Below the pieces are notes generated by a model. The model saw only the letters and a list, made by a program, of their open reading frames with translations, was not told the DNA's origin and made no database searches. From assembly GCF_014397245.1 (NCBI RefSeq), contig NZ_JACLHY010000007.1, positions 1 through 64,000 of the forward strand: DNA of 64,000 nucleotides. The letters are read 5' to 3'. The stretch is from Arenibacter arenosicollis (GTDB lineage Bacteria; Bacteroidota; Bacteroidia; Flavobacteriales; Flavobacteriaceae). Positions 1-64,000 of this stretch are shown piece by piece. How positions within the stretch are numbered: the first letter of the stretch is position 1; every line of letters begins with the position of its first letter. Position numbers and translations under genes: made by a program.

Positions 1-105
1 TCGGCGGAATCATTCAATGCAAAAATAAAAGCTTTTAGAGCGCAATTCAGAGGAGTCAAAAACGTAGAATTCTTCCTTTATAGATTGACCACAATATTTG
101 CATAA
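1..105 (+). mobile_element. ISL3-type transposase, C-terminal end only (cut by window start)
   Basis: Frame 1 is open from the first base to a TAA at 103-105 and encodes 34 residues. They include the segment ESFNAKIKAFRAQFRGV and end in FFLYRLTTIFA. This matches the C-terminal tail of DDE transposases of the ISL3 group that are common in Bacteroidota, where the conserved E of the catalytic triad lies in an E-x-F-N-x-K-I-K motif. The rest of the element lies upstream of the window, so completeness and the left end cannot be judged. The right end of the element probably lies within the next 60-70 bases, before the tRNA terminator. Family assignment is by recall of motif style. Confidence 0.7.
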
Positions 106-210
106 ACACAACAATTGTTCTTGATCCAAAATCAAATTAAAAATTACGCACCGAATACCGCACCTTTTTTATGATATTTTATGGTTTTATTTGATATTTT
201 GGGAAATTAA

Positions 211-244
211 AAAAGCCCGAAAACATAATGTTTACGGGCTTTTA
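211..244 (-). terminator. Rho-independent terminator of tRNA-Ser
   Basis: The arms aaaagcccg and cgggctttt form a 9-bp hairpin around a 14-base loop. Read on the minus strand it is followed by a run of T. It lies just downstream of the minus-strand tRNA gene, which fits tRNA transcript termination. Confidence 0.8.
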
Positions 245-266
245 GTGGAATTTGCGCAATTCCCAG

Positions 267-351
267 CGGAGAAAGAGGGATTCGAACCCCCGGAGGTGTG
301 ACCCTCAACAGTTTTCAAGACTGCCGCATTCGACCACTCTGCCATTTCTCC
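267..351 (-). tRNA. tRNA-Ser (anticodon UGA)
   Basis: The reverse complement begins GGAGAAATGGCAGAGTGG and ends with the matching acceptor strand TTTCTCC followed by a G discriminator. The anticodon arm reads CAGTCTTGAAAACTG, giving anticodon TGA. A long variable arm (GAGGGTCACACCTC), typical of class II tRNAs, and a T-loop GGTTCGAATCC are visible. The length is 85 nt. CCA is not encoded in the gene (CT follows). Confidence 0.97.
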
Positions 352-361
352 TTAGCGGGTG

Positions 362-369
362 CAAATATA
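362..369 (-). promoter_or_regulatory. -7 promoter element of tRNA-Ser
   Basis: The minus strand reads TATATTTG, an exact match to the Bacteroidota -7 consensus TAnnTTTG. It ends 10 bases before the first base of the tRNA. No convincing -33 TTG was seen. Confidence 0.65.
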
Positions 370-460
370 GAAACCTTTTTATTCTTTTTAAAAGAAAAAG
401 GGAATTTTATTTAATTATTTTAATAATGTTAGATTCTAGTGAAGACCTTATTTTTGCCCA

Positions 461-1219
461 ATGGAAGAATGGTACCACTATGTGCTTTTGGCTTTGGTAG
501 GTTTCGCCGTGGGAGCTCTTAATACCTTGGCTGCCGGTGGTTCCCTTCTAACTTTGCCAATGCTTATCTTTATGGGCCTTCCTGCCAGTGTTGCGAACGG
601 CACCAATAGAATAGCCGTCTTAACGCAGGGACTTGCCAATGTGGCCGGATATAAAAGCAAGGGGAAGGAGATTGCCAGTCCATTTATACTGTATCTCTCC
701 ATAGTGGCAACCGCGGGTACCCTAATTGGTTCCAAATTAGCGATCGACATTAATGACACCGCATTCAATAAAATATTGGCCATAGTAATGGTCCTGATCG
801 TTCTTGTTATGGTTATAAAACCAAAAATTCATATTAACGATTTTGAAGAGCTCATAACCGGGAAACGGCAATTCTGGGCCATAGTTGCGTTTTTCTTTAT
901 TGGTATATACGGTGGATTCATTCAGGCGGGAACCGGAATTTTTGTATTATTGGTATTGTCCTCCATCAATCACCTTACCTTAATGAAGTCGAACGTTATT
1001 AAGGCCGTTGTTATGGTAGTATATACCAGTGCAGCTTTAATACTTTTCGGGTTGAACGGCAAATTGGATTGGGAAATAGGGTTAACTTTGGCCTCAGGAC
1101 AAACGCTTGGTGGATGGCTCACCAGCAGATGGTCTGTGGACAAAGGAGACGGAATTGTAAAAATTCTATTGATTATAGTGGTCATTTGTATGTCCATTAA
1201 ACTATGGTTTTTTAATTAA
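461..1219 (+). CDS. TSUP-family (TauE/SafE) membrane permease
   Basis: A 252-residue polytopic membrane protein with about seven or eight hydrophobic segments. The N-terminal repeat carries FAVGALNTLAAGGSLLTLPML and the second half carries IGIYGGFIQAGTGIFVLLVL. These are the paired G-rich helices typical of the TauE/SafE sulfite/sulfonate exporter superfamily. Substrates in this family include sulfite, sulfoacetate and other small anions, and the sequence alone does not tell which. ATG 461 is chosen because an in-frame stop lies just upstream. The nitroreductase gene follows after 13 bases, so the two are probably co-transcribed. Confidence 0.85.
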   Translation: MEEWYHYVLLALVGFAVGALNTLAAGGSLLTLPMLIFMGLPASVANGTNRIAVLTQGLANVAGYKSKGKEIASPFILYLSIVATAGTLIGSKLAIDINDTAFNKILAIVMVLIVLVMVIKPKIHINDFEELITGKRQFWAIVAFFFIGIYGGFIQAGTGIFVLLVLSSINHLTLMKSNVIKAVVMVVYTSAALILFGLNGKLDWEIGLTLASGQTLGGWLTSRWSVDKGDGIVKILLIIVVICMSIKLWFFN

Positions 1220-1232
1220 AAGAAAATTAGCT

Positions 1233-1865
1233 TTGGATATTATTAAGAAATTGGAATGGCGTTATGCAGTAAAGAAGTTTAATCCTGACAAGCTCTTGCC
1301 AGAAGAAAAACTCGATAAATTGAAACAAGCTTTTAATTTAACGGCCACATCATATGGTTTACAACCTATTAAATTATTGGTGGTAAACAATAAAGCCCTA
1401 CAACAGAAACTGGTCAAATTTTCTTATGGTCAAAAGCAAGTGGCAGAAGCATCGCACGTTTTTGTTATTTGTATTGAAAAGCAAATTGACAAGAAATTTA
1501 TTCATGATTATTTCGCCAGGGTACAACAAATAAGAAATACTTCGGATGAAGTACTTGATCCCTTCAAGGGGGCATTGGTCGAAAGCTTCTCTAAAAAGGA
1601 AAGGGAAGAGGTAAGGGGTTGGGCCACCAATCAGGCTTATTTGGCCTTGGGAACTCTATTGACCGTTTGCGCCTTGGAAGAAATTGATGCCTGTCCCATG
1701 GAAGGGTTTCAGCCAAATTCCTACGACGAGTTGTTGGGACTGGACAAACTTAAACTGACTTCGGTTTTAGTGCTTCCCGTTGGATATAGGGCAACTGATG
1801 ATATGTTCGCAACTCTAAAAAAAGTGCGTAGAGATCTTGATGACAGCATCATCCACATACCCTAG
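1233..1865 (+). CDS. Nitroreductase-family NAD(P)H-dependent flavin oxidoreductase
   Basis: A 210-residue protein of the FMN-dependent nitroreductase family (NfsB/YfkO-like). It starts with the signature W-R-Y-A-V-K-K-F-N-P. It contains the FMN-contact region TATSYGLQPIKLLVV, and the ALGTLLTVCALEEIDACPMEGF segment seen in dihydropteridine reductase/NfsB proteins. It probably reduces quinones, nitroaromatics or enones with NAD(P)H in the cytoplasm, but the physiological substrate is unknown. No ATG suits the N-terminus, so TTG at 1233 is taken as start. The ribosome binding site is weak, as is common in Bacteroidota. Spacing of 13 bases from the TSUP gene suggests one transcript. Confidence 0.88.
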   Translation: MDIIKKLEWRYAVKKFNPDKLLPEEKLDKLKQAFNLTATSYGLQPIKLLVVNNKALQQKLVKFSYGQKQVAEASHVFVICIEKQIDKKFIHDYFARVQQIRNTSDEVLDPFKGALVESFSKKEREEVRGWATNQAYLALGTLLTVCALEEIDACPMEGFQPNSYDELLGLDKLKLTSVLVLPVGYRATDDMFATLKKVRRDLDDSIIHIP

Positions 1866-1921
1866 TCACACTATAAAATTCAATAAATCATAAAACATAA
1901 ATCATAAATAAATTTTAAAAT

Positions 1922-3127
1922 ATGCCAGGATTTGAGCTTTTTGGAGATAAGGAACGTGAACAGTTAAATGACGTATTGGATTCAGGAGTATTAATGAGGT
2001 ATGGTTTTGATGGCATGAGGAATGGTCATTGGAAAGCAAAAGAATTGGAAAATGCCCTGGAAAAACGAATGCAAGTCAATCACGCACAACTTGTGAGCAG
2101 TGGTACAGCCGCCTTAACAGTTGCTTTGGCCTGTGGAAAGGTAGGGGCAGGGGACGAAGTTATTTTGCCCACGTTTACCTTTGTTGCTAGTTTTGAAGCT
2201 GTCCTTTCCGTTGGTGCTATTCCCATTTTGGTAGATGTGGACGATACACTTACCTTAGATCCCGCAGCAGTTGAAAAAGCCATTAGCAGTAAAACCAAAG
2301 CAGTGATGCCTGTGCATATGTGCGGATCTATGGCCGATTTGGCACCATTAAAAAGCATATGCGACAAACATAACCTAATTCTATTGGAAGATGCCTGTCA
2401 GGCCATTGGTGGTAGCTATGAAGGAAAACCTTTGGGCAGCTATGGAGATTTGGGATGTTTTTCGTTCGACTATGTAAAGACCATTACCTGTGGGGAAGGT
2501 GGTGCTATTATCACCAATAACAAAGAATATTATAAAAGTGCCGACCAATATTCCGATCATGGCCATGACCATATTGGAAAGGATAGGGGAGCGGAGGACC
2601 ATCCCATTCTAGGGTATAACTACAGGATTTCGGAACTACATGCTGCGGTTGGTCTGGCACAAATTGAACGTTTGGATGATTTTATAGCCACCCAGAAAAA
2701 AAATTATTCCGTTTTAAAAACGGCCTTGGAAAAAATCCCTGGAATTAGCTTTAGACGGGTCCCAAAAAATGGTGTTGAGAACTATTCCTTTCTCAGTTTC
2801 TATCTGCCAACAGAAGAAATGGCCAGAAAGACAATCAAGGATTTTTCTGAAAATGGCGTGGATGCCTGCTTTTATTGGTTCGACAATAATTGGCATTATT
2901 ACAGAAAATGGGATCATTTAAAAGACCTTAATAGCCTCAATGGTTTTTCCAAAGAAATTAAAGATGGACTTCCTAATTATGAGGTTTCAGATTTCTCCAA
3001 ATCCGATCATTGGGTAAGTAGAAATATATCCTGTTTGATCAAATTGGGATGGACAGATGAGGAGGTTACTTCAAGAACCAAAAAAATGGTAAATGTTCTC
3101 CAGAATATTGTCGTCAGTCAGACATAA
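1922..3127 (+). CDS. DegT/DnrJ/EryC1/StrS-family PLP aminotransferase
   Basis: A 401-residue fold-type I PLP enzyme of the sugar aminotransferase (DegT/ArnB) family. Seen in the sequence: VSSGTAALTVAL near residue 58 for cofactor phosphate binding, LPTFTFVASFEAVLSVGAIPILVDVD, the EDACQAIG aspartate that pairs with the pyridine nitrogen, and Lys186 in FSFDYVKTITCGEGG as Schiff-base lysine. Family members transaminate nucleotide-linked or free keto-sugars. No sugar-nucleotide genes lie beside it, so the substrate is open. It stands after a 56-base AT-rich gap and is followed by a strong terminator. Confidence 0.88.
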   Translation: MPGFELFGDKEREQLNDVLDSGVLMRYGFDGMRNGHWKAKELENALEKRMQVNHAQLVSSGTAALTVALACGKVGAGDEVILPTFTFVASFEAVLSVGAIPILVDVDDTLTLDPAAVEKAISSKTKAVMPVHMCGSMADLAPLKSICDKHNLILLEDACQAIGGSYEGKPLGSYGDLGCFSFDYVKTITCGEGGAIITNNKEYYKSADQYSDHGHDHIGKDRGAEDHPILGYNYRISELHAAVGLAQIERLDDFIATQKKNYSVLKTALEKIPGISFRRVPKNGVENYSFLSFYLPTEEMARKTIKDFSENGVDACFYWFDNNWHYYRKWDHLKDLNSLNGFSKEIKDGLPNYEVSDFSKSDHWVSRNISCLIKLGWTDEEVTSRTKKMVNVLQNIVVSQT

Positions 3128-3212
3128 TTAACTCTTAAATTTTTAACATTTCAGGTTTCAAATTGGCAATATGCCTTAAAAACATATTCATAATTCACTT
3201 TAATTAACATCA

Positions 3213-3239
3213 TAAAAGAGGGCTCAACGCCCTCTTTTA
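3213..3239 (+). terminator. Terminator after the DegT aminotransferase gene
   Basis: The arms taaaagagggc and gccctctttta form a perfect 11-bp hairpin with a 5-base loop. It ends in a T-rich tail and separates the aminotransferase from the PUL. It is symmetrical enough to act in both directions. Confidence 0.85.
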
Positions 3240-3341
3240 TTGGTTTTGATCAATTCCTCCATGTATTTGGAAAATATGTCCATTCCTTCACATTTCTTTA
3301 ACATTAATTTAGCAACAGATAAAAAACAAACTCAATTAAAC

Positions 3342-6300
3342 ATGAAGAAACTTAAATTTTTGATACTAGTCTTTCTGATGGGTATCACATCTGTTTCCTG
3401 GGCTCAGACTAATGTGACGGGAACAGTAATGGACGAGCAAAACGTTCCGCTCCCAGGGGCGAACGTAGTAGTAAAAGGCACTACCAATGGAGTGGTGACA
3501 GACTTTGATGGAAATTTCTCCATTAATGTCAAAGATGCTAAAGCGAGGTTGGTGGTATCCTATATAGGGTATGTGGCTAAGGAATTTACCTTGGACGGTT
3601 CATCCAATTACACCATAACCCTTGCTGAAGATGCTACTGGTCTTGAAGAAGTTGTTGTTATTGGATATGGTTCGGTAAAGAAAAGTGACCTAACCGGAGC
3701 GGTTGCCTCCTTAAATACAGAGGCATTGACCGAACAGAAAAAAACTGATATCGGCCAGGCTATGCAAGGTCGTGTTGCTGGTGTAGATGTAAGGGCCCTT
3801 AGCTCCAAACCCGGTGCACCACTTTCAATAAAAATTCGTGGTAATACCGTTATCACCAACAATAATGCTGGTAGAGATGGTGTTAGTGACAACCTGGAAG
3901 ACGATTTATCTAAACCTCTATACGTGGTTGATGGTGTGTTTTTTGAGGATATCAATATTCTTAATCCAGCGGATATAGAGCAAATGGATATTCTAAAGGA
4001 TGCTTCAGCTACAGCTATTTACGGTTCACGTGGCGCCAATGGTGTGGTTATAATTACGACCAAAAGTGGTATAGAAGGAAAGACAGTATTCTCCTATGAA
4101 TCTACTTTTGGTTTACGTTCCGCCACTAATATTCCAGATATGTATTCCGGTGATGAATATGTAGCTTTTATAGATGACCTTTTAAAGGCCAGAGCTTGGC
4201 GTGGACTTTTCTCCAATGGTAATTTTGGAACGGTGGACGACTATAACAATGCAGTTATTGATCGTTCTACGGAATTTCAGTCTTCCAATGAAGAAGCTAA
4301 TAACGTGGCCACTGGACGGTATACCGATTGGTTGGGCGATTATAGAAAAACAGGGATTCAGACAAGTCACACCCTTGGAATGTCTGGTGGTAGCAACGGA
4401 TTAACGTATAACGGATCCCTAGGGTACCTTAGTGACGAAGGAGTAATGGGCATTGAAGGTTACGAGCGTTATAATTTAAGCGCATCCCTTTCAAAAAAGG
4501 TGACCGATCAACTTACAGTTGGAGTAAAAACCTATTTGGCACTTTCTGAAAGGGAAGAAGGAAGTAGGGAGTTATTCAGAAGTACTTTCAGATTGGCCCC
4601 AACCGTAAACTCTTTTGACCCCGAAGGAGAGGTAATCCTATTCCCGGATGATCAAGATCAGCGTTTTGCCAATCCTTATTATGATGCAACTGGTGCTTGG
4701 AGGGTAAACACTAAATCGTTAGATGTTATTGCCAATGTATATTTGAATTACAAACCGGCAAGCTGGATCAATTTTAAGACTCAATTCGCCCCCAACATCA
4801 GCACTACAAGGTTCGGGGAATACAGAGGCTTATACACTAAATCTTCAAGAAACGATGCTAGTAGGATACAATCTCACTACGATTCCCGATTTAGAACTTC
4901 CTATACTTGGGATAATATAGTGGATTTTGATTTTGACTTCTTCAACGGACATAATTTAAAGACCACAATTATTTCCTCCCTATACTATAACCAAAATGAG
5001 GGAAGTGATATACAGACCAGGAATTTTGATACGGATGCCTACTTGTTCTATAATACACAGGCTGGTACCGATATAAGGGATTATGGTAGTTTTTACGGTA
5101 AGCAATCCTTGGCTTCATTTGCAGGGAGATTAAACTACAATATCCAGGACAAGTATCTATTTACCTTCACAGGTAGGTATGATGGTTCATCCAAACTTTC
5201 AGTAGGCAACAAATGGAACTTTTTTCCATCTGCAGCATTTGCCTGGAGAGTTAGTGAAGAAAATTTTATGGAGTCCGTAGACTGGATCAACGATCTAAAA
5301 TTGAGGCTTAGTTATGGTGAATCTGGTAATGACACCACGGTTCAACCTTACAGTTCACTTTCTTTCTTGAATAACACCAACTACTTGTTCGGTGATGCTC
5401 AAGGTAACGGAAAGTCAGTGGCTGGATTATCGAATAGTAATTTAACATGGGAGATTTCTAAGGAATATAACTTTGGATTGGATTTTGCCATGGTCAATAA
5501 CCGTGTTCGACTTGGGTTTGAATATTATAACAAAGAAACCGAAGGAAGTATTCTTGACAGACAATTGTCATCTATAACCGGATTTGGTAGTGCTGTAGGT
5601 AATTTTGGATCTGTCCGCAACAAAGGGATAGAGCTTACCTTGAACACCGTAAATGTAAGAACAAAGGACTTTTCTTGGAAGACCAGTATCAACTTTTCCA
5701 AGAACACCAACGAAATTTTAAAATTGGATGGCGATTTGGATGAGATTCCTTTCGGAAGTCACGGAGTCCTAAAAATTGGAGAAGCCGTTGATGCGATCTA
5801 TGCATATGATAAAGTAGGTATATGGCAATTGGACGAGGCCGCGGATGCAGCTGTATATAATGCAGTTCCTGGTCAATACAAATATGTGGATCAAAATAAT
5901 GATAACTTGATCAATCAGGACGATCAGGTAGTTTTAGGTTCCATTTCACCAGAGTGGACCGGAGGTATGACCAACAGTTTTGCTTACAAGAATTTGGACT
6001 TTAGTGTACAAATGTATACAAGACAAGGAGTACTGGGACATTCTGAATTTTACCAACATTTTGCACCATATCAAGGTGATGATGGAAAATTCAATAAAGT
6101 GGATTTAGATTATTGGACCCCTAACAATCCGGATGCAAAATACCCAGCTCCAGAATACGGGCACCCAGGGGAGTGGTATTTTGAAAATTTCGATTTTGTT
6201 CGTATTGGTAACATCGGTCTGGGATATAATTTTTCAGATAGCCTAATGGACCAATTTAATATGTCTAGCCTACGTTTGTCCTTGGATGTTCAAAACCCAT

Positions 6301-6410
6301 TTACATTTACAGACTATAAAGGACCGGACCCAGAAACGGGCTTACAGAACTCCTACAACATGACATACTCGGTTAAAACCGTATTGTTTGGCTTAAAACT
6401 TACCTTTTAA
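3342..6410 (+). CDS. susC: SusC/RagA-family TonB-linked outer-membrane transporter
   Basis: A 1022-residue outer-membrane receptor. Residues 1-22 form a Sec signal peptide ending near SVSWAQ. A carboxypeptidase-D-like beta-sandwich follows (about 24-100, GTVMDEQNVPLPGANVVVKGT). Next come a TonB-box-like stretch and plug domain (VVVIGYGSVKKSDLTGAV; DILKDASATAIYGSRGANGVV), and then a long beta-barrel ending in LKLTF. SusC proteins import oligosaccharides across the outer membrane with TonB energy, with SusD as lid. ATG 3342 is preferred over an in-frame ATG at 3240 because it places the signal peptide at the N-terminus and leaves the terminator outside the gene. susD follows after 17 bases. Confidence 0.95.
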   Translation: MKKLKFLILVFLMGITSVSWAQTNVTGTVMDEQNVPLPGANVVVKGTTNGVVTDFDGNFSINVKDAKARLVVSYIGYVAKEFTLDGSSNYTITLAEDATGLEEVVVIGYGSVKKSDLTGAVASLNTEALTEQKKTDIGQAMQGRVAGVDVRALSSKPGAPLSIKIRGNTVITNNNAGRDGVSDNLEDDLSKPLYVVDGVFFEDINILNPADIEQMDILKDASATAIYGSRGANGVVIITTKSGIEGKTVFSYESTFGLRSATNIPDMYSGDEYVAFIDDLLKARAWRGLFSNGNFGTVDDYNNAVIDRSTEFQSSNEEANNVATGRYTDWLGDYRKTGIQTSHTLGMSGGSNGLTYNGSLGYLSDEGVMGIEGYERYNLSASLSKKVTDQLTVGVKTYLALSEREEGSRELFRSTFRLAPTVNSFDPEGEVILFPDDQDQRFANPYYDATGAWRVNTKSLDVIANVYLNYKPASWINFKTQFAPNISTTRFGEYRGLYTKSSRNDASRIQSHYDSRFRTSYTWDNIVDFDFDFFNGHNLKTTIISSLYYNQNEGSDIQTRNFDTDAYLFYNTQAGTDIRDYGSFYGKQSLASFAGRLNYNIQDKYLFTFTGRYDGSSKLSVGNKWNFFPSAAFAWRVSEENFMESVDWINDLKLRLSYGESGNDTTVQPYSSLSFLNNTNYLFGDAQGNGKSVAGLSNSNLTWEISKEYNFGLDFAMVNNRVRLGFEYYNKETEGSILDRQLSSITGFGSAVGNFGSVRNKGIELTLNTVNVRTKDFSWKTSINFSKNTNEILKLDGDLDEIPFGSHGVLKIGEAVDAIYAYDKVGIWQLDEAADAAVYNAVPGQYKYVDQNNDNLINQDDQVVLGSISPEWTGGMTNSFAYKNLDFSVQMYTRQGVLGHSEFYQHFAPYQGDDGKFNKVDLDYWTPNNPDAKYPAPEYGHPGEWYFENFDFVRIGNIGLGYNFSDSLMDQFNMSSLRLSLDVQNPFTFTDYKGPDPETGLQNSYNMTYSVKTVLFGLKLTF

Positions 6411-6427
6411 CTTATAAAATATTCAAG

Positions 6428-8086
6428 ATGAAACTGATAAAAAACAAAATATACGTTCTGGTTTTACTGGGAGTATTCATTGGCCTCAGCGCCTGTGAAA
6501 GTTATATTGAAGAAGATATTTTTTCCGATATAACCAGTGAAAACTTTATAGATGAAAATACGGCCGATCAATTGGTAGTAGGTATCTACTCCAATTTGCG
6601 AAATGTATACAAGGATTACGGTCTTCAATTTTTAGGTACCGATATTTTTACGAGTAAGGGAGAAGTGTTCTCTTTTTCTTCGACCAATGATTATTTCGAC
6701 CTAAACTCCGGAGTCGGAGGAAGTATGTGGTCCCGTAATTACAATGTAATCGCCAAGGCGAATACAGCTATTAATCGCTATGAAAATGAAATTAACTTTA
6801 GCGATTCCAGACTGGATGATAAAGCCTATGGCATTGCTCAGGCTAAAGCTTTAAGGGCATTGGCATTTTTTAATCTAGCACAGCAATACGGTGGGGTAGT
6901 TTTGGAATTGGATGAACCTAATAGTATTCGTTCCGATTATGCCAGAAGTACAGAGCAAGAAACTTATGCCCAGATTATAGCAGACTTGGAGGCCGCTATT
7001 CCAAATTTAATGGATGCCCCGCAAACAGGTCGATTTTCCAAAAGGGCAGCACAACATTTGTTGGCGGAGGTTTATTTAACAAGAGCATATTCTTCTTTTG
7101 CCGATTCTTCGGATTTTGCAACGGCTGCGGCCTTGGCAGAACAGGCAATTGGCAATTATGATATAAGAAGTCAGACTTTTGACCAAGTTTTTGACTATGG
7201 AAACCAAGTAAACCCGGAGATACTATTTGCCATACAATACGGAAATTCTGGCGATGCAGCGGATAGAAATAACAATAAGCACTCCATTTTCCTGAACAGT
7301 GTTAACGATTATCCTGGAATAGCTAGAACCAATCCTTATGGAAGAAGTGATTTTGGTGCAATGCCAACCCCATTCTTTTACTCTTTGTTCACCGATAATG
7401 ATGATAGGGAGCAAGCTACCATGCACAGAGCTTTAATCGCAAATGAAAGTGTGACCTACAATTCAGATTTTGGAACCGACCTCATTGTGCCTGGCGACAC
7501 TGTGATATATTATCCAAAGATTGCACTTGATGCGGCAGAGTTGGCAGATAAATTAAATAGATATTATGTATATCAGCCAGATCAATATTTATTCGGTGTA
7601 CCTGCAAATGTTGATGGAGCTATTTACCAATACAGTTCAAACCTTAACCGTACGAATTTCCCAATATTTAAGAAGTTTGGCGATGTAGATTTTGATGAAT
7701 CCGAAGGAGGTTCGCGCGATACCTTTGTATTTAGGGTTGCAGGAACTCATTTATTGGCCGCAGAGGCTCATCTAGGAGCAGGTAATACTACCCAAGCCCT
7801 ATTTCATATCAACCGTGTTCGTGAAAGGGCTACTGGCGTTGCCAATGCTTATGCCACAGTTACCATAGATGATATTTTAAACGAACGTGCTTTGGAATTG
7901 GCCGGTGAGGCAAATCGCTGGGCGGTATTAAAGCGTACTGGGAAACTTCAGGAACGTATTGGACTATACAATCCACATGTAATAGATCATGGAGCCTTTG
8001 ATCCAAGTATTCATTTATTGAGACCTATTCCTTCAGGGGAATTGGAACTTTCAGATGGCTCATTACAACAGAACCCAGGTTACTAA
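6428..8086 (+). CDS. susD: SusD/RagB-family glycan-binding lipoprotein
   Basis: A 552-residue surface lipoprotein partner of SusC. The N-terminus MKLIKNKIYVLVLLGVFIG ends in the lipobox LSAC, with Cys23 for lipidation. The SusD-like N-terminal region includes AKALRALAFFNLAQQYGGVVL, and the TPR-type helices include AAQHLLAEVYLTRAYSSF. The C-terminal RagB/SusD domain includes HINRVRERA and ILNERALELAGEANRW, and the protein ends PIPSGELELSDGSLQQNPGY as in the family. It should bind the target glycan at the cell surface and cap the SusC barrel. Length is normal for the family. Confidence 0.95.
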   Translation: MKLIKNKIYVLVLLGVFIGLSACESYIEEDIFSDITSENFIDENTADQLVVGIYSNLRNVYKDYGLQFLGTDIFTSKGEVFSFSSTNDYFDLNSGVGGSMWSRNYNVIAKANTAINRYENEINFSDSRLDDKAYGIAQAKALRALAFFNLAQQYGGVVLELDEPNSIRSDYARSTEQETYAQIIADLEAAIPNLMDAPQTGRFSKRAAQHLLAEVYLTRAYSSFADSSDFATAAALAEQAIGNYDIRSQTFDQVFDYGNQVNPEILFAIQYGNSGDAADRNNNKHSIFLNSVNDYPGIARTNPYGRSDFGAMPTPFFYSLFTDNDDREQATMHRALIANESVTYNSDFGTDLIVPGDTVIYYPKIALDAAELADKLNRYYVYQPDQYLFGVPANVDGAIYQYSSNLNRTNFPIFKKFGDVDFDESEGGSRDTFVFRVAGTHLLAAEAHLGAGNTTQALFHINRVRERATGVANAYATVTIDDILNERALELAGEANRWAVLKRTGKLQERIGLYNPHVIDHGAFDPSIHLLRPIPSGELELSDGSLQQNPGY

Positions 8087-8135
8087 AATTTTACAGATTA
8101 ATTAGTTAGTTTTTTTTTGAGTTAGTTCCCCCTTC

Positions 8136-8170
8136 AAAAATGGGCAGGTTAATTCGCCTGTCCATTTTTA
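8136..8170 (+). terminator. Hairpin terminator after susD
   Basis: The arms aaaaatgggcagg and cctgtccattttt pair with one G-T wobble around an 8-base loop, and a T-rich tail is present. It lies between susD and the glycoside hydrolase genes. Such hairpins after susCD often lower downstream expression, or process the transcript so that susCD is made in excess. Confidence 0.75.
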
Positions 8171-8225
8171 TTAAAAATCAATGAACAATTCCCTTAGGGA
8201 TAGTATATTTAACAGCAGAATTAAA

Positions 8226-10280
8226 ATGATCAAAATCTTCCATATAATACCAAGAAACATTTGGTGCCTATTTTTAGGGATGCTGATACTGTCATCCTGT
8301 TCCAGCCCACAAACGGAGCATTATTATTTGGTGGTGGGAAATAAAGCAAACGAGGTAGAAATAAGTACTGCCGAAGATTTAAAGTCAGACCTATCAAAAG
8401 TGCTCGAACTGGAAGGCCGTATAATTTCCGATATTGATAATATTCCAAAAGGCACACCTACATTTATTTTGGGCACTCCCAAATCCAATAGTCTTATAGC
8501 CAGCTTGGTTAAAAAGAAAGCCATAATTCTTTCTGAAGATAATCCGGGACCAAGGGGAGGCATATGGCACAGAACAAAATTGAAAAATAAGCAGGAGGCC
8601 ATTGTTCTCGCCGGATCGGATGTACAAGGTTTTCAGTACGCCGTATACGACTATTCCAAAGAAATTTTGGGTATTGACCCTCTTGAATATTGGACAGGAA
8701 AGAAAGCTTTAAAGAAAACGAACTTGGATTTGGTCAATTTTGAAAATCGAAGAATTGCGCCTCCCAAAGTTCCCATTCTATGCTATTTCGAAAACGACGT
8801 GGATGAACTGGCCAATTACAGAGGCAAATTATTGGAGTACGACTGGGAAAGTTATACCCAAATGATCAACTCCCTTGTTAGACTACGTTACAACGCCATC
8901 CAATTTTTTGATATGTTGGGACGACCGGAATTTTTTATTCGTCCGGAATACAAAGAGCTAAATCCAAATTATCAAATAGACATAGAATATCTGGATAAGA
9001 TGATCGACTATGCCCACCGAAAAGGAATGAAAGTTCAGATAGATTTCGCTTTGGGATATCAAATTCATCCCATGTCTGAGGACAAGGCTACCTGTTGGAG
9101 GGATTATAAAGAGGAGTGGGTAAAGGCTTGGAAGTATTATTTGGAGGAGACTCCTCTAAAAAAGACAGACATATTTATACTGAGACCTAGACACCAGGTA
9201 TGGGATTGGGAATATGAAAGTACTTGTGGCGAGAATAAAATAGAGGTCTTCAATGACGTGTATAAGGTGTTTGGCGAATTGGTGGATCAATACAAACCCA
9301 ATGCGGATAAGGTATTGATCTGTTATTCCGATGGCATGGAGATGTGGAACGACGGATTTAGGCCTCCAAAAGATTGGATAGTGGCCTGGTCCGATGATGG
9401 TTTTGGCAACTTTGAACATTTGCCCAATACCACCGATGGCTACAATTTTGGAACTTATATGCATGCCGGTTTTTGGTTGAACCACACTGTACACAACCCA
9501 TACCCTGAGACAGTGGAAACGGTAATGAAAAATATGTTCCAAGAATATGGTGCGGATAAATATTGCCTGGTAAACGGACAGAATTTTAGGCCATTCCTAA
9601 TTAATTTGGAAGCCTATAGTGCTGTTTGTGAAGATCCCGACAGTTTTAATTATGACGATTTCTATAAGCAATGGACCAAAAGATATTTCAAGGAAAATCA
9701 GCGAGAATCTGCCATAACCTCAATGAAATTGCTGCACCAAGCTCAAGAAGGAAGAATAGGTTACGTACAGCATTTATGGGAAATACGGGAGGCTATTTCA
9801 TACCTGTCGGATTCCCCAATTCAAAGACCTGGGAAAACTCCGGTACCACATGATTTTAAAAGGGTTGAAAATGACCTGGTGCATGTGAAAAAAACTCAGA
9901 ATTATATTCAACAATCTCTGGAGGCAGCCGAAAAAGGACTGGATAAAAAAGACTTGGAAGCTGATTTCTATTACTCATATGTCTATCTGCCAGCTCTTCT
10001 TTACAACGACCTAATCTCGTTTGAAGTCACATTACATAATATGGCCTTATTGAAAAAACAATATGAGGATACTGGAAAAAAAGTATACATAAAACAGGCC
10101 TTGGACCAATGGCTTGAGATAAATAAAAAATTAGAGGTCATTTATCAAAATAGGAACGTAGGGGACAAGGATATAAAATGGGACAAGTGGTACTCACCAC
10201 AAATCCGCAGACCAAATAATGGCTTTCCTACTATAGAAATGCTAACCGCAATTAAAGTAAATTTAGAGGCTAAATTATAA
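8226..10280 (+). CDS. GH115-like (alpha-glucuronidase-related) lipoprotein
   Basis: A 684-residue exported protein. ATG 8226 gives a clean lipoprotein signal ending LSSCSSP. An in-frame ATG at 8181 would add 15 residues. The N-terminal domain (LVVGNKANEVEIS; FILGTPKSNSLIASL; IVLAGSDVQGFQYAVYDYSK) resembles the Rossmann-like domain of GH115/GH67 alpha-glucuronidases. The middle part (SYTQMINSLVRLRYNAIQFF; KGMKVQIDFALGYQIHPM; SDDGFGNFEHLP; NMFQEYGADKYCLVNGQNFRP) follows the GH115 barrel pattern. It is shorter than usual GH115 enzymes (about 800-1000 residues) and seems to lack their C-terminal beta domain. It probably removes uronic acid or a similar side group. The gene ends 10 bases before the GH92 gene. 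Confidence 0.7.
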   Translation: MIKIFHIIPRNIWCLFLGMLILSSCSSPQTEHYYLVVGNKANEVEISTAEDLKSDLSKVLELEGRIISDIDNIPKGTPTFILGTPKSNSLIASLVKKKAIILSEDNPGPRGGIWHRTKLKNKQEAIVLAGSDVQGFQYAVYDYSKEILGIDPLEYWTGKKALKKTNLDLVNFENRRIAPPKVPILCYFENDVDELANYRGKLLEYDWESYTQMINSLVRLRYNAIQFFDMLGRPEFFIRPEYKELNPNYQIDIEYLDKMIDYAHRKGMKVQIDFALGYQIHPMSEDKATCWRDYKEEWVKAWKYYLEETPLKKTDIFILRPRHQVWDWEYESTCGENKIEVFNDVYKVFGELVDQYKPNADKVLICYSDGMEMWNDGFRPPKDWIVAWSDDGFGNFEHLPNTTDGYNFGTYMHAGFWLNHTVHNPYPETVETVMKNMFQEYGADKYCLVNGQNFRPFLINLEAYSAVCEDPDSFNYDDFYKQWTKRYFKENQRESAITSMKLLHQAQEGRIGYVQHLWEIREAISYLSDSPIQRPGKTPVPHDFKRVENDLVHVKKTQNYIQQSLEAAEKGLDKKDLEADFYYSYVYLPALLYNDLISFEVTLHNMALLKKQYEDTGKKVYIKQALDQWLEINKKLEVIYQNRNVGDKDIKWDKWYSPQIRRPNNGFPTIEMLTAIKVNLEAKL

Positions 10281-10290
10281 AAGTGTACAT

Positions 10291-12597
10291 ATGAAAAAGT
10301 TTTATTCGGGACTTATTATAGGATTACTAACGGCAATGATGTGCTACTCCTGTAAAACGGAACAAGCACCTTCCCAAAATTTAAGTCCAAATGCTACATC
10401 AGCTGTAGATTTGGTTTATCCACATCTCGATTCCGAGAACTCTAGGTGGTTCTTTTTTTCCTCGGCCTCCAGACCTTTTGGCATGGTGAATTTAAGTCCA
10501 GACACAGAACTTAAGGGTGCATGGGGTAGTGGATATAGATATAAAACAGATACCATTAAAGGATTTAGCCATGTGCACGGTTGGCAGATATCAGGGCTTT
10601 CGGTGATGCCTGTAAGTATTACCCCTGAAAACAAGACTACGATATACAAAGATTTTTATTCCAAATTTAATCACGATGCGGAGAAGGTTTCTCCTGGTTA
10701 TCATTATGTGGAAATGGAACGCCAAGGGATAACCGCGGAGCTCACCAGTACCAAAAGGGTGGGATTCCACAAATACTCCTTTCCAAAAAATGGAAGTCCG
10801 GCAATACTTTTTAACCTTAACACCCTTTTGGGGCCTAATGGAAATGTAAATGGGACCTTAGAGAAAATTGGAAACAAAACTCTTTCCGGAGAGCTGGAAA
10901 TGACCCCAACCCATAGGCGCCCAAAACCCTTCAAACTCTTTTTTAAAATAGAATTGGACTCGGAAATCAGCGCTATTGCTCAAGACCCGGATACCGGTAA
11001 TTATTTAGTCTTCACAGATGAAAATAACCGGAATGTATTAATGAAAGCCGCTATCTCGTATACTTCCACTGCAAATGCCACTACCAATATGGATTCGGAA
11101 TTAAACCACTGGGACTTCCAAAAGGTGGTGGACGATTCCAAAGCGGAATGGAATGGGTTTCTGGGTAGAATTAAAATTGAAGGAGGTTCAGAAACACAAC
11201 AACGAAGATTTTATACGGACCTATGGCACGCCTTGCAAGGTAGAAGGGTAATAAGTGACTTTAATGGGGCCTATCCCGATAATACGGGAGATAACTTAAG
11301 AATAGGGCAAATACCCTTGGATGCATCCGGAAAACCAAAATTTAATCATTACAACTCCGATTCCTTTTGGGGTGCTCAATGGACCATTAATACGCTGTGG
11401 GGGCTAGCTTACCCCGATATTATGGAAGATTTTGTTCATTCGCTTATTCAATATTATAAAGACGGTGGTTTAGTTCCACGAGGACCATCAGGCGGTAATT
11501 ACACCTATGTTATGACTGGTGCCTCGTCTACTCCTTTTATAGTTAGCGCCATACAGAAAGGAATTATTAAGGAAGATCTTGAAGCAATATATCAGGCTTT
11601 AAAGAAAAACCATATGCCAGGAGGAATTATGGAAAAGGCCGGTTATGAACACAAAACGGCCCTTGGTGGAGGATTTAAGTATTATTTAAAAGACGGCTAC
11701 GTACCTTATCCGATTCCCGAAGGTAAATTTGGTGGACATCAGGATGGCGCAAGCCTTACCTTGGAGTACGCCTATCAAGACTGGACTTTAGCCCAATTAG
11801 CTGAAAAACTTGGTCATAAGGACGACTATGATATGCTTATGCTTCGTTCCAAGAATTATAAAAATGTGTTTGATAAGGCTGTGGGCTGGATGAGGCCCAA
11901 GGATGTGGATGGTGTATGGTTCAAGAATTATGACCCTTACGAACACGAACACGGATTTATAGAATCCAATGGAGCACAATCCACATGGTTCGTACCCCAT
12001 GATATTGGCGGCTTGGCAGAACTAATGGGCGGTAAGGAAAAGGCTGTGGAAAAGTTAAACGAACAATTCGAGACTGCAGAAAAATTAGGATTTGCGGCAG
12101 GTAATTCGCATGCACAGGAATTACACCCGGAATATAGACGTGTTCCTATTAATTACGGAAATCAACCGTCCATTCAAACTGCCTTTGTTTTTAATAAGTT
12201 AGACAGGCCCGATCTTACACAATACTGGTCGAGAAAAGTGGTAGGCAAAGTATTTAGCGGCCTCTCACCGGCAACAGGCTATAATGGAGATGAAGACCAA
12301 GGTCTTATGGGAAGTTTGGCAGTGCTAATGAAAATGGGTCTTTTTCAAATGAACGGAGGAACGGAAAATGATCCGGTTTATGAATTGGGCAGTCCTCTTT
12401 TTGATCGGATAGAGATTAGTCTTCATCCCGATTATTATTCGGGAAAGACGTTTTCCATAAAATCAAAAAATAATGGTCAGGACCAATGGTCCATAAAAAA
12501 TGCCAGCCTGGACAATGAGGTATTAAATGGTTTTTCTGTTAAGCACTCACGAGTGGTAAAAGGCGGAGAACTGGAATTGGAACTTGGAGGGGAGTAA
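10291..12597 (+). CDS. GH92-family glycosidase (alpha-mannosidase type), divergent lipoprotein
   Basis: A 768-residue lipoprotein with lipobox MCYSC. It has the GH92 layout: VYPHLDSENSRWFFFSSASRPFGMVNLSPDT-type N-terminal domain, then an (alpha/alpha)6 barrel with RFYTDLWHALQGRRV and FWGAQWTINTLWGLAYPD. The likely catalytic-acid region FIESNGAQSTWFVPHD (about 555-570) keeps the Glu of the canonical TEGNAWQYxWFVPHD. Other usually conserved motifs are altered: GFSHVHGWQISG (near 90) for GFSHTHLSG, YGNQPSIQ (near 622) for GNEPSHH, and NGDEDQGLMG (near 664) for GNDDxGQMS. GH92 enzymes are calcium-dependent exo-alpha-mannosidases. The changes suggest another linkage or sugar, or weakened catalysis. 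Confidence 0.85.
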   Translation: MKKFYSGLIIGLLTAMMCYSCKTEQAPSQNLSPNATSAVDLVYPHLDSENSRWFFFSSASRPFGMVNLSPDTELKGAWGSGYRYKTDTIKGFSHVHGWQISGLSVMPVSITPENKTTIYKDFYSKFNHDAEKVSPGYHYVEMERQGITAELTSTKRVGFHKYSFPKNGSPAILFNLNTLLGPNGNVNGTLEKIGNKTLSGELEMTPTHRRPKPFKLFFKIELDSEISAIAQDPDTGNYLVFTDENNRNVLMKAAISYTSTANATTNMDSELNHWDFQKVVDDSKAEWNGFLGRIKIEGGSETQQRRFYTDLWHALQGRRVISDFNGAYPDNTGDNLRIGQIPLDASGKPKFNHYNSDSFWGAQWTINTLWGLAYPDIMEDFVHSLIQYYKDGGLVPRGPSGGNYTYVMTGASSTPFIVSAIQKGIIKEDLEAIYQALKKNHMPGGIMEKAGYEHKTALGGGFKYYLKDGYVPYPIPEGKFGGHQDGASLTLEYAYQDWTLAQLAEKLGHKDDYDMLMLRSKNYKNVFDKAVGWMRPKDVDGVWFKNYDPYEHEHGFIESNGAQSTWFVPHDIGGLAELMGGKEKAVEKLNEQFETAEKLGFAAGNSHAQELHPEYRRVPINYGNQPSIQTAFVFNKLDRPDLTQYWSRKVVGKVFSGLSPATGYNGDEDQGLMGSLAVLMKMGLFQMNGGTENDPVYELGSPLFDRIEISLHPDYYSGKTFSIKSKNNGQDQWSIKNASLDNEVLNGFSVKHSRVVKGGELELELGGE

Positions 12598-12706
12598 GCC
12601 CTCCTAGTTCTGCTATGCCGCAAATTTAAAAAAGGCTTCAATTTTAGTGGCCAAAGCAAGTGGTCCTTAATTAGCGTATCTTGCAATAAATTAAAATCGT
12701 TTTCCT

Positions 12707-15700
12707 TTGAAAGGCATCATTAGCCATATTATACTTTATATTTTTTCAATTTGGGGTCTGTTTTCGCAGACCATCCAGTTTGAACATTATAATGATGCCA
12801 ACGGACTTTCGCACAATTCTGTAAGACATATTGTCCAAGATAAAAATGGTTTTCTATGGTTGGGTACTTTTTCTGGTCTAAATAGATTCGACGGATATCA
12901 GATTAAATCCTTTATGAGTTCTTCCTCAGTTGCCAATACCATCCCCAATGATGATATCACAGCCTTGGAATATGACGAAGAATCCAATAATTTATGGATA
13001 GGTACTCGGAATGGGTTAACCTTGTTGGACATCGACACCCAAGAATTCACTACTTTTTTACCAAACGCCAAGGACGCCCATAGTTTACAGGACCATGAAA
13101 TACGGTCCGTACATATAGATCGTTTTAATCAAATTTGGGTGGGTACCAAAAATAAGGGACTTTTTGTATACCATCAGGATCAACATATTTTTGAAAAAAT
13201 AGAATTACAAGGTTTTGAGTATATCAAAGAGATCTTTGAGGATTCCAAAGGCCAACTATGGATTGGAAGTTACGGAACGGCCGGAGTGGCCAAAATTACT
13301 TTGGACAATGTGGGAAACCCTGTAAAAATAGACACTTACACCCTAAACGTTCCTAATTCAAAAGAAATTAATCCCTACGTGAATTTTATCTATCAAAATT
13401 CCAATTTGGATATTTTTGTAGGTAGTAGACAAGGTTTATACAAGTTCAATGAAGAATCCAACCAATTTACAAACTTATATATAAAAGATGTAAAAACTAG
13501 GGACAAACTGGGTCCTTATTTCATCTCCATTGCTCGAGCACCGGACGGCAAATACTGGCTGGGTACCTTAGGAGGTATTTTGGTCGTGGATAATCTTGAG
13601 GACATCACGGAAGAAAATTACGAATGGTATTATTCGGAATTATCCAATAGTGACTCCCTAATAGATGATCTTGTATATGAACTTTATTTTGATGAGTTGG
13701 GCTTGTTGTGGATAGGAACCGAAAACGGTCTGGATAAATATGACCCCTTTAGCAATCAATTTAGGGTAAATAAGGGCATATCCAAGTATTTGGATAATCA
13801 GGTACCGCGAATTAGAGGTTTTTCCAAAACTTTTGATGACAAGGTGATTGTGGCTACTAGGCACAACGGACTATTTGTGGTTGAAGATGATAATTCCTGT
13901 TCGTCCTGCCAAAGGGTATTATCCTTACACCAAAGTGGCCATGATATTGCCAGTATATTTTCCACAAATGGTATAATATTTTACTGTGGACTATGGAACG
14001 GAAAAATTTTGATTTATGATTATCCGGCCAATACTTCAAAAGTCGTTGAAATTGGTTTAGGTACAGCACCTATATTGGCATTCGCCAACCTTGGTAACAA
14101 CCAGATGGCTATTGGCTCACATGGAGAAGGGTCCATAATTTTCAATACGGAACTGGACCTACCAGAAAAATCCGAGGGTATTCTGCTATCTTCCCGTGAA
14201 ATAAATCAGATTGCTGTAGATTCAATAGGATCACTTTGGTATGCTACACAAACAGGAATCATAAAGTATGACCCCCTAACCAATAAAGCAAAGGTATACA
14301 ATCCAAATTTGGAAGGTAAAACTGGATTGTCGCATGGAAATGTAAGTGATGTAGCTATTGATCGTTCAGGAAACATATGGGCGGCCACTAGAAAAGGCCT
14401 GGACTACTACGATTCCAGTTTGGATAACTTTATACCTGTAATGGAACCCAAAGATTTAAATGGTACCTGGATAACGAATGTGGTTACGGACAATAAAGAT
14501 CATTTGTGGCTAAACATGAATAATAACCGTTTGGCCAGGTACAATACAGTTTCGAAGGAACTAAACATGTACTATACGGATAGTGGAAACAGGTTGGATA
14601 TATTTAGTTCCAGAGGTTTTTATTACGCCAGTGATGACCATATGTATCTGGCAGGGAAGGACGGAATCATAAGCTTTTCCCCAAAAAACCTTAAGGACAA
14701 TGACAAATCCCCCCCTCCTGTAATCACTGATATTCGAATACAGAATAATGAAATTGAGGTAGGAGATGTACTCAATGATCAATTAATTCTAAAAGAGGAC
14801 ATTAACAAGGGGCGGACATTGATTCTAGAACATGATAACAAAAACTTTTCACTAACCTTCTCACATCCATCCTATACTAATGAACGTTTCAACAAATACA
14901 GCTATAGGCTAGTGGGATTTGATAATCAGTGGACCACTGTAGATATAAGACAACGAACCGTTCAATACACCAATCTTTTTTTTGGGGACTATGGCTTTGA
15001 GGTAAGGGCTATGAATAGTCATGGCGTCTGGAGTCCTATTTCCACTTATAACATAAAAATTCTTCCTCCATTCTGGTTAACCTATAAGGCGCTCTTACTG
15101 GCTTTATTAGTTATTTCTGTAGTGTTCTATTTTGTGAGGAAACAAATTAGGGCCAGATTAATTCTAAAACAGGAGTTGTTGTTGGAAAAGGTAAAAAGAG
15201 AACGGGATGAGAAACTGAACAATGAAAAACTTAAATTTTTCACCAATATATCGCACGAGCTAAGAACCCCTTTGACCCTCATATTAGGTCCCGCAAAACA
15301 ATTGATTGAGGAAGGAAAAGAATCTGGCAACCAATTCCAGCAAAGCCGGTTCAATCTAATCCACCAAAATGCCAACAGACTTTTAAACCTAGTGAATCAA
15401 GTACTTGATTTTCGTAGGGCACAATCGGGTGAATTACTATTGAAAGTCACTAAAACCAATATTTTTCAACGAACTACAAATACTTTTAGATCTTTTCAGG
15501 AACTGGCAGATGATAAGAAAATCAACTTTAATATCGTCTGCGACAATCAGGATATAGAAGGCTATTTAGACTGGGACAAGTATGATAAGATACTGTACAA
15601 TTTATTATCCAATGCATTGAAATTCACCCACAAATATGGACACGTAGACCTATTTGTAAATACGCATCGGGAGAACAATCAACAAAAATTGGTAGTAGAA

Positions 15701-16765
15701 GTCAGCGACGATGGTATTGGAATTCCCAAAGAGAGTCAAGCAAAAATATTTTCTAGATTTTTTCAAGCCTCCAATAGTAAGGAAAATAATACGGGCTCCG
15801 GTATTGGTTTGTCCCTGGTAAAGGCATTGGTGGAATTGCACAAGGGTACCATAGAGGTAGAGAGTGAGCTAGAAAAAGGCAGTACTTTCACATTAAAAAT
15901 TCCTATTTCCAAGAAAGCCTATTTAGAGGATGAAATTTTTGAGGTGGTAAAGCCCGATACTCCAGAGGCATCTCCCCAACTAATAACAGCTAAAAAGATA
16001 ATTCAAAGTACCCACCTAAAAGAAAGGATACTAATCATTGAAGACAATGTTGAATTGCGAAATTATTTAGTGGAGTACCTTTCGGACCATTACAAGGTTT
16101 TTGAAGCGGAAAATGGTAAAGTGGGCCTTGAACAATGTAGAAAAGTAAAACCTGTACTATGCATAGCCGATATTATGATGCCGGAAATGGATGGACTGGA
16201 ATTCTGTAAAATATTAAAGAACGATGACGATATAAGTCATGTACCCGTTATTTTATTGACTGCACTTTCGGACAGTGATGATAAAATTCGAGGGTATAGC
16301 AGTGGTGCCGATGGGTATTTGGTAAAGCCCTTTGAACCTTCCTTGTTAAAAACGAGAATTGAGAACATCATAAAATCGCGAATGGAGCTGAAAAATAAAT
16401 TTTCAGGAGAAGTGGAAAGTGAGGTTACCACTTTGACACACTCGCCCGCTGATGAACTGTTCATGGAGAAACTCACACAATTGATCGAAGATGATATGAG
16501 TAACCTGGAGCTTAATACCTCCTTTTTGTGTCATGAATTAGGCATGAGCTCTTCCAAATTATACAGAAAAATTAAGGAGATAACTGATTTGGCTCCAAAT
16601 GAATTTATCAGGACCATTAGGCTTAAAAAGGCGGCACATTTACTAAATACCAAAAAATATAATGTCAGTGAGGTAACTGGCCTAGTAGGATTTAACGACC
16701 CTTTATATTTTAGTAGATGTTTTAAAAAGCAATTTGGTTACCCTCCAAGTAATCTCATCAAGTAA
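12707..16765 (+). CDS. Hybrid two-component system sensor kinase/response regulator (HTCS) of the PUL
   Basis: A 1352-residue single-chain signalling protein from a TTG start. After a signal sequence come two beta-propeller halves of repeated periplasmic WLGT/LWIGT blades (about 20-700), and a Y_Y_Y domain (about 705-785). One membrane helix follows (about 790-812). Then come a HisKA domain with His850 in NISHELRTPLTL, a HATPase with NLLSNALKF, DDGIGIP and GSGIGLSL, a receiver domain with Asp1155 in CIADIMMPEMDGLEF, and an AraC-type helix-turn-helix (about 1250-1352, ending YFSRCFKKQFGYPPSNLIK). HTCS proteins bind oligosaccharides from the PUL substrate in the periplasm and activate their susC gene. 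All key residues are present. Confidence 0.95.
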   Translation: MKGIISHIILYIFSIWGLFSQTIQFEHYNDANGLSHNSVRHIVQDKNGFLWLGTFSGLNRFDGYQIKSFMSSSSVANTIPNDDITALEYDEESNNLWIGTRNGLTLLDIDTQEFTTFLPNAKDAHSLQDHEIRSVHIDRFNQIWVGTKNKGLFVYHQDQHIFEKIELQGFEYIKEIFEDSKGQLWIGSYGTAGVAKITLDNVGNPVKIDTYTLNVPNSKEINPYVNFIYQNSNLDIFVGSRQGLYKFNEESNQFTNLYIKDVKTRDKLGPYFISIARAPDGKYWLGTLGGILVVDNLEDITEENYEWYYSELSNSDSLIDDLVYELYFDELGLLWIGTENGLDKYDPFSNQFRVNKGISKYLDNQVPRIRGFSKTFDDKVIVATRHNGLFVVEDDNSCSSCQRVLSLHQSGHDIASIFSTNGIIFYCGLWNGKILIYDYPANTSKVVEIGLGTAPILAFANLGNNQMAIGSHGEGSIIFNTELDLPEKSEGILLSSREINQIAVDSIGSLWYATQTGIIKYDPLTNKAKVYNPNLEGKTGLSHGNVSDVAIDRSGNIWAATRKGLDYYDSSLDNFIPVMEPKDLNGTWITNVVTDNKDHLWLNMNNNRLARYNTVSKELNMYYTDSGNRLDIFSSRGFYYASDDHMYLAGKDGIISFSPKNLKDNDKSPPPVITDIRIQNNEIEVGDVLNDQLILKEDINKGRTLILEHDNKNFSLTFSHPSYTNERFNKYSYRLVGFDNQWTTVDIRQRTVQYTNLFFGDYGFEVRAMNSHGVWSPISTYNIKILPPFWLTYKALLLALLVISVVFYFVRKQIRARLILKQELLLEKVKRERDEKLNNEKLKFFTNISHELRTPLTLILGPAKQLIEEGKESGNQFQQSRFNLIHQNANRLLNLVNQVLDFRRAQSGELLLKVTKTNIFQRTTNTFRSFQELADDKKINFNIVCDNQDIEGYLDWDKYDKILYNLLSNALKFTHKYGHVDLFVNTHRENNQQKLVVEVSDDGIGIPKESQAKIFSRFFQASNSKENNTGSGIGLSLVKALVELHKGTIEVESELEKGSTFTLKIPISKKAYLEDEIFEVVKPDTPEASPQLITAKKIIQSTHLKERILIIEDNVELRNYLVEYLSDHYKVFEAENGKVGLEQCRKVKPVLCIADIMMPEMDGLEFCKILKNDDDISHVPVILLTALSDSDDKIRGYSSGADGYLVKPFEPSLLKTRIENIIKSRMELKNKFSGEVESEVTTLTHSPADELFMEKLTQLIEDDMSNLELNTSFLCHELGMSSSKLYRKIKEITDLAPNEFIRTIRLKKAAHLLNTKKYNVSEVTGLVGFNDPLYFSRCFKKQFGYPPSNLIK

Positions 16766-16820
16766 AGTTGTCAGATATTTACAAAATGCCGGGTTACCAA
16801 ATAATTCACTTCAATAAAGG

Positions 16821-16848
16821 AAACATATCCAAACCCTTGGATATGTTT
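16821..16848 (+). terminator. Perfect 12-bp hairpin after the HTCS gene
   Basis: The arms aaacatatccaa and ttggatatgttt flank a 4-base loop (accc), 55 bases after the HTCS stop. There is no strong T-run, so it may be a weak terminator or an RNA-end stabiliser. Confidence 0.45.
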
Positions 16849-16883
16849 AAGTAATATTGCTATATTTAGTATTCAAATAATTT

Positions 16884-16898
16884 ACGTAATATTTACGT
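16884..16898. promoter_or_regulatory. Palindrome upstream of the DUF1080 gene
   Basis: acgtaa-tat-ttacgt is a perfect 6-bp inverted repeat with a 3-base centre, 17 bases before the ATG at 16916. This is operator-like placement over the leader or promoter. No regulator is identified. Confidence 0.35.
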
Positions 16899-16915
16899 TT
16901 AAATCCTTTAGTAAT

Positions 16916-17704
16916 ATGAATTCCAAGACTATTTTCCTTTTCCTATTAGCTATTTCTTTTTCTTTGCAAATAGGAGCACAAAACAAACATATTAGCACTC
17001 CTCCCGAAGTATCACCTATGCCCATGAAGGCAGAAATGACAGAAATATGGGAGCCAGAAGTAAGTGTAGTGACTCCTGCAAAAACATTGGGAGACGCCCC
17101 TTCGGATGCTATAATTTTATTTGATGGCACAAACTTGGATCAATGGGTAAAACAAAAAGATAATGCACAACCTGCTCCATGGAAAATTGTAGACAATAAC
17201 CATATGGAAGTAGTTCCAGGTTCTGGAGGTATAAGTACAAAGATGAAATTTGGCGACTGCCAGATTCACATAGAATTTAGTGCTCCGGATGTGGTGGAAG
17301 GTTCAAGCCAGGGTAGGGGCAATAGCGGATTATTTTTGCAGAACAGATATGAATTGCAAATATTGGATTCTTACAATAACCGCACCTATAGAAACGGACA
17401 GGCAGCCAGTATTTATAAGGATCATGCACCCTTGGTAAATGCCATGCGCGGTCCATTGGAATGGAACACTTACGACGTAATTTATACGGCTCCTAGATTT
17501 AAAAAAGATGGCCGATTGGATGCCAAAGCGAGGATTACGGTTCTACACAACGGTGTTCTAGTACAAAATAATGTAGAGATTAGCGGTAACACCTATTATA
17601 TTGGTTTGCATGATTATCCATCTCCCCATGGCGATGATGTACTTTCTCTACAGGATCACGGCAACAAAACCCAATTCAGAAACATCTGGGTAAGACCCTT
17701 GTAG
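16916..17704 (+). CDS. Secreted DUF1080 (3-keto-disaccharide hydrolase-like) protein
   Basis: A 262-residue protein with a Sec signal peptide (MNSKTIFLFLLAISFSLQ, cleavage near IGAQ). The rest is one DUF1080/LamG-like beta-sandwich: IILFDGTNLDQWV, KFGDCQIHIEFSAPD, GRGNSGLFLQNRYELQILDS, PLEWNTYDVIYTAPRF, HNGVLVQNNVEI and FRNIWVRPL. All are standard positions for this family, which shares a fold with GH16 enzymes. Some DUF1080 proteins are described as 3-keto-glycoside hydrolases. The residues do not reveal the substrate. It lies next to the PUL with its own upstream region, so it may be an accessory member. It converges on ribB. Confidence 0.85.
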   Translation: MNSKTIFLFLLAISFSLQIGAQNKHISTPPEVSPMPMKAEMTEIWEPEVSVVTPAKTLGDAPSDAIILFDGTNLDQWVKQKDNAQPAPWKIVDNNHMEVVPGSGGISTKMKFGDCQIHIEFSAPDVVEGSSQGRGNSGLFLQNRYELQILDSYNNRTYRNGQAASIYKDHAPLVNAMRGPLEWNTYDVIYTAPRFKKDGRLDAKARITVLHNGVLVQNNVEISGNTYYIGLHDYPSPHGDDVLSLQDHGNKTQFRNIWVRPL

Positions 17705-17728
17705 GTCGGAACTACCTTGAGCCAAAAT

Positions 17729-17766
17729 AAAATGCCGAAGGAAATTGATCCCTCGGCATTTATTAT
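17729..17766. terminator. Bidirectional terminator between DUF1080 gene and ribB
   Basis: The arms aatgccga and tcggcatt, extended by partial pairing, form a hairpin with an A-run on the left and a T-run on the right. It lies between two convergent genes and can serve both. Confidence 0.8.
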
Positions 17767-17786
17767 TTAAGATTTATTCGTTCTTA

Positions 17787-18929
17787 TTAATACGTTACGT
17801 ATTCTACAATTTCGAGCCCGTAACCCACAATACCCACTCTTTTAGTTTGGGTAGAATTGGACAACAGCCTTATTTTGGCAATATCCAAATCGTGCAAAAT
17901 TTGTGCGCCTACACCAAAATCCTTAGCATCCATATCCACTTTGGGTGCCTTAAATACGCCTTTCTTTTGTAATTCCTTCAATTCACTCAATCTTCCCAGT
18001 AAATTCAATGATTCGGTTTCCTGATTTATAAAAACAAATGCTCCTTTTCCCTCTTCATTGATCGCATTGAACATGTCTTCCAATTTTTTATCGGGGTTGT
18101 TCGTCAGCGTACCTAAAATGTCATTGTTTATTAAGGTTGAATTGATTCGGGTAAGGACCTTTTCGTCCTTTTTCCAGGTACCTTTGGTCAATGCTATATG
18201 TACTTGATTATTGGTGGTCTGTTGATATGCCCTCAACCTAAATTCCCCAAACCTGGTAACAATATTAAAATCCTCCTTTTTGCGTATAAGACTGTCATGC
18301 TCCATACGATAGGCGATCAAGGCCTCTATGGAAACGATTTTGAGGTCAAAAGTTTTGGCTACTTTTACCAATTGAGGCAATCTGGCCATAGAGCCATCTT
18401 CATTCATAATTTCTACTATGACTCCAGCTGGTTTTAGTCCGGCTAAACGGGCAAAATCTATAGCGGCCTCTGTATGACCAGTTCTTCTTAACACGCCACC
18501 TTCTTTGGCGACAAGCGGAAATATATGCCCAGGCCTTCCAAGGTCATAAGACTTAATATTTTCGTCGGTCAAGGCCTTTACGGTACTTGCACGATCTGCT
18601 GCAGAAATGCCAGTAGTTACTCCATAGCCTCTTAAATCTACAGAAACGGTAAATGCAGTTTCCATGGGATCCGTATTATTATGGACCATCATGTGCAGGC
18701 CTAATTCCTTACATCTACCTTCAGTAAGTGGAGCGCAGATAAGCCCCCTGCCATGGGTTGCCATAAAATTAATCAATTCGGGGGTGGCCAATTCTGCAGC
18801 TGCCAAAAAATCCCCTTCATTTTCCCTATTTTCATCGTCCACTACAATAATAACCTTGCCTTGTCTTATATCCTCAATGGCTTCTTCAATGGTATTTAGT
18901 GTAATGGTTTTGCTAACTTTTGTTGTCAT
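17787..18929 (-). CDS. ribB: 3,4-dihydroxy-2-butanone 4-phosphate synthase with degenerate GTP cyclohydrolase II domain
   Basis: A 380-residue two-domain protein of riboflavin synthesis. The N-terminal half (1-203) is an intact RibB. It has DDENRENEGD (31-40), THGRGLICAPL, TGISAADRAST, RPGHIFPL, RTGHTEAAIDF and GVIVEIMNEDGSMA, and converts ribulose 5-phosphate to the four-carbon unit plus formate. The C-terminal half is recognisable as GTP cyclohydrolase II by its ending (DFGVGAQILHDLDIAKIRLLSN). It lacks the zinc-binding HSECxTGD...CDC motif, replaced by RINSTLINNDILGTL, and also lacks QEGRGIGL. It should therefore not open the GTP ring, and an active RibA is expected elsewhere. The start overlaps the permease stop by 4 bases (ATGA), so translation is coupled. 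Confidence 0.92.
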   Translation of the reverse strand: MTTKVSKTITLNTIEEAIEDIRQGKVIIVVDDENRENEGDFLAAAELATPELINFMATHGRGLICAPLTEGRCKELGLHMMVHNNTDPMETAFTVSVDLRGYGVTTGISAADRASTVKALTDENIKSYDLGRPGHIFPLVAKEGGVLRRTGHTEAAIDFARLAGLKPAGVIVEIMNEDGSMARLPQLVKVAKTFDLKIVSIEALIAYRMEHDSLIRKKEDFNIVTRFGEFRLRAYQQTTNNQVHIALTKGTWKKDEKVLTRINSTLINNDILGTLTNNPDKKLEDMFNAINEEGKGAFVFINQETESLNLLGRLSELKELQKKGVFKAPKVDMDAKDFGVGAQILHDLDIAKIRLLSNSTQTKRVGIVGYGLEIVEYVTY

Positions 18930-20410
18930 GTTGCAGCAATTTTATCTTTCTTTTTAAATATGCCTTTAAAATAATCAAAAATACTTCCAAAGGACATTAA
19001 GCCCTTATCGGCCGTTGCTCTCCTAGTTAAAAACACACCTAAAGGTAACATTATAAACGTAGAAAGCCATGCGCCTATAATTGGATTAATATTCCCCTCC
19101 TTGGCATAATTACCGGCAAATACACCAATAAAGTAATAGGTAAGGAATAAAACAATGGCGATTACCATTGGCAATCCCAAACCTCCTTTTCTAATTATGG
19201 CTCCCAGTGGCGCTCCAACAAAGAACAAAATAATACACGATAAGGCTAAGGCGTATTTTTTATGAAGTGATAAAATATGCAGACGATAAATCTTGTATTT
19301 TATTTGAAGTTCATTTTTCTTTCCCTGTATACTTGTAATAATATTGGAAGTGGAACTTTTAGCCGAATTTACTATTTGTGTTTGGTGCCATGAAGGGAAA
19401 AGTGCAACAATATCATCGGTAGATAGGGTAGTGCCCAACGAATCCCTTTCCTTCTTTTTCTTGTCAATTGTTATTTGCGATAATGAATCGGGCTTTTTTA
19501 AGGGTACGAAGGCCCCCATTCTTCCCACTATATTCTTGGAGAAAGCGGTAACCAATTTTACGTTGTCCTCCTTAAGGGAGTCTATATCCTTGGTTAAGCG
19601 CGATATGTTCTTCATCTTATCCGTACTTACATCCCGCTCTTCATCCAAATCCACATCATTTAGATCGGAAAGATCTTTGTTTATGGTGTAGGTTTTAAAA
19701 TTGGCCTTGGTAAAAGGATTCTTCTTCTTTTCCTTGTTATTCTTAGTGGGCATTTCAGAATAGTAATGTCCATCTTTCAATACCAACTGTAAAATATCCG
19801 AATCTTCGCTACTGATAAGTTCACCTGACTTAGCCTTGATTACGGTTGTATTTACTTTTATTTTAGATTTTTCATGGATGATGACATTTTCCAAAAACCG
19901 ATCATTTTGACCATATTTACGGTCGACCTTCATGTTCATCTCCGTACCTTCCAAATCACTAAAAACCCCTTCAGAAATTATAGCGGCCGGTTTTACCTTG
20001 GCTATATTCCTTCTTAGGTTATAAATTTTTTGTTCTGAAATAGGGATAATGTTATTTGCAAAATAAAAGGTAACCCCTCCTAAAAAAGTGACAAAGATAA
20101 TAAGGGGCAACATTGCCCTTTGCAAGGAAATACCAGAGGCCTTCATGGCTGCAAATTCATAATTCTCGGCAAAGGAACCGAAAGTTAGGATAGAAGAAAG
20201 CAACACGGTCAAAGGAATTACCCGTTCCATTAGATTGGGCATAAGGTAAAACAAGAATTTTCCGATTATAAAAATATCCAAGCCCTTACCTGCAAAATCA
20301 TCAATAAACAGCCAGATCGTTTGAAATACGAAGATAAACATCAGTATCACAAACGAGCTGAAAAAATTAAAAAGGAAGCTCGATAATATATATCGGTCTA
20401 GAATTCTCAA
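18926..20410 (-). CDS. LptF/LptG-family permease (YjgP/YjgQ), LPS export
   Basis: A 494-residue inner-membrane protein with three N-terminal helices (MRILDRYILSSFLFNFFSSF...), a large periplasmic beta-jellyroll-like middle (about 120-380) and three C-terminal helices (ALALSCIILFFVGAPLGAIIRKGGLGLPM). This is the LptF/G architecture. These subunits work with the LptB ATPase to move lipopolysaccharide from the inner membrane to the LptC/LptA bridge. Whether it is LptF or LptG is not decidable here. The middle contains an unusually lysine-rich stretch (NNKEKKKNPFTK). It is downstream of lolA by 4 bases and coupled to ribB. Confidence 0.9.
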   Translation of the reverse strand: MRILDRYILSSFLFNFFSSFVILMFIFVFQTIWLFIDDFAGKGLDIFIIGKFLFYLMPNLMERVIPLTVLLSSILTFGSFAENYEFAAMKASGISLQRAMLPLIIFVTFLGGVTFYFANNIIPISEQKIYNLRRNIAKVKPAAIISEGVFSDLEGTEMNMKVDRKYGQNDRFLENVIIHEKSKIKVNTTVIKAKSGELISSEDSDILQLVLKDGHYYSEMPTKNNKEKKKNPFTKANFKTYTINKDLSDLNDVDLDEERDVSTDKMKNISRLTKDIDSLKEDNVKLVTAFSKNIVGRMGAFVPLKKPDSLSQITIDKKKKERDSLGTTLSTDDIVALFPSWHQTQIVNSAKSSTSNIITSIQGKKNELQIKYKIYRLHILSLHKKYALALSCIILFFVGAPLGAIIRKGGLGLPMVIAIVLFLTYYFIGVFAGNYAKEGNINPIIGAWLSTFIMLPLGVFLTRRATADKGLMSFGSIFDYFKGIFKKKDKIAAT

Positions 20411-20414
20411 TGTC

Positions 20415-21059
20415 CTAATTTCTTATGATGTAGTACCCATCATTTTTATACTTGCTCTCGTCAAAAGTAAATAAGGTTTTGGACAAAGGCTGGTCTATTT
20501 TAAAAGAATTAACAGTAATGGTAGTTTTAGTACCGTTCTTACCGGTTTCAATAAGCTTATAGATATGCTTGGTCTCCACATCTATTCCTAATAAAATGGA
20601 TTTGATTTCGGAATTGGTATCAATTGGTGTCAACTTTACAAACTGAATTTTTCTTCCCTGTATATTTTGTAGAATGTCCCAATCATAATTGTGACCTTGT
20701 TTATAAAAGGTAAGCATTTTTGAAGGGGTGATGGTGTTTTCATCATCCAGCTTTTCTTCAATGGTAACTTCTTCATTTTCCGGAACAACGGTATATACTT
20801 TTTTACCATCATATAATTGTTTGGAACCTAAATAATTAAATAAATATTTATCTCCCTGCATGGTAACATCTCCCCGTGTCTCGGTATTTATATTGGCCTC
20901 TTCATTATTAAGGCTATATTTAAAGTCTACAAAAATATTGTCATAACTTTTTACTTTATTATACACTTCATCCAACAAAGACTTGGCCTTTGCGGAGTTT
21001 TGGGCCATAGAGATAGAAGTAGATAATACCAATAATATAATAGATAATTTAAGTTTCAT
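20415..21059 (-). CDS. lolA: LolA-family outer-membrane lipoprotein carrier
   Basis: A 214-residue periplasmic protein with a signal peptide ending SISMAQ. The LolA/LolB-type half-barrel is visible as IFVDFKYSLNNEEANINTETRGDV, GDKYLFNYLGSKQLYDGKKVY, KMLTFYKQG and FTFDESKY. LolA receives lipoproteins from the LolCDE release complex and carries them to the outer membrane, which matters here because SusD and many hydrolases in the window are lipoproteins. It sits between ftsK (30-base gap) and the LptF/G permease (4-base gap), in one operon. Confidence 0.88.
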   Translation of the reverse strand: MKLKLSIILLVLSTSISMAQNSAKAKSLLDEVYNKVKSYDNIFVDFKYSLNNEEANINTETRGDVTMQGDKYLFNYLGSKQLYDGKKVYTVVPENEEVTIEEKLDDENTITPSKMLTFYKQGHNYDWDILQNIQGRKIQFVKLTPIDTNSEIKSILLGIDVETKHIYKLIETGKNGTKTTITVNSFKIDQPLSKTLFTFDESKYKNDGYYIIRN

Positions 21060-21089
21060 TTGTCTTCTTTTTAAATTTTTAATGTACCT

Positions 21090-23468
21090 CTATGGGCTTT
21101 CATTGCTCAAGAGTTGATCTAAGGCATAAATATCCGCAACCAGAACCTGGCGAGCTTTACTGCCTTCGAACGGACCAACGATACCTGCGGCCTCCAATTG
21201 ATCTATAATTCTCCCTGCTCTATTGTACCCTAATTTCAACTTTCGTTGTATCAGGGAGGCCGAACCTTGTTGTGCAATAACAATTACCTCTGCCGCATCC
21301 CTAAACATGGCATCACGATCAGAGATGTTATAATCAATACTTGTGCCAGAATCGTCGTTCCCAACATATTCCGGAAGTAAATGTGCATCCGGGTAGGCTC
21401 TCTGTGAACCTATGAATTCTGTAATCTTGGCAACCTCAGGAGTATCCACAAAAGCACATTGAATTCTGGTAACATCATTGCCCTGTGTAAACAGCATATC
21501 CCCGCGTCCTATTAATTGATCGGCGCCCTGGGCATCCAAAATGGTTCTTGAATCTATTTTTGAAGTAACCCTAAAAGCTATCCTCGCCGGGAAGTTGGCT
21601 TTTATGATACCTGTAATTACGTTAACAGAAGGTCTTTGGGTGGCAATAATCAAATGGATACCAATTGCCCTAGCCAATTGTGCCAACCTCGCAATTGGTG
21701 TTTCCACTTCCTTACCTGCGGTCATAATTAAATCGGCAAACTCATCAATAACCAATACAATATAAGGAAGGAACATGTGCCCGTCATTGGGGTTTAATTT
21801 CCTCGCCTTAAACTTGGCATTATACTCCTTAATATTCCTCACCATGGCCACCTTCAACAACTCGTAACGGTTGTCCATTTCAATACAAAGTGAATTTAGG
21901 GTATTTATCACCTTATTATTGTCGGTAATTATGGCTTCCTCCGAATCTGGCAATTTGGCCAAATAATGCCTTTCTATTTTGTTGAATAGGGTAAGCTCTA
22001 CTTTCTTGGGATCTATTAGTACAAACTTAACTTCCGCAGGGTGCTTTTTATAGAGCAGGGAGGTCAATACGGCATTTAATCCAACAGATTTACCCTGTCC
22101 AGTGGCTCCTGCCATTAACAAGTGTGGCATTTTTGCCAAATCTACCACAAAAGTTTCGTTGCTAATGGTCTTACCAAAGGCAATGGGCAATTGCATTTCC
22201 GCTTTTTGAAATTTGCTGGATGCTATTACGGAACGCATAGAAACAATAGTAGCGTTTTTATTCGGGACTTCGATACCAATGGTGCCCTTGCCCGGAATAG
22301 GAGCGATTATACGTATGCCAAGCGCTGCAAGGGACAAGGCAATATCGTCCTCCAAGTTTTTTATTTTGGAAATTCGCACCCCTGCGTCGGGAACAATTTC
22401 ATATAGGGTAACTGTAGGCCCTATGGTAGCCTTAATTTGGGCAATGCCAATTTTATAATTCTTTAAGGTCTCAACAATTTTATTCTTGTTTTCTTCGAGC
22501 TCCTCCTGATTTATGGTTATTCCACCCGTAGCCCCATGCTGATCCAAAAGATCCAAAGGAGGGAATTTATAATTGCCCAATTCCAAGGTAGGATCAAATT
22601 CTCCAAAATCTTCCACAAGTTTATCCGAAATATTATCGGACTCCTCTTGTTCCACCTTGATTTTTTCTACCTCCATGGAAATAGTCTCCTCCACGGGCCC
22701 CACTTTTACTTCAAATTCCTCGTCTTCGCCTTCTTTTTCCAAAGGAGGAATATCTTTTTTGTGGGTATAAGTATCTATTACGATAGGGGTTTCTACCTTT
22801 TCCTCCGTATATAAAATATCGTTCTCCCTGTCGTTATCCGCTATAGGAGCTTTACCATTCTTAAATTCCGAAGCCAAAGATTTTCCCTTTGTGTTTATAT
22901 AAGCTACAGCCTTGTCAGGGGAAAATTGAAACAATCTTACCAAAATTACGATCAAGCCGAAAAGCAATAACAGAAAGACCCCGACTTTGCCAGCATAATC
23001 TTGAAGAAAATCGTTCATTTCATACCCAACCATACCGCCTAACAGTGGTTTTGCTGAGGCAAAAAAGCCTAGTGCAATAGAGAACCAGATGATAAATACC
23101 AATCCCCATATCCATTTTCTAAGCAGCCCTTGTTTTTGCATACTTAAAAACATGTACAGCCCAGTGGTAAAAAGTAGAAAAGTAAATATGATAGAAGAAA
23201 TACCAAATCCTTTATAAAGGACAAAATGACTTACGTTAGCTCCAAATTTATTCAACAAATTTCTTGCTTGTTCATTCCTGTTTGCAAATTCGGAGAGCAA
23301 GCTTTGATCATCCTGCCATGTAAAATAGAAGGATACAAAAGAAAAGAACAGGGCTATACTTAAAAGCATTAGCAACCCTCCAAAAATAATTTTGTTCTGT
23401 TGCGATAATTTTAAGGAAAAGCCTTTTTTATTGGGTGTTGACTTTGGTTTTCTTACCTTTTTTGCCAT
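21090..23468 (-). CDS. ftsK: DNA translocase FtsK/SpoIIIE
   Basis: A 792-residue membrane-anchored motor. About four membrane helices occupy residues 25-190. An acidic low-complexity linker follows (about 200-290), then the FtsK alpha/beta motor with Walker A GATGQGKSVGLNAVL (about 452-465), Walker B YIVLVIDEFADLIM, IIATQRPSVNVITG, and a C-terminal gamma winged helix (about 725-790, GSASLIQRKLKLGYNRAGRII) that reads KOPS-like polar DNA sequences. It pumps chromosome ends through the closing septum and activates dimer resolution. Length is typical for Bacteroidota. Confidence 0.95.
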   Translation of the reverse strand: MAKKVRKPKSTPNKKGFSLKLSQQNKIIFGGLLMLLSIALFFSFVSFYFTWQDDQSLLSEFANRNEQARNLLNKFGANVSHFVLYKGFGISSIIFTFLLFTTGLYMFLSMQKQGLLRKWIWGLVFIIWFSIALGFFASAKPLLGGMVGYEMNDFLQDYAGKVGVFLLLLFGLIVILVRLFQFSPDKAVAYINTKGKSLASEFKNGKAPIADNDRENDILYTEEKVETPIVIDTYTHKKDIPPLEKEGEDEEFEVKVGPVEETISMEVEKIKVEQEESDNISDKLVEDFGEFDPTLELGNYKFPPLDLLDQHGATGGITINQEELEENKNKIVETLKNYKIGIAQIKATIGPTVTLYEIVPDAGVRISKIKNLEDDIALSLAALGIRIIAPIPGKGTIGIEVPNKNATIVSMRSVIASSKFQKAEMQLPIAFGKTISNETFVVDLAKMPHLLMAGATGQGKSVGLNAVLTSLLYKKHPAEVKFVLIDPKKVELTLFNKIERHYLAKLPDSEEAIITDNNKVINTLNSLCIEMDNRYELLKVAMVRNIKEYNAKFKARKLNPNDGHMFLPYIVLVIDEFADLIMTAGKEVETPIARLAQLARAIGIHLIIATQRPSVNVITGIIKANFPARIAFRVTSKIDSRTILDAQGADQLIGRGDMLFTQGNDVTRIQCAFVDTPEVAKITEFIGSQRAYPDAHLLPEYVGNDDSGTSIDYNISDRDAMFRDAAEVIVIAQQGSASLIQRKLKLGYNRAGRIIDQLEAAGIVGPFEGSKARQVLVADIYALDQLLSNESP

Positions 23469-23596
23469 TAAATCTTCAATTCTGGAGGCTAAATTACAAA
23501 TTTACTTATGAACTCATCGGAACTTTTCCCTTGGATATATCATTTTAAGAAAACTACGTCTAAAGCCGATATATTAATAGGTACTACTAATGGTTA

Positions 23597-23962
23597 TCAA
23601 AAAAGCTTTGGAATGTATATGATAAGGCCAATAATGGAAGCGGCAATAGACACAAACATAACGGCACCCGCAGAAATATCTTTTATAAATCCAATTTTTT
23701 CATCGTATTCGGGTTGGATAAAATCAGCTATTTTCTCAATGGCCGTATTTAAGCCTTCAATACCTAGAACCAATCCAATGGCCATAATTTGAAGTATCCA
23801 TTCCGTGTTGGAAATTTCAAAATAAAATCCCGCGGCTGTCATCACCAGAGTTATAAAAACCTGTATCTTGATACTGGATTCTGTCCTTATCAAGAGTAGG
23901 GCTCCCCTAAAAGCGAAACCCACACTCTTTATACGATTCACCAAGAAGCTTTCCTTAGGCAT
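23597..23962 (-). CDS. dgkA: Diacylglycerol/undecaprenol kinase family protein (DgkA)
   Basis: A 121-residue protein with three membrane helices. The family signature is seen as FAFRGALLLIRTESSIKIQ near the N-terminus, and the catalytic region as GLVLGIEGLNTAIEKIADFI, with the E-x(2)-N-T-A-I-E motif intact. It phosphorylates diacylglycerol or undecaprenol at the inner membrane and so feeds lipid recycling for envelope synthesis. The gene overlaps the end of tpx by 8 bases and is 128 bases upstream of ftsK. Confidence 0.9.
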   Translation of the reverse strand: MPKESFLVNRIKSVGFAFRGALLLIRTESSIKIQVFITLVMTAAGFYFEISNTEWILQIMAIGLVLGIEGLNTAIEKIADFIQPEYDEKIGFIKDISAGAVMFVSIAASIIGLIIYIPKLF

Positions 23963-24461
23963 CCATCAATACTTCTAGGGCCGCATCATAATTGGGCTCA
24001 TCCACGGTTTCTGCAACCTGTTCCGTATAAATTACTTTTCCTTCTTCATCAACAACTACTACAGATCTGGAATGCAAGGATTTAAGAGGTCCATCAATAA
24101 ATTCAACACCAAAAGCTTTTCCGAAGTTACCGTCCCTAAAATCGGACAACATTTCTACATTATCCAATCCTTCTGCACCACAGAAACGATTCTGGGCAAA
24201 TGGAAGGTCCTTGGAAATACATAAAACCTTGGTGTTTACCAATTCTGCCGCTTTCTCATTAAATTGTCTAACAGATTGTGCACAAGTACCCGTATCTACA
24301 CTAGGAAAAATATTCAATACTATTTTTTTTCCCTTATAATCGGAAAAAGTACTGGTTGATAAATCTTTTTTGGTCAACGAAAAGCTAGGTGCCTCACTAC
24401 CTTTAGAAGGGAGTGTACCTATTGTATTTATTGGATTTCCTTTAAGTGTTACAGTAGCCAT
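23955..24461 (-). CDS. tpx: Thiol peroxidase (atypical 2-Cys peroxiredoxin)
   Basis: 168 residues from ATG 24461 (MATVTLKGNPINT). An upstream in-frame ATG would add a 43-residue hydrophobic stretch encoded across the terminator, so it is rejected. The thioredoxin-fold core has the peroxidatic cysteine in SVDTGTCAQSVRQFN and the resolving cysteine in KDLPFAQNRFCGAEG, as in Tpx. It reduces H2O2 and alkyl hydroperoxides using thioredoxin. It heads the tpx-dgkA-ftsK-lolA-lpt-ribB block and lies beside a thioredoxin-like gene and a second peroxiredoxin. Confidence 0.94.
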   Translation of the reverse strand: MATVTLKGNPINTIGTLPSKGSEAPSFSLTKKDLSTSTFSDYKGKKIVLNIFPSVDTGTCAQSVRQFNEKAAELVNTKVLCISKDLPFAQNRFCGAEGLDNVEMLSDFRDGNFGKAFGVEFIDGPLKSLHSRSVVVVDEEGKVIYTEQVAETVDEPNYDAALEVLMDA

Positions 24462-24573
24462 GTTTATCTTTTTAAATTTTGCGTGAAAATAAAAAATATA
24501 TGATTGATATGTTAGGAATAATGGATAAAAAAGTAGGAGGACAAAAAAGCTAGTCGATAAGATAAATAAAACA

Positions 24574-24620
24574 AAAATCCCTCTAACCAATGAGTTACAC
24601 AGAGGGTTAGAGGGATTTAC
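24574..24620 (-). terminator. Terminator after the DUF6952 gene
   Basis: The arms aaatccctctaacc and ggttagagggattt form a long perfect stem around a 16-base loop. On the minus strand a T-run follows. It separates the Trx/DUF6952 pair from tpx. Confidence 0.85.
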
Positions 24621-24649
24621 CGCAATTGGTTTGATGGATTCCCTTACAT

Positions 24650-24907
24650 CTATTTGTCAATAGAACCAACGACCCTTTGCATAAATTCGTTTAAAGCCTC
24701 CTTCTGGGGCTTTCCTTCCTTAATAGATTTTTGAACCTCCAAGGCTCCATATAAATTGGAGATCAATTCGCCAATAACATCCAGTTCCTCATCTTTTAAT
24801 GAAGAAACTTCGGTTATGGATTCCAAGGTTTCTATGGTTTCCAACACATAGTCCTCATCATTTTCCGCGATGAAGCCGGCTAGGTGCTTAATTACTGGTA
24901 ATTTCAC
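24650..24907 (-). CDS. Small conserved DUF6952-like protein
   Basis: An 85-residue acidic, helical protein: MKLPVIKHLAGFIAENDEDY, then a predicted helix with ETIETLESITE, LKDEELDVIGELISNLYGAL and a C-terminal helix. I recognise it as the small protein conserved beside thioredoxin and peroxiredoxin genes in flavobacteria (DUF6952), from memory. Its function is unknown. Its start overlaps the end of the thioredoxin-like gene by 20 bases, so translation is coupled. The pairing suggests a role in thiol redox control, which is inference from context only. Confidence 0.75.
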   Translation of the reverse strand: MKLPVIKHLAGFIAENDEDYVLETIETLESITEVSSLKDEELDVIGELISNLYGALEVQKSIKEGKPQKEALNEFMQRVVGSIDK

Positions 24908-25202
24908 TTATCAATTCTTTTAAAACGTCATATTTATTAGTCTGAACCTGATTCTTAAATTCACCATCGCTAAATATGGCGAAAGTTGGAAGATTGTCCA
25001 CATTGGCCAATTTTCTGGATTCAGGGAACTTTTCTGCATCCGCAAGAACAAATGTAATATCCTCATTTGCAGACGCTTCTTTTTTAAACTTGGGCTTCAT
25101 TATTCTACAATTGCCACACCAAGTAGCTGAATATTGAACCACTACATTTTTATTTTGATCAATAATCTCCTTAAGATTATCATTTTCCAATTCAAGCAGC
25201 AT
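24888..25202 (-). CDS. Thioredoxin-family protein
   Basis: A 104-residue cytoplasmic thioredoxin fold with active site WCGNC (residues 28-32, SATWCGNCRIMKPKF) and the cis-proline in NLPTFAIF. The middle residues G-N differ from the usual G-P of thioredoxin, which should change its redox potential. No signal peptide is present. Lying between a 2-Cys peroxiredoxin gene (75 bases upstream) and DUF6952, it is a plausible electron donor for the peroxiredoxin. It may be read through from prx past the terminator or have its own promoter. Confidence 0.9.
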   Translation of the reverse strand: MLLELENDNLKEIIDQNKNVVVQYSATWCGNCRIMKPKFKKEASANEDITFVLADAEKFPESRKLANVDNLPTFAIFSDGEFKNQVQTNKYDVLKELISEITSN

Positions 25203-25223
25203 AATTTCTTATTTTAATTTATA

Positions 25224-25262
25224 AAAAAGGAGCCAATTTTATTTAACAATTGACTCCTTATA
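25224..25262 (-). terminator. Terminator after the peroxiredoxin gene
   Basis: The arms aaggagccaatt and aattgactcctt pair with one mismatch. On the minus strand the hairpin is followed by TTTTTTAT. It lies 15 bases after the prx stop. Confidence 0.75.
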
Positions 25263-25276
25263 TTTATGTCTTGAGC

Positions 25277-25921
25277 CTAGTTTGCGTGTGCAGACAAATA
25301 ATTGGCAACACCATTCCTGTCAGCAGTCATTGCATCTTTACCCTCTTCCCAGTTGGCAGGACAAACTTCTCCTTTTTGCTGAACGTGGGTATAGGCATCG
25401 ATCAAACGTAAATACTCATTTACATTTCTACCCAATGGCATATGATTAATTCCTTCGTGGAAAACAGTACCTTCTTCATCAATTAAATAAGTAGCACGGT
25501 AAGTTACATTGTCACCATCTACCATGATAACACCTGTTTCCTCATTGTACTGCTCATTGGTAATGTCCAAAATACCTAAAGTGGAAGCCAAGTTTCTATT
25601 GCTGTCCGCAAGTATTGGGTAAGTAACCCCTTCAATTCCACCATTATCCTTAGCCGTACTCAACCAAGCAAAATGAACTTCGGCAGTGTCGCAGGAAGCA
25701 CCGATAACCAAAGTGTTTCTTTTTTCAAATTCTCCCAAAGCAGCTTGAAAAGCATGCAATTCTGTTGGACAAACAAAAGTAAAGTCTTTTGGATACCAAA
25801 ACAAAATCACCTTTTTGTTGTTTTTTTGAGCTTCCTCCAAAACATTCAATTTGAAAGTGTCACCCAAATCGTTCATTGCATTCACGCTAAGATTTGGAAA
25901 TTTTTTACCTACTAAAGTCAT
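25277..25921 (-). CDS. Typical 2-Cys peroxiredoxin (AhpC/Prx)
   Basis: A 214-residue AhpC/TSA-family peroxidase. The peroxidatic cysteine lies in DFTFVCPTELHAFQ (about 45-58) and the resolving cysteine in GEVCPANWEEGKDAM near the C-terminus. Other family motifs are GASCDTAEVHFAW and GINHMPLGRNVNEYLRLIDA. It detoxifies peroxides in the cytoplasm as a decameric ring, re-reduced by thioredoxin or AhpF-type partners. It is monocistronic or leads the Trx-DUF6952 pair. The N-terminal start at 25921 gives the family-typical beginning. Confidence 0.95.
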   Translation of the reverse strand: MTLVGKKFPNLSVNAMNDLGDTFKLNVLEEAQKNNKKVILFWYPKDFTFVCPTELHAFQAALGEFEKRNTLVIGASCDTAEVHFAWLSTAKDNGGIEGVTYPILADSNRNLASTLGILDITNEQYNEETGVIMVDGDNVTYRATYLIDEEGTVFHEGINHMPLGRNVNEYLRLIDAYTHVQQKGEVCPANWEEGKDAMTADRNGVANYLSAHAN

Positions 25922-26307
25922 ATTTATAAATTTTATACTATTAATTTCTGATGTAAAATTACAGCTAAATAAGGCGTATTGCCATATTCTGGATTTAAAA
26001 AACTTATTCCAATATAACTATTGTATATACCTATGCCCTTTATGGATTTTACTTGCGAAGTTGTAAAAAATTCAACGTAAAATTTCACGATATAGCAATC
26101 ATGATGATTAAAAAATATCAAATATGTTTTTTAAAAATGGAGCGAGTTTTAAGAAAAGTCAATTATTGATCTATTACCCATTTTATTAAAAGAGGTTTAC
26201 TCATTACCTGCCTACAACTAATTTGATGATCGGGCAATTCCTTGAAAAATTTCGGCAGAAATAATCACAAATAATTTTGGAATAATGTCTTGTCCAATGC
26301 CCACTGA
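25922..26307. other. Intergenic region upstream of prx
   Basis: 386 bases that must hold the minus-strand prx promoter and the end of the nhaC transcript. I found no exact TAnnTTTG element, hairpin terminator or credible gene. A 62-codon minus-strand frame (25933-26121) shows no family likeness and is dismissed. Confidence 0.5.
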
Positions 26308-27783
26308 TCAAGCAGCTACCGAAGATGTTCTTAGCTGCCTAATTTTGAGATGTAGTGCTGCGAAAAACAGCGTCATAAAGGGGCTCAACCAATTGAAAAT
26401 GGCATAAACAAAGTATTCGGCCACACCAACCCCCAATACACTCGATTGGTAAGCTCCACAGGTGTTCCATGGAATTAATACAGACGTCACAGTACCAGAA
26501 TCTTCCAAAGTCCGACTCAAGTTCTCAGGAGCCAAACCCTTGTCGTGAAAGGCTTTCTTAAACATTTTGCCAGGGATAACAATAGCCAAGTATTGATCAC
26601 TGGCAATGGCGTTTAACCCAATACAGCTCATCACGGTACTGGCAAATAAACCAAATACGGAAGTTGCAAAGGATAACAAGGATTTGGTAATTCGGGCCAA
26701 CGCCCCAATGCCGTCCATGATTCCCCCAAATACCATAGCACAGCAAATAAGCAATATGGTCCAAAGCATACCTTGCATTCCACCGGCACTGAAGAGCTCG
26801 TTCAACTTTTCGTTTTCGGTTACTATGGCCGTATCAATAAAAATTGCATTGAAAATAGCAGTAACATTGGAATCTGACAGGGTTTTCAATACTTCGGTTT
26901 GAAAAAATAGGGCAAACACCCCAGCCAACCCTACACCAGTCCCCAAGGCAATCAGTGGCTTTGTTTTAAGAAGTATGAGCGCTATTACCACTCCTGGCAC
27001 TATAAATAAATACGGGCTTATATTAAAGGTATTTTTAATAGTGTCCAATAGTGCACTTACATCTGCACTCCCAGAAGTCTCTATATTGAAGCTGATTACC
27101 GTAAAAACAACCAAAGTAATCAATATTGTAGGCACGGTAGTAATGGTCATGTACTTTATATGAGTAAACAAGTCAGTCCCTGCCATGGCGGGTGCCAAAT
27201 TGGTGGTATCGCTTAAAGGGGACATCTTATCCCCAAAATAAGCCCCTGAAATTACCGCTCCGGCAATCATACCGGGGTCAATGCCCAATGCAGTCCCAAT
27301 ACCCACAAGTGCTATACCCACGGTTGCGGATGTAGTCCATGAACTTCCTGTAGCCACGGAGATTATCGCGGCAATTACCACGGAAGCTGGCAAAAAAATG
27401 GAGGGATTCAAAACCTTAAGTCCGTAATAGACCATGGCGGGGATAACACCACTAACCAACCAAGTACCCGCCAAGGCTCCTACCAAAAACAATATCATGA
27501 TTGGGACGAGAACACTTTTTAAATTTTCCAGAACTTCTAGGCCCATAGTTCTTAGGGAGGTTTTATTAAAAAACCCGACAACGGCACTTATTCCACCACC
27601 GATTAATAAAATAATCTGATTTGAATATTCCCCGAACCATTCCCCATCGGCAAAGAAAATATTATAGGCCAACATCATCATTAAAAGAACAACTGGGATA
27701 AGGGCCTCCCAGATATTTAGTTCCTTATTTTCTACAATATGTTCATTCTCAGGTCCAGCGGGATTAGTGCTAAGGTTTTGCAT
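26308..27783 (-). CDS. nhaC: NhaC-family Na+/H+ antiporter
   Basis: A 491-residue membrane protein with 10-12 helices. Recognisable NhaC motifs are GTWLVSGVIPAMVYYGL, IISVATGSSWTTSATVGIAL, AGAVISGAYFGDKMSPLSDTTNLA, the FGGIMDGIGALARIT turn and GTVTSVLIPWNTCGAYQ. NhaC proteins exchange sodium for protons. Relatives also carry organic substrates (malate/lactate or amino-acid-linked exchangers). It lies 61 bases downstream of a Cys/Met PLP enzyme on the same strand, so a transport role linked to that enzyme's product is possible. A perfect palindrome lies just upstream of its start. Confidence 0.9.
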   Translation of the reverse strand: MQNLSTNPAGPENEHIVENKELNIWEALIPVVLLMMMLAYNIFFADGEWFGEYSNQIILLIGGGISAVVGFFNKTSLRTMGLEVLENLKSVLVPIMILFLVGALAGTWLVSGVIPAMVYYGLKVLNPSIFLPASVVIAAIISVATGSSWTTSATVGIALVGIGTALGIDPGMIAGAVISGAYFGDKMSPLSDTTNLAPAMAGTDLFTHIKYMTITTVPTILITLVVFTVISFNIETSGSADVSALLDTIKNTFNISPYLFIVPGVVIALILLKTKPLIALGTGVGLAGVFALFFQTEVLKTLSDSNVTAIFNAIFIDTAIVTENEKLNELFSAGGMQGMLWTILLICCAMVFGGIMDGIGALARITKSLLSFATSVFGLFASTVMSCIGLNAIASDQYLAIVIPGKMFKKAFHDKGLAPENLSRTLEDSGTVTSVLIPWNTCGAYQSSVLGVGVAEYFVYAIFNWLSPFMTLFFAALHLKIRQLRTSSVAA

Positions 27784-27802
27784 CTAGTAGCTATTTGTTT
27801 CT

Positions 27803-27816
27803 TCGTAATATTACGA
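27803..27816. promoter_or_regulatory. 14-bp perfect palindrome upstream of nhaC
   Basis: TCGTAATATTACGA is fully self-complementary and lies 20 bases before the nhaC start. Its position suggests an operator. The core resembles the palindrome at 16884-16898. Confidence 0.4.
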
Positions 27817-27844
27817 TTTTGATATCTGTTCTGCAAACCCAATA

Positions 27845-29065
27845 TTACACCCCTGCCTTAATATTTTTTAAAATTTTCAATTGGACCAAGCAATCTTTCA
27901 TAGCCCTATAGGTCCTATCAATATGGTCATCCAATCCTATTGAAAACCGAATTAGACCGTTGGATAAGCCCATCTCCAATTGTTCATCCATAGGAATTTC
28001 TGAAGAAGTGGAAGTTCCAGGCGCACTAAACAAAGTTTTATAAAAGCCTAAACTAACGGCCAAATATCCCAAATGTTTTTTCTGCATTAATTCCATCAGG
28101 GCATTGGCATTATCCAAGGATCCTACATCCAAAGTCATTAATCCCCCAAAGCCATATTCCGGGTTAAATTGTTTTTTCATTACCCCGTGCCCAGCATGCG
28201 ATTTTAATCCTGGATATACCACCCGCAATCCGTCTTTTTCAAAATTTTGAGCTAAATACAAGGCATTTTCACTATGTTTTTTCATCCTTATATGCAGCGT
28301 TCTCATATTCTTTAAAATTGAAGAAGCCCTTAAGCTATCCAATGTACTGCCCAACAACATGCCAGCACCATTATTCACATCCTTTAGGCCCAAACAGAAA
28401 TCTTTGGTGCCACAAACCACTCCCGCCACACAATCGCTGGTACCATTTATAAACTTAGTTAAACTGTGTATAACAATATCGGCTCCCAATTTGGCAGGAG
28501 AAATGGATAAAGGAGAAAAAGTATTGTCCACTACCAAGGGAAGGTTATGCTTTTTGGCCAGTTTGGAAAGAGCCCCTATATCGGCCACTTCCAATAAAGG
28601 GTTACTTACTGACTCACAATAGATCATTTTTGTTTTTGGGGTAATGGCCATGGCCACTTCCTCCAATCTTGTAGTGTCCACAAAGGAAGTTGTAATATTG
28701 AATTTCTTTAAAAAGTTCTTCATCAGGGCGTAAGTACCACCGTAAATGGTCCTGCTGCTAACAATATGGTCCCCGGCATTGCACAGCTGCAATATCACAG
28801 CACTAATAGCTCCCATACCACTGGCGGTTACATTGGCAGTTTCCGTACCCTCCAAAGCGGCCAATGCCTCTCCCAAATAAAGGTTGGAAGGGGAGGAGTG
28901 CCTACTATACAAATAGCAGCCTTCCGTATTGCCCTCAAAGGTATCGAACATGGTCTTTGCCGATAAAAACGTATAGGTAGAAGAATCGGATATAGAAGGA
29001 TTCACCCCTCCATATTCACCAAAATACTGTAAATCCTGTAAATCATCTGATGCCTTAAAATCCAT
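27845..29065 (-). CDS. Cys/Met-metabolism PLP-dependent enzyme (methionine gamma-lyase-like)
   Basis: A 406-residue fold-type I PLP enzyme. Seen are YSRHSSPSNLYLGEALAALEGTE, ASGMGAISAVI (phosphate binding), SRTIYGGTYAL with the conserved Tyr, SNPLLEVADI, the VVDNTFSP aspartate, and Schiff-base Lys in HSLTKFINGTSD. It belongs with methionine gamma-lyase, cystathionine gamma-lyase and related enzymes. The position of the methionine gamma-lyase active-site Cys (YGCT) is Gly here, so strict methionine gamma-lyase activity is not assured. It is divergent from an Lrp-type regulator that probably controls it, and nhaC follows. Confidence 0.85.
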   Translation of the reverse strand: MDFKASDDLQDLQYFGEYGGVNPSISDSSTYTFLSAKTMFDTFEGNTEGCYLYSRHSSPSNLYLGEALAALEGTETANVTASGMGAISAVILQLCNAGDHIVSSRTIYGGTYALMKNFLKKFNITTSFVDTTRLEEVAMAITPKTKMIYCESVSNPLLEVADIGALSKLAKKHNLPLVVDNTFSPLSISPAKLGADIVIHSLTKFINGTSDCVAGVVCGTKDFCLGLKDVNNGAGMLLGSTLDSLRASSILKNMRTLHIRMKKHSENALYLAQNFEKDGLRVVYPGLKSHAGHGVMKKQFNPEYGFGGLMTLDVGSLDNANALMELMQKKHLGYLAVSLGFYKTLFSAPGTSTSSEIPMDEQLEMGLSNGLIRFSIGLDDHIDRTYRAMKDCLVQLKILKNIKAGV

Positions 29066-29131
29066 AACAAAATATTTATTTTACTATAAAACTAAGGGTA
29101 TAATAGTAATAAATCAACCAATTAGAAAAAA

Positions 29132-29150
29132 TGTAGATTATAAATCTACA
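29132..29150. promoter_or_regulatory. Operator-like palindrome between PLP enzyme and Lrp-type regulator
   Basis: tgtagatt-ata-aatctaca has perfect 8-bp arms and a 3-base centre. It lies 67 bases from the PLP gene start and 72 bases from the regulator start. Lrp/AsnC proteins bind such AT-rich 13-19-bp palindromes, so this is a likely site for the adjacent regulator. Confidence 0.6.
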
Positions 29151-29221
29151 AATTATATCATATTTAGTTTATTTTTATCCCAAGTAGAGAATTATAGCCA
29201 AACCAAAGAAAATATATCACC

Positions 29222-29680
29222 ATGAAGTTTGACGAAATAGATATAAAATTATTGGGATTGCTACAAAATGATAGCAAAAAGACCACTAAGGAATATGCCC
29301 TTCAATTAAATTTATCGGTAACGGCCGTATATGAGCGCATAAAAAGACTGGAAAAGCTGGGGGTGGTTACCAAATATGTAGCCTTGGTAGACAAAAAGAA
29401 GGTAGACAAGGCCTTTACCGTGCTTTGCCATATTAAACTGGTTCAGCATATAAAGGAGTATGTTCTGCAGTTTGAACGGGAAATACTCAAATTAAATGAG
29501 GTAGCCGAATGTTATCACACCAGCGGCGATTACGACTATATCCTCAAAATATACGTGGCCAACATGGAAGAATACAGGGAGTTCATGATCACTAAACTTA
29601 CCGCCATAAATCATATTGGAAGTACTCAAAGTTCATTTGTAATCAATGAGGTTAAAAGTACCACAGAAGTATTCATTTAA
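29222..29680 (+). CDS. Lrp/AsnC-family transcriptional regulator
   Basis: A 152-residue regulator. The N-terminal winged helix-turn-helix reads IDIKLLGLLQNDSKKTTKEYA and LSVTAVYERIKRLEKLGVV. The C-terminal RAM ligand-binding domain reads VLCHIKLVQHIKEYV, VAECYHTSGDYDYILKIYV and ending KSTTEVFI. Such proteins sense amino acids and form octamers on DNA. Divergence from the Cys/Met PLP enzyme, with a palindrome between them, makes that gene its likely target and a sulfur amino acid or derivative its likely effector (inference). Confidence 0.93.
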   Translation: MKFDEIDIKLLGLLQNDSKKTTKEYALQLNLSVTAVYERIKRLEKLGVVTKYVALVDKKKVDKAFTVLCHIKLVQHIKEYVLQFEREILKLNEVAECYHTSGDYDYILKIYVANMEEYREFMITKLTAINHIGSTQSSFVINEVKSTTEVFI

Positions 29681-29724
29681 TAACATTTGTCCATAAAACG
29701 TTCATATCCCAGGGAATATGAATG

Positions 29725-29754
29725 TTGTCCAACAACAAAACATTTGTATTTTTG
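29725..29754 (+). promoter_or_regulatory. Promoter of lpdA
   Basis: A TATTTTTG -7 element at 29747-29754 exactly fits TAnnTTTG. A TTG at 29725-29727 sits 19 bases upstream as -33 element. The start codon is 43 bases downstream. Confidence 0.65.
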
Positions 29755-29796
29755 TGTTCACAATGATTAAACTAATCTTTTCAATACAATAATAAT

Positions 29797-31203
29797 ATGA
29801 CCCAATACGACGTAGCCATAATAGGCTCAGGTCCCGGTGGATATGTTGCAGCAATCCGTTGTGCCCAGTTAGGAATGAAAACTGCTATAATAGAAAAATA
29901 TTCAACTTTAGGGGGAACTTGCCTTAACGTAGGTTGCATTCCTTCCAAAGCATTATTGGATTCTTCCCACCATTATGAAGATGCCGTTAAGCATTTTGAA
30001 GATCATGGAATTGAAATTCCGGGTGAAATCAAGGTTAACCTTGAAAAAATGATTGCCAGGAAACAATCGGTTGTTGACCAAACTTGTTCAGGGGTCAAGT
30101 TCCTAATGGATAAAAATAAAATTGATGTTTATGAGGGCTTGGGAAGTTTTAAGGATGCAACCCATGTCAACATTAAAAAGAACGATGGCAAAACAGAAAC
30201 CATTGAGGCTAAAAATATAATTATTGCCACGGGCTCCAAGCCATCCACCTTGCCATTTATAAAATTGGACAAGAAGCGTGTCATAACCTCAACGGAAGCT
30301 TTAAAACTCAAAGAAATACCCAAACATTTAATAGTTATTGGGGGCGGTGTTATTGGATTGGAATTGGGACAGGTATACAAACGCCTTGGTGCAGAGGTAA
30401 CGGTCATCGAATATATGGACCGCATTATTCCTGGGATGGATGGAGCACTTTCAAAAGAACTTTTGAAAGTAATGAAGAAGCAAAAGGTGAAATTTAATTT
30501 ATCACATAAGGTTAAATCTGTAGAGGCCAAAGGCAAAGAAGTAATTGTAAAAGCTGAGGATAAAAAAGGGGAAGAGATAACTTTTACCGGAGACTATTGT
30601 TTGGTTTCAGTAGGCAGAAGACCTTTTACGGATGGGCTAAACATTGAAGCTTCCGGAGTAAAAATGGAAAAGAACGGGACCATTGCCGTAAATGAACATT
30701 TACAGACCAGTGTATCCAATATTTATGCTATTGGAGATGTGGTAAGGGGTGCCATGCTGGCGCACAAGGCAGAAGAGGAGGGAACATTCGTTGCAGAAAT
30801 ATTAGCCGGACAAAAGCCACATATAGATTACAACCTAATTCCAGGTGTGGTATACACCTGGCCTGAGGTAGCCGCCGTAGGAAAAACAGAAGAAGAACTA
30901 AAAGAAGCTGGAGTTGAATATAAAGTAGGTCAGTTTCCTATGCGTGCCTTGGGACGAGCTAGGGCTAGTATGGATTTGGATGGTTTCGTCAAAATATTGG
31001 CGGATAAAGAGACCGATGAAGTCTTGGGAGTCCATATGATCGGAGCCAGAATGGCAGATCTTATTGCGGAAGCGGTAACAGCAATGGAATTCAGAGCTTC
31101 GGCCGAAGATATTTCCAGAATGAGCCATGCACATCCAACCTTTGCAGAGGCCGTGAAAGAGGCCGCCTTAGCAGCTACTGACAATAGAGCTTTGCATGTT
31201 TAA
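29797..31203 (+). CDS. lpdA: Dihydrolipoyl dehydrogenase (E3)
   Basis: A 468-residue FAD-dependent disulfide oxidoreductase. An N-terminal GSGPGGYVAAIRCAQLG motif binds FAD, and the redox pair Cys42/Cys47 lies in GGTCLNVGCIPSKALL. IVIGGGVIGLELGQVYKRLGAE binds NAD, and IYAIGDVVRGAMLAHKAEEEG is the second FAD motif. The C-terminal HAHPTFAEAVKEAALAA has the catalytic His-Glu. It regenerates lipoamide in 2-oxoacid dehydrogenase complexes and the glycine cleavage system. It stands alone with its own promoter and terminator. Confidence 0.96.
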   Translation: MTQYDVAIIGSGPGGYVAAIRCAQLGMKTAIIEKYSTLGGTCLNVGCIPSKALLDSSHHYEDAVKHFEDHGIEIPGEIKVNLEKMIARKQSVVDQTCSGVKFLMDKNKIDVYEGLGSFKDATHVNIKKNDGKTETIEAKNIIIATGSKPSTLPFIKLDKKRVITSTEALKLKEIPKHLIVIGGGVIGLELGQVYKRLGAEVTVIEYMDRIIPGMDGALSKELLKVMKKQKVKFNLSHKVKSVEAKGKEVIVKAEDKKGEEITFTGDYCLVSVGRRPFTDGLNIEASGVKMEKNGTIAVNEHLQTSVSNIYAIGDVVRGAMLAHKAEEEGTFVAEILAGQKPHIDYNLIPGVVYTWPEVAAVGKTEEELKEAGVEYKVGQFPMRALGRARASMDLDGFVKILADKETDEVLGVHMIGARMADLIAEAVTAMEFRASAEDISRMSHAHPTFAEAVKEAALAATDNRALHV

Positions 31204-31223
31204 ATAATTGAACAGATTGATAA

Positions 31224-31261
31224 TAATAGCCCCGTTAGATTGTGTCTAACGGGGCTATTAT
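31224..31261. terminator. Terminator between lpdA and the CDGSH gene
   Basis: taatagccccgttaga and its complement form a 16-bp perfect stem with a 5-base loop, flanked by AT-rich runs. It lies between convergent genes and can work in both directions. Confidence 0.9.
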
Positions 31262-31307
31262 ATTATAGTAATTCCCTAAATATTATTTATCAGGATACAA
31301 ATTGCAT

Positions 31308-31544
31308 TTACAACTTGTGGGTACCATCACAAAATGGTGGATTCTTGGTAAGTTTACAGGTGCACAAATGGGCCTTTTTATCCTCTTCTGCAATAAAGAC
31401 CAAAGGGGGTGTGGCGTTTTCGGCCTTGTGGGAACCATCACAAAATGGTTGAACACTACTATGGCTACAAGTACACCACTTATATTTTTTATCTTTCTCC
31501 AATTCGACCGCTACCGGGGCAAACTTATTATTCGTATCGCTCAT
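31308..31544 (-). CDS. Double CDGSH iron-sulfur miniprotein
   Basis: A 78-residue protein with two tandem CDGSH iron-sulfur motifs: CTCSHSSVQPFCDGSH (24-39) and CTCKLTKNPPFCDGTH (61-76). Each has the C-x-C-...-C-x3-H ligands of a 2Fe-2S cluster, three Cys and one His. It is soluble, with no membrane anchor. Bacterial CDGSH proteins are thought to act in redox or iron-sulfur transfer, but the exact role is unknown. At DNA level the two motif cores are almost identical. Convergent with lpdA and 54 bases downstream of the membrane acyltransferase-like gene. Confidence 0.93.
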   Translation of the reverse strand: MSDTNNKFAPVAVELEKDKKYKWCTCSHSSVQPFCDGSHKAENATPPLVFIAEEDKKAHLCTCKLTKNPPFCDGTHKL

Positions 31545-31598
31545 TTATATTTTTTGTGCGAAAATAAGGGAAAGCAAATTAGAAAAAAGCGTGTACTA

Positions 31599-32798
31599 CT
31601 AATTTTTTACCAATCTAAATAAGCGTATCAACGTCAGCTTGGTTTTTAGGACAAAAGCTTTTAAAAGGGGTTGACCTTCTTCATTCAACCAAGACTCGCC
31701 TTTTAGTTGGACTGTCTTGACAGCAGTGGATAATTGCAGTTTTATAAAAACTTTGTTCTTTTCATATTGTAAGGCCAATACCGTAGTTGCTATCATAAAG
31801 GCTAAGGCGCCTGGAATTACGATAGAAGGGGAAAGGCTATGGTTTAAGAAGTAATAAAGTCCCAAGCCGGTAAAGCTTCCATACAATATGATATAATGAA
31901 TCACATAAATGGAGAGAGTACTTTGGCCTATTTTCAGCACTGTACTATTACTCATAAATCTTCTAAATAACATAAATACGGCAAAAACCAAGGATACATC
32001 CCCTAATCTTATAAACAGATAGTTATTGAAATAAACCTTCGAAAAAATAAGCATCCCTGTCCAGTTATATAACTTTAAAAAGAAACCTGAGGAATAAAAC
32101 AAAAGACCGAAGCCAACAAGAGTAAAACTGGCTATGGCTGCCGGATATAAATATTTGAAATTCTTGAACCTGGTAAACAATACCGACATAAAAGCACCTA
32201 TGGTTGCATACCCAAACCAAGGCATAATTGTAAATACGGATCCATTGGCCTTAGTTAGGTAATTGGCCAATAACTCAGGCAGGTAATGATGGGCGTATTG
32301 TTTATAGTTGGGTTCAAATACAAATAAAACCAGGGTGGTTACCAATAACACCCCTGGGAATAGGTATTTATTTCTTGTAATCGTAAGTAGATAAATTCCG
32401 ATAATACCCAAAATAGAAAGACCAATACAATGCAAAACATCTACCAGATAAAATGAACCGTAAATCTGACCTTTCAATAATCCAAAAAAGTTTAATCTAA
32501 GTAAGTAGCCAATAGCCAATAATTGCAAGCCCCTTTTAATCCCTTTTTTTACTCTAGGGTTTTTAAAGCCAATTTCGTCTCCTTTTATTAATAGGTAGGT
32601 AAATATAAAACCGGATACAGTAAAGAACACTGGTGCGGTAACGCCCCTGAAATATTTCCATACAGAATATACGCTATTGGAATTATCCCTAAATACATTG
32701 TCAAGCAATCCGTCCACAAAATGTCCTTGCAACATCATAAGGATGGCCCATGCCCTCATAGCATCAATAAAATAAAGTCTCAGGTTGTTATTGCCCAT
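31599..32798 (-). CDS. DUF1624/heparan-alpha-glucosaminide acetyltransferase-like membrane protein
   Basis: A 399-residue protein with about ten membrane helices. The N-terminal signature FIDAMRAWAILMMLQGHFVDGL, with a conserved His in the first helix, and APVFFTVSGFIFTYLL match the DUF1624/acyltransferase-3-like group. Members transfer acyl groups from the cytoplasmic to the outer side of the membrane onto sugars. The substrate is unknown, and no envelope sugar operon adjoins. It could also be an OpgC-like relative. A minus-strand promoter is visible at 32858-32886. Confidence 0.75.
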   Translation of the reverse strand: MGNNNLRLYFIDAMRAWAILMMLQGHFVDGLLDNVFRDNSNSVYSVWKYFRGVTAPVFFTVSGFIFTYLLIKGDEIGFKNPRVKKGIKRGLQLLAIGYLLRLNFFGLLKGQIYGSFYLVDVLHCIGLSILGIIGIYLLTITRNKYLFPGVLLVTTLVLFVFEPNYKQYAHHYLPELLANYLTKANGSVFTIMPWFGYATIGAFMSVLFTRFKNFKYLYPAAIASFTLVGFGLLFYSSGFFLKLYNWTGMLIFSKVYFNNYLFIRLGDVSLVFAVFMLFRRFMSNSTVLKIGQSTLSIYVIHYIILYGSFTGLGLYYFLNHSLSPSIVIPGALAFMIATTVLALQYEKNKVFIKLQLSTAVKTVQLKGESWLNEEGQPLLKAFVLKTKLTLIRLFRLVKN

Positions 32799-32857
32799 AG
32801 TAGCTTCGTATACATCCTATATACTTGTATAACAGTGGTTTTGGATGTTTGCGGGTG

Positions 32858-32886
32858 CAAAATTATACAAATTCCTCGCAATTCAA
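32858..32886 (-). promoter_or_regulatory. Promoter of the DUF1624-like gene
   Basis: The minus strand has TAATTTTG (32858-32865), an exact TAnnTTTG, with a TTG (32884-32886) 18 bases upstream. The leader would be about 50 bases. Confidence 0.55.
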
Positions 32887-32931
32887 TCTATTTTACGGTA
32901 TTTTCGTTGTTCAATTATTAAATTATTTCGG

Positions 32932-33465
32932 ATGTCTCGTATTTTGGCCTTTGCAGGGAGCAACTCCAGCACCTCCATTAATTATAAATTGGTAAAATAT
33001 ACTACCTCACTTATTAAGAATCACGATATTAGCCTAATAGATATGGTGGATTATAATTTTCCTGTTTTTAGTGAGGATTTGGAAAGAAATGAAGGGTATT
33101 CCGATTTGCTTAAGAGCCTAAAGAACAAGATTGTGAGTGCAGATGGATTGATTATTTCTGTAAACGAACACAATAGTAATCCGTCCGCATATTTTAAGAA
33201 TGTATTGGATTGGTTATCACGAGTGGACAGGAATTACCTGGCAGACACTAAGATTTTACTCATGTCCTGTTCCGGGGGTAGAAGGGGAGCCATGGGTTCC
33301 TTGGAGGTTACCAAAGGAATTTTACCGCGTTTTGGAGGGGAAGTGGTAGCCACCTTTTCATTACCATCCTTTAACCATACCTTTGAAGAGTCAAAGGGTA
33401 TAACGGACCCTGAACTCGCCTTGGCCCATAAAAACGCTTTGGAAATATTCTTATCACAAATTTAA
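32932..33465 (+). CDS. NAD(P)H-dependent FMN reductase (flavodoxin-like)
   Basis: 177 residues from ATG 32932 (MSRILAFAGSNSSTSINYKL). An upstream in-frame ATG at 32845 would extend into the divergent promoter and is rejected. The AGSNSSTSIN phosphate loop binds FMN, and VNEHNSNPSAYFKNVLDWLSR and MSCSGGRRGAMGSLE are typical of the NADPH-dependent FMN reductase/azoreductase family. It probably supplies reduced flavin or reduces quinones or chromate. Six bases separate it from pabB, so they are co-transcribed. Confidence 0.9.
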   Translation: MSRILAFAGSNSSTSINYKLVKYTTSLIKNHDISLIDMVDYNFPVFSEDLERNEGYSDLLKSLKNKIVSADGLIISVNEHNSNPSAYFKNVLDWLSRVDRNYLADTKILLMSCSGGRRGAMGSLEVTKGILPRFGGEVVATFSLPSFNHTFEESKGITDPELALAHKNALEIFLSQI

Positions 33466-33471
33466 CAATCT

Positions 33472-34770
33472 TTGCGAAAAAAGGTATCATTTACTGTCTC
33501 GGACATTGTAAGTTTTAAGCAATCCTTATTACTCTGGTCACAACAATATTACGAAGTTGTTTGGCTGGACAGCAACGGACATAAAAGCAAATACAGCTCC
33601 TTTGATGGAATGCTTGCAGTGGACGCACTAACATCGATTGTGACCGACACCCAAAATGCCTTTGAAGATTTAAGAACATACCAATCCAACGCCAAGGATT
33701 GGATTTTTGGATATTTATCCTATGATCTAAAAAATGATACTGAACGCCTTACCTCTGCCAATATTGACGGATTGAATTTTCCGGAATTATACTTTTTTCA
33801 ACCAAAGAAGATAATAAGGATAGAGGGCCAAGTGGTCACCTTCCATTATTTGAACATGGTGGCAGATGAAATTGAAACGGATTTTGTGTCCATCAATAAT
33901 CAAAATGATGCACTTACCACTGAATTGGAGGTTGAATCCAACATTCGCATTAAACTAAGAATTTTTAAGGACGACTATTTTAGGCGTGTAAGTAAAATGC
34001 TCAACCATATACATAGAGGAGATATTTATGAAGCCAACTTTTGTCAGGAATTTTATGCTGAAAATACGATCATTAATCCATTGAGGACTTATCAAAAGCT
34101 AAATTCCATTACCCGTGCACCGTTTTCAACCTTTTTAAAAATCAACGATAAATACCTATTATCCTCTTCTCCCGAACGTTATATTAAAAAAATAAATAAC
34201 AAGATTATATCGCAACCCATCAAGGGCACTGCAAAGCGTTCCTTGGATATAAACGAAGACAAATTGTTGTTAAAAACCTTGGAGAATGATGCAAAGGAAA
34301 GGGCGGAAAATATTATGATCGTGGATTTGGTAAGAAACGATCTTTCCAAAAGTGCCTTAAAAGGAACCGTTGAAGTTGAGGAATTGTGCAAAGTATATTC
34401 ATTTGATCAAGTGCACCAAATGATCTCCACCATATCCGCAGAAGTTCCCAGCACTGCAAACCCTGTGGATATTATAATGGAGACCTTTCCCATGGGTAGT
34501 ATGACCGGAGCTCCAAAAGTTTCCGCCATGAGAATAATAGAGGACCTGGAAGCTTCAAAAAGAGGGCTCTATTCGGGCACTGTAGGTTATTTTACCCCTG
34601 AAAACGATTTCGATTTTAACGTAGTTATTAGAAGTATTCTGTATAACAATACGGCCCAATATGTTTCTTTTTCCGTTGGGAGCGCCATAACCGCTAAGGC
34701 AATTCCTGAAAAGGAGTATGAAGAATGCCTCCTTAAGGCAAAGGCCATGAGGCAGGTGCTTGAAAATTAA
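33472..34770 (+). CDS. pabB: Aminodeoxychorismate synthase component I (PabB-like)
   Basis: A 432-residue chorismate-utilising enzyme from a TTG start. The chorismate-binding domain has IHRGDIYEANFCQEFYA, the PabB-type signature QPIKGTAKR, ERAENIMIVDLVRNDLSK, FPMGSMTGAPKVSAM and GTVGYFTPENDFDFNVVIRS. PabB enzymes carry PIKGT where TrpE has PxxGT variants, and there is no TrpG-like partner nearby. I therefore favour folate synthesis (4-amino-4-deoxychorismate) over tryptophan synthesis. The N-terminal domain is divergent, as usual in flavobacteria. Confidence 0.85.
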   Translation: MRKKVSFTVSDIVSFKQSLLLWSQQYYEVVWLDSNGHKSKYSSFDGMLAVDALTSIVTDTQNAFEDLRTYQSNAKDWIFGYLSYDLKNDTERLTSANIDGLNFPELYFFQPKKIIRIEGQVVTFHYLNMVADEIETDFVSINNQNDALTTELEVESNIRIKLRIFKDDYFRRVSKMLNHIHRGDIYEANFCQEFYAENTIINPLRTYQKLNSITRAPFSTFLKINDKYLLSSSPERYIKKINNKIISQPIKGTAKRSLDINEDKLLLKTLENDAKERAENIMIVDLVRNDLSKSALKGTVEVEELCKVYSFDQVHQMISTISAEVPSTANPVDIIMETFPMGSMTGAPKVSAMRIIEDLEASKRGLYSGTVGYFTPENDFDFNVVIRSILYNNTAQYVSFSVGSAITAKAIPEKEYEECLLKAKAMRQVLEN

Positions 34771-34857
34771 TAATTCATTTTTGTTAATCACCAATTTTCC
34801 ATCTACCTTAACCTTTAATAAATTTAGGTGTAAGTAATATTTTATATTTTAAGTTCT

Positions 34858-35703
34858 ATGGATATAAAAATGCTTGATATTCAATATAAAACCATCCCTA
34901 TTTATGCCTGGTATGCCAGACCTAAAATAGAGAAAGGAGCAGTTATCCTGGTCCATGGATTTGGTGAACATTCCAGCCGATACCTGGAAGATGTTGTCCC
35001 TAGACTTTTGAAAGAAAATTTGGTCGTCTTTGGTTATGACAATATAGGACATGGAAAATCGGGTGGAAAACGGGGTCATTGCCTCACTTATTACGCATTG
35101 ATAGAGTTGTTGGATATTGTTTTCGCGAAGGCAAGATTACTAAACCCCAATAAACCCATTTTCCTTTACGGGCATAGTATGGGCGGGAATTTAGTGTTGA
35201 ACCATGCTTTAAGGATAAAATCGGATTTCACCGGAATTGTAGCTTCCAGCCCTTATCTCAAATTGGCCTTTCAACCTCCCAAGTGGAAAATGACCTTAGG
35301 AAAGGCAATGTTGCAAATTTTTCCTTCCATAACCATGTCATCTGGTTTAAATCCCCAGCACATTTCTAGAATAGCCCAGGAGGTAGAAAAATATATTGCG
35401 GACCCCTTGGTTCATGATAGAGTGAGCCCAATGTATTCCTTTCCAATAATGGAAGCAGGGGAATGGGCCATAAATAATGGTCATAAGCTAAAGATCCCAA
35501 CCCTTTTACTACATGGCACAGGAGACAAAATTATAGATTATCGTGGAACCCAAAGCTTTCACGAAAATTCCAACAAAACTGAACTTCAGTTAATTGAGGG
35601 CGGCTATCACGAATTACATAAAGATGTTGGCTGCAAAGGTACTTTGGATTTAATTGCTTCATGGTTAACAAACAGGATGAACCACTTCTACGGCCAGATA
35701 TAG
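34858..35703 (+). CDS. Alpha/beta hydrolase (monoacylglycerol lipase/lysophospholipase-like)
   Basis: A 281-residue serine hydrolase. The oxyanion region is VILVHGFGEHSSRY and the nucleophile elbow is GHSMGG with Ser107. Asp223 lies in LLLHGTGDKII and His251 in EGGYHELHKD, which completes the triad. It resembles the Hydrolase_4 (serine aminopeptidase S33-like, monoglyceride lipase) family. No signal peptide is present, so it acts in the cytoplasm, probably on lipid esters. It lies between pabB and tilS with gaps of 87 and 32 bases. Confidence 0.9.
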   Translation: MDIKMLDIQYKTIPIYAWYARPKIEKGAVILVHGFGEHSSRYLEDVVPRLLKENLVVFGYDNIGHGKSGGKRGHCLTYYALIELLDIVFAKARLLNPNKPIFLYGHSMGGNLVLNHALRIKSDFTGIVASSPYLKLAFQPPKWKMTLGKAMLQIFPSITMSSGLNPQHISRIAQEVEKYIADPLVHDRVSPMYSFPIMEAGEWAINNGHKLKIPTLLLHGTGDKIIDYRGTQSFHENSNKTELQLIEGGYHELHKDVGCKGTLDLIASWLTNRMNHFYGQI

Positions 35704-35735
35704 CTGCAATCATTTTTGTTACGTAAATTAGCGCT

Positions 35736-37040
35736 GTGCTAGAGAATTTTAGGAACCACATAGACCTGTACTTTCCCCATCTAAAAGACGGCAAGTTTCT
35801 ATTGGCCTGCAGTGGCGGAATAGACAGTGTGGTTCTGGCCCATTTGTGTTTTACTTCTAAAATGGATTTCACAATAGCACATTGCAACTTTAAATTACGT
35901 GGTGAGGAAAGTGATAAGGACGAAGAACATGTAAGAATTATGGCAGCGTCCTTCGCCAAGGATATTTTTGTAACTAGTTTTGATACCCATGGCTACATGG
36001 CCAGACATAAAACGAACTTGCAAATTGCAGCTAGGGAACTCCGCTATCAATGGTTTTCGGAAATAATGGAAGAAAACAATATAAAGACCTTGGTTACAGC
36101 ACACCACGCAGATGACAGTTTGGAAACCTTTCTTATCAACTTATCCAGGGGAACCGGTATCGAAGGTCTAACTGGCATACCGTCACACACAAATACCATC
36201 TCCAGGCCCTTGTTAAAATTTTCCAGAGCGGAAATTGTAGCCTATGCCGAAGAACACAATTTGAAGTGGAGAGAAGACACCAGTAATGAAAACACAAAAT
36301 ATCTAAGAAATAACATCCGCCATAATATAATTCCTAAACTAAAGGAACTAAACCCCAACTTTTTAAGCAATTTTTTAAAGACTCAGGAATATCTTGGACA
36401 GACACAAGAAATATCAGCCACCCATATCGCCCATTTAAGGCGTGAGTTGTTCACTAAAGCCGGCGAGGTAGAAAAGGTAAAAGTAGCCGCACTATTGGCT
36501 CTGCATCCTACCAAAGCCTATCTATTTCATTTCTTTAGGGATTTCGGTTTTACACAATGGGCAGACATTTACGATTTACTAGGTGCCAGTAGCGGAAAGG
36601 AATTACATTCAAATACACATCGATTGCTGAAAGATCGGGACTTTTTATTACTGAAACCAAAAGAACAAGAGGATACTAAGGTTATTACTATTGTAGAGGG
36701 ACAAGAGATTTTAGTAGAACCTATTTCCTTGAAATTTAGTACTATGGAATTTATGGGGGAGAGTTCCCCTAAAGCGCTTTACGTAGATAAAGAAAAGTTA
36801 AAGTACCCCCTAACTGTCCGTAAATGCGAAAAAGGGGATTATTTTTACCCACTTGGAATGTTAGGTAAGAAAAAGGTATCAAAATATTTCAAGGATGAGA
36901 AGATGGATATCTTTGCCAAGGAGAACCAATGGTTGTTGTGTTCTGGGCATGATATTGTTTGGGTCATTGGCAAACGTGCCGATGACCGTTTCAAAATTAC
37001 AGAAAGTACTAAAGAAATATTAAAGATTATTTTCGAATAA
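35736..37040 (+). CDS. tilS: tRNA(Ile)-lysidine synthase
   Basis: A 434-residue enzyme from a GTG start. The PP-loop SGGIDS (about 26-31, [15 protein letters not shown]) binds [37 protein letters not shown] and [22 protein letters not shown] are standard TilS motifs, and the C-terminal TilS domain ends [11 protein letters not shown]. It changes C34 of the AUA-reading tRNA-Ile to lysidine and is essential. The stop overlaps the dsbD start by one base (TAATG), so the two are coupled. Confidence 0.96.
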
Positions 37041-39022
37041 TGAAACATATATTAGGATTGTTTTTATTGGTGTTCGGTTTTTTCTTGGGGTTTTCCCAGT
37101 CGGATGATAATCCGGCAAGATGGACCTATGAAGCAGAAAAAATATCGGATACCGAATATAATCTGATTATTAAGGCCGATATTTATGAAGGCTGGCATAT
37201 ATATTCACAATTTACAGATGAAAATGGCTCCTTGCCAAGCGAGTTCTCTTTTGAAAAAGTTGGGGAGGACTATGAACTGGTGGGTGGTACAACAGAAAGC
37301 GAGACCCAAACCGAATACTCCGATATTTTTGAGGTAGATGAAACTTTCTTTAAGGACGAGGCTATATTTACCCAAAAAATAAAATTGTTAAATCCAGAGG
37401 TCACTCAGGTCGATGTTGGTTTGTTCTATCAAATCTGCAAAGAGGTATGTATCCCAAAGGATGAAATATTCCATATCTCCCTGACGGGCGAAGAAGTAAT
37501 TGTTGCGGACCAGACAGTAGACCAGCGTAGTCTGGACATGAGCAGTGCTTTAATGCTGGACCTAAAGAACAAGGAATTGCTGGTTAACGGGGATGACAAT
37601 GCCGTAAATGAAAAGTCAGGGCTTTGGACCATATTTGTTTTGGGCTTTTTAGGCGGGTTAATTGCGCTTTTAACGCCTTGCGTTTTTCCGATGATACCTT
37701 TAACGGTTTCCTTTTTCACCAAGCAGGGAGGAAATAGATCCAAGGGGATAGCCAATGCTCTTTTGTATGGTTTTTTTATAGTACTTATCTACTTTTTATT
37801 GAGTTTGCCCTTCCATCTGTTCGATTCTGTAGATTCACAAATATTGAACACCATTGCGACCAATGTTTGGCTGAACCTATTTTTCTTTCTCATTTTCATA
37901 TTTTTTGCTTTCTCGTTTTTTGGATATTATGAATTAACCCTTCCAAGTTCATGGGCCAATAAGATGGATTCGGCCTCCACCAAGGTGGGAGGTGCTTTTG
38001 GCATCTTTTTTATGGCAGTTACCTTGGCCATAGTGTCCTTCTCTTGTACCGGTCCTATTTTAGGAGGATTATTGGGAAGCACTGCCTTGGCAGACGGAGA
38101 TGTGGCTACCAACCTTTCCATGGGGATGGTCGGTTTTGGAGTTGCCCTGGCCTTGCCCTTTGGCCTATTTGCATTGTTCCCTACTTGGCTTAATTCCTTG
38201 CCAAAATCTGGAGGATGGATGACAACGGTAAAGGTTACCCTTGGGTTCTTGGAACTGGTGTTGGCTTTTAAATTTCTATCCAATGCCGATTTAGTAGGCA
38301 ATTGGGGATTTTTTAAACGGGAAATTTTCCTAGGGATATGGATATTATTATTCGTATTGCTTTCCCTTTACTTATTCGGAATATTTAGATTTCCTCATGA
38401 CGGTCCCAAACAACGCTTGTCGATTGGCAGGAAGCTTACCGCAATCCTTAGTACCGCTTTTGCCGTCTATCTGATATTGGGCCTAGCGAAAATTACCGAT
38501 TTAAAACTGTTGAGCGGTTTTCCACCACCTCATTTCTACAGTGTTTTTGAAACAGAGAGCGATTGTCCCTTGGGAATAGATTGTTTTAAGGATTTTGACA
38601 AGGGCCTTGCTTATGCACAAAAAGTAAACAAACCGGTCCTGCTGGATTTTACGGGCTGGGCCTGTGTAAATTGTAGAAAAATGGAGGAAACGGTATGGAG
38701 CGAGCCGGATATCTATCCCATACTTAAAGACGAATATGTTTTAATATCGCTGTATATAGATGACAGAAAGGAATTGCCCGAAGAGGAACAATTCCATTTT
38801 AAATACGAGTCTGGACGCGTAAAGAAAATAAATACCGTTGGTGAAAAATGGGGTACTTTCCAAACTTTAAATTTCAACGCAGCTTCACAACCTTATTATG
38901 TCCTTCTTTCCCCTGATTTGGAAATTTTGAACACTGCCGTCCAATATACAGATCGGGACACCTATAAGGAGTGGTTAAGACAAGGAGTAAGTAATTTCAA
39001 GGAACTGGGGCAGCTTAAATAA
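37040..39022 (+). CDS. dsbD: Thiol:disulfide interchange protein DsbD
   Basis: A 660-residue three-domain protein. A signal peptide is followed by an N-terminal immunoglobulin-like domain with redox cysteines in [10 protein letters not shown] (about 132-141). The transmembrane domain (about 190-480) has [16 protein letters not shown] and [12 protein letters not shown] cysteines. A C-terminal thioredoxin domain (about 520-655) has [14 protein letters not shown]. It carries electrons from cytoplasmic thioredoxin to the periplasm for disulfide reduction and cytochrome maturation. The architecture is complete. Confidence 0.94.
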
Positions 39023-39059
39023 GACCCACATAAAAGTGTTCTTGGTGATTTAACGCTTA

Positions 39060-39080
39060 AACCTTGTCACTGACAAGGTT
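39060..39080. promoter_or_regulatory. 21-bp perfect palindrome upstream of the CocE/NonD hydrolase
   Basis: aaccttgtca and tgacaaggtt flank a single central c. It lies 58 bases before the ATG at 39139, with no T-run, which favours an operator over a terminator. Confidence 0.45.
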
Positions 39081-39138
39081 ATTAATCGTGAAATGGGCAT
39101 AAAATTCTACGAATTCAATTAAAACAAATTCAACCTTC

Positions 39139-41019
39139 ATGAGAAAGATTATATTTATTTTATCAGCTATTATCCTGGTATCATGTGGAAGAATAGGAAT
39201 ACAACCTTCCACAAATAAAACCAATACCCGAGTTGTTGATACGTATAATCCCTCCGATTTTTACAACAAAAAAGAAATCACCATTCCTATGCGGGATGGA
39301 ATAAAATTGCATACCACCATTTATTCACCCAAGGACACTTCCAAGAAGTATCCCATTATTATGTCCAGGACGCCATACAGTTGCAGGCCCTACGGTTCCA
39401 ATGAATATAAAGCCCTGATATCGCCCAATAGAAAAATGATGAAAGAAGGGAATATCGTGGTCTATCAGGATGTAAGGGGTAGATGGAACAGTGAAGGTGT
39501 TTACGACAACATGAGGGCTTATATTCCCAATAAAAAAGAAGGGGAAGTAGATGAGGCATCGGATACCTATGACACCATAGAATGGTTGATCAATAATGTT
39601 CAAAACCACAATGGCAATGTAGGTGTTTGGGGAATTTCCTATCCCGGATTTTATTCTACCTATTCTCTGCTAGATGCCCATCCTGCATTAAAGGCGGTTT
39701 CACCTCAAGCTCCGATCGGGGATTTCTTTTTCGACGATTTTCATCATAACGGGGCGTATTTACTTAGTTATTGGAGGGCTACAGCGGTATTTGGTTATAT
39801 GAAAGACCAACCAACCACCGAAGAATGGTATTCTTTCCCGGAATTAGGGACGGAAGACCAATATCAGTTTTTTTTGGATGCCGGCCCACTATCCAATTTG
39901 GATAAGTATTATAAGGAAGATAATGTCTTTTGGCAACAATTAAAAGAGCACCCAAATTATGATGACTTTTGGCAAAAGCGAGGAATAATCCAGCATCTGG
40001 AAAATATTAAACCAGCAGTGATGACAGTAGGAGGGTGGTTTGATGCCGAAGATCTATACGGACCATTAAACACCTACGGGCATATAGAAAAAAACAGTTC
40101 CAATTATAATACAATCGTAATGGGACCTTGGAGCCACGGGGACTGGTCCAAAGAAACAAAACGTCAGGCCATTGGCAATGTTTATTTTGGGGATGATATA
40201 TCCAAATTCTATCAGGAGAATATTGAAACCAAATTTTTTAATCACTTTCTTAAAGGAGAGGGAGGGACCACTGGTTTACCCGAAGCCTATGTTTTTGATA
40301 CCGGTGCCAAAGAATGGAAAACATTTGATAGCTGGCCTCCCAAAAACACCACCAAGGAAACCTATTCCCTACAGCGCAACCAAAGACTTGGACAAATTGC
40401 AACCAGGGAATATTCATTTCAGGAATTTGTTAGTGACCCTAAAAAACCGGTACCCTATACCGAGGACATAAAAATGGTGTTTACCCCACGTAAGTTCATG
40501 ACAGATGATCAGCGTTTTGCCGCACGCAGACCCGATGTTTTGGTTTTTGAGACCGAACCTTTGGAAGAACCCCTTACCCTCGCCGGTGATATTTTGGCAA
40601 AACTAAGTGTTTCCACCTCAGGTACTGATGCTGATTGGATCGTAAAAGTAATAGACGTATACCCTGCCAATCATGAGAACTATGAAGAAACCCAGTCGTA
40701 TTTAAAAATGGGAAATTATCATCAAATGGTGCGCAGCGAGACCATGCGAGGCAGATACAGAAACAATTTTTCAAAACCTGAACCTTTTGTGCCAGGGGAG
40801 GTGACGCAGGTAAATGTTCAGCTTCAGGATGTTTTCCATACTTTTAAAAAGGGACATAAACTACAGGTACAGGTGCAAAGTACCATGTTTCCTTATATAG
40901 ATATTAATCCACAGACCTATGTAGATAACATTTTTGAAGCAAAACCTGAGGATTTTCAAAAGCAAACACATCGTGTTTACAACACTTCTTTAATAGAATT
41001 TACCCTGTTAAAGCCCTAA
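39139..41019 (+). CDS. CocE/NonD-family hydrolase, lipoprotein (S15-type)
   Basis: A 626-residue exported serine hydrolase with lipobox LVSC (Cys16). The N-terminal domain has ITIPMRDGIKLHTTIYSPKD and YQDVRGRWNSEGVY, and the nucleophile Ser167 lies in WGISYPGFYS. VGGWFDAEDLYGP and MGPWSHGDW follow, then the C-terminal jelly-roll (LAGDILAKLSVSTSGTDADWIVKVIDVYP). The family covers acylases acting on cocaine, glutaryl-7-ACA and amino-acid esters, and X-Pro dipeptidyl peptidases. Here a peptidase or amino-acid ester hydrolase in the periplasm or at the surface is likely. A penicillin acylase gene follows. Confidence 0.92.
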   Translation: MRKIIFILSAIILVSCGRIGIQPSTNKTNTRVVDTYNPSDFYNKKEITIPMRDGIKLHTTIYSPKDTSKKYPIIMSRTPYSCRPYGSNEYKALISPNRKMMKEGNIVVYQDVRGRWNSEGVYDNMRAYIPNKKEGEVDEASDTYDTIEWLINNVQNHNGNVGVWGISYPGFYSTYSLLDAHPALKAVSPQAPIGDFFFDDFHHNGAYLLSYWRATAVFGYMKDQPTTEEWYSFPELGTEDQYQFFLDAGPLSNLDKYYKEDNVFWQQLKEHPNYDDFWQKRGIIQHLENIKPAVMTVGGWFDAEDLYGPLNTYGHIEKNSSNYNTIVMGPWSHGDWSKETKRQAIGNVYFGDDISKFYQENIETKFFNHFLKGEGGTTGLPEAYVFDTGAKEWKTFDSWPPKNTTKETYSLQRNQRLGQIATREYSFQEFVSDPKKPVPYTEDIKMVFTPRKFMTDDQRFAARRPDVLVFETEPLEEPLTLAGDILAKLSVSTSGTDADWIVKVIDVYPANHENYEETQSYLKMGNYHQMVRSETMRGRYRNNFSKPEPFVPGEVTQVNVQLQDVFHTFKKGHKLQVQVQSTMFPYIDINPQTYVDNIFEAKPEDFQKQTHRVYNTSLIEFTLLKP

Positions 41020-41051
41020 GATTCTGAAAGAATAATCTGATAAAAAAAATT

Positions 41052-41078
41052 AAAGTACCTCTAGGGGTACTTTTTTTA
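41052..41078 (+). terminator. Terminator after the CocE/NonD gene
   Basis: aaagtacc and ggtacttt pair around a 6-base loop with a run of seven or more T, a classical intrinsic terminator. Confidence 0.85.
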
Positions 41079-41118
41079 TACCCTAAATTAATATACCTTT
41101 AATTAGGTAAACACATAT

Positions 41119-43518
41119 ATGAAAGTATTTAGAAAGTTACTTTGGATAATCTTGGGAATCGTGGTTGTCCTGGCCCTTAGCAGTGCTGTATATATCTACA
41201 CACATAGTCCTGAATATACCGGAACCAAGACAATGGATAAGCTGAACAACAAGGTGCAAGTTTATTTTGATACCTATGGTATACCGCATATTTATGCAAA
41301 CTCTGAAGAAGATGCCATTAGAAGTCTGGGGTATGTACATGCACAGGACAGATTATGGCAAATGGAATTGTTGCGTAGGATCGGCAAAGGTGGACTTTCG
41401 GAAATTTTTGGTGAGGACATGCTAAAGACTGATAAATTCTTTTTGTCCTTAGGTATAGATGATGCCTCCTCAAAGACTGTGGAAATGATTTCCAAAAATA
41501 GCCCCGTGGTTCGGTTATCACAAGCTTATTTGGATGGAATAAATCAATATATAAAGGAAGGTCCTACACCCATTGAATTTCATCTTACGGGTTTGGAAAA
41601 AACACCATTTACACTGAAGGATATCTATAATACCATTGGTTATATGGCTTTTGATTTTGCCATGGCCCATAAGACCGATCCTTTGCTTACCAACATCAAG
41701 AACAAATTAGGACCTGACTATTTAACTGATTTGGGGTTAAACACAGATCCCAATTCAACATTGATAAAAAATTATAAACCTACCCTTCGCGATTCTATTA
41801 AAAATGAGGTTGCCGGCCTCGTTTCCGAGGTGCTTGAGGATTTTCCTGTCCCGCTATTCGAAGGGAGCAATTCCTGGGTCATAGCCCCTAATAAGACCAA
41901 GAATGGCAAAGTTATATTGGCCAACGATCCCCATATTGGTTTTGCACAACCTTCCGTTTGGTATGAAGCACATGTAAATGCCCCTACCTACGAAAAGTAT
42001 GGCTATCATTTGGCCGGAGTCCCATTTCCCATTTTGGGCCATGATAGGAAGTTGGCATATGGGATTACTATGTTTGAAAACGATGATATAGACTTTTACT
42101 ATGTGGAAGAAAATGAGGATGACACCAACTCCTATAAAACACCCTCTGGATGGAAAAAATATGAAGTTATTTCCAAAACTATAAAAGTAAAAGGGAAGAA
42201 GAATGTCATGTTCACCTATAAAAAATCAGATCACGGTCCAATTCTAAATGGAATTGCCGATCAGGTATCGGATACACGCCCAATAGCCATGTCCTGGATC
42301 TATACAAAAGTGGAAAACAAAATCTTGGATGCGCTTTATGGCATGTCGCACGCCCAAAATTTATCAGAATTCCGTGAATCACTTCCCAATGTACACGCGC
42401 CGGGTTTAAACTTGATGTATGGCGATGCAATGGGCAATGTAGCATGGTTTGCTACGGCAAAATTATACGAAATGCCGGATAGCACCAATACCAAGTTTAT
42501 TTTGGAAGGAAGTACAGGAAAAGATGAACCCATACGATATTTGGATTTTTCTGAAAACCCCATGGCCATTAATCCGTCTTGGAATTATGTGTATTCCGCC
42601 AACAATCAGCCGGACTCCATAAACGGCAAATTATACCCTGGTTATTATTTGCCCGAGGATAGGGCGAAGCGAATTGTATCTCTTTTAGAGCCTAAAGATG
42701 ACTGGGACAGGGAGGCCGTACAGGAGATGATGTTGGATGATACCTCTATGGTAAATACCGAAGTGGTTACCAATTTATCCAAAAGCATGGAAGTGGAGCA
42801 ATTGAACGATAAACAGATCGCTATCCTAGACAAATTAAACTTATGGGACGGCAGTAGTCAATTGCAACAAGTAGAACCCGGTATTTACAATCGCTGGATA
42901 TATTTTATATTGAAGAATACTTTCGCGGATGAACTGGGAACAGAGATGTTTGGGCAAATGTTGGACACCCACTTCCACAAACGCCTAATAGCACATATGG
43001 CCGAAAAGGAAACCTCAGTATGGTGGGACGATGTAACCACCACGGACAGTGTAGAAACAAAAAAAGAAAGGGTAAACCTTTCCTTTAGACAAGCCTACCA
43101 GTCTCTGGAAGAGGAATTTGGAAAAAACCCCAACAAATGGACATGGAATAAGCTGCACACCTTGGAACACGGACATCCCATAGGGCAGATCAAAGCCCTT
43201 AGGTCTCTCTTTAATGTTGGCCCTTTTCCCGTTTCCGGAACAAGGGAGGTCATCAACAATATGTACTTTAAATATGACGATACAGGTTTTTACCCTGTTA
43301 CTTCGGGTCCGTCCACAAGGAGGGTGATCGACTTTTCGGATATTGAAAATAGTACCAGTATCCTTCCTACGGGGCAATCAGGGAATCCTTTCAGTGAACA
43401 TTATGACGATCAGGCCGAAATGTTTAATCAGGGGAAATTTCGAAAAATGATGATGAACAAAGAGGAGATTATAAAAACCCAGAAATCACTACTGATCTTT
43501 GAACCGACTAAAAAATAA
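41119..43518 (+). CDS. Penicillin acylase-family N-terminal nucleophile amidase
   Basis: A 799-residue exported Ntn-hydrolase with an N-terminal membrane segment (KLLWIILGIVVVLALSSAVYIY). The alpha-chain part has VYFDTYGIPHIYANSEEDAI and GYVHAQDRLWQMELLRRIGKG. The autocleavage site is FEGSNSWVIAP, where Ser250 becomes the N-terminal nucleophile of the beta chain, followed by ANDPHIGFAQPSVWYE. The substrates of these acylases include N-acyl amides such as homoserine lactones and acyl peptides. Quorum quenching is possible but not shown. Length and motifs are intact. Confidence 0.93.
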   Translation: MKVFRKLLWIILGIVVVLALSSAVYIYTHSPEYTGTKTMDKLNNKVQVYFDTYGIPHIYANSEEDAIRSLGYVHAQDRLWQMELLRRIGKGGLSEIFGEDMLKTDKFFLSLGIDDASSKTVEMISKNSPVVRLSQAYLDGINQYIKEGPTPIEFHLTGLEKTPFTLKDIYNTIGYMAFDFAMAHKTDPLLTNIKNKLGPDYLTDLGLNTDPNSTLIKNYKPTLRDSIKNEVAGLVSEVLEDFPVPLFEGSNSWVIAPNKTKNGKVILANDPHIGFAQPSVWYEAHVNAPTYEKYGYHLAGVPFPILGHDRKLAYGITMFENDDIDFYYVEENEDDTNSYKTPSGWKKYEVISKTIKVKGKKNVMFTYKKSDHGPILNGIADQVSDTRPIAMSWIYTKVENKILDALYGMSHAQNLSEFRESLPNVHAPGLNLMYGDAMGNVAWFATAKLYEMPDSTNTKFILEGSTGKDEPIRYLDFSENPMAINPSWNYVYSANNQPDSINGKLYPGYYLPEDRAKRIVSLLEPKDDWDREAVQEMMLDDTSMVNTEVVTNLSKSMEVEQLNDKQIAILDKLNLWDGSSQLQQVEPGIYNRWIYFILKNTFADELGTEMFGQMLDTHFHKRLIAHMAEKETSVWWDDVTTTDSVETKKERVNLSFRQAYQSLEEEFGKNPNKWTWNKLHTLEHGHPIGQIKALRSLFNVGPFPVSGTREVINNMYFKYDDTGFYPVTSGPSTRRVIDFSDIENSTSILPTGQSGNPFSEHYDDQAEMFNQGKFRKMMMNKEEIIKTQKSLLIFEPTKK

Positions 43519-43898
43519 TTATCCCAGAATTGCCATTGTGCATTAGCCAATACTTGGTAGTAAGTCAAGGCAGTCTAGTTAATAGAATTGAGTAGTTAGA
43601 AGTATTTGGAGCCAAAAAAAGAATAGGAGCTCCTACAACCGATTTTGTGTGACTTGTCAATCGCCAGTAAATGAGGCTCATTTCGAAGTGACTTACACCT
43701 GTCCGTTCAAGTGCATACCGATTACTTTCTGGAGAGAACTAGTTTCTGTCATAAAATTGAAGGTCCAATGTCGAAGGTTAAATTTTTTGACTCATACCAG
43801 GTTCCAATGGCATTAAGCACATAATTCCTTAAAATTTAGCACATTGGCTGCACCAAAAATTTATTTTATTTACTTACATTTAGATAAATAATAGGTAA
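43519..43898. other. Intergenic region before yifB
   Basis: 380 bases without a credible gene, hairpin or exact promoter. A near-consensus TACATTTA lies about 25 bases before the yifB start. Otherwise nothing recognisable. Confidence 0.5.
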
Positions 43899-45434
43899 AT
43901 GCTTACAAAAGTTTATGGTAGTGCGGTTTTTGGAGTGGAAGCAACGACGATCACCGTTGAAGTGAATATCGACAAAGGCATCGGTTACCATCTAGTAGGT
44001 TTACCAGACAATGCCATCAAAGAGAGCAATTATCGTATTGCAGCAGCATTGCAAAACAATGGCTACAAAATACCTGGAAAAAAAATAACCATAAATATGG
44101 CCCCTGCCGATCTTCGCAAAGAAGGTTCGGCCTACGATCTAACCTTGGCCATTGGTATTTTGGCCGCTTCCAATCAGATAAAATCCGAGTCCATTGAGAA
44201 ATACATCATCATGGGAGAACTTTCCCTGGATGGCAGTATGCAACCCATAAAGGGAGCCTTGCCCATAGCTATAAAAGCTCGAGAAGAAGGCTTTAAGGGA
44301 TTTATCTTGCCCAATGACAATGCCCGAGAGGCCGCAATAGTAGATGATTTGGAAGTTTATGGCATTGACAACATTAAACAGGTAATCGATTTTTTTGACA
44401 AGGATACGCCCTTGGAGCAAACGATAATAGACACCAAAAAAGAATTTTATAAAACCCTGGATTTCCCTGAATTCGATTTTTCCGACGTCAAAGGCCAGGA
44501 AAGCATAAAACGGTGTATGGAAATAGCTGCTGCCGGCGGACATAATATTATCTTGATCGGTCCACCAGGAGCGGGGAAGACCATGTTGGCCAAACGCCTG
44601 CCCTCCATTTTGCCGCCCATGACCTTGCATGAGGCCTTGGAAACTACCAAAATTCACAGCGTGGTAGGAAAAATCAAGAATATGGGCCTTATGAACCAAA
44701 GACCGTTTCGTAGTCCGCATCATACTATTTCGGATGTCGCCCTTGTCGGCGGCGGGGCTTATCCCCAACCAGGGGAAATATCGCTGAGCCATAATGGAGT
44801 TTTATTTTTGGATGAATTGCCAGAGTTTAAAAGGGGTGTACTTGAAGTCATGAGACAACCCTTGGAGGATCGGGAAGTTACCATTTCCAGAGCGCGATTT
44901 ACCGTAACCTATCCCAGCAGTTTTATGTTGGTAGCAAGTATGAATCCAAGTCCTGGGGGATATTTTAACGACCCTGATGCCCCAGTTACCTCCTCACCGG
45001 CAGAGATGCAGCGGTATTTAAGCAAGATTTCCGGGCCCTTATTGGATCGTATCGATATCCATATAGAAGTAACCCCGGTACCTTTTGAAAAACTGTCCGA
45101 GGAACGCAAAGGGGAGAGTAGTGTGGAAATTAGAAAGCGCGTTACTGCCGCAAGGGAAATACAGACCCAGCGTTTTGAGGAAATGGAAAACGTTCATTAC
45201 AATGCACAGATGAATACCAAGCACATACGTAAATATTGTAAGATGGACGACCCTTCCAAAGAACTGTTGAAAAATGCCATGGAGCGATTAAATCTTTCTG
45301 CCCGTGCCTACGACAGGATTCTGAAAGTGGCAAGAACAATCGCCGATCTGGAAAATGCCACGGATGTCAGTGGAAATCATATTGGCGAAGCCATTCAATA
45401 CCGTAGCCTAGACCGTGAAGGCTGGTTGGGGTAG
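43899..45434 (+). CDS. yifB: YifB/ComM-family Mg-chelatase-like AAA+ ATPase
   Basis: A 511-residue ATPase with three parts. A ChlI-N (Lon-protease-like) domain covers about 1-165 (VEVNIDKGIGYHLVGLPDNAIKES; INMAPADLRKEGSAYDL). An AAA+ core has Walker A GPPGAGKTMLAKRLP (about 221-235), Walker B LFLDELPEF and RPFRSPHHTISDVALVGGG. A C-terminal helical Mg_chelatase_C domain has LNLSARAYDRILKVARTIADL. ComM of this family is a hexameric helicase for branch migration during natural transformation. Competence in this organism is inference only. REP-like hairpins directly follow the stop. Confidence 0.94.
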   Translation: MLTKVYGSAVFGVEATTITVEVNIDKGIGYHLVGLPDNAIKESNYRIAAALQNNGYKIPGKKITINMAPADLRKEGSAYDLTLAIGILAASNQIKSESIEKYIIMGELSLDGSMQPIKGALPIAIKAREEGFKGFILPNDNAREAAIVDDLEVYGIDNIKQVIDFFDKDTPLEQTIIDTKKEFYKTLDFPEFDFSDVKGQESIKRCMEIAAAGGHNIILIGPPGAGKTMLAKRLPSILPPMTLHEALETTKIHSVVGKIKNMGLMNQRPFRSPHHTISDVALVGGGAYPQPGEISLSHNGVLFLDELPEFKRGVLEVMRQPLEDREVTISRARFTVTYPSSFMLVASMNPSPGGYFNDPDAPVTSSPAEMQRYLSKISGPLLDRIDIHIEVTPVPFEKLSEERKGESSVEIRKRVTAAREIQTQRFEEMENVHYNAQMNTKHIRKYCKMDDPSKELLKNAMERLNLSARAYDRILKVARTIADLENATDVSGNHIGEAIQYRSLDREGWLG

Positions 45435-45436
45435 GT

Positions 45437-45516
45437 CACGAGCCTGCCTCGCCGTCAGGCAGGCTCGTGCCCTAAACATAAAGAACAACTGGGGTGCGCC
45501 TGCCTGGCGAGGCAGG
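45437..45516. repeat. Two REP-like GC-rich palindromic units
   Basis: Unit 1 (45437-45469) has perfect 13-bp arms cacgagcctgcct/aggcaggctcgtg with a 7-base loop. Unit 2 (45499-45516) has 7-bp arms cctgcct/aggcagg with loop ggcg. Both are followed by tcgtgccc, so they are related copies in direct order. They are far richer in G+C than the surroundings. Such cctgcct-based repeats recur in flavobacterial genomes and may stabilise mRNA ends, end transcription or mark a REP family. Confidence 0.75.
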
Positions 45517-45619
45517 ATCGTGCCCATAGCACAAAACCATTCCCTTGTAAAGTTTTCAAGGTCCAATAGATTTGTTTATTCATTATATTTAATGGTTATA
45601 TATCCTTAAATAAGTTTGT

Positions 45620-46903
45620 ATGAGGTCGTTTATAAATAGCTTTGTAATCTCACTCTTGATGCTTTCGTGTTCATCTCCCAAGAAGACCGACAGTTTTTAT
45701 GTTGTAAATCAACCTGCAGAGTTCGAATCCCAAGAAGCGATTTGGTTAATATGGCCTTCAACGGACCATAAGGAAGGGGAGTCTGTTGAACAAGTTACTC
45801 TTGCTATTGTTGAAGCATTGATGGGTAATATAGAAATAGTTATTACTTGTAAGGATAAAGAACTTATGGCCCACGCCCAGGAAACCCTAAAGAAGCATTT
45901 TGGAGAACTTACAAAACTTAAACTTCTGCAACTCCCCTCCATTGAGATCTGGGCAAGGGACATGGGACCCATATTTGTAGAGACCAATCACAATACTATG
46001 GCCATGGCCGACTTTAATTTTAATTCTTGGGGATATTCCGATACTTTGAACATAGATACCAAAACTGAGGAATTGTATGATGAAAGGGTTGCGAAACATT
46101 TTCAACTGCCCGTTATTTCCAGTACCATGATCAGTGAAGGAGGAAATAGGGAAGTAAATGGCAGAGGTACCCTAATTACAACAGAGGCAGTAGAAATGGA
46201 CAGAAATCCTCACATGACCAAGGAGGAAATGGAGAAGGAATACAAGAGGCTATTGGGGGTTAAAAAAATAATTTGGTTGAAAAAGGGTTTGGTGGAAGAC
46301 GATCATACCTTCCTAGGCCCGGTAACAACCTTAGATGGCCACACAGCTTACACGGTAGTTACCACAAATGGTCATGTTGACGAATTCGCCCGATTTGTAA
46401 ATGATTCCACCATCCTTTTCGCAAAAGTGGATAGCGTGGATCTTGGCGATCCCATTGCCTTCGAAAACCACAAACGCATGGAAGAGAATTACCGAATATT
46501 GTCCGAAGCCACCGATCAAGATGGTAAGCCGTTTACCATTATTGAAATGCCGTTACCGGGAACTATTTTTTCCAGCATGAGTCCAGGGGACTATGTTTAT
46601 GATTATATTAAAACACTTGACTATAGGGATGGAAGTACATTCCCTAATGGAGACAATGTAAAAGTCATGGCCGCGCTCAGCTATCTGAATTTTATTATTA
46701 CCAACAAGGTCGTTATTGGACAGACCAGCTGGCGGGAAGGAATGCCAGATGAATTAAAATTAAAGGACGAAAAGGCTAAGCACATATTGCAATCCGTATT
46801 TCCCGATCGCAAGGTAATTATGATCGATGCCCTTGCCGTTAATTTGGGTGGTGGCGGAATTCATTGCATCAGCATGCACCAGCCAACCTTCCCAACCCAT
46901 TAG
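45620..46903 (+). CDS. Agmatine deiminase/peptidyl-arginine deiminase-family lipoprotein
   Basis: A 427-residue guanidino-group-modifying enzyme with a lipobox LMLSC (Cys17). Active-site regions are AIWLIWPS, EIWARDMGPIFVE, ISEGGNREVNGRGTLITTE, NGHVDEFARF (His/Asp) and GGGGIHCISMHQP with nucleophile Cys416. These match the PAD_porph/agmatine deiminase family. It is longer than cytosolic agmatine deiminases (about 350-370), and the lipoprotein signal places it in the envelope. It probably releases ammonia from agmatine or from peptide arginine. There is no carbamoylputrescine amidase gene beside it, so a classical polyamine pathway is not indicated. Confidence 0.9.
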   Translation: MRSFINSFVISLLMLSCSSPKKTDSFYVVNQPAEFESQEAIWLIWPSTDHKEGESVEQVTLAIVEALMGNIEIVITCKDKELMAHAQETLKKHFGELTKLKLLQLPSIEIWARDMGPIFVETNHNTMAMADFNFNSWGYSDTLNIDTKTEELYDERVAKHFQLPVISSTMISEGGNREVNGRGTLITTEAVEMDRNPHMTKEEMEKEYKRLLGVKKIIWLKKGLVEDDHTFLGPVTTLDGHTAYTVVTTNGHVDEFARFVNDSTILFAKVDSVDLGDPIAFENHKRMEENYRILSEATDQDGKPFTIIEMPLPGTIFSSMSPGDYVYDYIKTLDYRDGSTFPNGDNVKVMAALSYLNFIITNKVVIGQTSWREGMPDELKLKDEKAKHILQSVFPDRKVIMIDALAVNLGGGGIHCISMHQPTFPTH

Positions 46904-46970
46904 ATTTATAATTGTAGGGAAGTTAACCAAGTATTATTCCTTTTTTCAAGAACTGGATTTTGAGTTGTTT

Positions 46971-48275
46971 CTACAGGGGTGAGACAGCACTTTTATTGGT
47001 GTGCAAGGCAATTTCAGCAGAATTGTCCTCAAAAATGTCGTTTACTATTTTGTATAGGTCCGGAATTACGTTTTTGGCAATTTTGCTGTTGTTGCTCAAT
47101 AGCACACAGATACCTAGTTCGGCTTCGGGATAGATGGCAATTTCATTTCTGTAATTGTTGACACTTCCACCGTGATGCCAAATGGTCTTTTCATTATTGG
47201 AGCCGTTCTCCAAAAATTTATGGATTCTCCATCCAAAACCGTAGTAAGAGGATGTGTGTCCCGGCCAGCGTTGGTAATACTTACTTTCCCCTTTAATTTC
47301 TATAAACGGGGTAAATGTTTCCGCCAAGGCATTTTTGGTCATAAGTTCCGGATTATACCCCAACAAAAATCGCATCCATTTGGCCATATCTACCGCACTG
47401 GCGCTAATACCTCCTGCTGCAATTGCGTTGTAATAATTATCTGAAAGTGGTAATGTTCTCCAGCTATTTCGTCTTTTAGTGTGGGGCATAGCCACATTTT
47501 CCATATGTGACAGGGATTCATAGTCCATAGTAGTGGAACACATGCCCAAAGGATTGAAAAACGTATTGGTCAAAACCTCACCGATATCCTGTCCGGTTAC
47601 TTTATGAATCATTTCCCCACAAAGGGCAAACATCGCATTCTGATAACTATACATGGATCCAGGTTCACTTATCGGTTTAACTGCCTTAAAGCGTTTGGCA
47701 ATATCCTGTAACGGTAGTCCAGCCTCAACAAGATTGGTGTAACTGTGATAGGGAGTACCAGAGGTGTGCGATAAAATATTGGCAAGGGTAATTTTATTGG
47801 TGTTATTCGTATCGCCCAATCGAAATTCAGGAATAAAATCGCTTACCTTATCCTCCCAATGTAATTTGCCTTCATCCTTCAATTCTGTGGCCAATACACC
47901 TGCAAATCCTTTGGATAACGATCCCAGTCTAAATATGGTCCCTCCATCAACAACTGCATCGGAATTAATTTGTCTTTTGCCATATCCATCAGAAATTACA
48001 ACGGAATCGTTTTTTACAATACTAACTCCGGCACCTACAATATCACCTTCAGCGATAGCTTTTTCAAAGTAGGCCTTTACAGCGGCACCCAATTCCTCCT
48101 GATGTTTTTTATAAAGAAGTGTCCCGTGACTCCCTAATACATCTTTTTGTTTATCTACGGTTGAAATGGCCACTTTGGAATTAGGCTTTTCTTCTGGCTT
48201 AAAAGCACTGAATATAAGGGCAAATAGGGCTAAGGTTATAAGTGAAGCTCCTATTAAGACTTTGCTTTTCTTCAT
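46971..48275 (-). CDS. Beta-lactamase-family serine hydrolase (class C/AmpH-like)
   Basis: A 434-residue exported protein with an N-terminal membrane segment (residues 6-25). The catalytic S-x-x-K is Ser119-Leu-Ser-Lys122 (GSLSKGF), the Y-x-N motif is Tyr211-Gln-Asn213, and the third motif is HHGGS near 370. It belongs to the Beta-lactamase (PF00144) family of D-alanyl peptidases and esterases. Physiological roles include peptidoglycan editing or peptide/ester cleavage. Antibiotic resistance cannot be inferred from these motifs. It converges with the deiminase gene. Confidence 0.92.
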   Translation of the reverse strand: MKKSKVLIGASLITLALFALIFSAFKPEEKPNSKVAISTVDKQKDVLGSHGTLLYKKHQEELGAAVKAYFEKAIAEGDIVGAGVSIVKNDSVVISDGYGKRQINSDAVVDGGTIFRLGSLSKGFAGVLATELKDEGKLHWEDKVSDFIPEFRLGDTNNTNKITLANILSHTSGTPYHSYTNLVEAGLPLQDIAKRFKAVKPISEPGSMYSYQNAMFALCGEMIHKVTGQDIGEVLTNTFFNPLGMCSTTMDYESLSHMENVAMPHTKRRNSWRTLPLSDNYYNAIAAGGISASAVDMAKWMRFLLGYNPELMTKNALAETFTPFIEIKGESKYYQRWPGHTSSYYGFGWRIHKFLENGSNNEKTIWHHGGSVNNYRNEIAIYPEAELGICVLLSNNSKIAKNVIPDLYKIVNDIFEDNSAEIALHTNKSAVSPL

Positions 48276-48530
48276 TGGGGTGAATTTTAATTTAGAATAA
48301 GACGGCTTAAATATAGGATGATATACTTAAATAACGGACAAAATGCACAATTTCTTATTTATATTTTCTTTTTTAACACTAATTTCCAACTTGTTAAGGC
48401 TGAACATTCGGATCTCAACTAATCCTTCAATGAGGGTTGGGGCATTTTTAAAAAATATAATCCATAAACAACCGCGGAAATAATTATATATATTGTGGGA
48501 GGCTGACATAATCTCAAAACCATTTTAAAT

Positions 48531-49001
48531 ATGAAAAATCACCTATATCATACCACGGTTCAATGGACGGGAAATGAGGGAAAAGGAACTTTAAATCCTA
48601 GATCCTATAATAGAAACCATAACATCTCGTGTCCAGAAAAATATAATTCAATAAAAGGATCGTCAGATGCTGCTTTCTCTGGGGATGGTAAAAGGTATAA
48701 TCCAGAGGATCTACTGGTTTCCTCCATCTCTGCCTGTCATATGCTTTGGTATCTTCATTTATGTGCAGTAAATAAAATAGTGGTTACGGAATATATGGAT
48801 GAGGCTGTTGGACTAATGGAAGAAACAGCTAATGGAAGTGGAAGTTTTAAGGAAGTTACACTAAACCCTATAATCAAAATAACAGAGGCCAAATTGATCG
48901 AGAAGGCGACCCAACTCCATTTAGAGGCCAATAAAATGTGTTTTATTGCCAATTCCTGTAATTTCAAAATTAATCATAAACCCACAATTACGGCTGAATA
49001 A
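48531..49001 (+). CDS. OsmC-family peroxidase-like protein
   Basis: A 156-residue protein of the OsmC/Ohr superfamily. NPEDLLVSSISACHMLWYLHLC holds the first reactive cysteine, and LHLEANKMCFIANSC holds the second, at the standard dimer-active-site positions. The subgroup resembles YhfA/OsmC-like proteins rather than strict Ohr. It likely reduces organic hydroperoxides in the cytoplasm. Monocistronic. A SGNH esterase gene follows after 45 bases, with its own apparent promoter. Confidence 0.9.
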   Translation: MKNHLYHTTVQWTGNEGKGTLNPRSYNRNHNISCPEKYNSIKGSSDAAFSGDGKRYNPEDLLVSSISACHMLWYLHLCAVNKIVVTEYMDEAVGLMEETANGSGSFKEVTLNPIIKITEAKLIEKATQLHLEANKMCFIANSCNFKINHKPTITAE

Positions 49002-49012
49002 AAATTTCAACT

Positions 49013-49020
49013 TACCTTTG
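49013..49020 (+). promoter_or_regulatory. -7 element upstream of the SGNH esterase
   Basis: TACCTTTG exactly fits TAnnTTTG, 26 bases before the ATG at 49047. A -33 TTG is not evident. Confidence 0.45.
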
Positions 49021-49046
49021 GGAGGCTCCGTAAAGACAATACCAAT

Positions 49047-49874
49047 ATGACCAATAAAAAATTACTCCTTCCCATTCTGATATTTTCCATGCTATCCTGG
49101 TGTTATGGTCAGCACGAAAACAATAGGACCCAATTTTTCCCAAAAGTTGAATTGTCGGTAGAAAACGTTCCCGAAAAGGCAAATCTTTGGGTTTTTATGC
49201 TTGCAGGGCAATCCAATATGGCGGGACGTGGATTTGTAGAGCCACAGGACACCGTTCCCAATACAAGGGTATACACCATAAATAAACAAGGTGATATGAT
49301 ATATGCCAAGGAGCCGTTACATTTTTATGAACCATCAATGAGCGGTTTGGACAGTGGTCTTTCATTCGGCAAATCTCTCATCAAGCATATCCCGGACAGT
49401 ATATCGGTGCTCATAATTCCCACTGCGGTAGGGGGAAGCTCAATTTCACAATGGTTAAACGATTCCATCCATAGGGAAGTTAAACTATTCACCAATTTTA
49501 AAGAAAAAGCGGAATTGGGAATGCGTTTTGGGACAGTAAAAGGGATTCTTTGGCATCAGGGTGAAAGTGATGCCAAAACCAAGGAGGCTCCATTATACCA
49601 AATCAAATTATCGGAGTTGTTCTATCAATTCAGAAAAATCATTGGGAACCAAGAGGCAACCGTTGTAATAGGACAACTGGGCAGTTATTCGACCAATCCA
49701 TTGTGGTCGAAGATTAATGACCACATAAAATACTATATTTCCACAGATCCGAATGCAGGGATGATCAATACCCAGGACCTAAAAGAAAAAGGAGATAAGG
49801 TTCACTTTAATTCTGAAGCGCAAAGGATAATGGGCGAAAGATATGCCCTAGAATTTATGAAAATTCAAAATTAG
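49047..49874 (+). CDS. Secreted SGNH esterase (sialate O-acetylesterase/SASA family)
   Basis: A 275-residue exported protein with a signal peptide ending near CYGQ. The SASA (DUF303) family motifs are MLAGQSNMAGRG with nucleophile Ser56, AVGGSSISQW, LWHQGESDA (about 169-176) and DKVHFNSEAQ with the catalytic Asp/His. Such esterases remove acetyl groups from sialic acid or from hemicellulose and pectin. No sialic acid genes are in the window, so a plant or algal polysaccharide ester is as likely. Confidence 0.9.
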   Translation: MTNKKLLLPILIFSMLSWCYGQHENNRTQFFPKVELSVENVPEKANLWVFMLAGQSNMAGRGFVEPQDTVPNTRVYTINKQGDMIYAKEPLHFYEPSMSGLDSGLSFGKSLIKHIPDSISVLIIPTAVGGSSISQWLNDSIHREVKLFTNFKEKAELGMRFGTVKGILWHQGESDAKTKEAPLYQIKLSELFYQFRKIIGNQEATVVIGQLGSYSTNPLWSKINDHIKYYISTDPNAGMINTQDLKEKGDKVHFNSEAQRIMGERYALEFMKIQN

Positions 49875-50327
49875 GCCATTATTCGTAAACAACATCCTTC
49901 CTTGCTATGCCATAAGAGGAGAGCAAGCGGCCATCTTATGATAGATGACCATAATCTTAGCAAAGGCATTCCGAAATATTAGTCCAGACAACTGCCAGAC
50001 TTCCAGATTACCAACGTTTCCCCCAAGTTCTTAGCTTTACCCTAAGAACAGCACATATAAGGCCCAAGAAAAGCAAAAGGCGCAAAAGAAATAAAATAAA
50101 AAATCGATTAATGTAGTATTTTCCTTCATAATATCGGGTTTATATATAAAACCCAAAAACAGAGGGAAAAGGATTTTCATCCCCATGTATGGAACAAAAA
50201 TTCGACGACTTGACCCTAAGTCGGACAAAGGGTCAAAATCCTCTATGAAAGTAAAATCCTACAATTACACAAAACCTTGTAAAGTAACATTTTACCGATG
50301 TTTTCTAAGTTAGAACCCACTACAAAA
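49875..50327. other. Intergenic region between SGNH esterase and the oxidoreductase gene
   Basis: 453 bases with no supported gene. A short inverted repeat gggttt/aaaccc (50136-50154) is present. A minus-strand 63-codon frame (50037-50228) encodes a hydrophobic C-terminal stretch but has no family likeness, ribosome binding site or promoter that I can see. It is left unannotated. Confidence 0.5.
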
Positions 50328-51416
50328 CTACAATTTAACCACACAATTCTGTGCAGCCGATTTATAGATTGCCTCAACAACACGAATATCCCGAAGTCCT
50401 TCTTCCCCAGGAACTAATAAATCGGTTTTGTTCATAATGGCCATAGCATCCTCATCCATTTGTTTGGCCTGTTGGTTTGGGATGGGAAATTCTATAATGG
50501 TACCATCGGACATGCTTCCATTATTGCCCCTGTAGGAAGAATGCGGTTCCATTTTTAACCAACCTTTTTCATAGTTTACCTGTAGATGGTTCATATTAAT
50601 GCCAAAACTGGTCTGGCAGGATGCCCGGGCACCACTCGGAAATTCCAATTGAAACATCATAGTTTCCTCAACCTCGTGATAGATTTCTGGTCGGGTAGTG
50701 GAGGCCTGTGCCAATACGGAGATGGGTTCCTCACCAGTGGCCAATCTGGCACCCTGTAGTGCATAAACCCCCATATCTCCCATTGCTCCGCCACCTAATT
50801 TCTTGTTTTGTTTCCAATGGTTGGTACGGCCATCAAAATATCCTGCCGCCGAAGTCACCATTCTAACCTTACCAAATGGTCTTTCCTTGCCTACTTTCAT
50901 ATAGGCCTGAATATTGGGGTCGTGCTGACAACGATATCCAATGGCCAGTTTTACCTTATTATCCTTGCATGCTTTGATCATGGCTTCACAATCTGCAACG
51001 GAGGGCGCCATAGGCTTTTCACACCAAACATGTTTCCCCGCTTTTGCGGCCCTTATAGTGTACTCTGCATGCATGGAAGGCGGCAAGACCACATAAACGA
51101 CATCTATATCAGGGTTGTTCGCGATACTATCAAAATTTTTATAATTGTAGATATTCTTATCCTTTATCCCATATTTTTCCTTCCATACAGGGATTTTTTC
51201 GGGACTCCCGGTAACAATGCCCCTTAATTCACAATTGTTGGTCAATTGCAGCGCAGGGGCAAGAAGATCGGTACTATAGTACCCCAATCCTACAAGGGCT
51301 ACCCCCAACTTTTTATTTTGCGCCCTATTGGTAGAGAATAATATTTGTGGGGTAATTGTACTAACTGCTGCAATTATACCCGCCTTTTGAATAAATACTC
51401 GTCTTTGTTTTTCCAT
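50328..51416 (-). CDS. Tat-exported Gfo/Idh/MocA-family oxidoreductase
   Basis: 362 residues from ATG 51416 (MEKQRRVFIQKAGIIAAVST). An in-frame ATG at 51464 would bury the signal, so it is rejected. RRVFIQK is a twin-arginine signal, so the protein is folded with its NAD(P) before export to the periplasm. The Rossmann part has GVALVGLGYYSTDLLAPAL, VVLPPSMHAEYTIRAAKAGKHVWCEKPMA (with the conserved E-K-P) and GYRCQHDPN. GGGAMGDMGVYALQGAR begins the C-terminal substrate domain. Relatives include glucose-fructose oxidoreductase and GH109-type glycosidases. The substrate is unknown. Confidence 0.9.
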   Translation of the reverse strand: MEKQRRVFIQKAGIIAAVSTITPQILFSTNRAQNKKLGVALVGLGYYSTDLLAPALQLTNNCELRGIVTGSPEKIPVWKEKYGIKDKNIYNYKNFDSIANNPDIDVVYVVLPPSMHAEYTIRAAKAGKHVWCEKPMAPSVADCEAMIKACKDNKVKLAIGYRCQHDPNIQAYMKVGKERPFGKVRMVTSAAGYFDGRTNHWKQNKKLGGGAMGDMGVYALQGARLATGEEPISVLAQASTTRPEIYHEVEETMMFQLEFPSGARASCQTSFGINMNHLQVNYEKGWLKMEPHSSYRGNNGSMSDGTIIEFPIPNQQAKQMDEDAMAIMNKTDLLVPGEEGLRDIRVVEAIYKSAAQNCVVKL

Positions 51417-51746
51417 GGTTCCCGATTTAACAGAAAAAATAAGACAAAAATTTGAAATATCCATAAAAATAATGGACCGCTTGGATTATAAATTGTTCAT
51501 TGAGAGAATTAAATAAAATTTAGAAAGCCTTTCTTTAGGCTCGAAAAGATTTAATATAAATTAGTGCAGTTTATTTCAAGGAATCTGGTAATTGATTTCC
51601 TTTTGATATTGGGATCAACCAAAACTGTATATTTTCTTCCTATTTCCCAAGATACCTGGAATACCGAAATATGCAAAAGAGATAAAACGGTAAGGATGGA
51701 CAGGTGCAAACCCCAAAAGAGGAATGATTACTAAGTAGATTCCCTT
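51417..51746. other. Intergenic region between two minus-strand genes
   Basis: 330 bases, AT-rich, probably holding the promoter of the oxidoreductase gene. I see no exact promoter consensus, strong hairpin or gene in it. Confidence 0.4.
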
Positions 51747-52286
51747 CTATTCCTTTTTCTGAAGCGTTTGGATCAAAAGGTCTTTTAATACATATGCGGT
51801 AACGAGAATAAATCCTGTTATGAGGGTAGGGGTAGCATATTCCCATTCCAATATTTTGGTAAGGCTACCTATTATAATCGCCAATATGCCGATAATCATC
51901 ATGGTATTCCAAATGAAATAGGCAATGTCACTTCTATTATCGTCCTTATCATCTATGAGATATGTTGTGCCTTCCATGATAATCCAGACAATAAAAGCCA
52001 AACTACCAATAAGCTGAAAAAAATCCGTATTGGATACCTCTAGAATTTTGAATATGCCGTTTAAGGACCACGCTGTAACCAGCACCAATTTGTTGTATTC
52101 CAGGAATCCCTTTTTGCTTTTTTTCCAAAATCGCAATCCGTACAAAGTACCAATAGCACAAAGTGAGAGAATTATGATGGGATTGGCAAAGTTCGGGAAA
52201 TGTAGAATTTTGCAGATAAAACCTACAATAAGTAGGGAAATGGCAATTCTTAAAGGTGTTCTTAAAATCTTCTTTTCTGTTTCCAT
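51747..52286 (-). CDS. GldL-like multi-pass membrane protein of unknown function
   Basis: A 179-residue protein with about five hydrophobic helices. Three times a helix ends in G-x3-K-I-L or a similar turn: VGFICKILHFPNF (21-33), GIFKILEVS (77-85) and GSLTKILEWE (140-149). The first resembles the GALFKIQHWPG turn of the gliding/T9SS protein GldL and related DUF proteins of Bacteroidota. It lacks the large cytoplasmic domain of GldL, so it is not the motor subunit itself. Its function is unknown. It stands between two unrelated minus-strand genes. Confidence 0.65.
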   Translation of the reverse strand: METEKKILRTPLRIAISLLIVGFICKILHFPNFANPIIILSLCAIGTLYGLRFWKKSKKGFLEYNKLVLVTAWSLNGIFKILEVSNTDFFQLIGSLAFIVWIIMEGTTYLIDDKDDNRSDIAYFIWNTMMIIGILAIIIGSLTKILEWEYATPTLITGFILVTAYVLKDLLIQTLQKKE

Positions 52287-52376
52287 AAGATGGTTTTTAA
52301 GATTCAGGGCGTTTCAGTTCTATATTCGCCGAATTGCCCTTGTCCTTCCTTGAAAAGACATTTCCCTAACGTATCA

Positions 52377-52823
52377 CTAACTAAGCGCCTTAATATTGGC
52401 CTTAAGTCCGTCCATAATCCCTAAAATATTATTTACGGTTTCCTTTAAATAATATTTAATGAGTACGTGGGGGATACGAATGGTGGTAAATCCATTTTTA
52501 AACGAATGCATGGCTTCTTCCAAATCATTGATGGCTTGTTCGTGGGTAATGGAATGATATTCGGTATCGATTTCTATATTAAGTTTTACCCTAGATATAG
52601 CAATATCCACTGATTTTTTTCCATCCCACCATTCGAGCATTGGATTTACACCTGCGTTTTTTAAACCATAATATAATTGTATGGCTTCTTTGGGGGTCCT
52701 TTTGAGTTTAATTAGCTTTTCCATTCTGCTTTTATGCTTCGCACAAAGCTCTATTCCTAAAAGATCCATTGCGCTTTTATGGTCAAGATAACTAAGCTCT
52801 TTGTTACAATCTAAACATGTCAT
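52377..52823 (-). CDS. Small protein with N-terminal CCCH zinc finger and DUF559/Vsr-like nuclease-type core
   Basis: A 148-residue protein. The N-terminal 30 residues hold C3-x2-C6-x20-C27-x2-H30, a probable zinc finger. A helical stretch (34-58) follows, then SVDIAISRVKLNIEIDTEYH (71-90) and GFTTIRIPHVLI (111-122). This beta-strand pattern, with Asp73, Glu84 and Asp86, resembles PD-(D/E)XK folds of the DUF559/Vsr type, where a KLxIEIDGxxH strand is usual. It may nick or bind nucleic acid, and a repair or homing function is possible. No methylase or mobile element adjoins. The fold assignment is by pattern only. Confidence 0.55.
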   Translation of the reverse strand: MTCLDCNKELSYLDHKSAMDLLGIELCAKHKSRMEKLIKLKRTPKEAIQLYYGLKNAGVNPMLEWWDGKKSVDIAISRVKLNIEIDTEYHSITHEQAINDLEEAMHSFKNGFTTIRIPHVLIKYYLKETVNNILGIMDGLKANIKALS

Positions 52824-52868
52824 TCAAGTAGGTTAAAAATTTAATTTGGGACTATTATAACCCAATTA

Positions 52869-52901
52869 TTTTTGGATTATTATGTTGGGGTAATCCAAAA
52901 A
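52869..52901. repeat. 11-bp inverted repeat upstream of the DUF2891 operon
   Basis: tttttggatta and taatccaaaaa are perfectly complementary with an 11-base spacer. It lies between the divergent nuclease-like gene and the DUF2891 gene. It could be an operator or a terminator-like hairpin. Confidence 0.4.
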
Positions 52902-52904
52902 GGT

Positions 52905-52940
52905 CAACTTTTAGACGAACTGCAACTTTTTAGATGAACT
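52905..52940. repeat. Tandem imperfect direct repeat (17/18 bp)
   Basis: caacttttagacgaact is followed after one base by caactttttagatgaact, which differs by one T insertion and one c-to-t change. The spacing of 18 bases is near two helical turns, as for direct-repeat regulator sites. It is 100 bases upstream of the DUF2891 start. Confidence 0.45.
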
Positions 52941-53039
52941 ACCTCCTTTTTAAACCACTTGTTCTGTAAAATTTAAATATGCTTCCCCATTTTGTAATAT
53001 CCATATATATTTACATATTCACCATTACAAATCAAAACA

Positions 53040-54155
53040 ATGGATCCAAGACCAATACTGAAAACAATAGGTATAACTTTTTTAGTTTTTTTCCTTCACA
53101 TTAGCTGTAAGGATCAACAAAAGTCAGCACCAGAAAAAGATATCTCCCTAGCCGTCCCCGAACTTAGTTTTAATGAAGCCAACCGTTTGGCGCGTTTACC
53201 TTTGGAATGCCTACAGACAGAATATCCCAATAAATTGAACCAATCCCTTCAGGATTCCACACATCTAGGCGGACCTCAAGAACTGCACCCAGCATTTTAT
53301 GGATGTTTCGACTGGCATTCATCGGTTCACGGTCATTGGTCCTTAGTTTCACTGTTAAAACAGTTCCCAAGTTTAAATCAGGCTTCCACAATCCGAAATA
53401 AGTTGGTAGAAAATATTTCCAAGGAAAATATAATAGGGGAATTGGCCTATTTTAATATGGAAGGTAATAAATCCTATGAACGGACATATGGCTGGGCTTG
53501 GATCCTTAAATTGGCAGAAGAGCTTCACACTTGGAACGACCCCTTGGCCCGTGATCTAGAGGTAAATTTGCAACCATTAATAGATTATATAGTAGCTGCT
53601 TACGTAGATTTTTTACCTAAATTAAATTACCCCATTCGGGTAGGAGAACATTCCAATACCGCATTTGGACTTTCCATGGCTTGGGATTATGCCATTGTAA
53701 TGGAGGATGACACTTTAAAAAATGCCATTATTTCCAGTGTAGCACGTTTTTATGAAAATGATGCCGATTGCCCTATAACTTGGGAACCCAGTGGATTCGA
53801 TTTTTTATCCCCTTGCTTGGAGGAGGCCAATCTGGTCAGAAAAATTTACGGCCCCGAAAAGTTCAAAAAATGGTTGGACAAATTTTTGCCGCAATTGAAA
53901 AATGTTCAATTTAATCTTGAACCGGGAAAGGTTTCGGACAGAACGGATGGAAAATTGGTGCATTTGGATGGACTTAATTTTAGTAGGGCTTGGTGTTTGT
54001 ACGGAATTGCGGAAACACTTCCCGAATACACCCATTTAAAACAAATTGCCACTGAACATATAAATTACTCCCTTCCCAATATAGTAGACGACAATTATAG
54101 TGGAACCCATTGGTTGGGAAGTTTTGCATTATACGCTTTAAATAAGGCCAAATAA
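53040..54155 (+). CDS. DUF2891-family lipoprotein
   Basis: A 371-residue exported protein with a lipobox HISC (Cys23). The rest is one DUF2891 domain: ELHPAFYGCFDWHSSVHGHW (about 80-99), ERTYGWAWILKLAEEL, YPIRVGEHSNTAFGLSMAWDYA, PSGFDFLSPCLEEA, HLDGLNFSRAWCLYGIAE and THWLGSFALYAL. The many conserved His, Trp and Asp residues suggest an (alpha/alpha)-barrel enzyme, but its activity is not established to my knowledge. The next ATG follows after one base (TAATATG), so it is translated with the Nramp-like transporter. It may act on the transported compound. Confidence 0.85.
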   Translation: MDPRPILKTIGITFLVFFLHISCKDQQKSAPEKDISLAVPELSFNEANRLARLPLECLQTEYPNKLNQSLQDSTHLGGPQELHPAFYGCFDWHSSVHGHWSLVSLLKQFPSLNQASTIRNKLVENISKENIIGELAYFNMEGNKSYERTYGWAWILKLAEELHTWNDPLARDLEVNLQPLIDYIVAAYVDFLPKLNYPIRVGEHSNTAFGLSMAWDYAIVMEDDTLKNAIISSVARFYENDADCPITWEPSGFDFLSPCLEEANLVRKIYGPEKFKKWLDKFLPQLKNVQFNLEPGKVSDRTDGKLVHLDGLNFSRAWCLYGIAETLPEYTHLKQIATEHINYSLPNIVDDNYSGTHWLGSFALYALNKAK

Positions 54156-54156
54156 T

Positions 54157-55350
54157 ATGTTTAGGAAAATGGGGCCAGGTGTTGTGGTAGCTGCAGCCTT
54201 TATTGGGCCAGGTACCGTTACGGTATGCACCTTTGCCGGGGTACAATTTGGATATACCTTGCTATGGGCCATGTTACTTTCCATAGTGGCTACGGTAGTC
54301 TTACAACAAATGGCGGCGAGATTGGGAATTGTTACCCAAAAAGGTCTGGCGCATGTCATAAAAGAAGAAATAGGTGTTGAATGGATAAAGATTTTAGTGC
54401 TAGGATTGATCTTATCCGCAATAGTTATAGGTAATGCCGCCTATGAAGGAGGCAATATTGGAGGTGCTTCTTTGGGACTTGTGGCCATATTTGGGCAAGA
54501 ATACCTTAGTTTCTACCCTTTTGCCATTGGTCTTGTTGCTTTTTTACTTTTGTTCTTTGGCAATTATAAATTATTGGAAAAGGTATTTGTAACCTTGGTA
54601 GTGATCATGAGCTTATCATTTATATTGACGGCCATAATTACAAAACCTGATATTTTAGCCATATTACAAGGTCTTTTTACCCCAAAAGTTCCAGAAGGAA
54701 GTATTCTGACCATCATCGCTTTGGTCGGCACTACCGTGGTACCTTATAATTTATTTTTGCATACTTCCCTAGTAAGTGAAAAATGGAAATCCACAGCTAA
54801 TTTAAAGGATGCGGAAAGAGATACCGTTTTATCCATCGTTTTGGGCGGTATGGTTTCAATGGCAGTAATGGTTACCGCAACTGCAATACCTTCCAAGGAA
54901 ATTAACAATATAATGGATATGGCTCAAGGCTTGGAACCACTTTATGGGAACAGTGCCAGATATTTTATGGGAATTGGATTATTTGCTGCCGGAACAACCT
55001 CTGCAATAACAGCCCCCTTGGCCGCCGCATATGTCGCCAATAGCTGTTTTGGATGGAATACCACTATGAAGGATATACGATTCAAGTTGGTTTGGATGGT
55101 AATCATATTGGTGGGTGTTCTATTTATGTCCATAGGAATAAAACCCTTGGAAATCATCAAATTTGCCCAAGTGACAAATGGTATGTTATTGCCAATTATC
55201 GCTGTTTTTTTACTATGGGTCGTAAACCGGAAAACAGTGATGCTGCAATATCGGAATACCTTGATTGAAAATATATTGGGAATTATCATCATTCTTTTAT
55301 CCGTAATATTGGGAGTAAAGAGTATACTAACTGTTTTTGAACTATTTTGA
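54157..55350 (+). CDS. Nramp-fold transporter lacking the metal-binding motifs (YcsG-like)
   Basis: A 397-residue membrane protein with about eleven helices and an Nramp-like sequence throughout (GPGVVVAAAFIGPGTVTVCT; FGYTLLWAMLLSIVATVVLQ; RLGIVTQKGLA; VVPYNLFLHTSLVSEKW). In metal-transporting Nramps helix 1 carries DPGN and helix 6 carries MPH. Here they read GPGT (residues 17-20) and VPY (195-197), so the metal-coordinating Asp, Asn, Met and the His are all absent. With pxpA starting at its stop codon, the context resembles the B. subtilis ycsF-ycsG-kip cluster. I infer transport of 5-oxoproline or another organic substrate rather than Mn/Fe. Confidence 0.85.
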   Translation: MFRKMGPGVVVAAAFIGPGTVTVCTFAGVQFGYTLLWAMLLSIVATVVLQQMAARLGIVTQKGLAHVIKEEIGVEWIKILVLGLILSAIVIGNAAYEGGNIGGASLGLVAIFGQEYLSFYPFAIGLVAFLLLFFGNYKLLEKVFVTLVVIMSLSFILTAIITKPDILAILQGLFTPKVPEGSILTIIALVGTTVVPYNLFLHTSLVSEKWKSTANLKDAERDTVLSIVLGGMVSMAVMVTATAIPSKEINNIMDMAQGLEPLYGNSARYFMGIGLFAAGTTSAITAPLAAAYVANSCFGWNTTMKDIRFKLVWMVIILVGVLFMSIGIKPLEIIKFAQVTNGMLLPIIAVFLLWVVNRKTVMLQYRNTLIENILGIIIILLSVILGVKSILTVFELF

Positions 55351-55355
55351 GTAGT

Positions 55356-56093
55356 ATGATCAATATCGATATAAATTGCGACCTAGGGGAGGGTATGGGC
55401 AATGAATCTCAAATAATGCCCCTTATATCTTCATGTAATATAGCCTGCGGCGGCCATGCCGGTGATAATGGGACCATGATGCGGGTTGCCCGTCTGGCCA
55501 AAGAACACCATGTCCTAATTGGGGCACATCCATCCTATCCTGATCGTGAAAATTTTGGAAGAATTTCGATCAATATTTCTGAAAAGGAATTGAAAAAAAA
55601 TATCCTTGCCCAAATAGGGAATTTAAATTTGGCACTGAAGTCCCTGGGAATGAGGTTAAACCATATAAAACCACATGGTGCTTTGTACAACGACATTGCC
55701 AAGGACAGGAAATTAGCCGCAGTCTTTTTAAATAGTATAGAGGAGTACAAAAAAGACGTTTATTTATATGTTCCCTATCGATCAAAAATAGAAGAGGAAG
55801 CTTTACAATTGGGATTTCGGGTAAAATATGAGGCCTTCGCCGATCGAAATTATAAGCCAGACCTCTCCCTGGTTTCCAGAAAGGAATCTGCGGCTTTGAT
55901 TCAAGATCCCAAAGCGGTTTTGAACCATATACTTCATATGGTGCAAAAGGGTGCCGTTTTAACCTTGTCCGGTAAGGCAGTAAAACTCAAGGCGGACACC
56001 TATTGTATTCACGGAGATTCTCCTGCAACATTACAAATATTAATGTATCTTTCACAACATTTACCAAAGAACCAAATCTTAATAAAGAAGTGA
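55356..56093 (+). CDS. pxpA: 5-oxoprolinase subunit A (LamB/YcsF family)
   Basis: 245 residues from ATG 55356 (MINIDINCDLGEGMG), which gives the family-typical N-terminus. A TTG at 55347 overlapping the transporter stop is possible. Motifs are ISSCNIACGGHAGD, VLIGAHPSYPDRENFGR, LNHIKPHGALYNDIAKD, EAFADRNYKPDLSLVSR and YCIHGDSPATLQIL, all diagnostic of PxpA. With PxpB and PxpC it hydrolyses 5-oxoproline to glutamate using ATP. It is downstream of the Nramp-like gene by 5 bases and overlaps pxpB. Confidence 0.95.
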   Translation: MINIDINCDLGEGMGNESQIMPLISSCNIACGGHAGDNGTMMRVARLAKEHHVLIGAHPSYPDRENFGRISINISEKELKKNILAQIGNLNLALKSLGMRLNHIKPHGALYNDIAKDRKLAAVFLNSIEEYKKDVYLYVPYRSKIEEEALQLGFRVKYEAFADRNYKPDLSLVSRKESAALIQDPKAVLNHILHMVQKGAVLTLSGKAVKLKADTYCIHGDSPATLQILMYLSQHLPKNQILIKK

Positions 56094-56827
56094 GCAATTT
56101 CAAAATATCGGTCAGGCAATTTGGGGTACATGCCATATTAGTTGAATGGCCCAATAAGGTGGATGAGTCCATATTGGATGAGATTCTTCAGTTTATTCAA
56201 TATTTAAAGAAAAATCAATTAAGTGAAAAGGAGTGGGAATTTGTTCCAGCTTATAATTCACTTACTTTGATTTGCAAAGATACTGTCCTAGATTTCGATT
56301 ATTTTAAACCAAAAATAAAAGAGTGGTATAGTTTAATAAAAAAGGTATCACATGCAACAAGGTATCTTTGGAGGTTACCGGTAAGTTACGATTTGGAATT
56401 TGGCTTGGATCTCCAGGAAATTTCAAGTCAATTGGGATTGGAAGTAAATCGTATAATAGAACTACATTCCAAGAGTATTTATACGGTCTATGGAATAGGT
56501 TTTTTACCTGGATTTATGTATTTGGGCGGAGTGCCTGAAGCTTTGGAAGTTCCACGTAAATCTACTCCAAGATCGAAGGTACCTGCAGGTTCTGTAGGTC
56601 TTGCGGGCAAACAAACTGGGATTTATCCCCAAGATTCACCGGGAGGATGGAATATTATTGGTAAATGTCCTATACCCATGTTTAACGTAAAGAACGAAAA
56701 TCCTTGTTTCGTTACCGTTGGTGATCAAATTCAATTTTATCCAATTTCGATGGCCGAATACCAATTGCACAAAATAGAAGCTGAGGTAGGGATATATAAC
56801 ATAGAAAAAATAGTGCTCAATGCTTAA
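56090..56827 (+). CDS. pxpB: 5-oxoprolinase subunit B (KipI/PxpB)
   Basis: 245 residues from GTG 56090, overlapping the pxpA stop (GTGA). An in-frame ATG at 56003 lies deep in pxpA and is rejected. The protein begins with VRQFGVHAILVEW and holds the allophanate-hydrolase subunit 1 motifs GFLPGFMYLGGVPEALEVPR, RSKVPAGSVGLAGKQTGIYP and SPGGWNIIGKCP. KipI of B. subtilis, its homologue, was first known as an inhibitor of the sporulation kinase KinA. Here the role in oxoprolinase is the simple reading. It overlaps pxpC by 8 bases. Confidence 0.94.
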   Translation: MSNFKISVRQFGVHAILVEWPNKVDESILDEILQFIQYLKKNQLSEKEWEFVPAYNSLTLICKDTVLDFDYFKPKIKEWYSLIKKVSHATRYLWRLPVSYDLEFGLDLQEISSQLGLEVNRIIELHSKSIYTVYGIGFLPGFMYLGGVPEALEVPRKSTPRSKVPAGSVGLAGKQTGIYPQDSPGGWNIIGKCPIPMFNVKNENPCFVTVGDQIQFYPISMAEYQLHKIEAEVGIYNIEKIVLNA

Positions 56828-57659
56828 CATTTTAAAATCGGGCTTTTTCACTACAGTACAGGATACTGGCAGATTTGGATATAGGGATAAAGGTGTTCCT
56901 GTGGCAGGGGTAATGGATTCCTTTTCTACATCCAAGGTAAATACATTGTTGGAAAACGATGAGAAATGCGCGGTTTTGGAAATAACCATGACGGGCCCCA
57001 AATTGGAATTTGAAGAAGATACCTATATTGTTTTAGGCGGTGCGGAAATGTCGGTCACCCTGAACGATATTGCCTTGGAGAACTACAAAGTTTATAAAGT
57101 AAAAAGTGGCGATATTTTAAGCTATGGAAAATTGGAAAAAGGTTTCCGGGCTTATTTGGGGATAAAGGATGGATTCAATACAGAGCTCGTATTGGGAAGT
57201 AGGTCCTTTTTTAAACCAATTACCAATAAAGATTCCATTAAAAAAATGCCCGATCTTCCCTATGCCACTTGCAAACAATTCAATCCAAAAATTTCCGAAC
57301 TTAAGGTAGATTCCGTATTGGATAAATCCGTTTTGGAGGTATACAAGGGGCCGGAATATAAACTTTTAACGGATAACCAATTAGGCAAATTGTTCTATCG
57401 GGAATTTTCCGTGGCCAACGAAAATAACCGTATGGCATATCAGTTAAATGAGACAATAGAAGAAAACAAAGTTTCCATGTTAACCTCGGCCACACTCCCA
57501 GGAACGGTACAATTGACTCCTTCTGGAAAATTAATAGTGTTAATGAAAGACGGACAAACTACCGGTGGCTATCCCAGAATTTTGCAGTTATCAGATATGG
57601 CCATGTCCATTTTAGCTCAAAAAAGATCCGGAGACCACATTAAGTTTAAATTAAAATAG
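56820..57659 (+). CDS. pxpC: 5-oxoprolinase subunit C (KipA/PxpC)
   Basis: A 279-residue biotin-dependent-carboxylase-like (allophanate hydrolase subunit 2) protein. Motifs are FTTVQDTGRFGYRDKGVPVAGVMDSFS, NDEKCAVLEITMTGPKLEF, VLGGAEMSVTLN and SATLPGTVQLTPSGKLIVLMKDGQTTGGYPRI. It joins PxpB to form the ATP-using half of 5-oxoprolinase. It is the last gene of the DUF2891-transporter-pxpABC operon and is followed by a strong terminator. It is slightly shorter than some homologues but has all core motifs. Confidence 0.94.
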   Translation: MLNILKSGFFTTVQDTGRFGYRDKGVPVAGVMDSFSTSKVNTLLENDEKCAVLEITMTGPKLEFEEDTYIVLGGAEMSVTLNDIALENYKVYKVKSGDILSYGKLEKGFRAYLGIKDGFNTELVLGSRSFFKPITNKDSIKKMPDLPYATCKQFNPKISELKVDSVLDKSVLEVYKGPEYKLLTDNQLGKLFYREFSVANENNRMAYQLNETIEENKVSMLTSATLPGTVQLTPSGKLIVLMKDGQTTGGYPRILQLSDMAMSILAQKRSGDHIKFKLK

Positions 57660-57794
57660 CCACTGCATATTTATTTCTTTGTGAATTAAATAATAATAAC
57701 TAATTTTACTGCAATGAAAATAAATGTAAACATAATCAATGTAGTCATTATTGTCCCATAAGGGGGATGATACGGATTTTCTATTGATTAAAAG

Positions 57795-57830
57795 AGCCTG
57801 TATCAGATATATTTGATACAGGCTTTTTTT
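57795..57830 (+). terminator. Terminator of the pxp operon
   Basis: agcctgtatca and tgatacaggct form an 11-bp perfect stem with an 8-base loop, followed by seven T. It ends the pxp transcript about 135 bases after pxpC. The rest of 57660-58084 holds the ilvD promoter and no gene. Confidence 0.93.
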
Positions 57831-58026
57831 ATGTTTTCATTGAATGAAATTGGGATTGGTGCTGTTTTCGAGTAAAAAACCATAGGTTTATACTCGAATA
57901 AAAACCTACTGAATATGATATGGTTTATGTATTTAAATATCTGATTATCAGTAATTTAAAATTAAATCAATATCATTGAATTTAAATCAAATTTTTATGT
58001 TAAAAACCAAAGGGTTTTTAAACTTT

Positions 58027-58034
58027 TATCTTTG
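58027..58034 (+). promoter_or_regulatory. -7 element of the ilvD operon promoter
   Basis: TATCTTTG fits TAnnTTTG exactly, 51 bases before the ilvD ATG. Directly upstream lies a short hairpin taaaaacc/ggttttta (58001-58020) that would overlap the spacer, a possible control site. I saw no leader peptide rich in Ile, Leu or Val. Confidence 0.6.
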
Positions 58035-58084
58035 AAAGTCGTAGTATATATAGTTTAGTATTAAAATTGAAAGAATAGAGATTA

Positions 58085-59761
58085 ATGGAATTAAATAAAT
58101 TTAGTAAAAACGTTACCCAGGACCCTACGCAACCGGCTGCTCAAGCCATGTTATATGCCATTGGTTTGGATGAAGAGGATTTAAAAAAACCTTTGATCGG
58201 AATAGGTAGTACAGGTTATGAGGGGAATCCTTGTAATATGCACTTAAATGATTTGGCCCAGGAAGTAAAACTGGGGACAGAAAAAGGCGGCTTGGTCGGG
58301 CTTGTGTTCAATACTATCGGAGTAAGTGATGGTATTTCCATGGGGACTTACGGTATGCGTTATTCATTACCTTCTAGAGATATCATTGCAGATTCCATGG
58401 AAACCGTGGTACAAGCTATGAACTACGATGGTCTTGTTACAGTTGTGGGATGTGATAAGAATATGCCGGGAGCGCTTATGGCCATGATTAGATTAAACAG
58501 ACCTTCTGTTTTGGTGTATGGTGGTACCATTGCCTCTGGGTGTTTTAAAGATAAGAAGTTGGATATCGTTTCTGCCTTCGAAGCATGGGGCGAAAAGGTT
58601 GCCGGGACCATGAACGAAGCAGATTTTAAAGGTGTGATTCAAAATGCTTGTCCAGGAGCTGGGGCTTGTGGTGGTATGTACACCGCGAATACCATGGCTT
58701 CGGCAATAGAAGCTTTGGGTATGGCTTTGCCATACAATTCTTCCAACCCTGCCATTGGCAAAGAAAAGAAACAGGATGCAATAAGTGCTGGTTTTGCATT
58801 AAGACATTTATTGGAAAATGATATTAAGCCTAGCGACATCATTACCAGAAAATCCTTTGAGAATGCTGTGCGTTTGCTAACCCTTTTAGGAGGATCCACC
58901 AACGCAGTGCTTCACTTCTTGGCCATAGCGAAAGCTGCAGATGTTGAATTTACATTGGATGACTTTCAAAGAATTAGTGATACAACTCCATTTTTGGCGG
59001 ATTTAAAACCTAGCGGCAAATACTTAATGGAAGATCTACATCGTGTAGGTGGTACTCCAGCGGTTATGAAGTTTATGCTGGAAAACGGAATGTTGCATGG
59101 CGATTGTTTAACCATAACCGGAAAAACCGTTGCCGAAAATCTTGCGGACGTTCCAAGTTTAAAAGAAGGACAGGAAATAATTAAGCCATTGAACGCGCCT
59201 ATCAAGGCGTCAGGACACTTAAGAATATTGTACGGAAATCTTGCTGAAGAGGGAGCCGTTGCGAAAATTACAGGTAAAGAAGGATTACATTTTAGTGGTC
59301 CTGCCAAAGTTTTTGACGATGAATTTTTGGCCAATGCCGGTATCGGAAAAGGATTGGTTAAAAAGGGAGATGTAGTGGTTATACGTTATGAAGGCCCTAA
59401 AGGTGGTCCAGGGATGCCCGAAATGTTGAAGCCCACCGCTGCCATAATGGGTGCTGGTCTTGGTAAAGATGTTGCCTTAATTACAGATGGCCGTTTTTCA
59501 GGGGGTACACACGGTTTTGTTGTGGGACATGTATGCCCAGAAGCTCAGGATGGTGGTACAATAGCCTTGTTAAAAGATGGGGATATAATTACCATTGATG
59601 CTGAAAAAAATAGTATTTCGGTGGCTTTGTCCGAGGAAGAGATCAAGACTCGTAGGGCTAATTGGGTACAACCTCCTTTAAAAGTTAAAAAAGGTACTTT
59701 ATATAAATACGCAAGAACCGTTTCCTCGGCCTCACAAGGTTGTGTTACCGACGAAATTTAA
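58085..59761 (+). CDS. ilvD: Dihydroxy-acid dehydratase
   Basis: A 558-residue iron-sulfur enzyme of valine and isoleucine synthesis. Cluster cysteines lie in [27 protein letters not shown] and [34 protein letters not shown] and the C-terminal [24 protein letters not shown] are family signatures. It dehydrates 2,3-dihydroxy-isovalerate and -methylvalerate to the keto acids in the cytoplasm. It leads ilvD-ilvB-ilvN-ilvC-ilvA, and the length is standard. Confidence 0.97.
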
Positions 59762-59837
59762 GATAAGGGAGATAATTTCCCCAAAAAAAATAATTAAAGT
59801 TTTATACCAAGTATGTTAACCGATTAGGTCTACAATT

Positions 59838-61571
59838 ATGGAAACATTGAAAAAGGAAAAAGCAGCGTCAACAAAGCAGAGCACTATGAGGATCACTGGT
59901 GCAGAGGCTATCATCCATTGCCTATTGGCCGAGGGTGTAGATTTAATTTATGGTTATCCTGGAGGGGCAATTATGCCTCTGTATGATGAATTGTATAAAT
60001 TTCAACATAAACTTACGCATATATTAACAAGGCACGAGCAGGGCGCTACCCATGCAGCGCAAGGGTACGCTAGGGTAACCGGAAAAGTAGGTGTTGCCGT
60101 GGCCACTTCAGGTCCTGGCGCCACCAACTTGATTACCGGCATAGCAGATGCCCAGATAGATTCGACTCCAATGGTCTGTATTACAGGTCAGGTAGCAAGA
60201 CATTTGCTGGGTTCAGACGCGTTTCAGGAAACTGATATTATTGGAATTTCCACTCCTGTAACCAAATGGAACTGTCAAGTGACCAAGGCCTCTGAAATTC
60301 CAGAGGTATTGGCAAAGGCTTTCTATATTGCAAAATCCGGTAGACCTGGACCAGTATTGGTGGATATAACCAAAAATGCCCAAATTGATGAGTTCGATTT
60401 TTCATATGAACATTGCAAAGGGGTTCGGAGTTACAATCCATACCCTAAACCAAACCCAAAAGCTATTGAGGAGGCAGCCAATTTAATCAATGCGGCCAAA
60501 AAGCCTTTTATCGTTTTTGGACAAGGTGTAATTTTAGGGGAAGCAGAAGAACAACTTAAAAGCTTGGTAGAGAAAGCAGGTATTCCTGCTGCTTGGACAG
60601 TACTTGGACTTTCGGCAATGGATACGGACCATCCCTTAAATGTAGGAATGGTGGGAATGCACGGCAATTACGGACCTAATTTATTGACGAATGAATGCGA
60701 TGTGCTTATTGCCATTGGCATGCGCTTTGACGATAGGGTTACCGGAAGTTTGGACACCTATGCCAAACAGGCAAAAATTATCCATTTCGACATAGACCCA
60801 GCTGAAATAAACAAAAACGTGAAAGCCGATGTTGCGGTCTTGGGCGATTCCAAAGTAACCTTGGATTTGCTATTGCCTTTGATCAAAACCAATAAGCATG
60901 AATCCTGGCACAATGAGTTTAAGGAAAAATATAAGATAGAATTTGATCAGATCATTAAAAATGATGTTTATCCTACTAAGGATAAACTCACCATGGCGGA
61001 AGTTATTGAGGAAATCAATATAGCCAGTGGTCATAAGGCAATTATAGTATCGGATGTTGGTCAGCACCAAATGATAGCATGTAGATATGCCAAATTTAAA
61101 CAGACCAAAAGTAATGTTACCTCCGGTGGATTGGGAACTATGGGGTTTGCTTTACCAGCAGCAATAGGAGCCAAAATGGGGGCCATGGATAGGGAAGTAG
61201 TGGCCATTATTGGTGATGGTGGATATCAAATGACGATTCAGGAGTTGGGAACTATCTTTCAAAACAAGACCCCTGTTAAGATCGTGGTACTAAACAATGA
61301 TCATTTGGGAATGGTACGCCAGTGGCAGGAACTATTCTTTGAAAGTAGATATGCATCAACGGTAATGGTAAATCCGGACTTTGTGAAAATTGCTGAAGGT
61401 TATCATATAGAATCTAAGCGCATTAGCGAGAGAAAGGATTTAAAGTCGACCATTAAGGAAATGTTGGCTTCCAAAGATGCTTACTTTTTGGAAGTTAAAG
61501 TTGAAAAGGAAGATAATGTTTTTCCAATGATTCCTTCAGGAGCATCGGTATCGGATATACGTCTTAAATAA
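59838..61571 (+). CDS. ilvB: Acetolactate synthase large subunit
   Basis: A 577-residue ThDP enzyme. YGYPGGAIMPLYDEL and the catalytic Glu in RHEQGATHAAQGYARVTGK are present, with TSGPGATNLITGIADAQID. FAD-contact and middle domains follow, and the ThDP motif is IIGDGGYQMTIQELGTIF...NNDHLGMVRQWQELFF. It joins two pyruvates, or pyruvate and 2-oxobutyrate, as the first step of branched-chain amino acid synthesis. The gap after ilvD is 76 bases and ilvN follows after 61 bases. Confidence 0.97.
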   Translation: METLKKEKAASTKQSTMRITGAEAIIHCLLAEGVDLIYGYPGGAIMPLYDELYKFQHKLTHILTRHEQGATHAAQGYARVTGKVGVAVATSGPGATNLITGIADAQIDSTPMVCITGQVARHLLGSDAFQETDIIGISTPVTKWNCQVTKASEIPEVLAKAFYIAKSGRPGPVLVDITKNAQIDEFDFSYEHCKGVRSYNPYPKPNPKAIEEAANLINAAKKPFIVFGQGVILGEAEEQLKSLVEKAGIPAAWTVLGLSAMDTDHPLNVGMVGMHGNYGPNLLTNECDVLIAIGMRFDDRVTGSLDTYAKQAKIIHFDIDPAEINKNVKADVAVLGDSKVTLDLLLPLIKTNKHESWHNEFKEKYKIEFDQIIKNDVYPTKDKLTMAEVIEEINIASGHKAIIVSDVGQHQMIACRYAKFKQTKSNVTSGGLGTMGFALPAAIGAKMGAMDREVVAIIGDGGYQMTIQELGTIFQNKTPVKIVVLNNDHLGMVRQWQELFFESRYASTVMVNPDFVKIAEGYHIESKRISERKDLKSTIKEMLASKDAYFLEVKVEKEDNVFPMIPSGASVSDIRLK

Positions 61572-61632
61572 AATAAATATTAATTAAAATTGCCCATAAC
61601 CTTATATTTAGATTAAGGATTGGGATGAGGAG

Positions 61633-62157
61633 ATGGAAAAAAAATGGTTTACAATTTCAGTATACTCCGAGAATAGCGTTGGGTTACTGAACAGAATATC
61701 AGGAATATTCTTAAAGCGACATATAAACATAGAGAGTTTAAATGTTTCAAAATCGGAAATAGAACACGTGTCCAAATTCACGATTGTTGTGTACACCACA
61801 GAAGATTGGGTCCGCAATATTGTTGGACAGGTCGAAAAACAAATTGAGGTCATTAAGGCCTTCTACCATACCGATGAAGAAACCATTTATCAGGAATCGG
61901 CTTTATTTAAAGTGGCTTCCACTTTATTGTTCGATGAACGAAATATTCAAAATATCATTAAGGACAGTAACTCCCAAATTGTTACTGTGTCCAGAGATTT
62001 CTTTGTTTTGGCAAAAAGTGGCAGAAGAAATGAAATAGATGATATGTACCAACAATTGAAACCCTATGGCATTATGCAATTTGTACGCTCTGGGCGGATA
62101 GCGGTTACTAAATCGGAAATGAAAATTTCATCATTATTAAAAGAGTTTAATCAATAA
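61633..62157 (+). CDS. ilvN: Acetolactate synthase small (regulatory) subunit
   Basis: A 174-residue regulatory subunit. The N-terminal ACT domain reads WFTISVYSENSVGLLNRISGIFLKRHINIESLNVSKSE, and the C-terminal domain has ALFKVASTLL, GRRNEIDDMYQQLKPYGIMQFVRSGRIAVTK. It binds valine for feedback inhibition and activates IlvB. It lies in operon order between ilvB and ilvC and has normal length. Confidence 0.95.
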   Translation: MEKKWFTISVYSENSVGLLNRISGIFLKRHINIESLNVSKSEIEHVSKFTIVVYTTEDWVRNIVGQVEKQIEVIKAFYHTDEETIYQESALFKVASTLLFDERNIQNIIKDSNSQIVTVSRDFFVLAKSGRRNEIDDMYQQLKPYGIMQFVRSGRIAVTKSEMKISSLLKEFNQ

Positions 62158-62203
62158 ATAATTAACCCCGAAGCTAATCGGGATTTAAAATCCAGTTTAA
62201 AAA

Positions 62204-63679
62204 ATGGCAAATTACTTTAATACACTATCATTAAGAGAACAACTTACCCAATTGGGAAAATGTAGGTTTATGGAATCTACTGAATTTTCTGATGGTGTAT
62301 CCGCTTTAAAAGGGAAAAAAATTGTAATCGTAGGTTGTGGTGCCCAAGGTCTTAACCAAGGTCTTAATATGCGCGATTCCGGATTGGATATTTCATATGC
62401 CCTTAGGGACGCAGCTATAAAAGAAAAAAGACAGTCTTTTATAAACGCTAGTGAAAATGGTTTTAAGGTAGGAACTTATGAGGAACTTATTCCATCTGCC
62501 GATGTAGTCATCAATTTAACTCCGGACAAGCAACATACAAGTGTTGTTTCTGCCGTAATGCCATTAATGAAAAAAGGAGCTACATTGTCCTACTCGCACG
62601 GTTTTAATATTGTAGAGGAAGGAATGCAGATCCGTGAGGATTTAACAGTTATTATGGTGGCACCTAAATGCCCAGGTTCTGAAGTACGTGAAGAATACAA
62701 AAGAGGTTTTGGAGTACCTACATTAATAGCAGTACACCCTAATAACGACCCAGAAGATAAAGGATTGGCCCAAGCTAAAGCTTATGCCGTAGCCACTGGA
62801 GGTCATAAGGCCGGTGTTTTGGAGTCTTCTTTCGTTGCGGAAGTAAAATCCGACCTAATGGGAGAACAGACCATTCTTTGTGGTTTGTTGCAAACTGGTT
62901 CTATCCTTTGTTTTGATAAAATGATTGAAAAAGGAATAGATAAAGGATATGCTTCCAAGCTTATTCAGTACGGATGGGAAACAGTTACAGAAGGTCTAAA
63001 ATATGGAGGTATTACCCACATGATGGATCGTTTATCCAATCCTGCAAAAATTAAAGCTTTTGAACTTTCAGAAGAATTAAAGGATATTATGCGTCCACTT
63101 TTCCACAAACATATGGACGATATCATGAGTGGTCATTTTTCCAAAACTATGATGGAAGACTGGGCCAATGATGATAAAAACCTATTGACTTGGAGAGCTG
63201 CAACAGGAGAAACTGCATTCGAAAAAACTCCCGCTGGATCTGATAAAATTTCTGAACAAGAATTTTATGACCATGGTGTATTAATGGTGGCAATGGTTAG
63301 AGCAGGTGTTGAATTGGCTTTTGAAGCCATGACAGAATCTGGAATTATCGCCGAGTCTGCCTACTACGAATCACTTCATGAAACTCCGTTGATAGCAAAC
63401 ACAATAGCTAGAAAAAAATTGTTCGAAATGAATAGGGTAATATCTGATACAGCGGAATACGGTTGTTATTTGTTTGATCACGCTTGTAAGCCATTATTGG
63501 CCGATTTCATGAAAACCGTAGACACCGATGTAATTGGAAAACATTTTGCCGATCAAAAACATTTAAGTGTTGATAACGCAAAACTAATTGCTGTTAATAA
63601 AGCTTTACGCGAACATCCTGTTGAGATAGTAGGTGCAAGATTGCGTGCTTCCATGACCGCGATGAAACCTATAGTATAA
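62204..63679 (+). CDS. ilvC: Ketol-acid reductoisomerase, class II (long form)
   Basis: 491 residues, the length of the long class II enzymes such as E. coli IlvC rather than the roughly 330-residue class I form. The NADPH site is [22 protein letters not shown] with [15 protein letters not shown]. Two knotted C-terminal domains follow ([47 protein letters not shown]). It isomerises and reduces acetolactate with Mg2+ and NADPH. It ends 68 bases before ilvA with a hairpin between them. Confidence 0.97.
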
Positions 63680-63697
63680 TTAAGCATTACTAATTTG

Positions 63698-63735
63698 AAG
63701 ACCTGCCAAGTTTAAATAACTCGGCAGGTCTTTGT
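63698..63735 (+). terminator. Hairpin between ilvC and ilvA
   Basis: aagacctgcc and ggcaggtctt form a 10-bp stem, extended inwards by agtt/aact with mismatches, and followed by TTTGTTT. It is placed 13 bases before the ilvA ATG and could end or attenuate transcription inside the operon. Confidence 0.8.
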
Positions 63736-63747
63736 TTATAAATACAT

Positions 63748-64000
63748 ATGAAACCATATTTTCCCAAATTAGAGGACATCAAAAAGGCTGCCGAAACTAT
63801 TAGGCAAGTGGCGGATATTACACCTTTAATGCAGAGCATTAGATACTCCAAGGCCTATGATGCCAATATTCTACTGAAAAGGGAAGATTTACACAGAGTA
63901 AGAAGCTACAAGATTAGAGGTGCCTTTAATAAAATTAGCTCCCTTACAAAGGATGAAACTGTAAATGGTGTTGTTTGTGCCAGTGCTGGGAACCACGCCC
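63748..64000 (+). CDS. ilvA: Threonine ammonia-lyase (threonine dehydratase), N-terminal part, cut by window end
   Basis: The first 84 codons of a fold-type II PLP enzyme are present: MKPYFPKLEDIKKAAETI, then DITPLMQSIRYSKAYDANILLKREDLHRVRSYKIRGAFNKI with the PLP lysine in SYKIRGAFN, and CASAGNHA. It deaminates threonine to 2-oxobutyrate, the isoleucine entry point. The reading frame is intact up to the window edge. The regulatory ACT-like part, if any, is outside. Confidence 0.93.
   Translation, partial: MKPYFPKLEDIKKAAETIRQVADITPLMQSIRYSKAYDANILLKREDLHRVRSYKIRGAFNKISSLTKDETVNGVVCASAGNHA

Follow-up and report, generated by a model that had tools for sequence, protein, structure and literature searches.

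Within the window, the whole 64,000-nucleotide stretch of Arenibacter arenosicollis DNA analysed here, five genes at positions 53040-57659 raise the question of what a DUF2891 protein and an Nramp-fold transporter do beside the genes of the 5-oxoprolinase PxpABC. In the open reading frame list the five are co-directional on the + strand, in the order DUF2891, Nramp-fold, pxpA, pxpB and pxpC, with an intergenic spacing of +5 to -8 bases: DUF2891 and the Nramp gene are 1 base apart, pxpA follows after 5 bases from its ATG at 55356 or overlaps by 4 from a possible TTG at 55347, and the pxpA/pxpB and pxpB/pxpC overlaps are 4 and 8 bases. This head-to-tail packing bears out the preliminary description, which had read the genes as one functional unit, and its gene identities hold as well, with the Pfam profiles PF11199, PF01566, PF03746, PF02682 and PF02626 all scoring far over cut-off. 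The arrangement is not due to chance, since the DUF2891-Nramp-pxpABC order is also found in 5 further genomes sampled from the window's family and, identically, in one Pseudomonadota genome (L204), the last of these being new here. Upstream lie 216 bases between divergent genes (52824..53039, +; bounded by the gene at 52377-52823, - strand), the presumed promoter region, which a sigma-70 scan left without a demonstrated promoter (29 sites against 26.6 expected). Downstream, a terminator-like hairpin of 18 pairs runs into a T-rich tail (57790..57829, +); because such hairpins in the 8 kb region are close to chance in number (10 against 7.9 expected), only this one, for its length, merits mention.

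The most probable answer, in our judgement, is that the five genes form a salvage module for uptake and hydrolysis of 5-oxoproline (pyroglutamate), with DUF2891 as an accessory enzyme. PxpA (55356..56093, +, ATG start; PF03746, 286 bits) and PxpB (56090..56827, +, GTG start; PF02682, 230 bits) exceed the curated cut-offs of NF003814 (270.3 against 226) and TIGR00370 (174.1 against 145.55), while PxpC (56820..57659, +) is recognised by PF02626 (222.3 bits) and falls below the equivalog cut-offs of NF045499 (172 against 500) and TIGR00724 (209.3 against 230.2). ATP-dependent opening of the lactam, converting 5-oxoproline to glutamate, is established for the PxpABC family, and we infer the same reaction for the window's enzyme.

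Two parts of the uptake idea are already published. According to PMC13274462, the Nramp-fold protein PxpT is required for 5-oxoproline use in C. glutamicum, as found by deletion and complementation, and the same role is cited for YcsG of B. subtilis; both C. glutamicum pxpTABC and B. subtilis ycsF-ycsG-kipI-kipA resemble the window in having an Nramp-fold gene in an operon with pxpABC (PMC13274462, PMC10448178). In C. jejuni, deletion of cj0552-4 (DUF969-DUF979-DUF2891) abolishes 5-oxoproline use, as PMC12795558 reports. The preliminary description of the DUF2891 link as undescribed needs correction, DUF2891 having already been tied to 5-oxoproline in C. jejuni, and so does that of the transporter, a role for an Nramp beside pxp genes having already been shown for PxpT (PMC13274462). 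The window differs from pxpTABC and ycsFG-kipIA in its Nramp, which belongs to another lineage, in the added DUF2891, and in that a Pfam profile search recognised no regulator gene among the scanned neighbours. It shares with cj0552-cj0554 a DUF2891 gene in a 5-oxoproline operon, whereas the transporter there is DUF969/DUF979 instead of Nramp.

In the proposed mechanism, the DUF2891 lipoprotein would act outside the inner membrane, turning a related compound that neither the importer nor PxpABC can use into L-5-oxoproline and so feeding the importer; the Nramp-fold protein would carry 5-oxoproline across the inner membrane, as its neighbours and the PxpT precedent suggest, and PxpABC would then open the lactam. 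The DUF2891 protein (371 aa; 53040..54155, +; PF11199, 451.6 bits) has a hydrophobic N-terminus ending in a lipobox-like Cys23 (codon at 53106..53108, +), the presumed lipid-anchored cysteine, matched with a loose pattern of our own and not a trained predictor. Lipobox rules underlie the reading of this cysteine as a lipoprotein site, and the earlier designation as a lipoprotein is kept here as putative. The predicted model (pLDDT 87.5) is a helical barrel that matches the crystal structures 8ieu and 8iev of CJ0554, the DUF2891 protein of C. jejuni (Z 43.9, 40% identity); beside these two crystal entries, no reaction assigned to DUF2891 was found. The other neighbours listed by Foldseek are sugar epimerases, glycosidases and C3d-type barrels, among which AGE-type epimerases and GH88 enzymes share the helical barrel (Z about 15-16.6) at only 6-10% identity in the rows listed, a likeness judged by overall fold; AGE-type epimerases are further marked by a catalytic His pair.

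The export signal was found to track the transporter. Wherever DUF2891 is paired with an Nramp of the window's lineage, it carries one (9 of 9, 8 by pattern and L204 by eye), whereas beside DUF979 34 of 36 gaps are 56 codons or fewer and mostly leave no room for a signal peptide, a comparison that did not include the N-terminus of CJ0554. This association is new here; since exported and cytosolic forms part only once on the tree of DUF2891 proteins, it is not replicated evidence. The previously suggested uptake route is supported in part: as a single unit, with PxpABC following an Nramp-fold importer and an exported DUF2891 as accessory. Its putative release of a pyroglutamyl compound by DUF2891 is weakened by the DUF2891 proteins elsewhere that have no signal peptide.

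In several phyla DUF2891 turns up repeatedly with PxpABC, OplA-type genes, Pcp, GGT and DUF969/DUF979, and many copies stand alone, a pattern that is new here; all neighbourhood and co-occurrence counts in this work take no account of common descent. Among 239 Pseudomonadota genomes, DUF979 exceeds its cut-off in 8 of the 14 with DUF2891 against 7 of the 225 without (p 7e-8); all 14 have PxpA or hydantoinase-B, compared with 69 of 125 (p 0.0008). The best 80 genome loci with DUF2891 include DUF979 in 38 and an OplA-type gene in 17, and 42 hold no query gene within the stretch examined, as do 4 of the 9 plasmid loci opened. The link to 5-oxoproline spans phyla and several 5-oxoproline systems but is not general in the window's own phylum, read as Bacteroidota from gene content, where pxpA, the neighbour expected from the preliminary description, adjoins DUF2891 in 6 of 25 DUF2891 genomes, 17 of the 25 show no 5-oxoproline query gene within the stretch fetched, and an oxoprolinase candidate of any kind is not significantly enriched (12/25 with DUF2891 against 89/271, p 0.13). 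The pathway in itself can do without DUF2891, since PxpA is present and DUF2891 absent in each of the control genomes (E. coli, B. subtilis and C. glutamicum).

As to its chemistry, isomerisation of D- to L-5-oxoproline is slightly preferred as a putative reaction, because the helical barrel lies near sugar epimerases and DUF2891 is repeatedly found with PxpABC, with OplA-type genes and with Pcp; only slightly less likely is a putative release of 5-oxoproline from pyroglutamyl or gamma-glutamyl compounds. The fuller form of the latter, the model first proposed for this locus, in which an exported DUF2891 cuts or cyclises such compounds outside and the Nramp imports the free 5-oxoproline, is a possibility we hold with reserve. 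It accords with the exported, lipoprotein-like form that accompanies Nramp, with a gamma-glutamyltranspeptidase gene 3' of DUF2891-Nramp in one locus (L041), and with a pyroglutamyl peptidase adjoining DUF2891 in a Streptomyces plasmid and in genome G507; but it fits poorly with the missing signal-peptide room in most DUF979 operons, a releasing enzyme would be redundant in L057 and L211, where DUF2891 stands beside its own pyroglutamyl peptidase, and the listed fold neighbours are of other kinds, although a peptidase could be missed by Foldseek.

The transporter (397 aa; 54157..55350, +), presumed to be the 5-oxoproline importer, retains the Nramp domain, with 301.1 bits for PF01566 and 118.6 over a cut-off of 50 for NF037982, the NCBIfam divalent metal transporter model. 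DPGN in TM1 and MPH in TM6 are the metal-binding motifs of Nramp transporters. Aligned with Nramps that carry them, the window's protein has GPGT and VPY in their place (FIGPGTVT, 54199..54222, +; GTTVVPYNLF, 54727..54756, +), which upholds its description as motif-less. The metal motifs are absent from 27 of 27 aligned rows of its lineage and 6 of 6 YcsG-type rows, and all 4 MntH-like rows carry them; a single additional row fits neither pattern. An MntH-type identity was rejected, with NF001923 and TIGR01197 under cut-off and DPGN/MPH absent. Membership of the PxpT/YcsG clade was likewise rejected: five YcsG-type rows, a label given here from gene order and homology, with the B. subtilis YcsG and C. 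glutamicum PxpT sequences outside the comparison, sit on a 100/100 branch of length 4.14 that excludes the window, and with Bacillus badius added all six are set apart in the same way. All six share GPG in TM1 with the window, and one of them stands beside PxpA in a B. badius plasmid. The window's Nramp shares 24% identity with the Klebsiella YcsG-type protein, against 21 and 26% with MntH types, and 21% with that of B. badius; since it is no closer to the Klebsiella protein than to MntH types, the PxpT precedent would apply only by analogy. Judged by sequence, it appears to represent a second lineage (IGPGT/VVPY), not of PxpT/YcsG type and new here.

This lineage keeps company with oxoprolinase genes. 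Among matches in the window's phylum, the close ones (at least 46% identity; 36 including the window) lie within 2 kb of pxpA in 31 cases and beside a hydantoinase-B/oxoprolinase gene in one, making 32 of 36; the distant ones (31-41%) never adjoin pxpA and have a hydantoinase-B/oxoprolinase gene within 6 kb in 13 of 26, with none found nearby for the other 13; and the next 44 listed (27-35%) have neither (0/44). Two haloarchaeal plasmids (L141, L142) encode Nramps 45-48% identical to the window's with the same IGPGT motif, immediately 5' of HyuA-HyuB; these resemble the window in placing the Nramp directly 5' of an oxoprolinase/hydantoinase, but have HyuAB instead of PxpABC and no DUF2891 annotated in the stretch. 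The association with PxpA/oxoprolinase genes and haloarchaeal HyuAB is new here, and none of the papers covered by a literature search names both Nramp and hydantoinase.

HyuAB and OplA families act on several ring substrates. Together with the HyuA-HyuB neighbours of the two plasmids and of certain genomes in the window's phylum, this would suit a lineage importing a wider class of cyclic amides, such as hydantoins and other lactams, with 5-oxoproline one of them; we regard this as unlikely, as the Nramps closest to the window's have PxpA, whose complex is a known 5-oxoprolinase, for a partner in 31 of 36 cases, and others adjoin OplA-length fused genes. Less likely by far is an importer of manganese or another metal supplying the pathway, the role claimed for YcsG (MntG) in B. 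subtilis, where cellular Mn rose on its overexpression and no triple mutant in Mn importers could be obtained (PMC10448178): the Nramp fold and the NF037982 score speak for it, but the window and every lineage row examined have other residues in place of the Asp and Asn of TM1 and the Met and His of TM6, and the lineage associates with two kinds of oxoprolinase. That DUF2891 is a passenger, its position here uninformative on function, is the least credible reading, agreeing with its many solitary copies and absent enrichment in the window's phylum but not with its recurring association with 5-oxoproline genes across several phyla, the DUF979 co-occurrence or the five-gene order of L204.

Returning to the salvage module, a broader proposal is offered tentatively: DUF2891 may define an enzyme family new to 5-oxoproline metabolism, a racemase (or another kind of converter) built on a helical barrel and making L-5-oxoproline from a substrate closed to the transporter or hydrolase. 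Its exported lipoprotein form would be coupled to a second, separately specialised Nramp-fold 5-oxoproline importer, found in haloarchaea, in the window's phylum and in at least one Pseudomonadota genome, and its cytosolic form would be coupled to DUF969/DUF979. 5-Oxoproline is a common by-product that forms spontaneously from glutamine and glutamate, and its salvage therefore matters to many cells; to our knowledge, its transport is known for few bacteria. The gene neighbourhoods narrow the likely substrates of DUF2891 to a few purchasable compounds. A second motif-less Nramp lineage, linked to two oxoprolinase types across two domains of life, would represent a metal-transporter fold turned to a cyclic amino acid, and warns against annotating such motif-less Nramps as manganese transporters.

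The five genes occupy 53040-57659 on the + strand, and the layout first proposed for them was confirmed: the DUF2891 gene (53040-54155) is followed after a 1-base gap by the Nramp-fold gene (54157-55350) and after 5 more bases by pxpA (55356-56093), and pxpB (56090-56827, with a GTG start) and pxpC (56820-57659) overlap their predecessors by 4 and 8 bases. All five were assigned by Pfam with large margins. PxpA and PxpB also pass the NCBIfam cut-offs; PxpC falls under both of its own (172 vs 500 bits and 209 vs 230 bits), so that its assignment rests on Pfam and gene order, and the NCBIfam profile search gave no match for the DUF2891 protein. The gene 5' of the operon is divergently oriented, a sigma-70 scan demonstrated no promoter at the operon, and a terminator-like hairpin is located 3' of it (57790-57829). 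This hairpin stands between the pxp operon and downstream genes resembling, by eye, ilvD, ilvB and ilvN of branched-chain amino acid synthesis (58085-62157). About 3 kb upstream of the operon lies a sialic-acid-specific acetylesterase-like gene with a SASA domain (49047-49874).

The transporter was rightly called motif-less, in that GPGT and VPY replace the DPGN and MPH of metal Nramps in the alignment. Six plasmid proteins of YcsG type (our own label, the comparison being made through relatives and not the B. subtilis protein itself) carry GPG in TM1 and GGY in TM6, whereas the window protein reads GPGT and VPY; four MntH-like proteins retain DPGN and MPH, and one more row, Meso201, has neither pattern. 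The YcsG-type genes of Klebsiella, Lactiplantibacillus and Bacillus badius adjoin PxpA; in Ilyobacter PxpA is not adjacent. Identity of the window Nramp is 24% to the Klebsiella and 21% to the B. badius YcsG-type protein, 21 and 26% to two MntH-type proteins, and 45-48% to proteins from two haloarchaeal plasmids. In a 37-row tree, 32 GPG rows split from the 5 others with support of 100/99, and the YcsG-type rows branch off separately from the rest, their branch being very long and having full support. Based on these identities, the motifs and the separate YcsG-type branch, we conclude that the window Nramp belongs to a second lineage with a similar motif change and is no orthologue of PxpT. 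A single clade of window-type and haloarchaeal Nramps appeared in the best tree but was unsupported (21/0).

The genes beside this lineage point to its substrate. Matches in the 296 Bacteroidota genomes were grouped by E-value into the first 36, 26 and 44 listed, with identities of 46-100, 31-41 and 27-35%; the tallies cover these three groups, after which still weaker matches follow. Among the first 36, window included, pxpA lies within 2 kb in 31 and a hydantoinase-B/oxoprolinase gene adjoins in one; among the next 26, pxpA is near none and a hydantoinase-B/oxoprolinase gene lies within 6 kb in 13; neither gene type is near any of the last 44. Direct reading of 20 Nramp loci placed OplA adjoining or near in five (L177, L184, L186, L187, L196), and HyuAB near in L195; in L190 and L193 the neighbour tally puts a hydantoinase-B gene 2.1 kb from the Nramp. 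Three family f8 Nramps (L178-L180) have neither a pxp nor a Hyu neighbour. In a subgroup reading FVGPGTVL in TM1 (L183, L185, L189), the neighbours by eye are 2-oxoacid:ferredoxin oxidoreductase-like, and no oxoprolinase gene was found near the Nramp. The haloarchaeal plasmid Nramps read IGPGT and are followed directly by HyuA-HyuB (L141:6983-11819 and L142:6977-12589); L142 also contains an arylmalonate decarboxylase / Asp-Glu-hydantoin racemase-like gene. The enzyme family of PxpABC is not known to be related to that of OplA/HyuAB. Mainly because one transporter lineage accompanies two kinds of oxoprolinase, its substrate would be 5-oxoproline or a related cyclic amide.

The complete order DUF2891, Nramp, PxpA, PxpB, PxpC was also found at L204:8236-13013, in a genome (G412) of Pseudomonadota, the phylum of a Trinickia genome. 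Its five genes overlap or almost touch their neighbours, its Nramp reads IGPGTVT and IVPYNLF, and its products, in gene order, are 41, 44, 39, 31 and 28% identical to those of the window, with a G+C of 60% vs 39% in the window. The arrangement is thus old or was assembled twice, and is no local accident.

The predicted model of the DUF2891 protein (mean pLDDT 87.5) matches CJ0554 of C. jejuni (8ieu) with a Z of 43.9 and 40% identity; a literature search for that structure found no paper. Z drops to ~16 for the next matches, which are cellobiose 2-epimerase and unsaturated glucuronyl hydrolase, and complement C3d-like barrels come after them, although such values between helical folds may reflect just a common arrangement. 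Six motifs, with residues invariant or at least 90% kept, are common to 20 diverse members: FxGxxDWHSxVH, ERxYGxxW, RxGxHxN, EPxxxxFxS, SDxxD with HLxGL, and HWL. In the window model they coincide with or slightly precede the beginnings of six helices (92, 150, 207, 258, 308 and 356), and a cluster of several His, Glu/Asp and Arg residues, predicted near one barrel end, would suit catalysis on a small acid.

All DUF2891 neighbour counts ignore common descent. DUF2891 was found in 25 of the 296 Bacteroidota genomes, and the expected neighbourhood with pxpA was borne out in part: Nramp and pxpABC follow DUF2891 in 6/25 (the window, L028 with 1.2 kb between Nramp and pxpA, L030, L031, L032 and L034), whereas 17/25 loci have no Pxp, Nramp, OplA, HyuAB, DUF969/979, Pcp (pyroglutamyl peptidase) or GGT (gamma-glutamyltranspeptidase) gene in the stretch examined. 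In L041 the DUF2891 gene precedes Nramp and a GGT gene, and in L049 it precedes an OplA-type gene and then Nramp; it is seemingly in two pieces in L051 (G047) and L022/L027 (G057). Co-occurrence with any oxoprolinase candidate was not significant (12/25 vs 89/271, p 0.13); with PxpA alone, over cut-off in 57/296 genomes and below it in one more, it was 10/25 vs 47/271 (p 0.014, kinship ignored).

DUF2891 occurs in 14 of 239 Pseudomonadota genomes, including the sample centre picked for having it (G296), a partial match (G383) and two very distant relatives at 26-31% identity, L207 (G522) and L208 (G504; match over 96 residues), which possibly form a sister family. With kinship ignored, DUF979 is over cut-off in 8/14 genomes with DUF2891 vs 7/225 without (p 7e-8), and PxpA or hydantoinase-B in 14/14 vs 69/125 (p 0.0008), the latter rate being taken from the 132/239 genomes searched for oxoprolinases. 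DUF979 adjoins DUF2891 in six of the 14 (G451, G456, G484, G507, G536, G551), an OplA-type gene in G468 and Nramp-pxpABC in G412; the other six have none of these adjacent. The best 80 of at least 586 genome loci, a choice that biases them to relatives of the query, have DUF979 in 38, DUF969 in 36, an OplA-type gene in 17, PxpABC in one and none in 42. DUF979 lies elsewhere in the genome for 11 of the 42 without a local copy; their recurrent neighbours, in Burkholderiaceae and mostly leucine-degradation-like by eye, were judged incidental. DUF2891 was found in 55 plasmid records, 35 of them from Klebsiella, and nine of the 55 were examined: DUF979 is beside it in five (Klebsiella, Sphingomonas, Niveispirillum, Streptomyces, Gemmatirosa) and not in four (Agarilytica, Roseomonas, Burkholderia plantarii, Novosphingobium). 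Pcp adjoins DUF2891, together with pxpABC, DUF969 and DUF979, in the Streptomyces plasmid (L057:3126-9002) and in G507 (L211). In two Roseomonas-like bacteria a P1-family peptidase gene overlaps the DUF2891 start (L054:6955-8975, L064:6967-8963).

Export signals were judged by our own hydrophobicity measure. A hydrophobic N-terminal stretch was observed in the window DUF2891 protein and all 24 others of its phylum, and a lipobox-like Cys in 8/8 Nramp-paired members, window included, and by eye in L204. Among the best 80 loci, 78 were scanned (L106 and L129 lacked an anchor), and one, L132, has a possible signal. The distance from the DUF979 stop to the DUF2891 core motif, measured in 36 of 38 loci, is 40-56 codons in 34 and 60 and 85 in the other two; the core in signal-less members is 46-49 residues, about the length of the 34 shorter gaps, so that these are too short to hold a signal peptide as well. 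A 55-row DUF2891 tree, built from a quarter of the best 80 loci plus others, without L129 and with L049 and L050 on very long branches, was marked with locations from the N-terminus and gap analysis (L209 from its N-terminus). The two locations require one change in it, with Nramp partners on the exported side only (9 rows) and DUF979 partners on the non-exported side only (15 rows). The putatively exported and non-exported forms are, on this tree, a single old split, and multiple origins of the exported form are unsupported.

In fact, part of this system is already in print. The C. glutamicum pxpTABC operon was reported, with growth on 5-oxoproline requiring PxpT, an Nramp-family protein with 50% identity to B. 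subtilis YcsG (PMC13274462); YcsG was instead called a Mn2+ importer, its earlier phenotype being possibly polar (PMC10448178). The C. jejuni cj0552-4 genes encode DUF969, DUF979 and DUF2891, and growth on 5-oxoproline was lost in the mutant, for which its authors credited DUF969/979 (PMC12795558). From these data the Nramp-pxpABC link is already known, and DUF2891 already has one 5-oxoproline phenotype, at operon level, which corrects the preliminary description, where the DUF2891 link to oxoprolinase was taken as probably undescribed. Elsewhere, oxoprolinase, DUF969, DUF979 and DUF2891 are clusters numbered side by side in a table (PMC10040529), a model of B. megaterium assumes that DUF969/DUF979 transport pyroglutamate (PMC6904757), cj0552-cj0554 are among down-regulated biofilm clusters (PMC7176700), and a P. 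gingivalis gene is only listed (PMC10434189).

The pathway originally suggested was largely right, with PxpT and cj0552-4 as its published parts. Nramp would import 5-oxoproline, PxpABC would open the ring with ATP as established for its family, and DUF2891 would convert a related compound outside the inner membrane; gene content, order, recurrence, the absent metal motifs and the export-signal-like N-terminus are its observed base. Since the E. coli, B. subtilis and C. glutamicum control genomes have PxpA without DUF2891, the latter appears to be an accessory protein, broadening the range of usable substrates, and no part of the hydrolase. DUF2891 may racemise D-5-oxoproline, which would account for its usefulness both inside and outside the membrane and next to Pcp, or it may release 5-oxoproline from pyroglutamyl or gamma-glutamyl compounds, which would account for the existence of an exported form and for GGT as a neighbour. 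In conclusion, what is new is a second Nramp lineage, a DUF2891 family predicted to occupy two compartments, and a five-gene order conserved across phyla.
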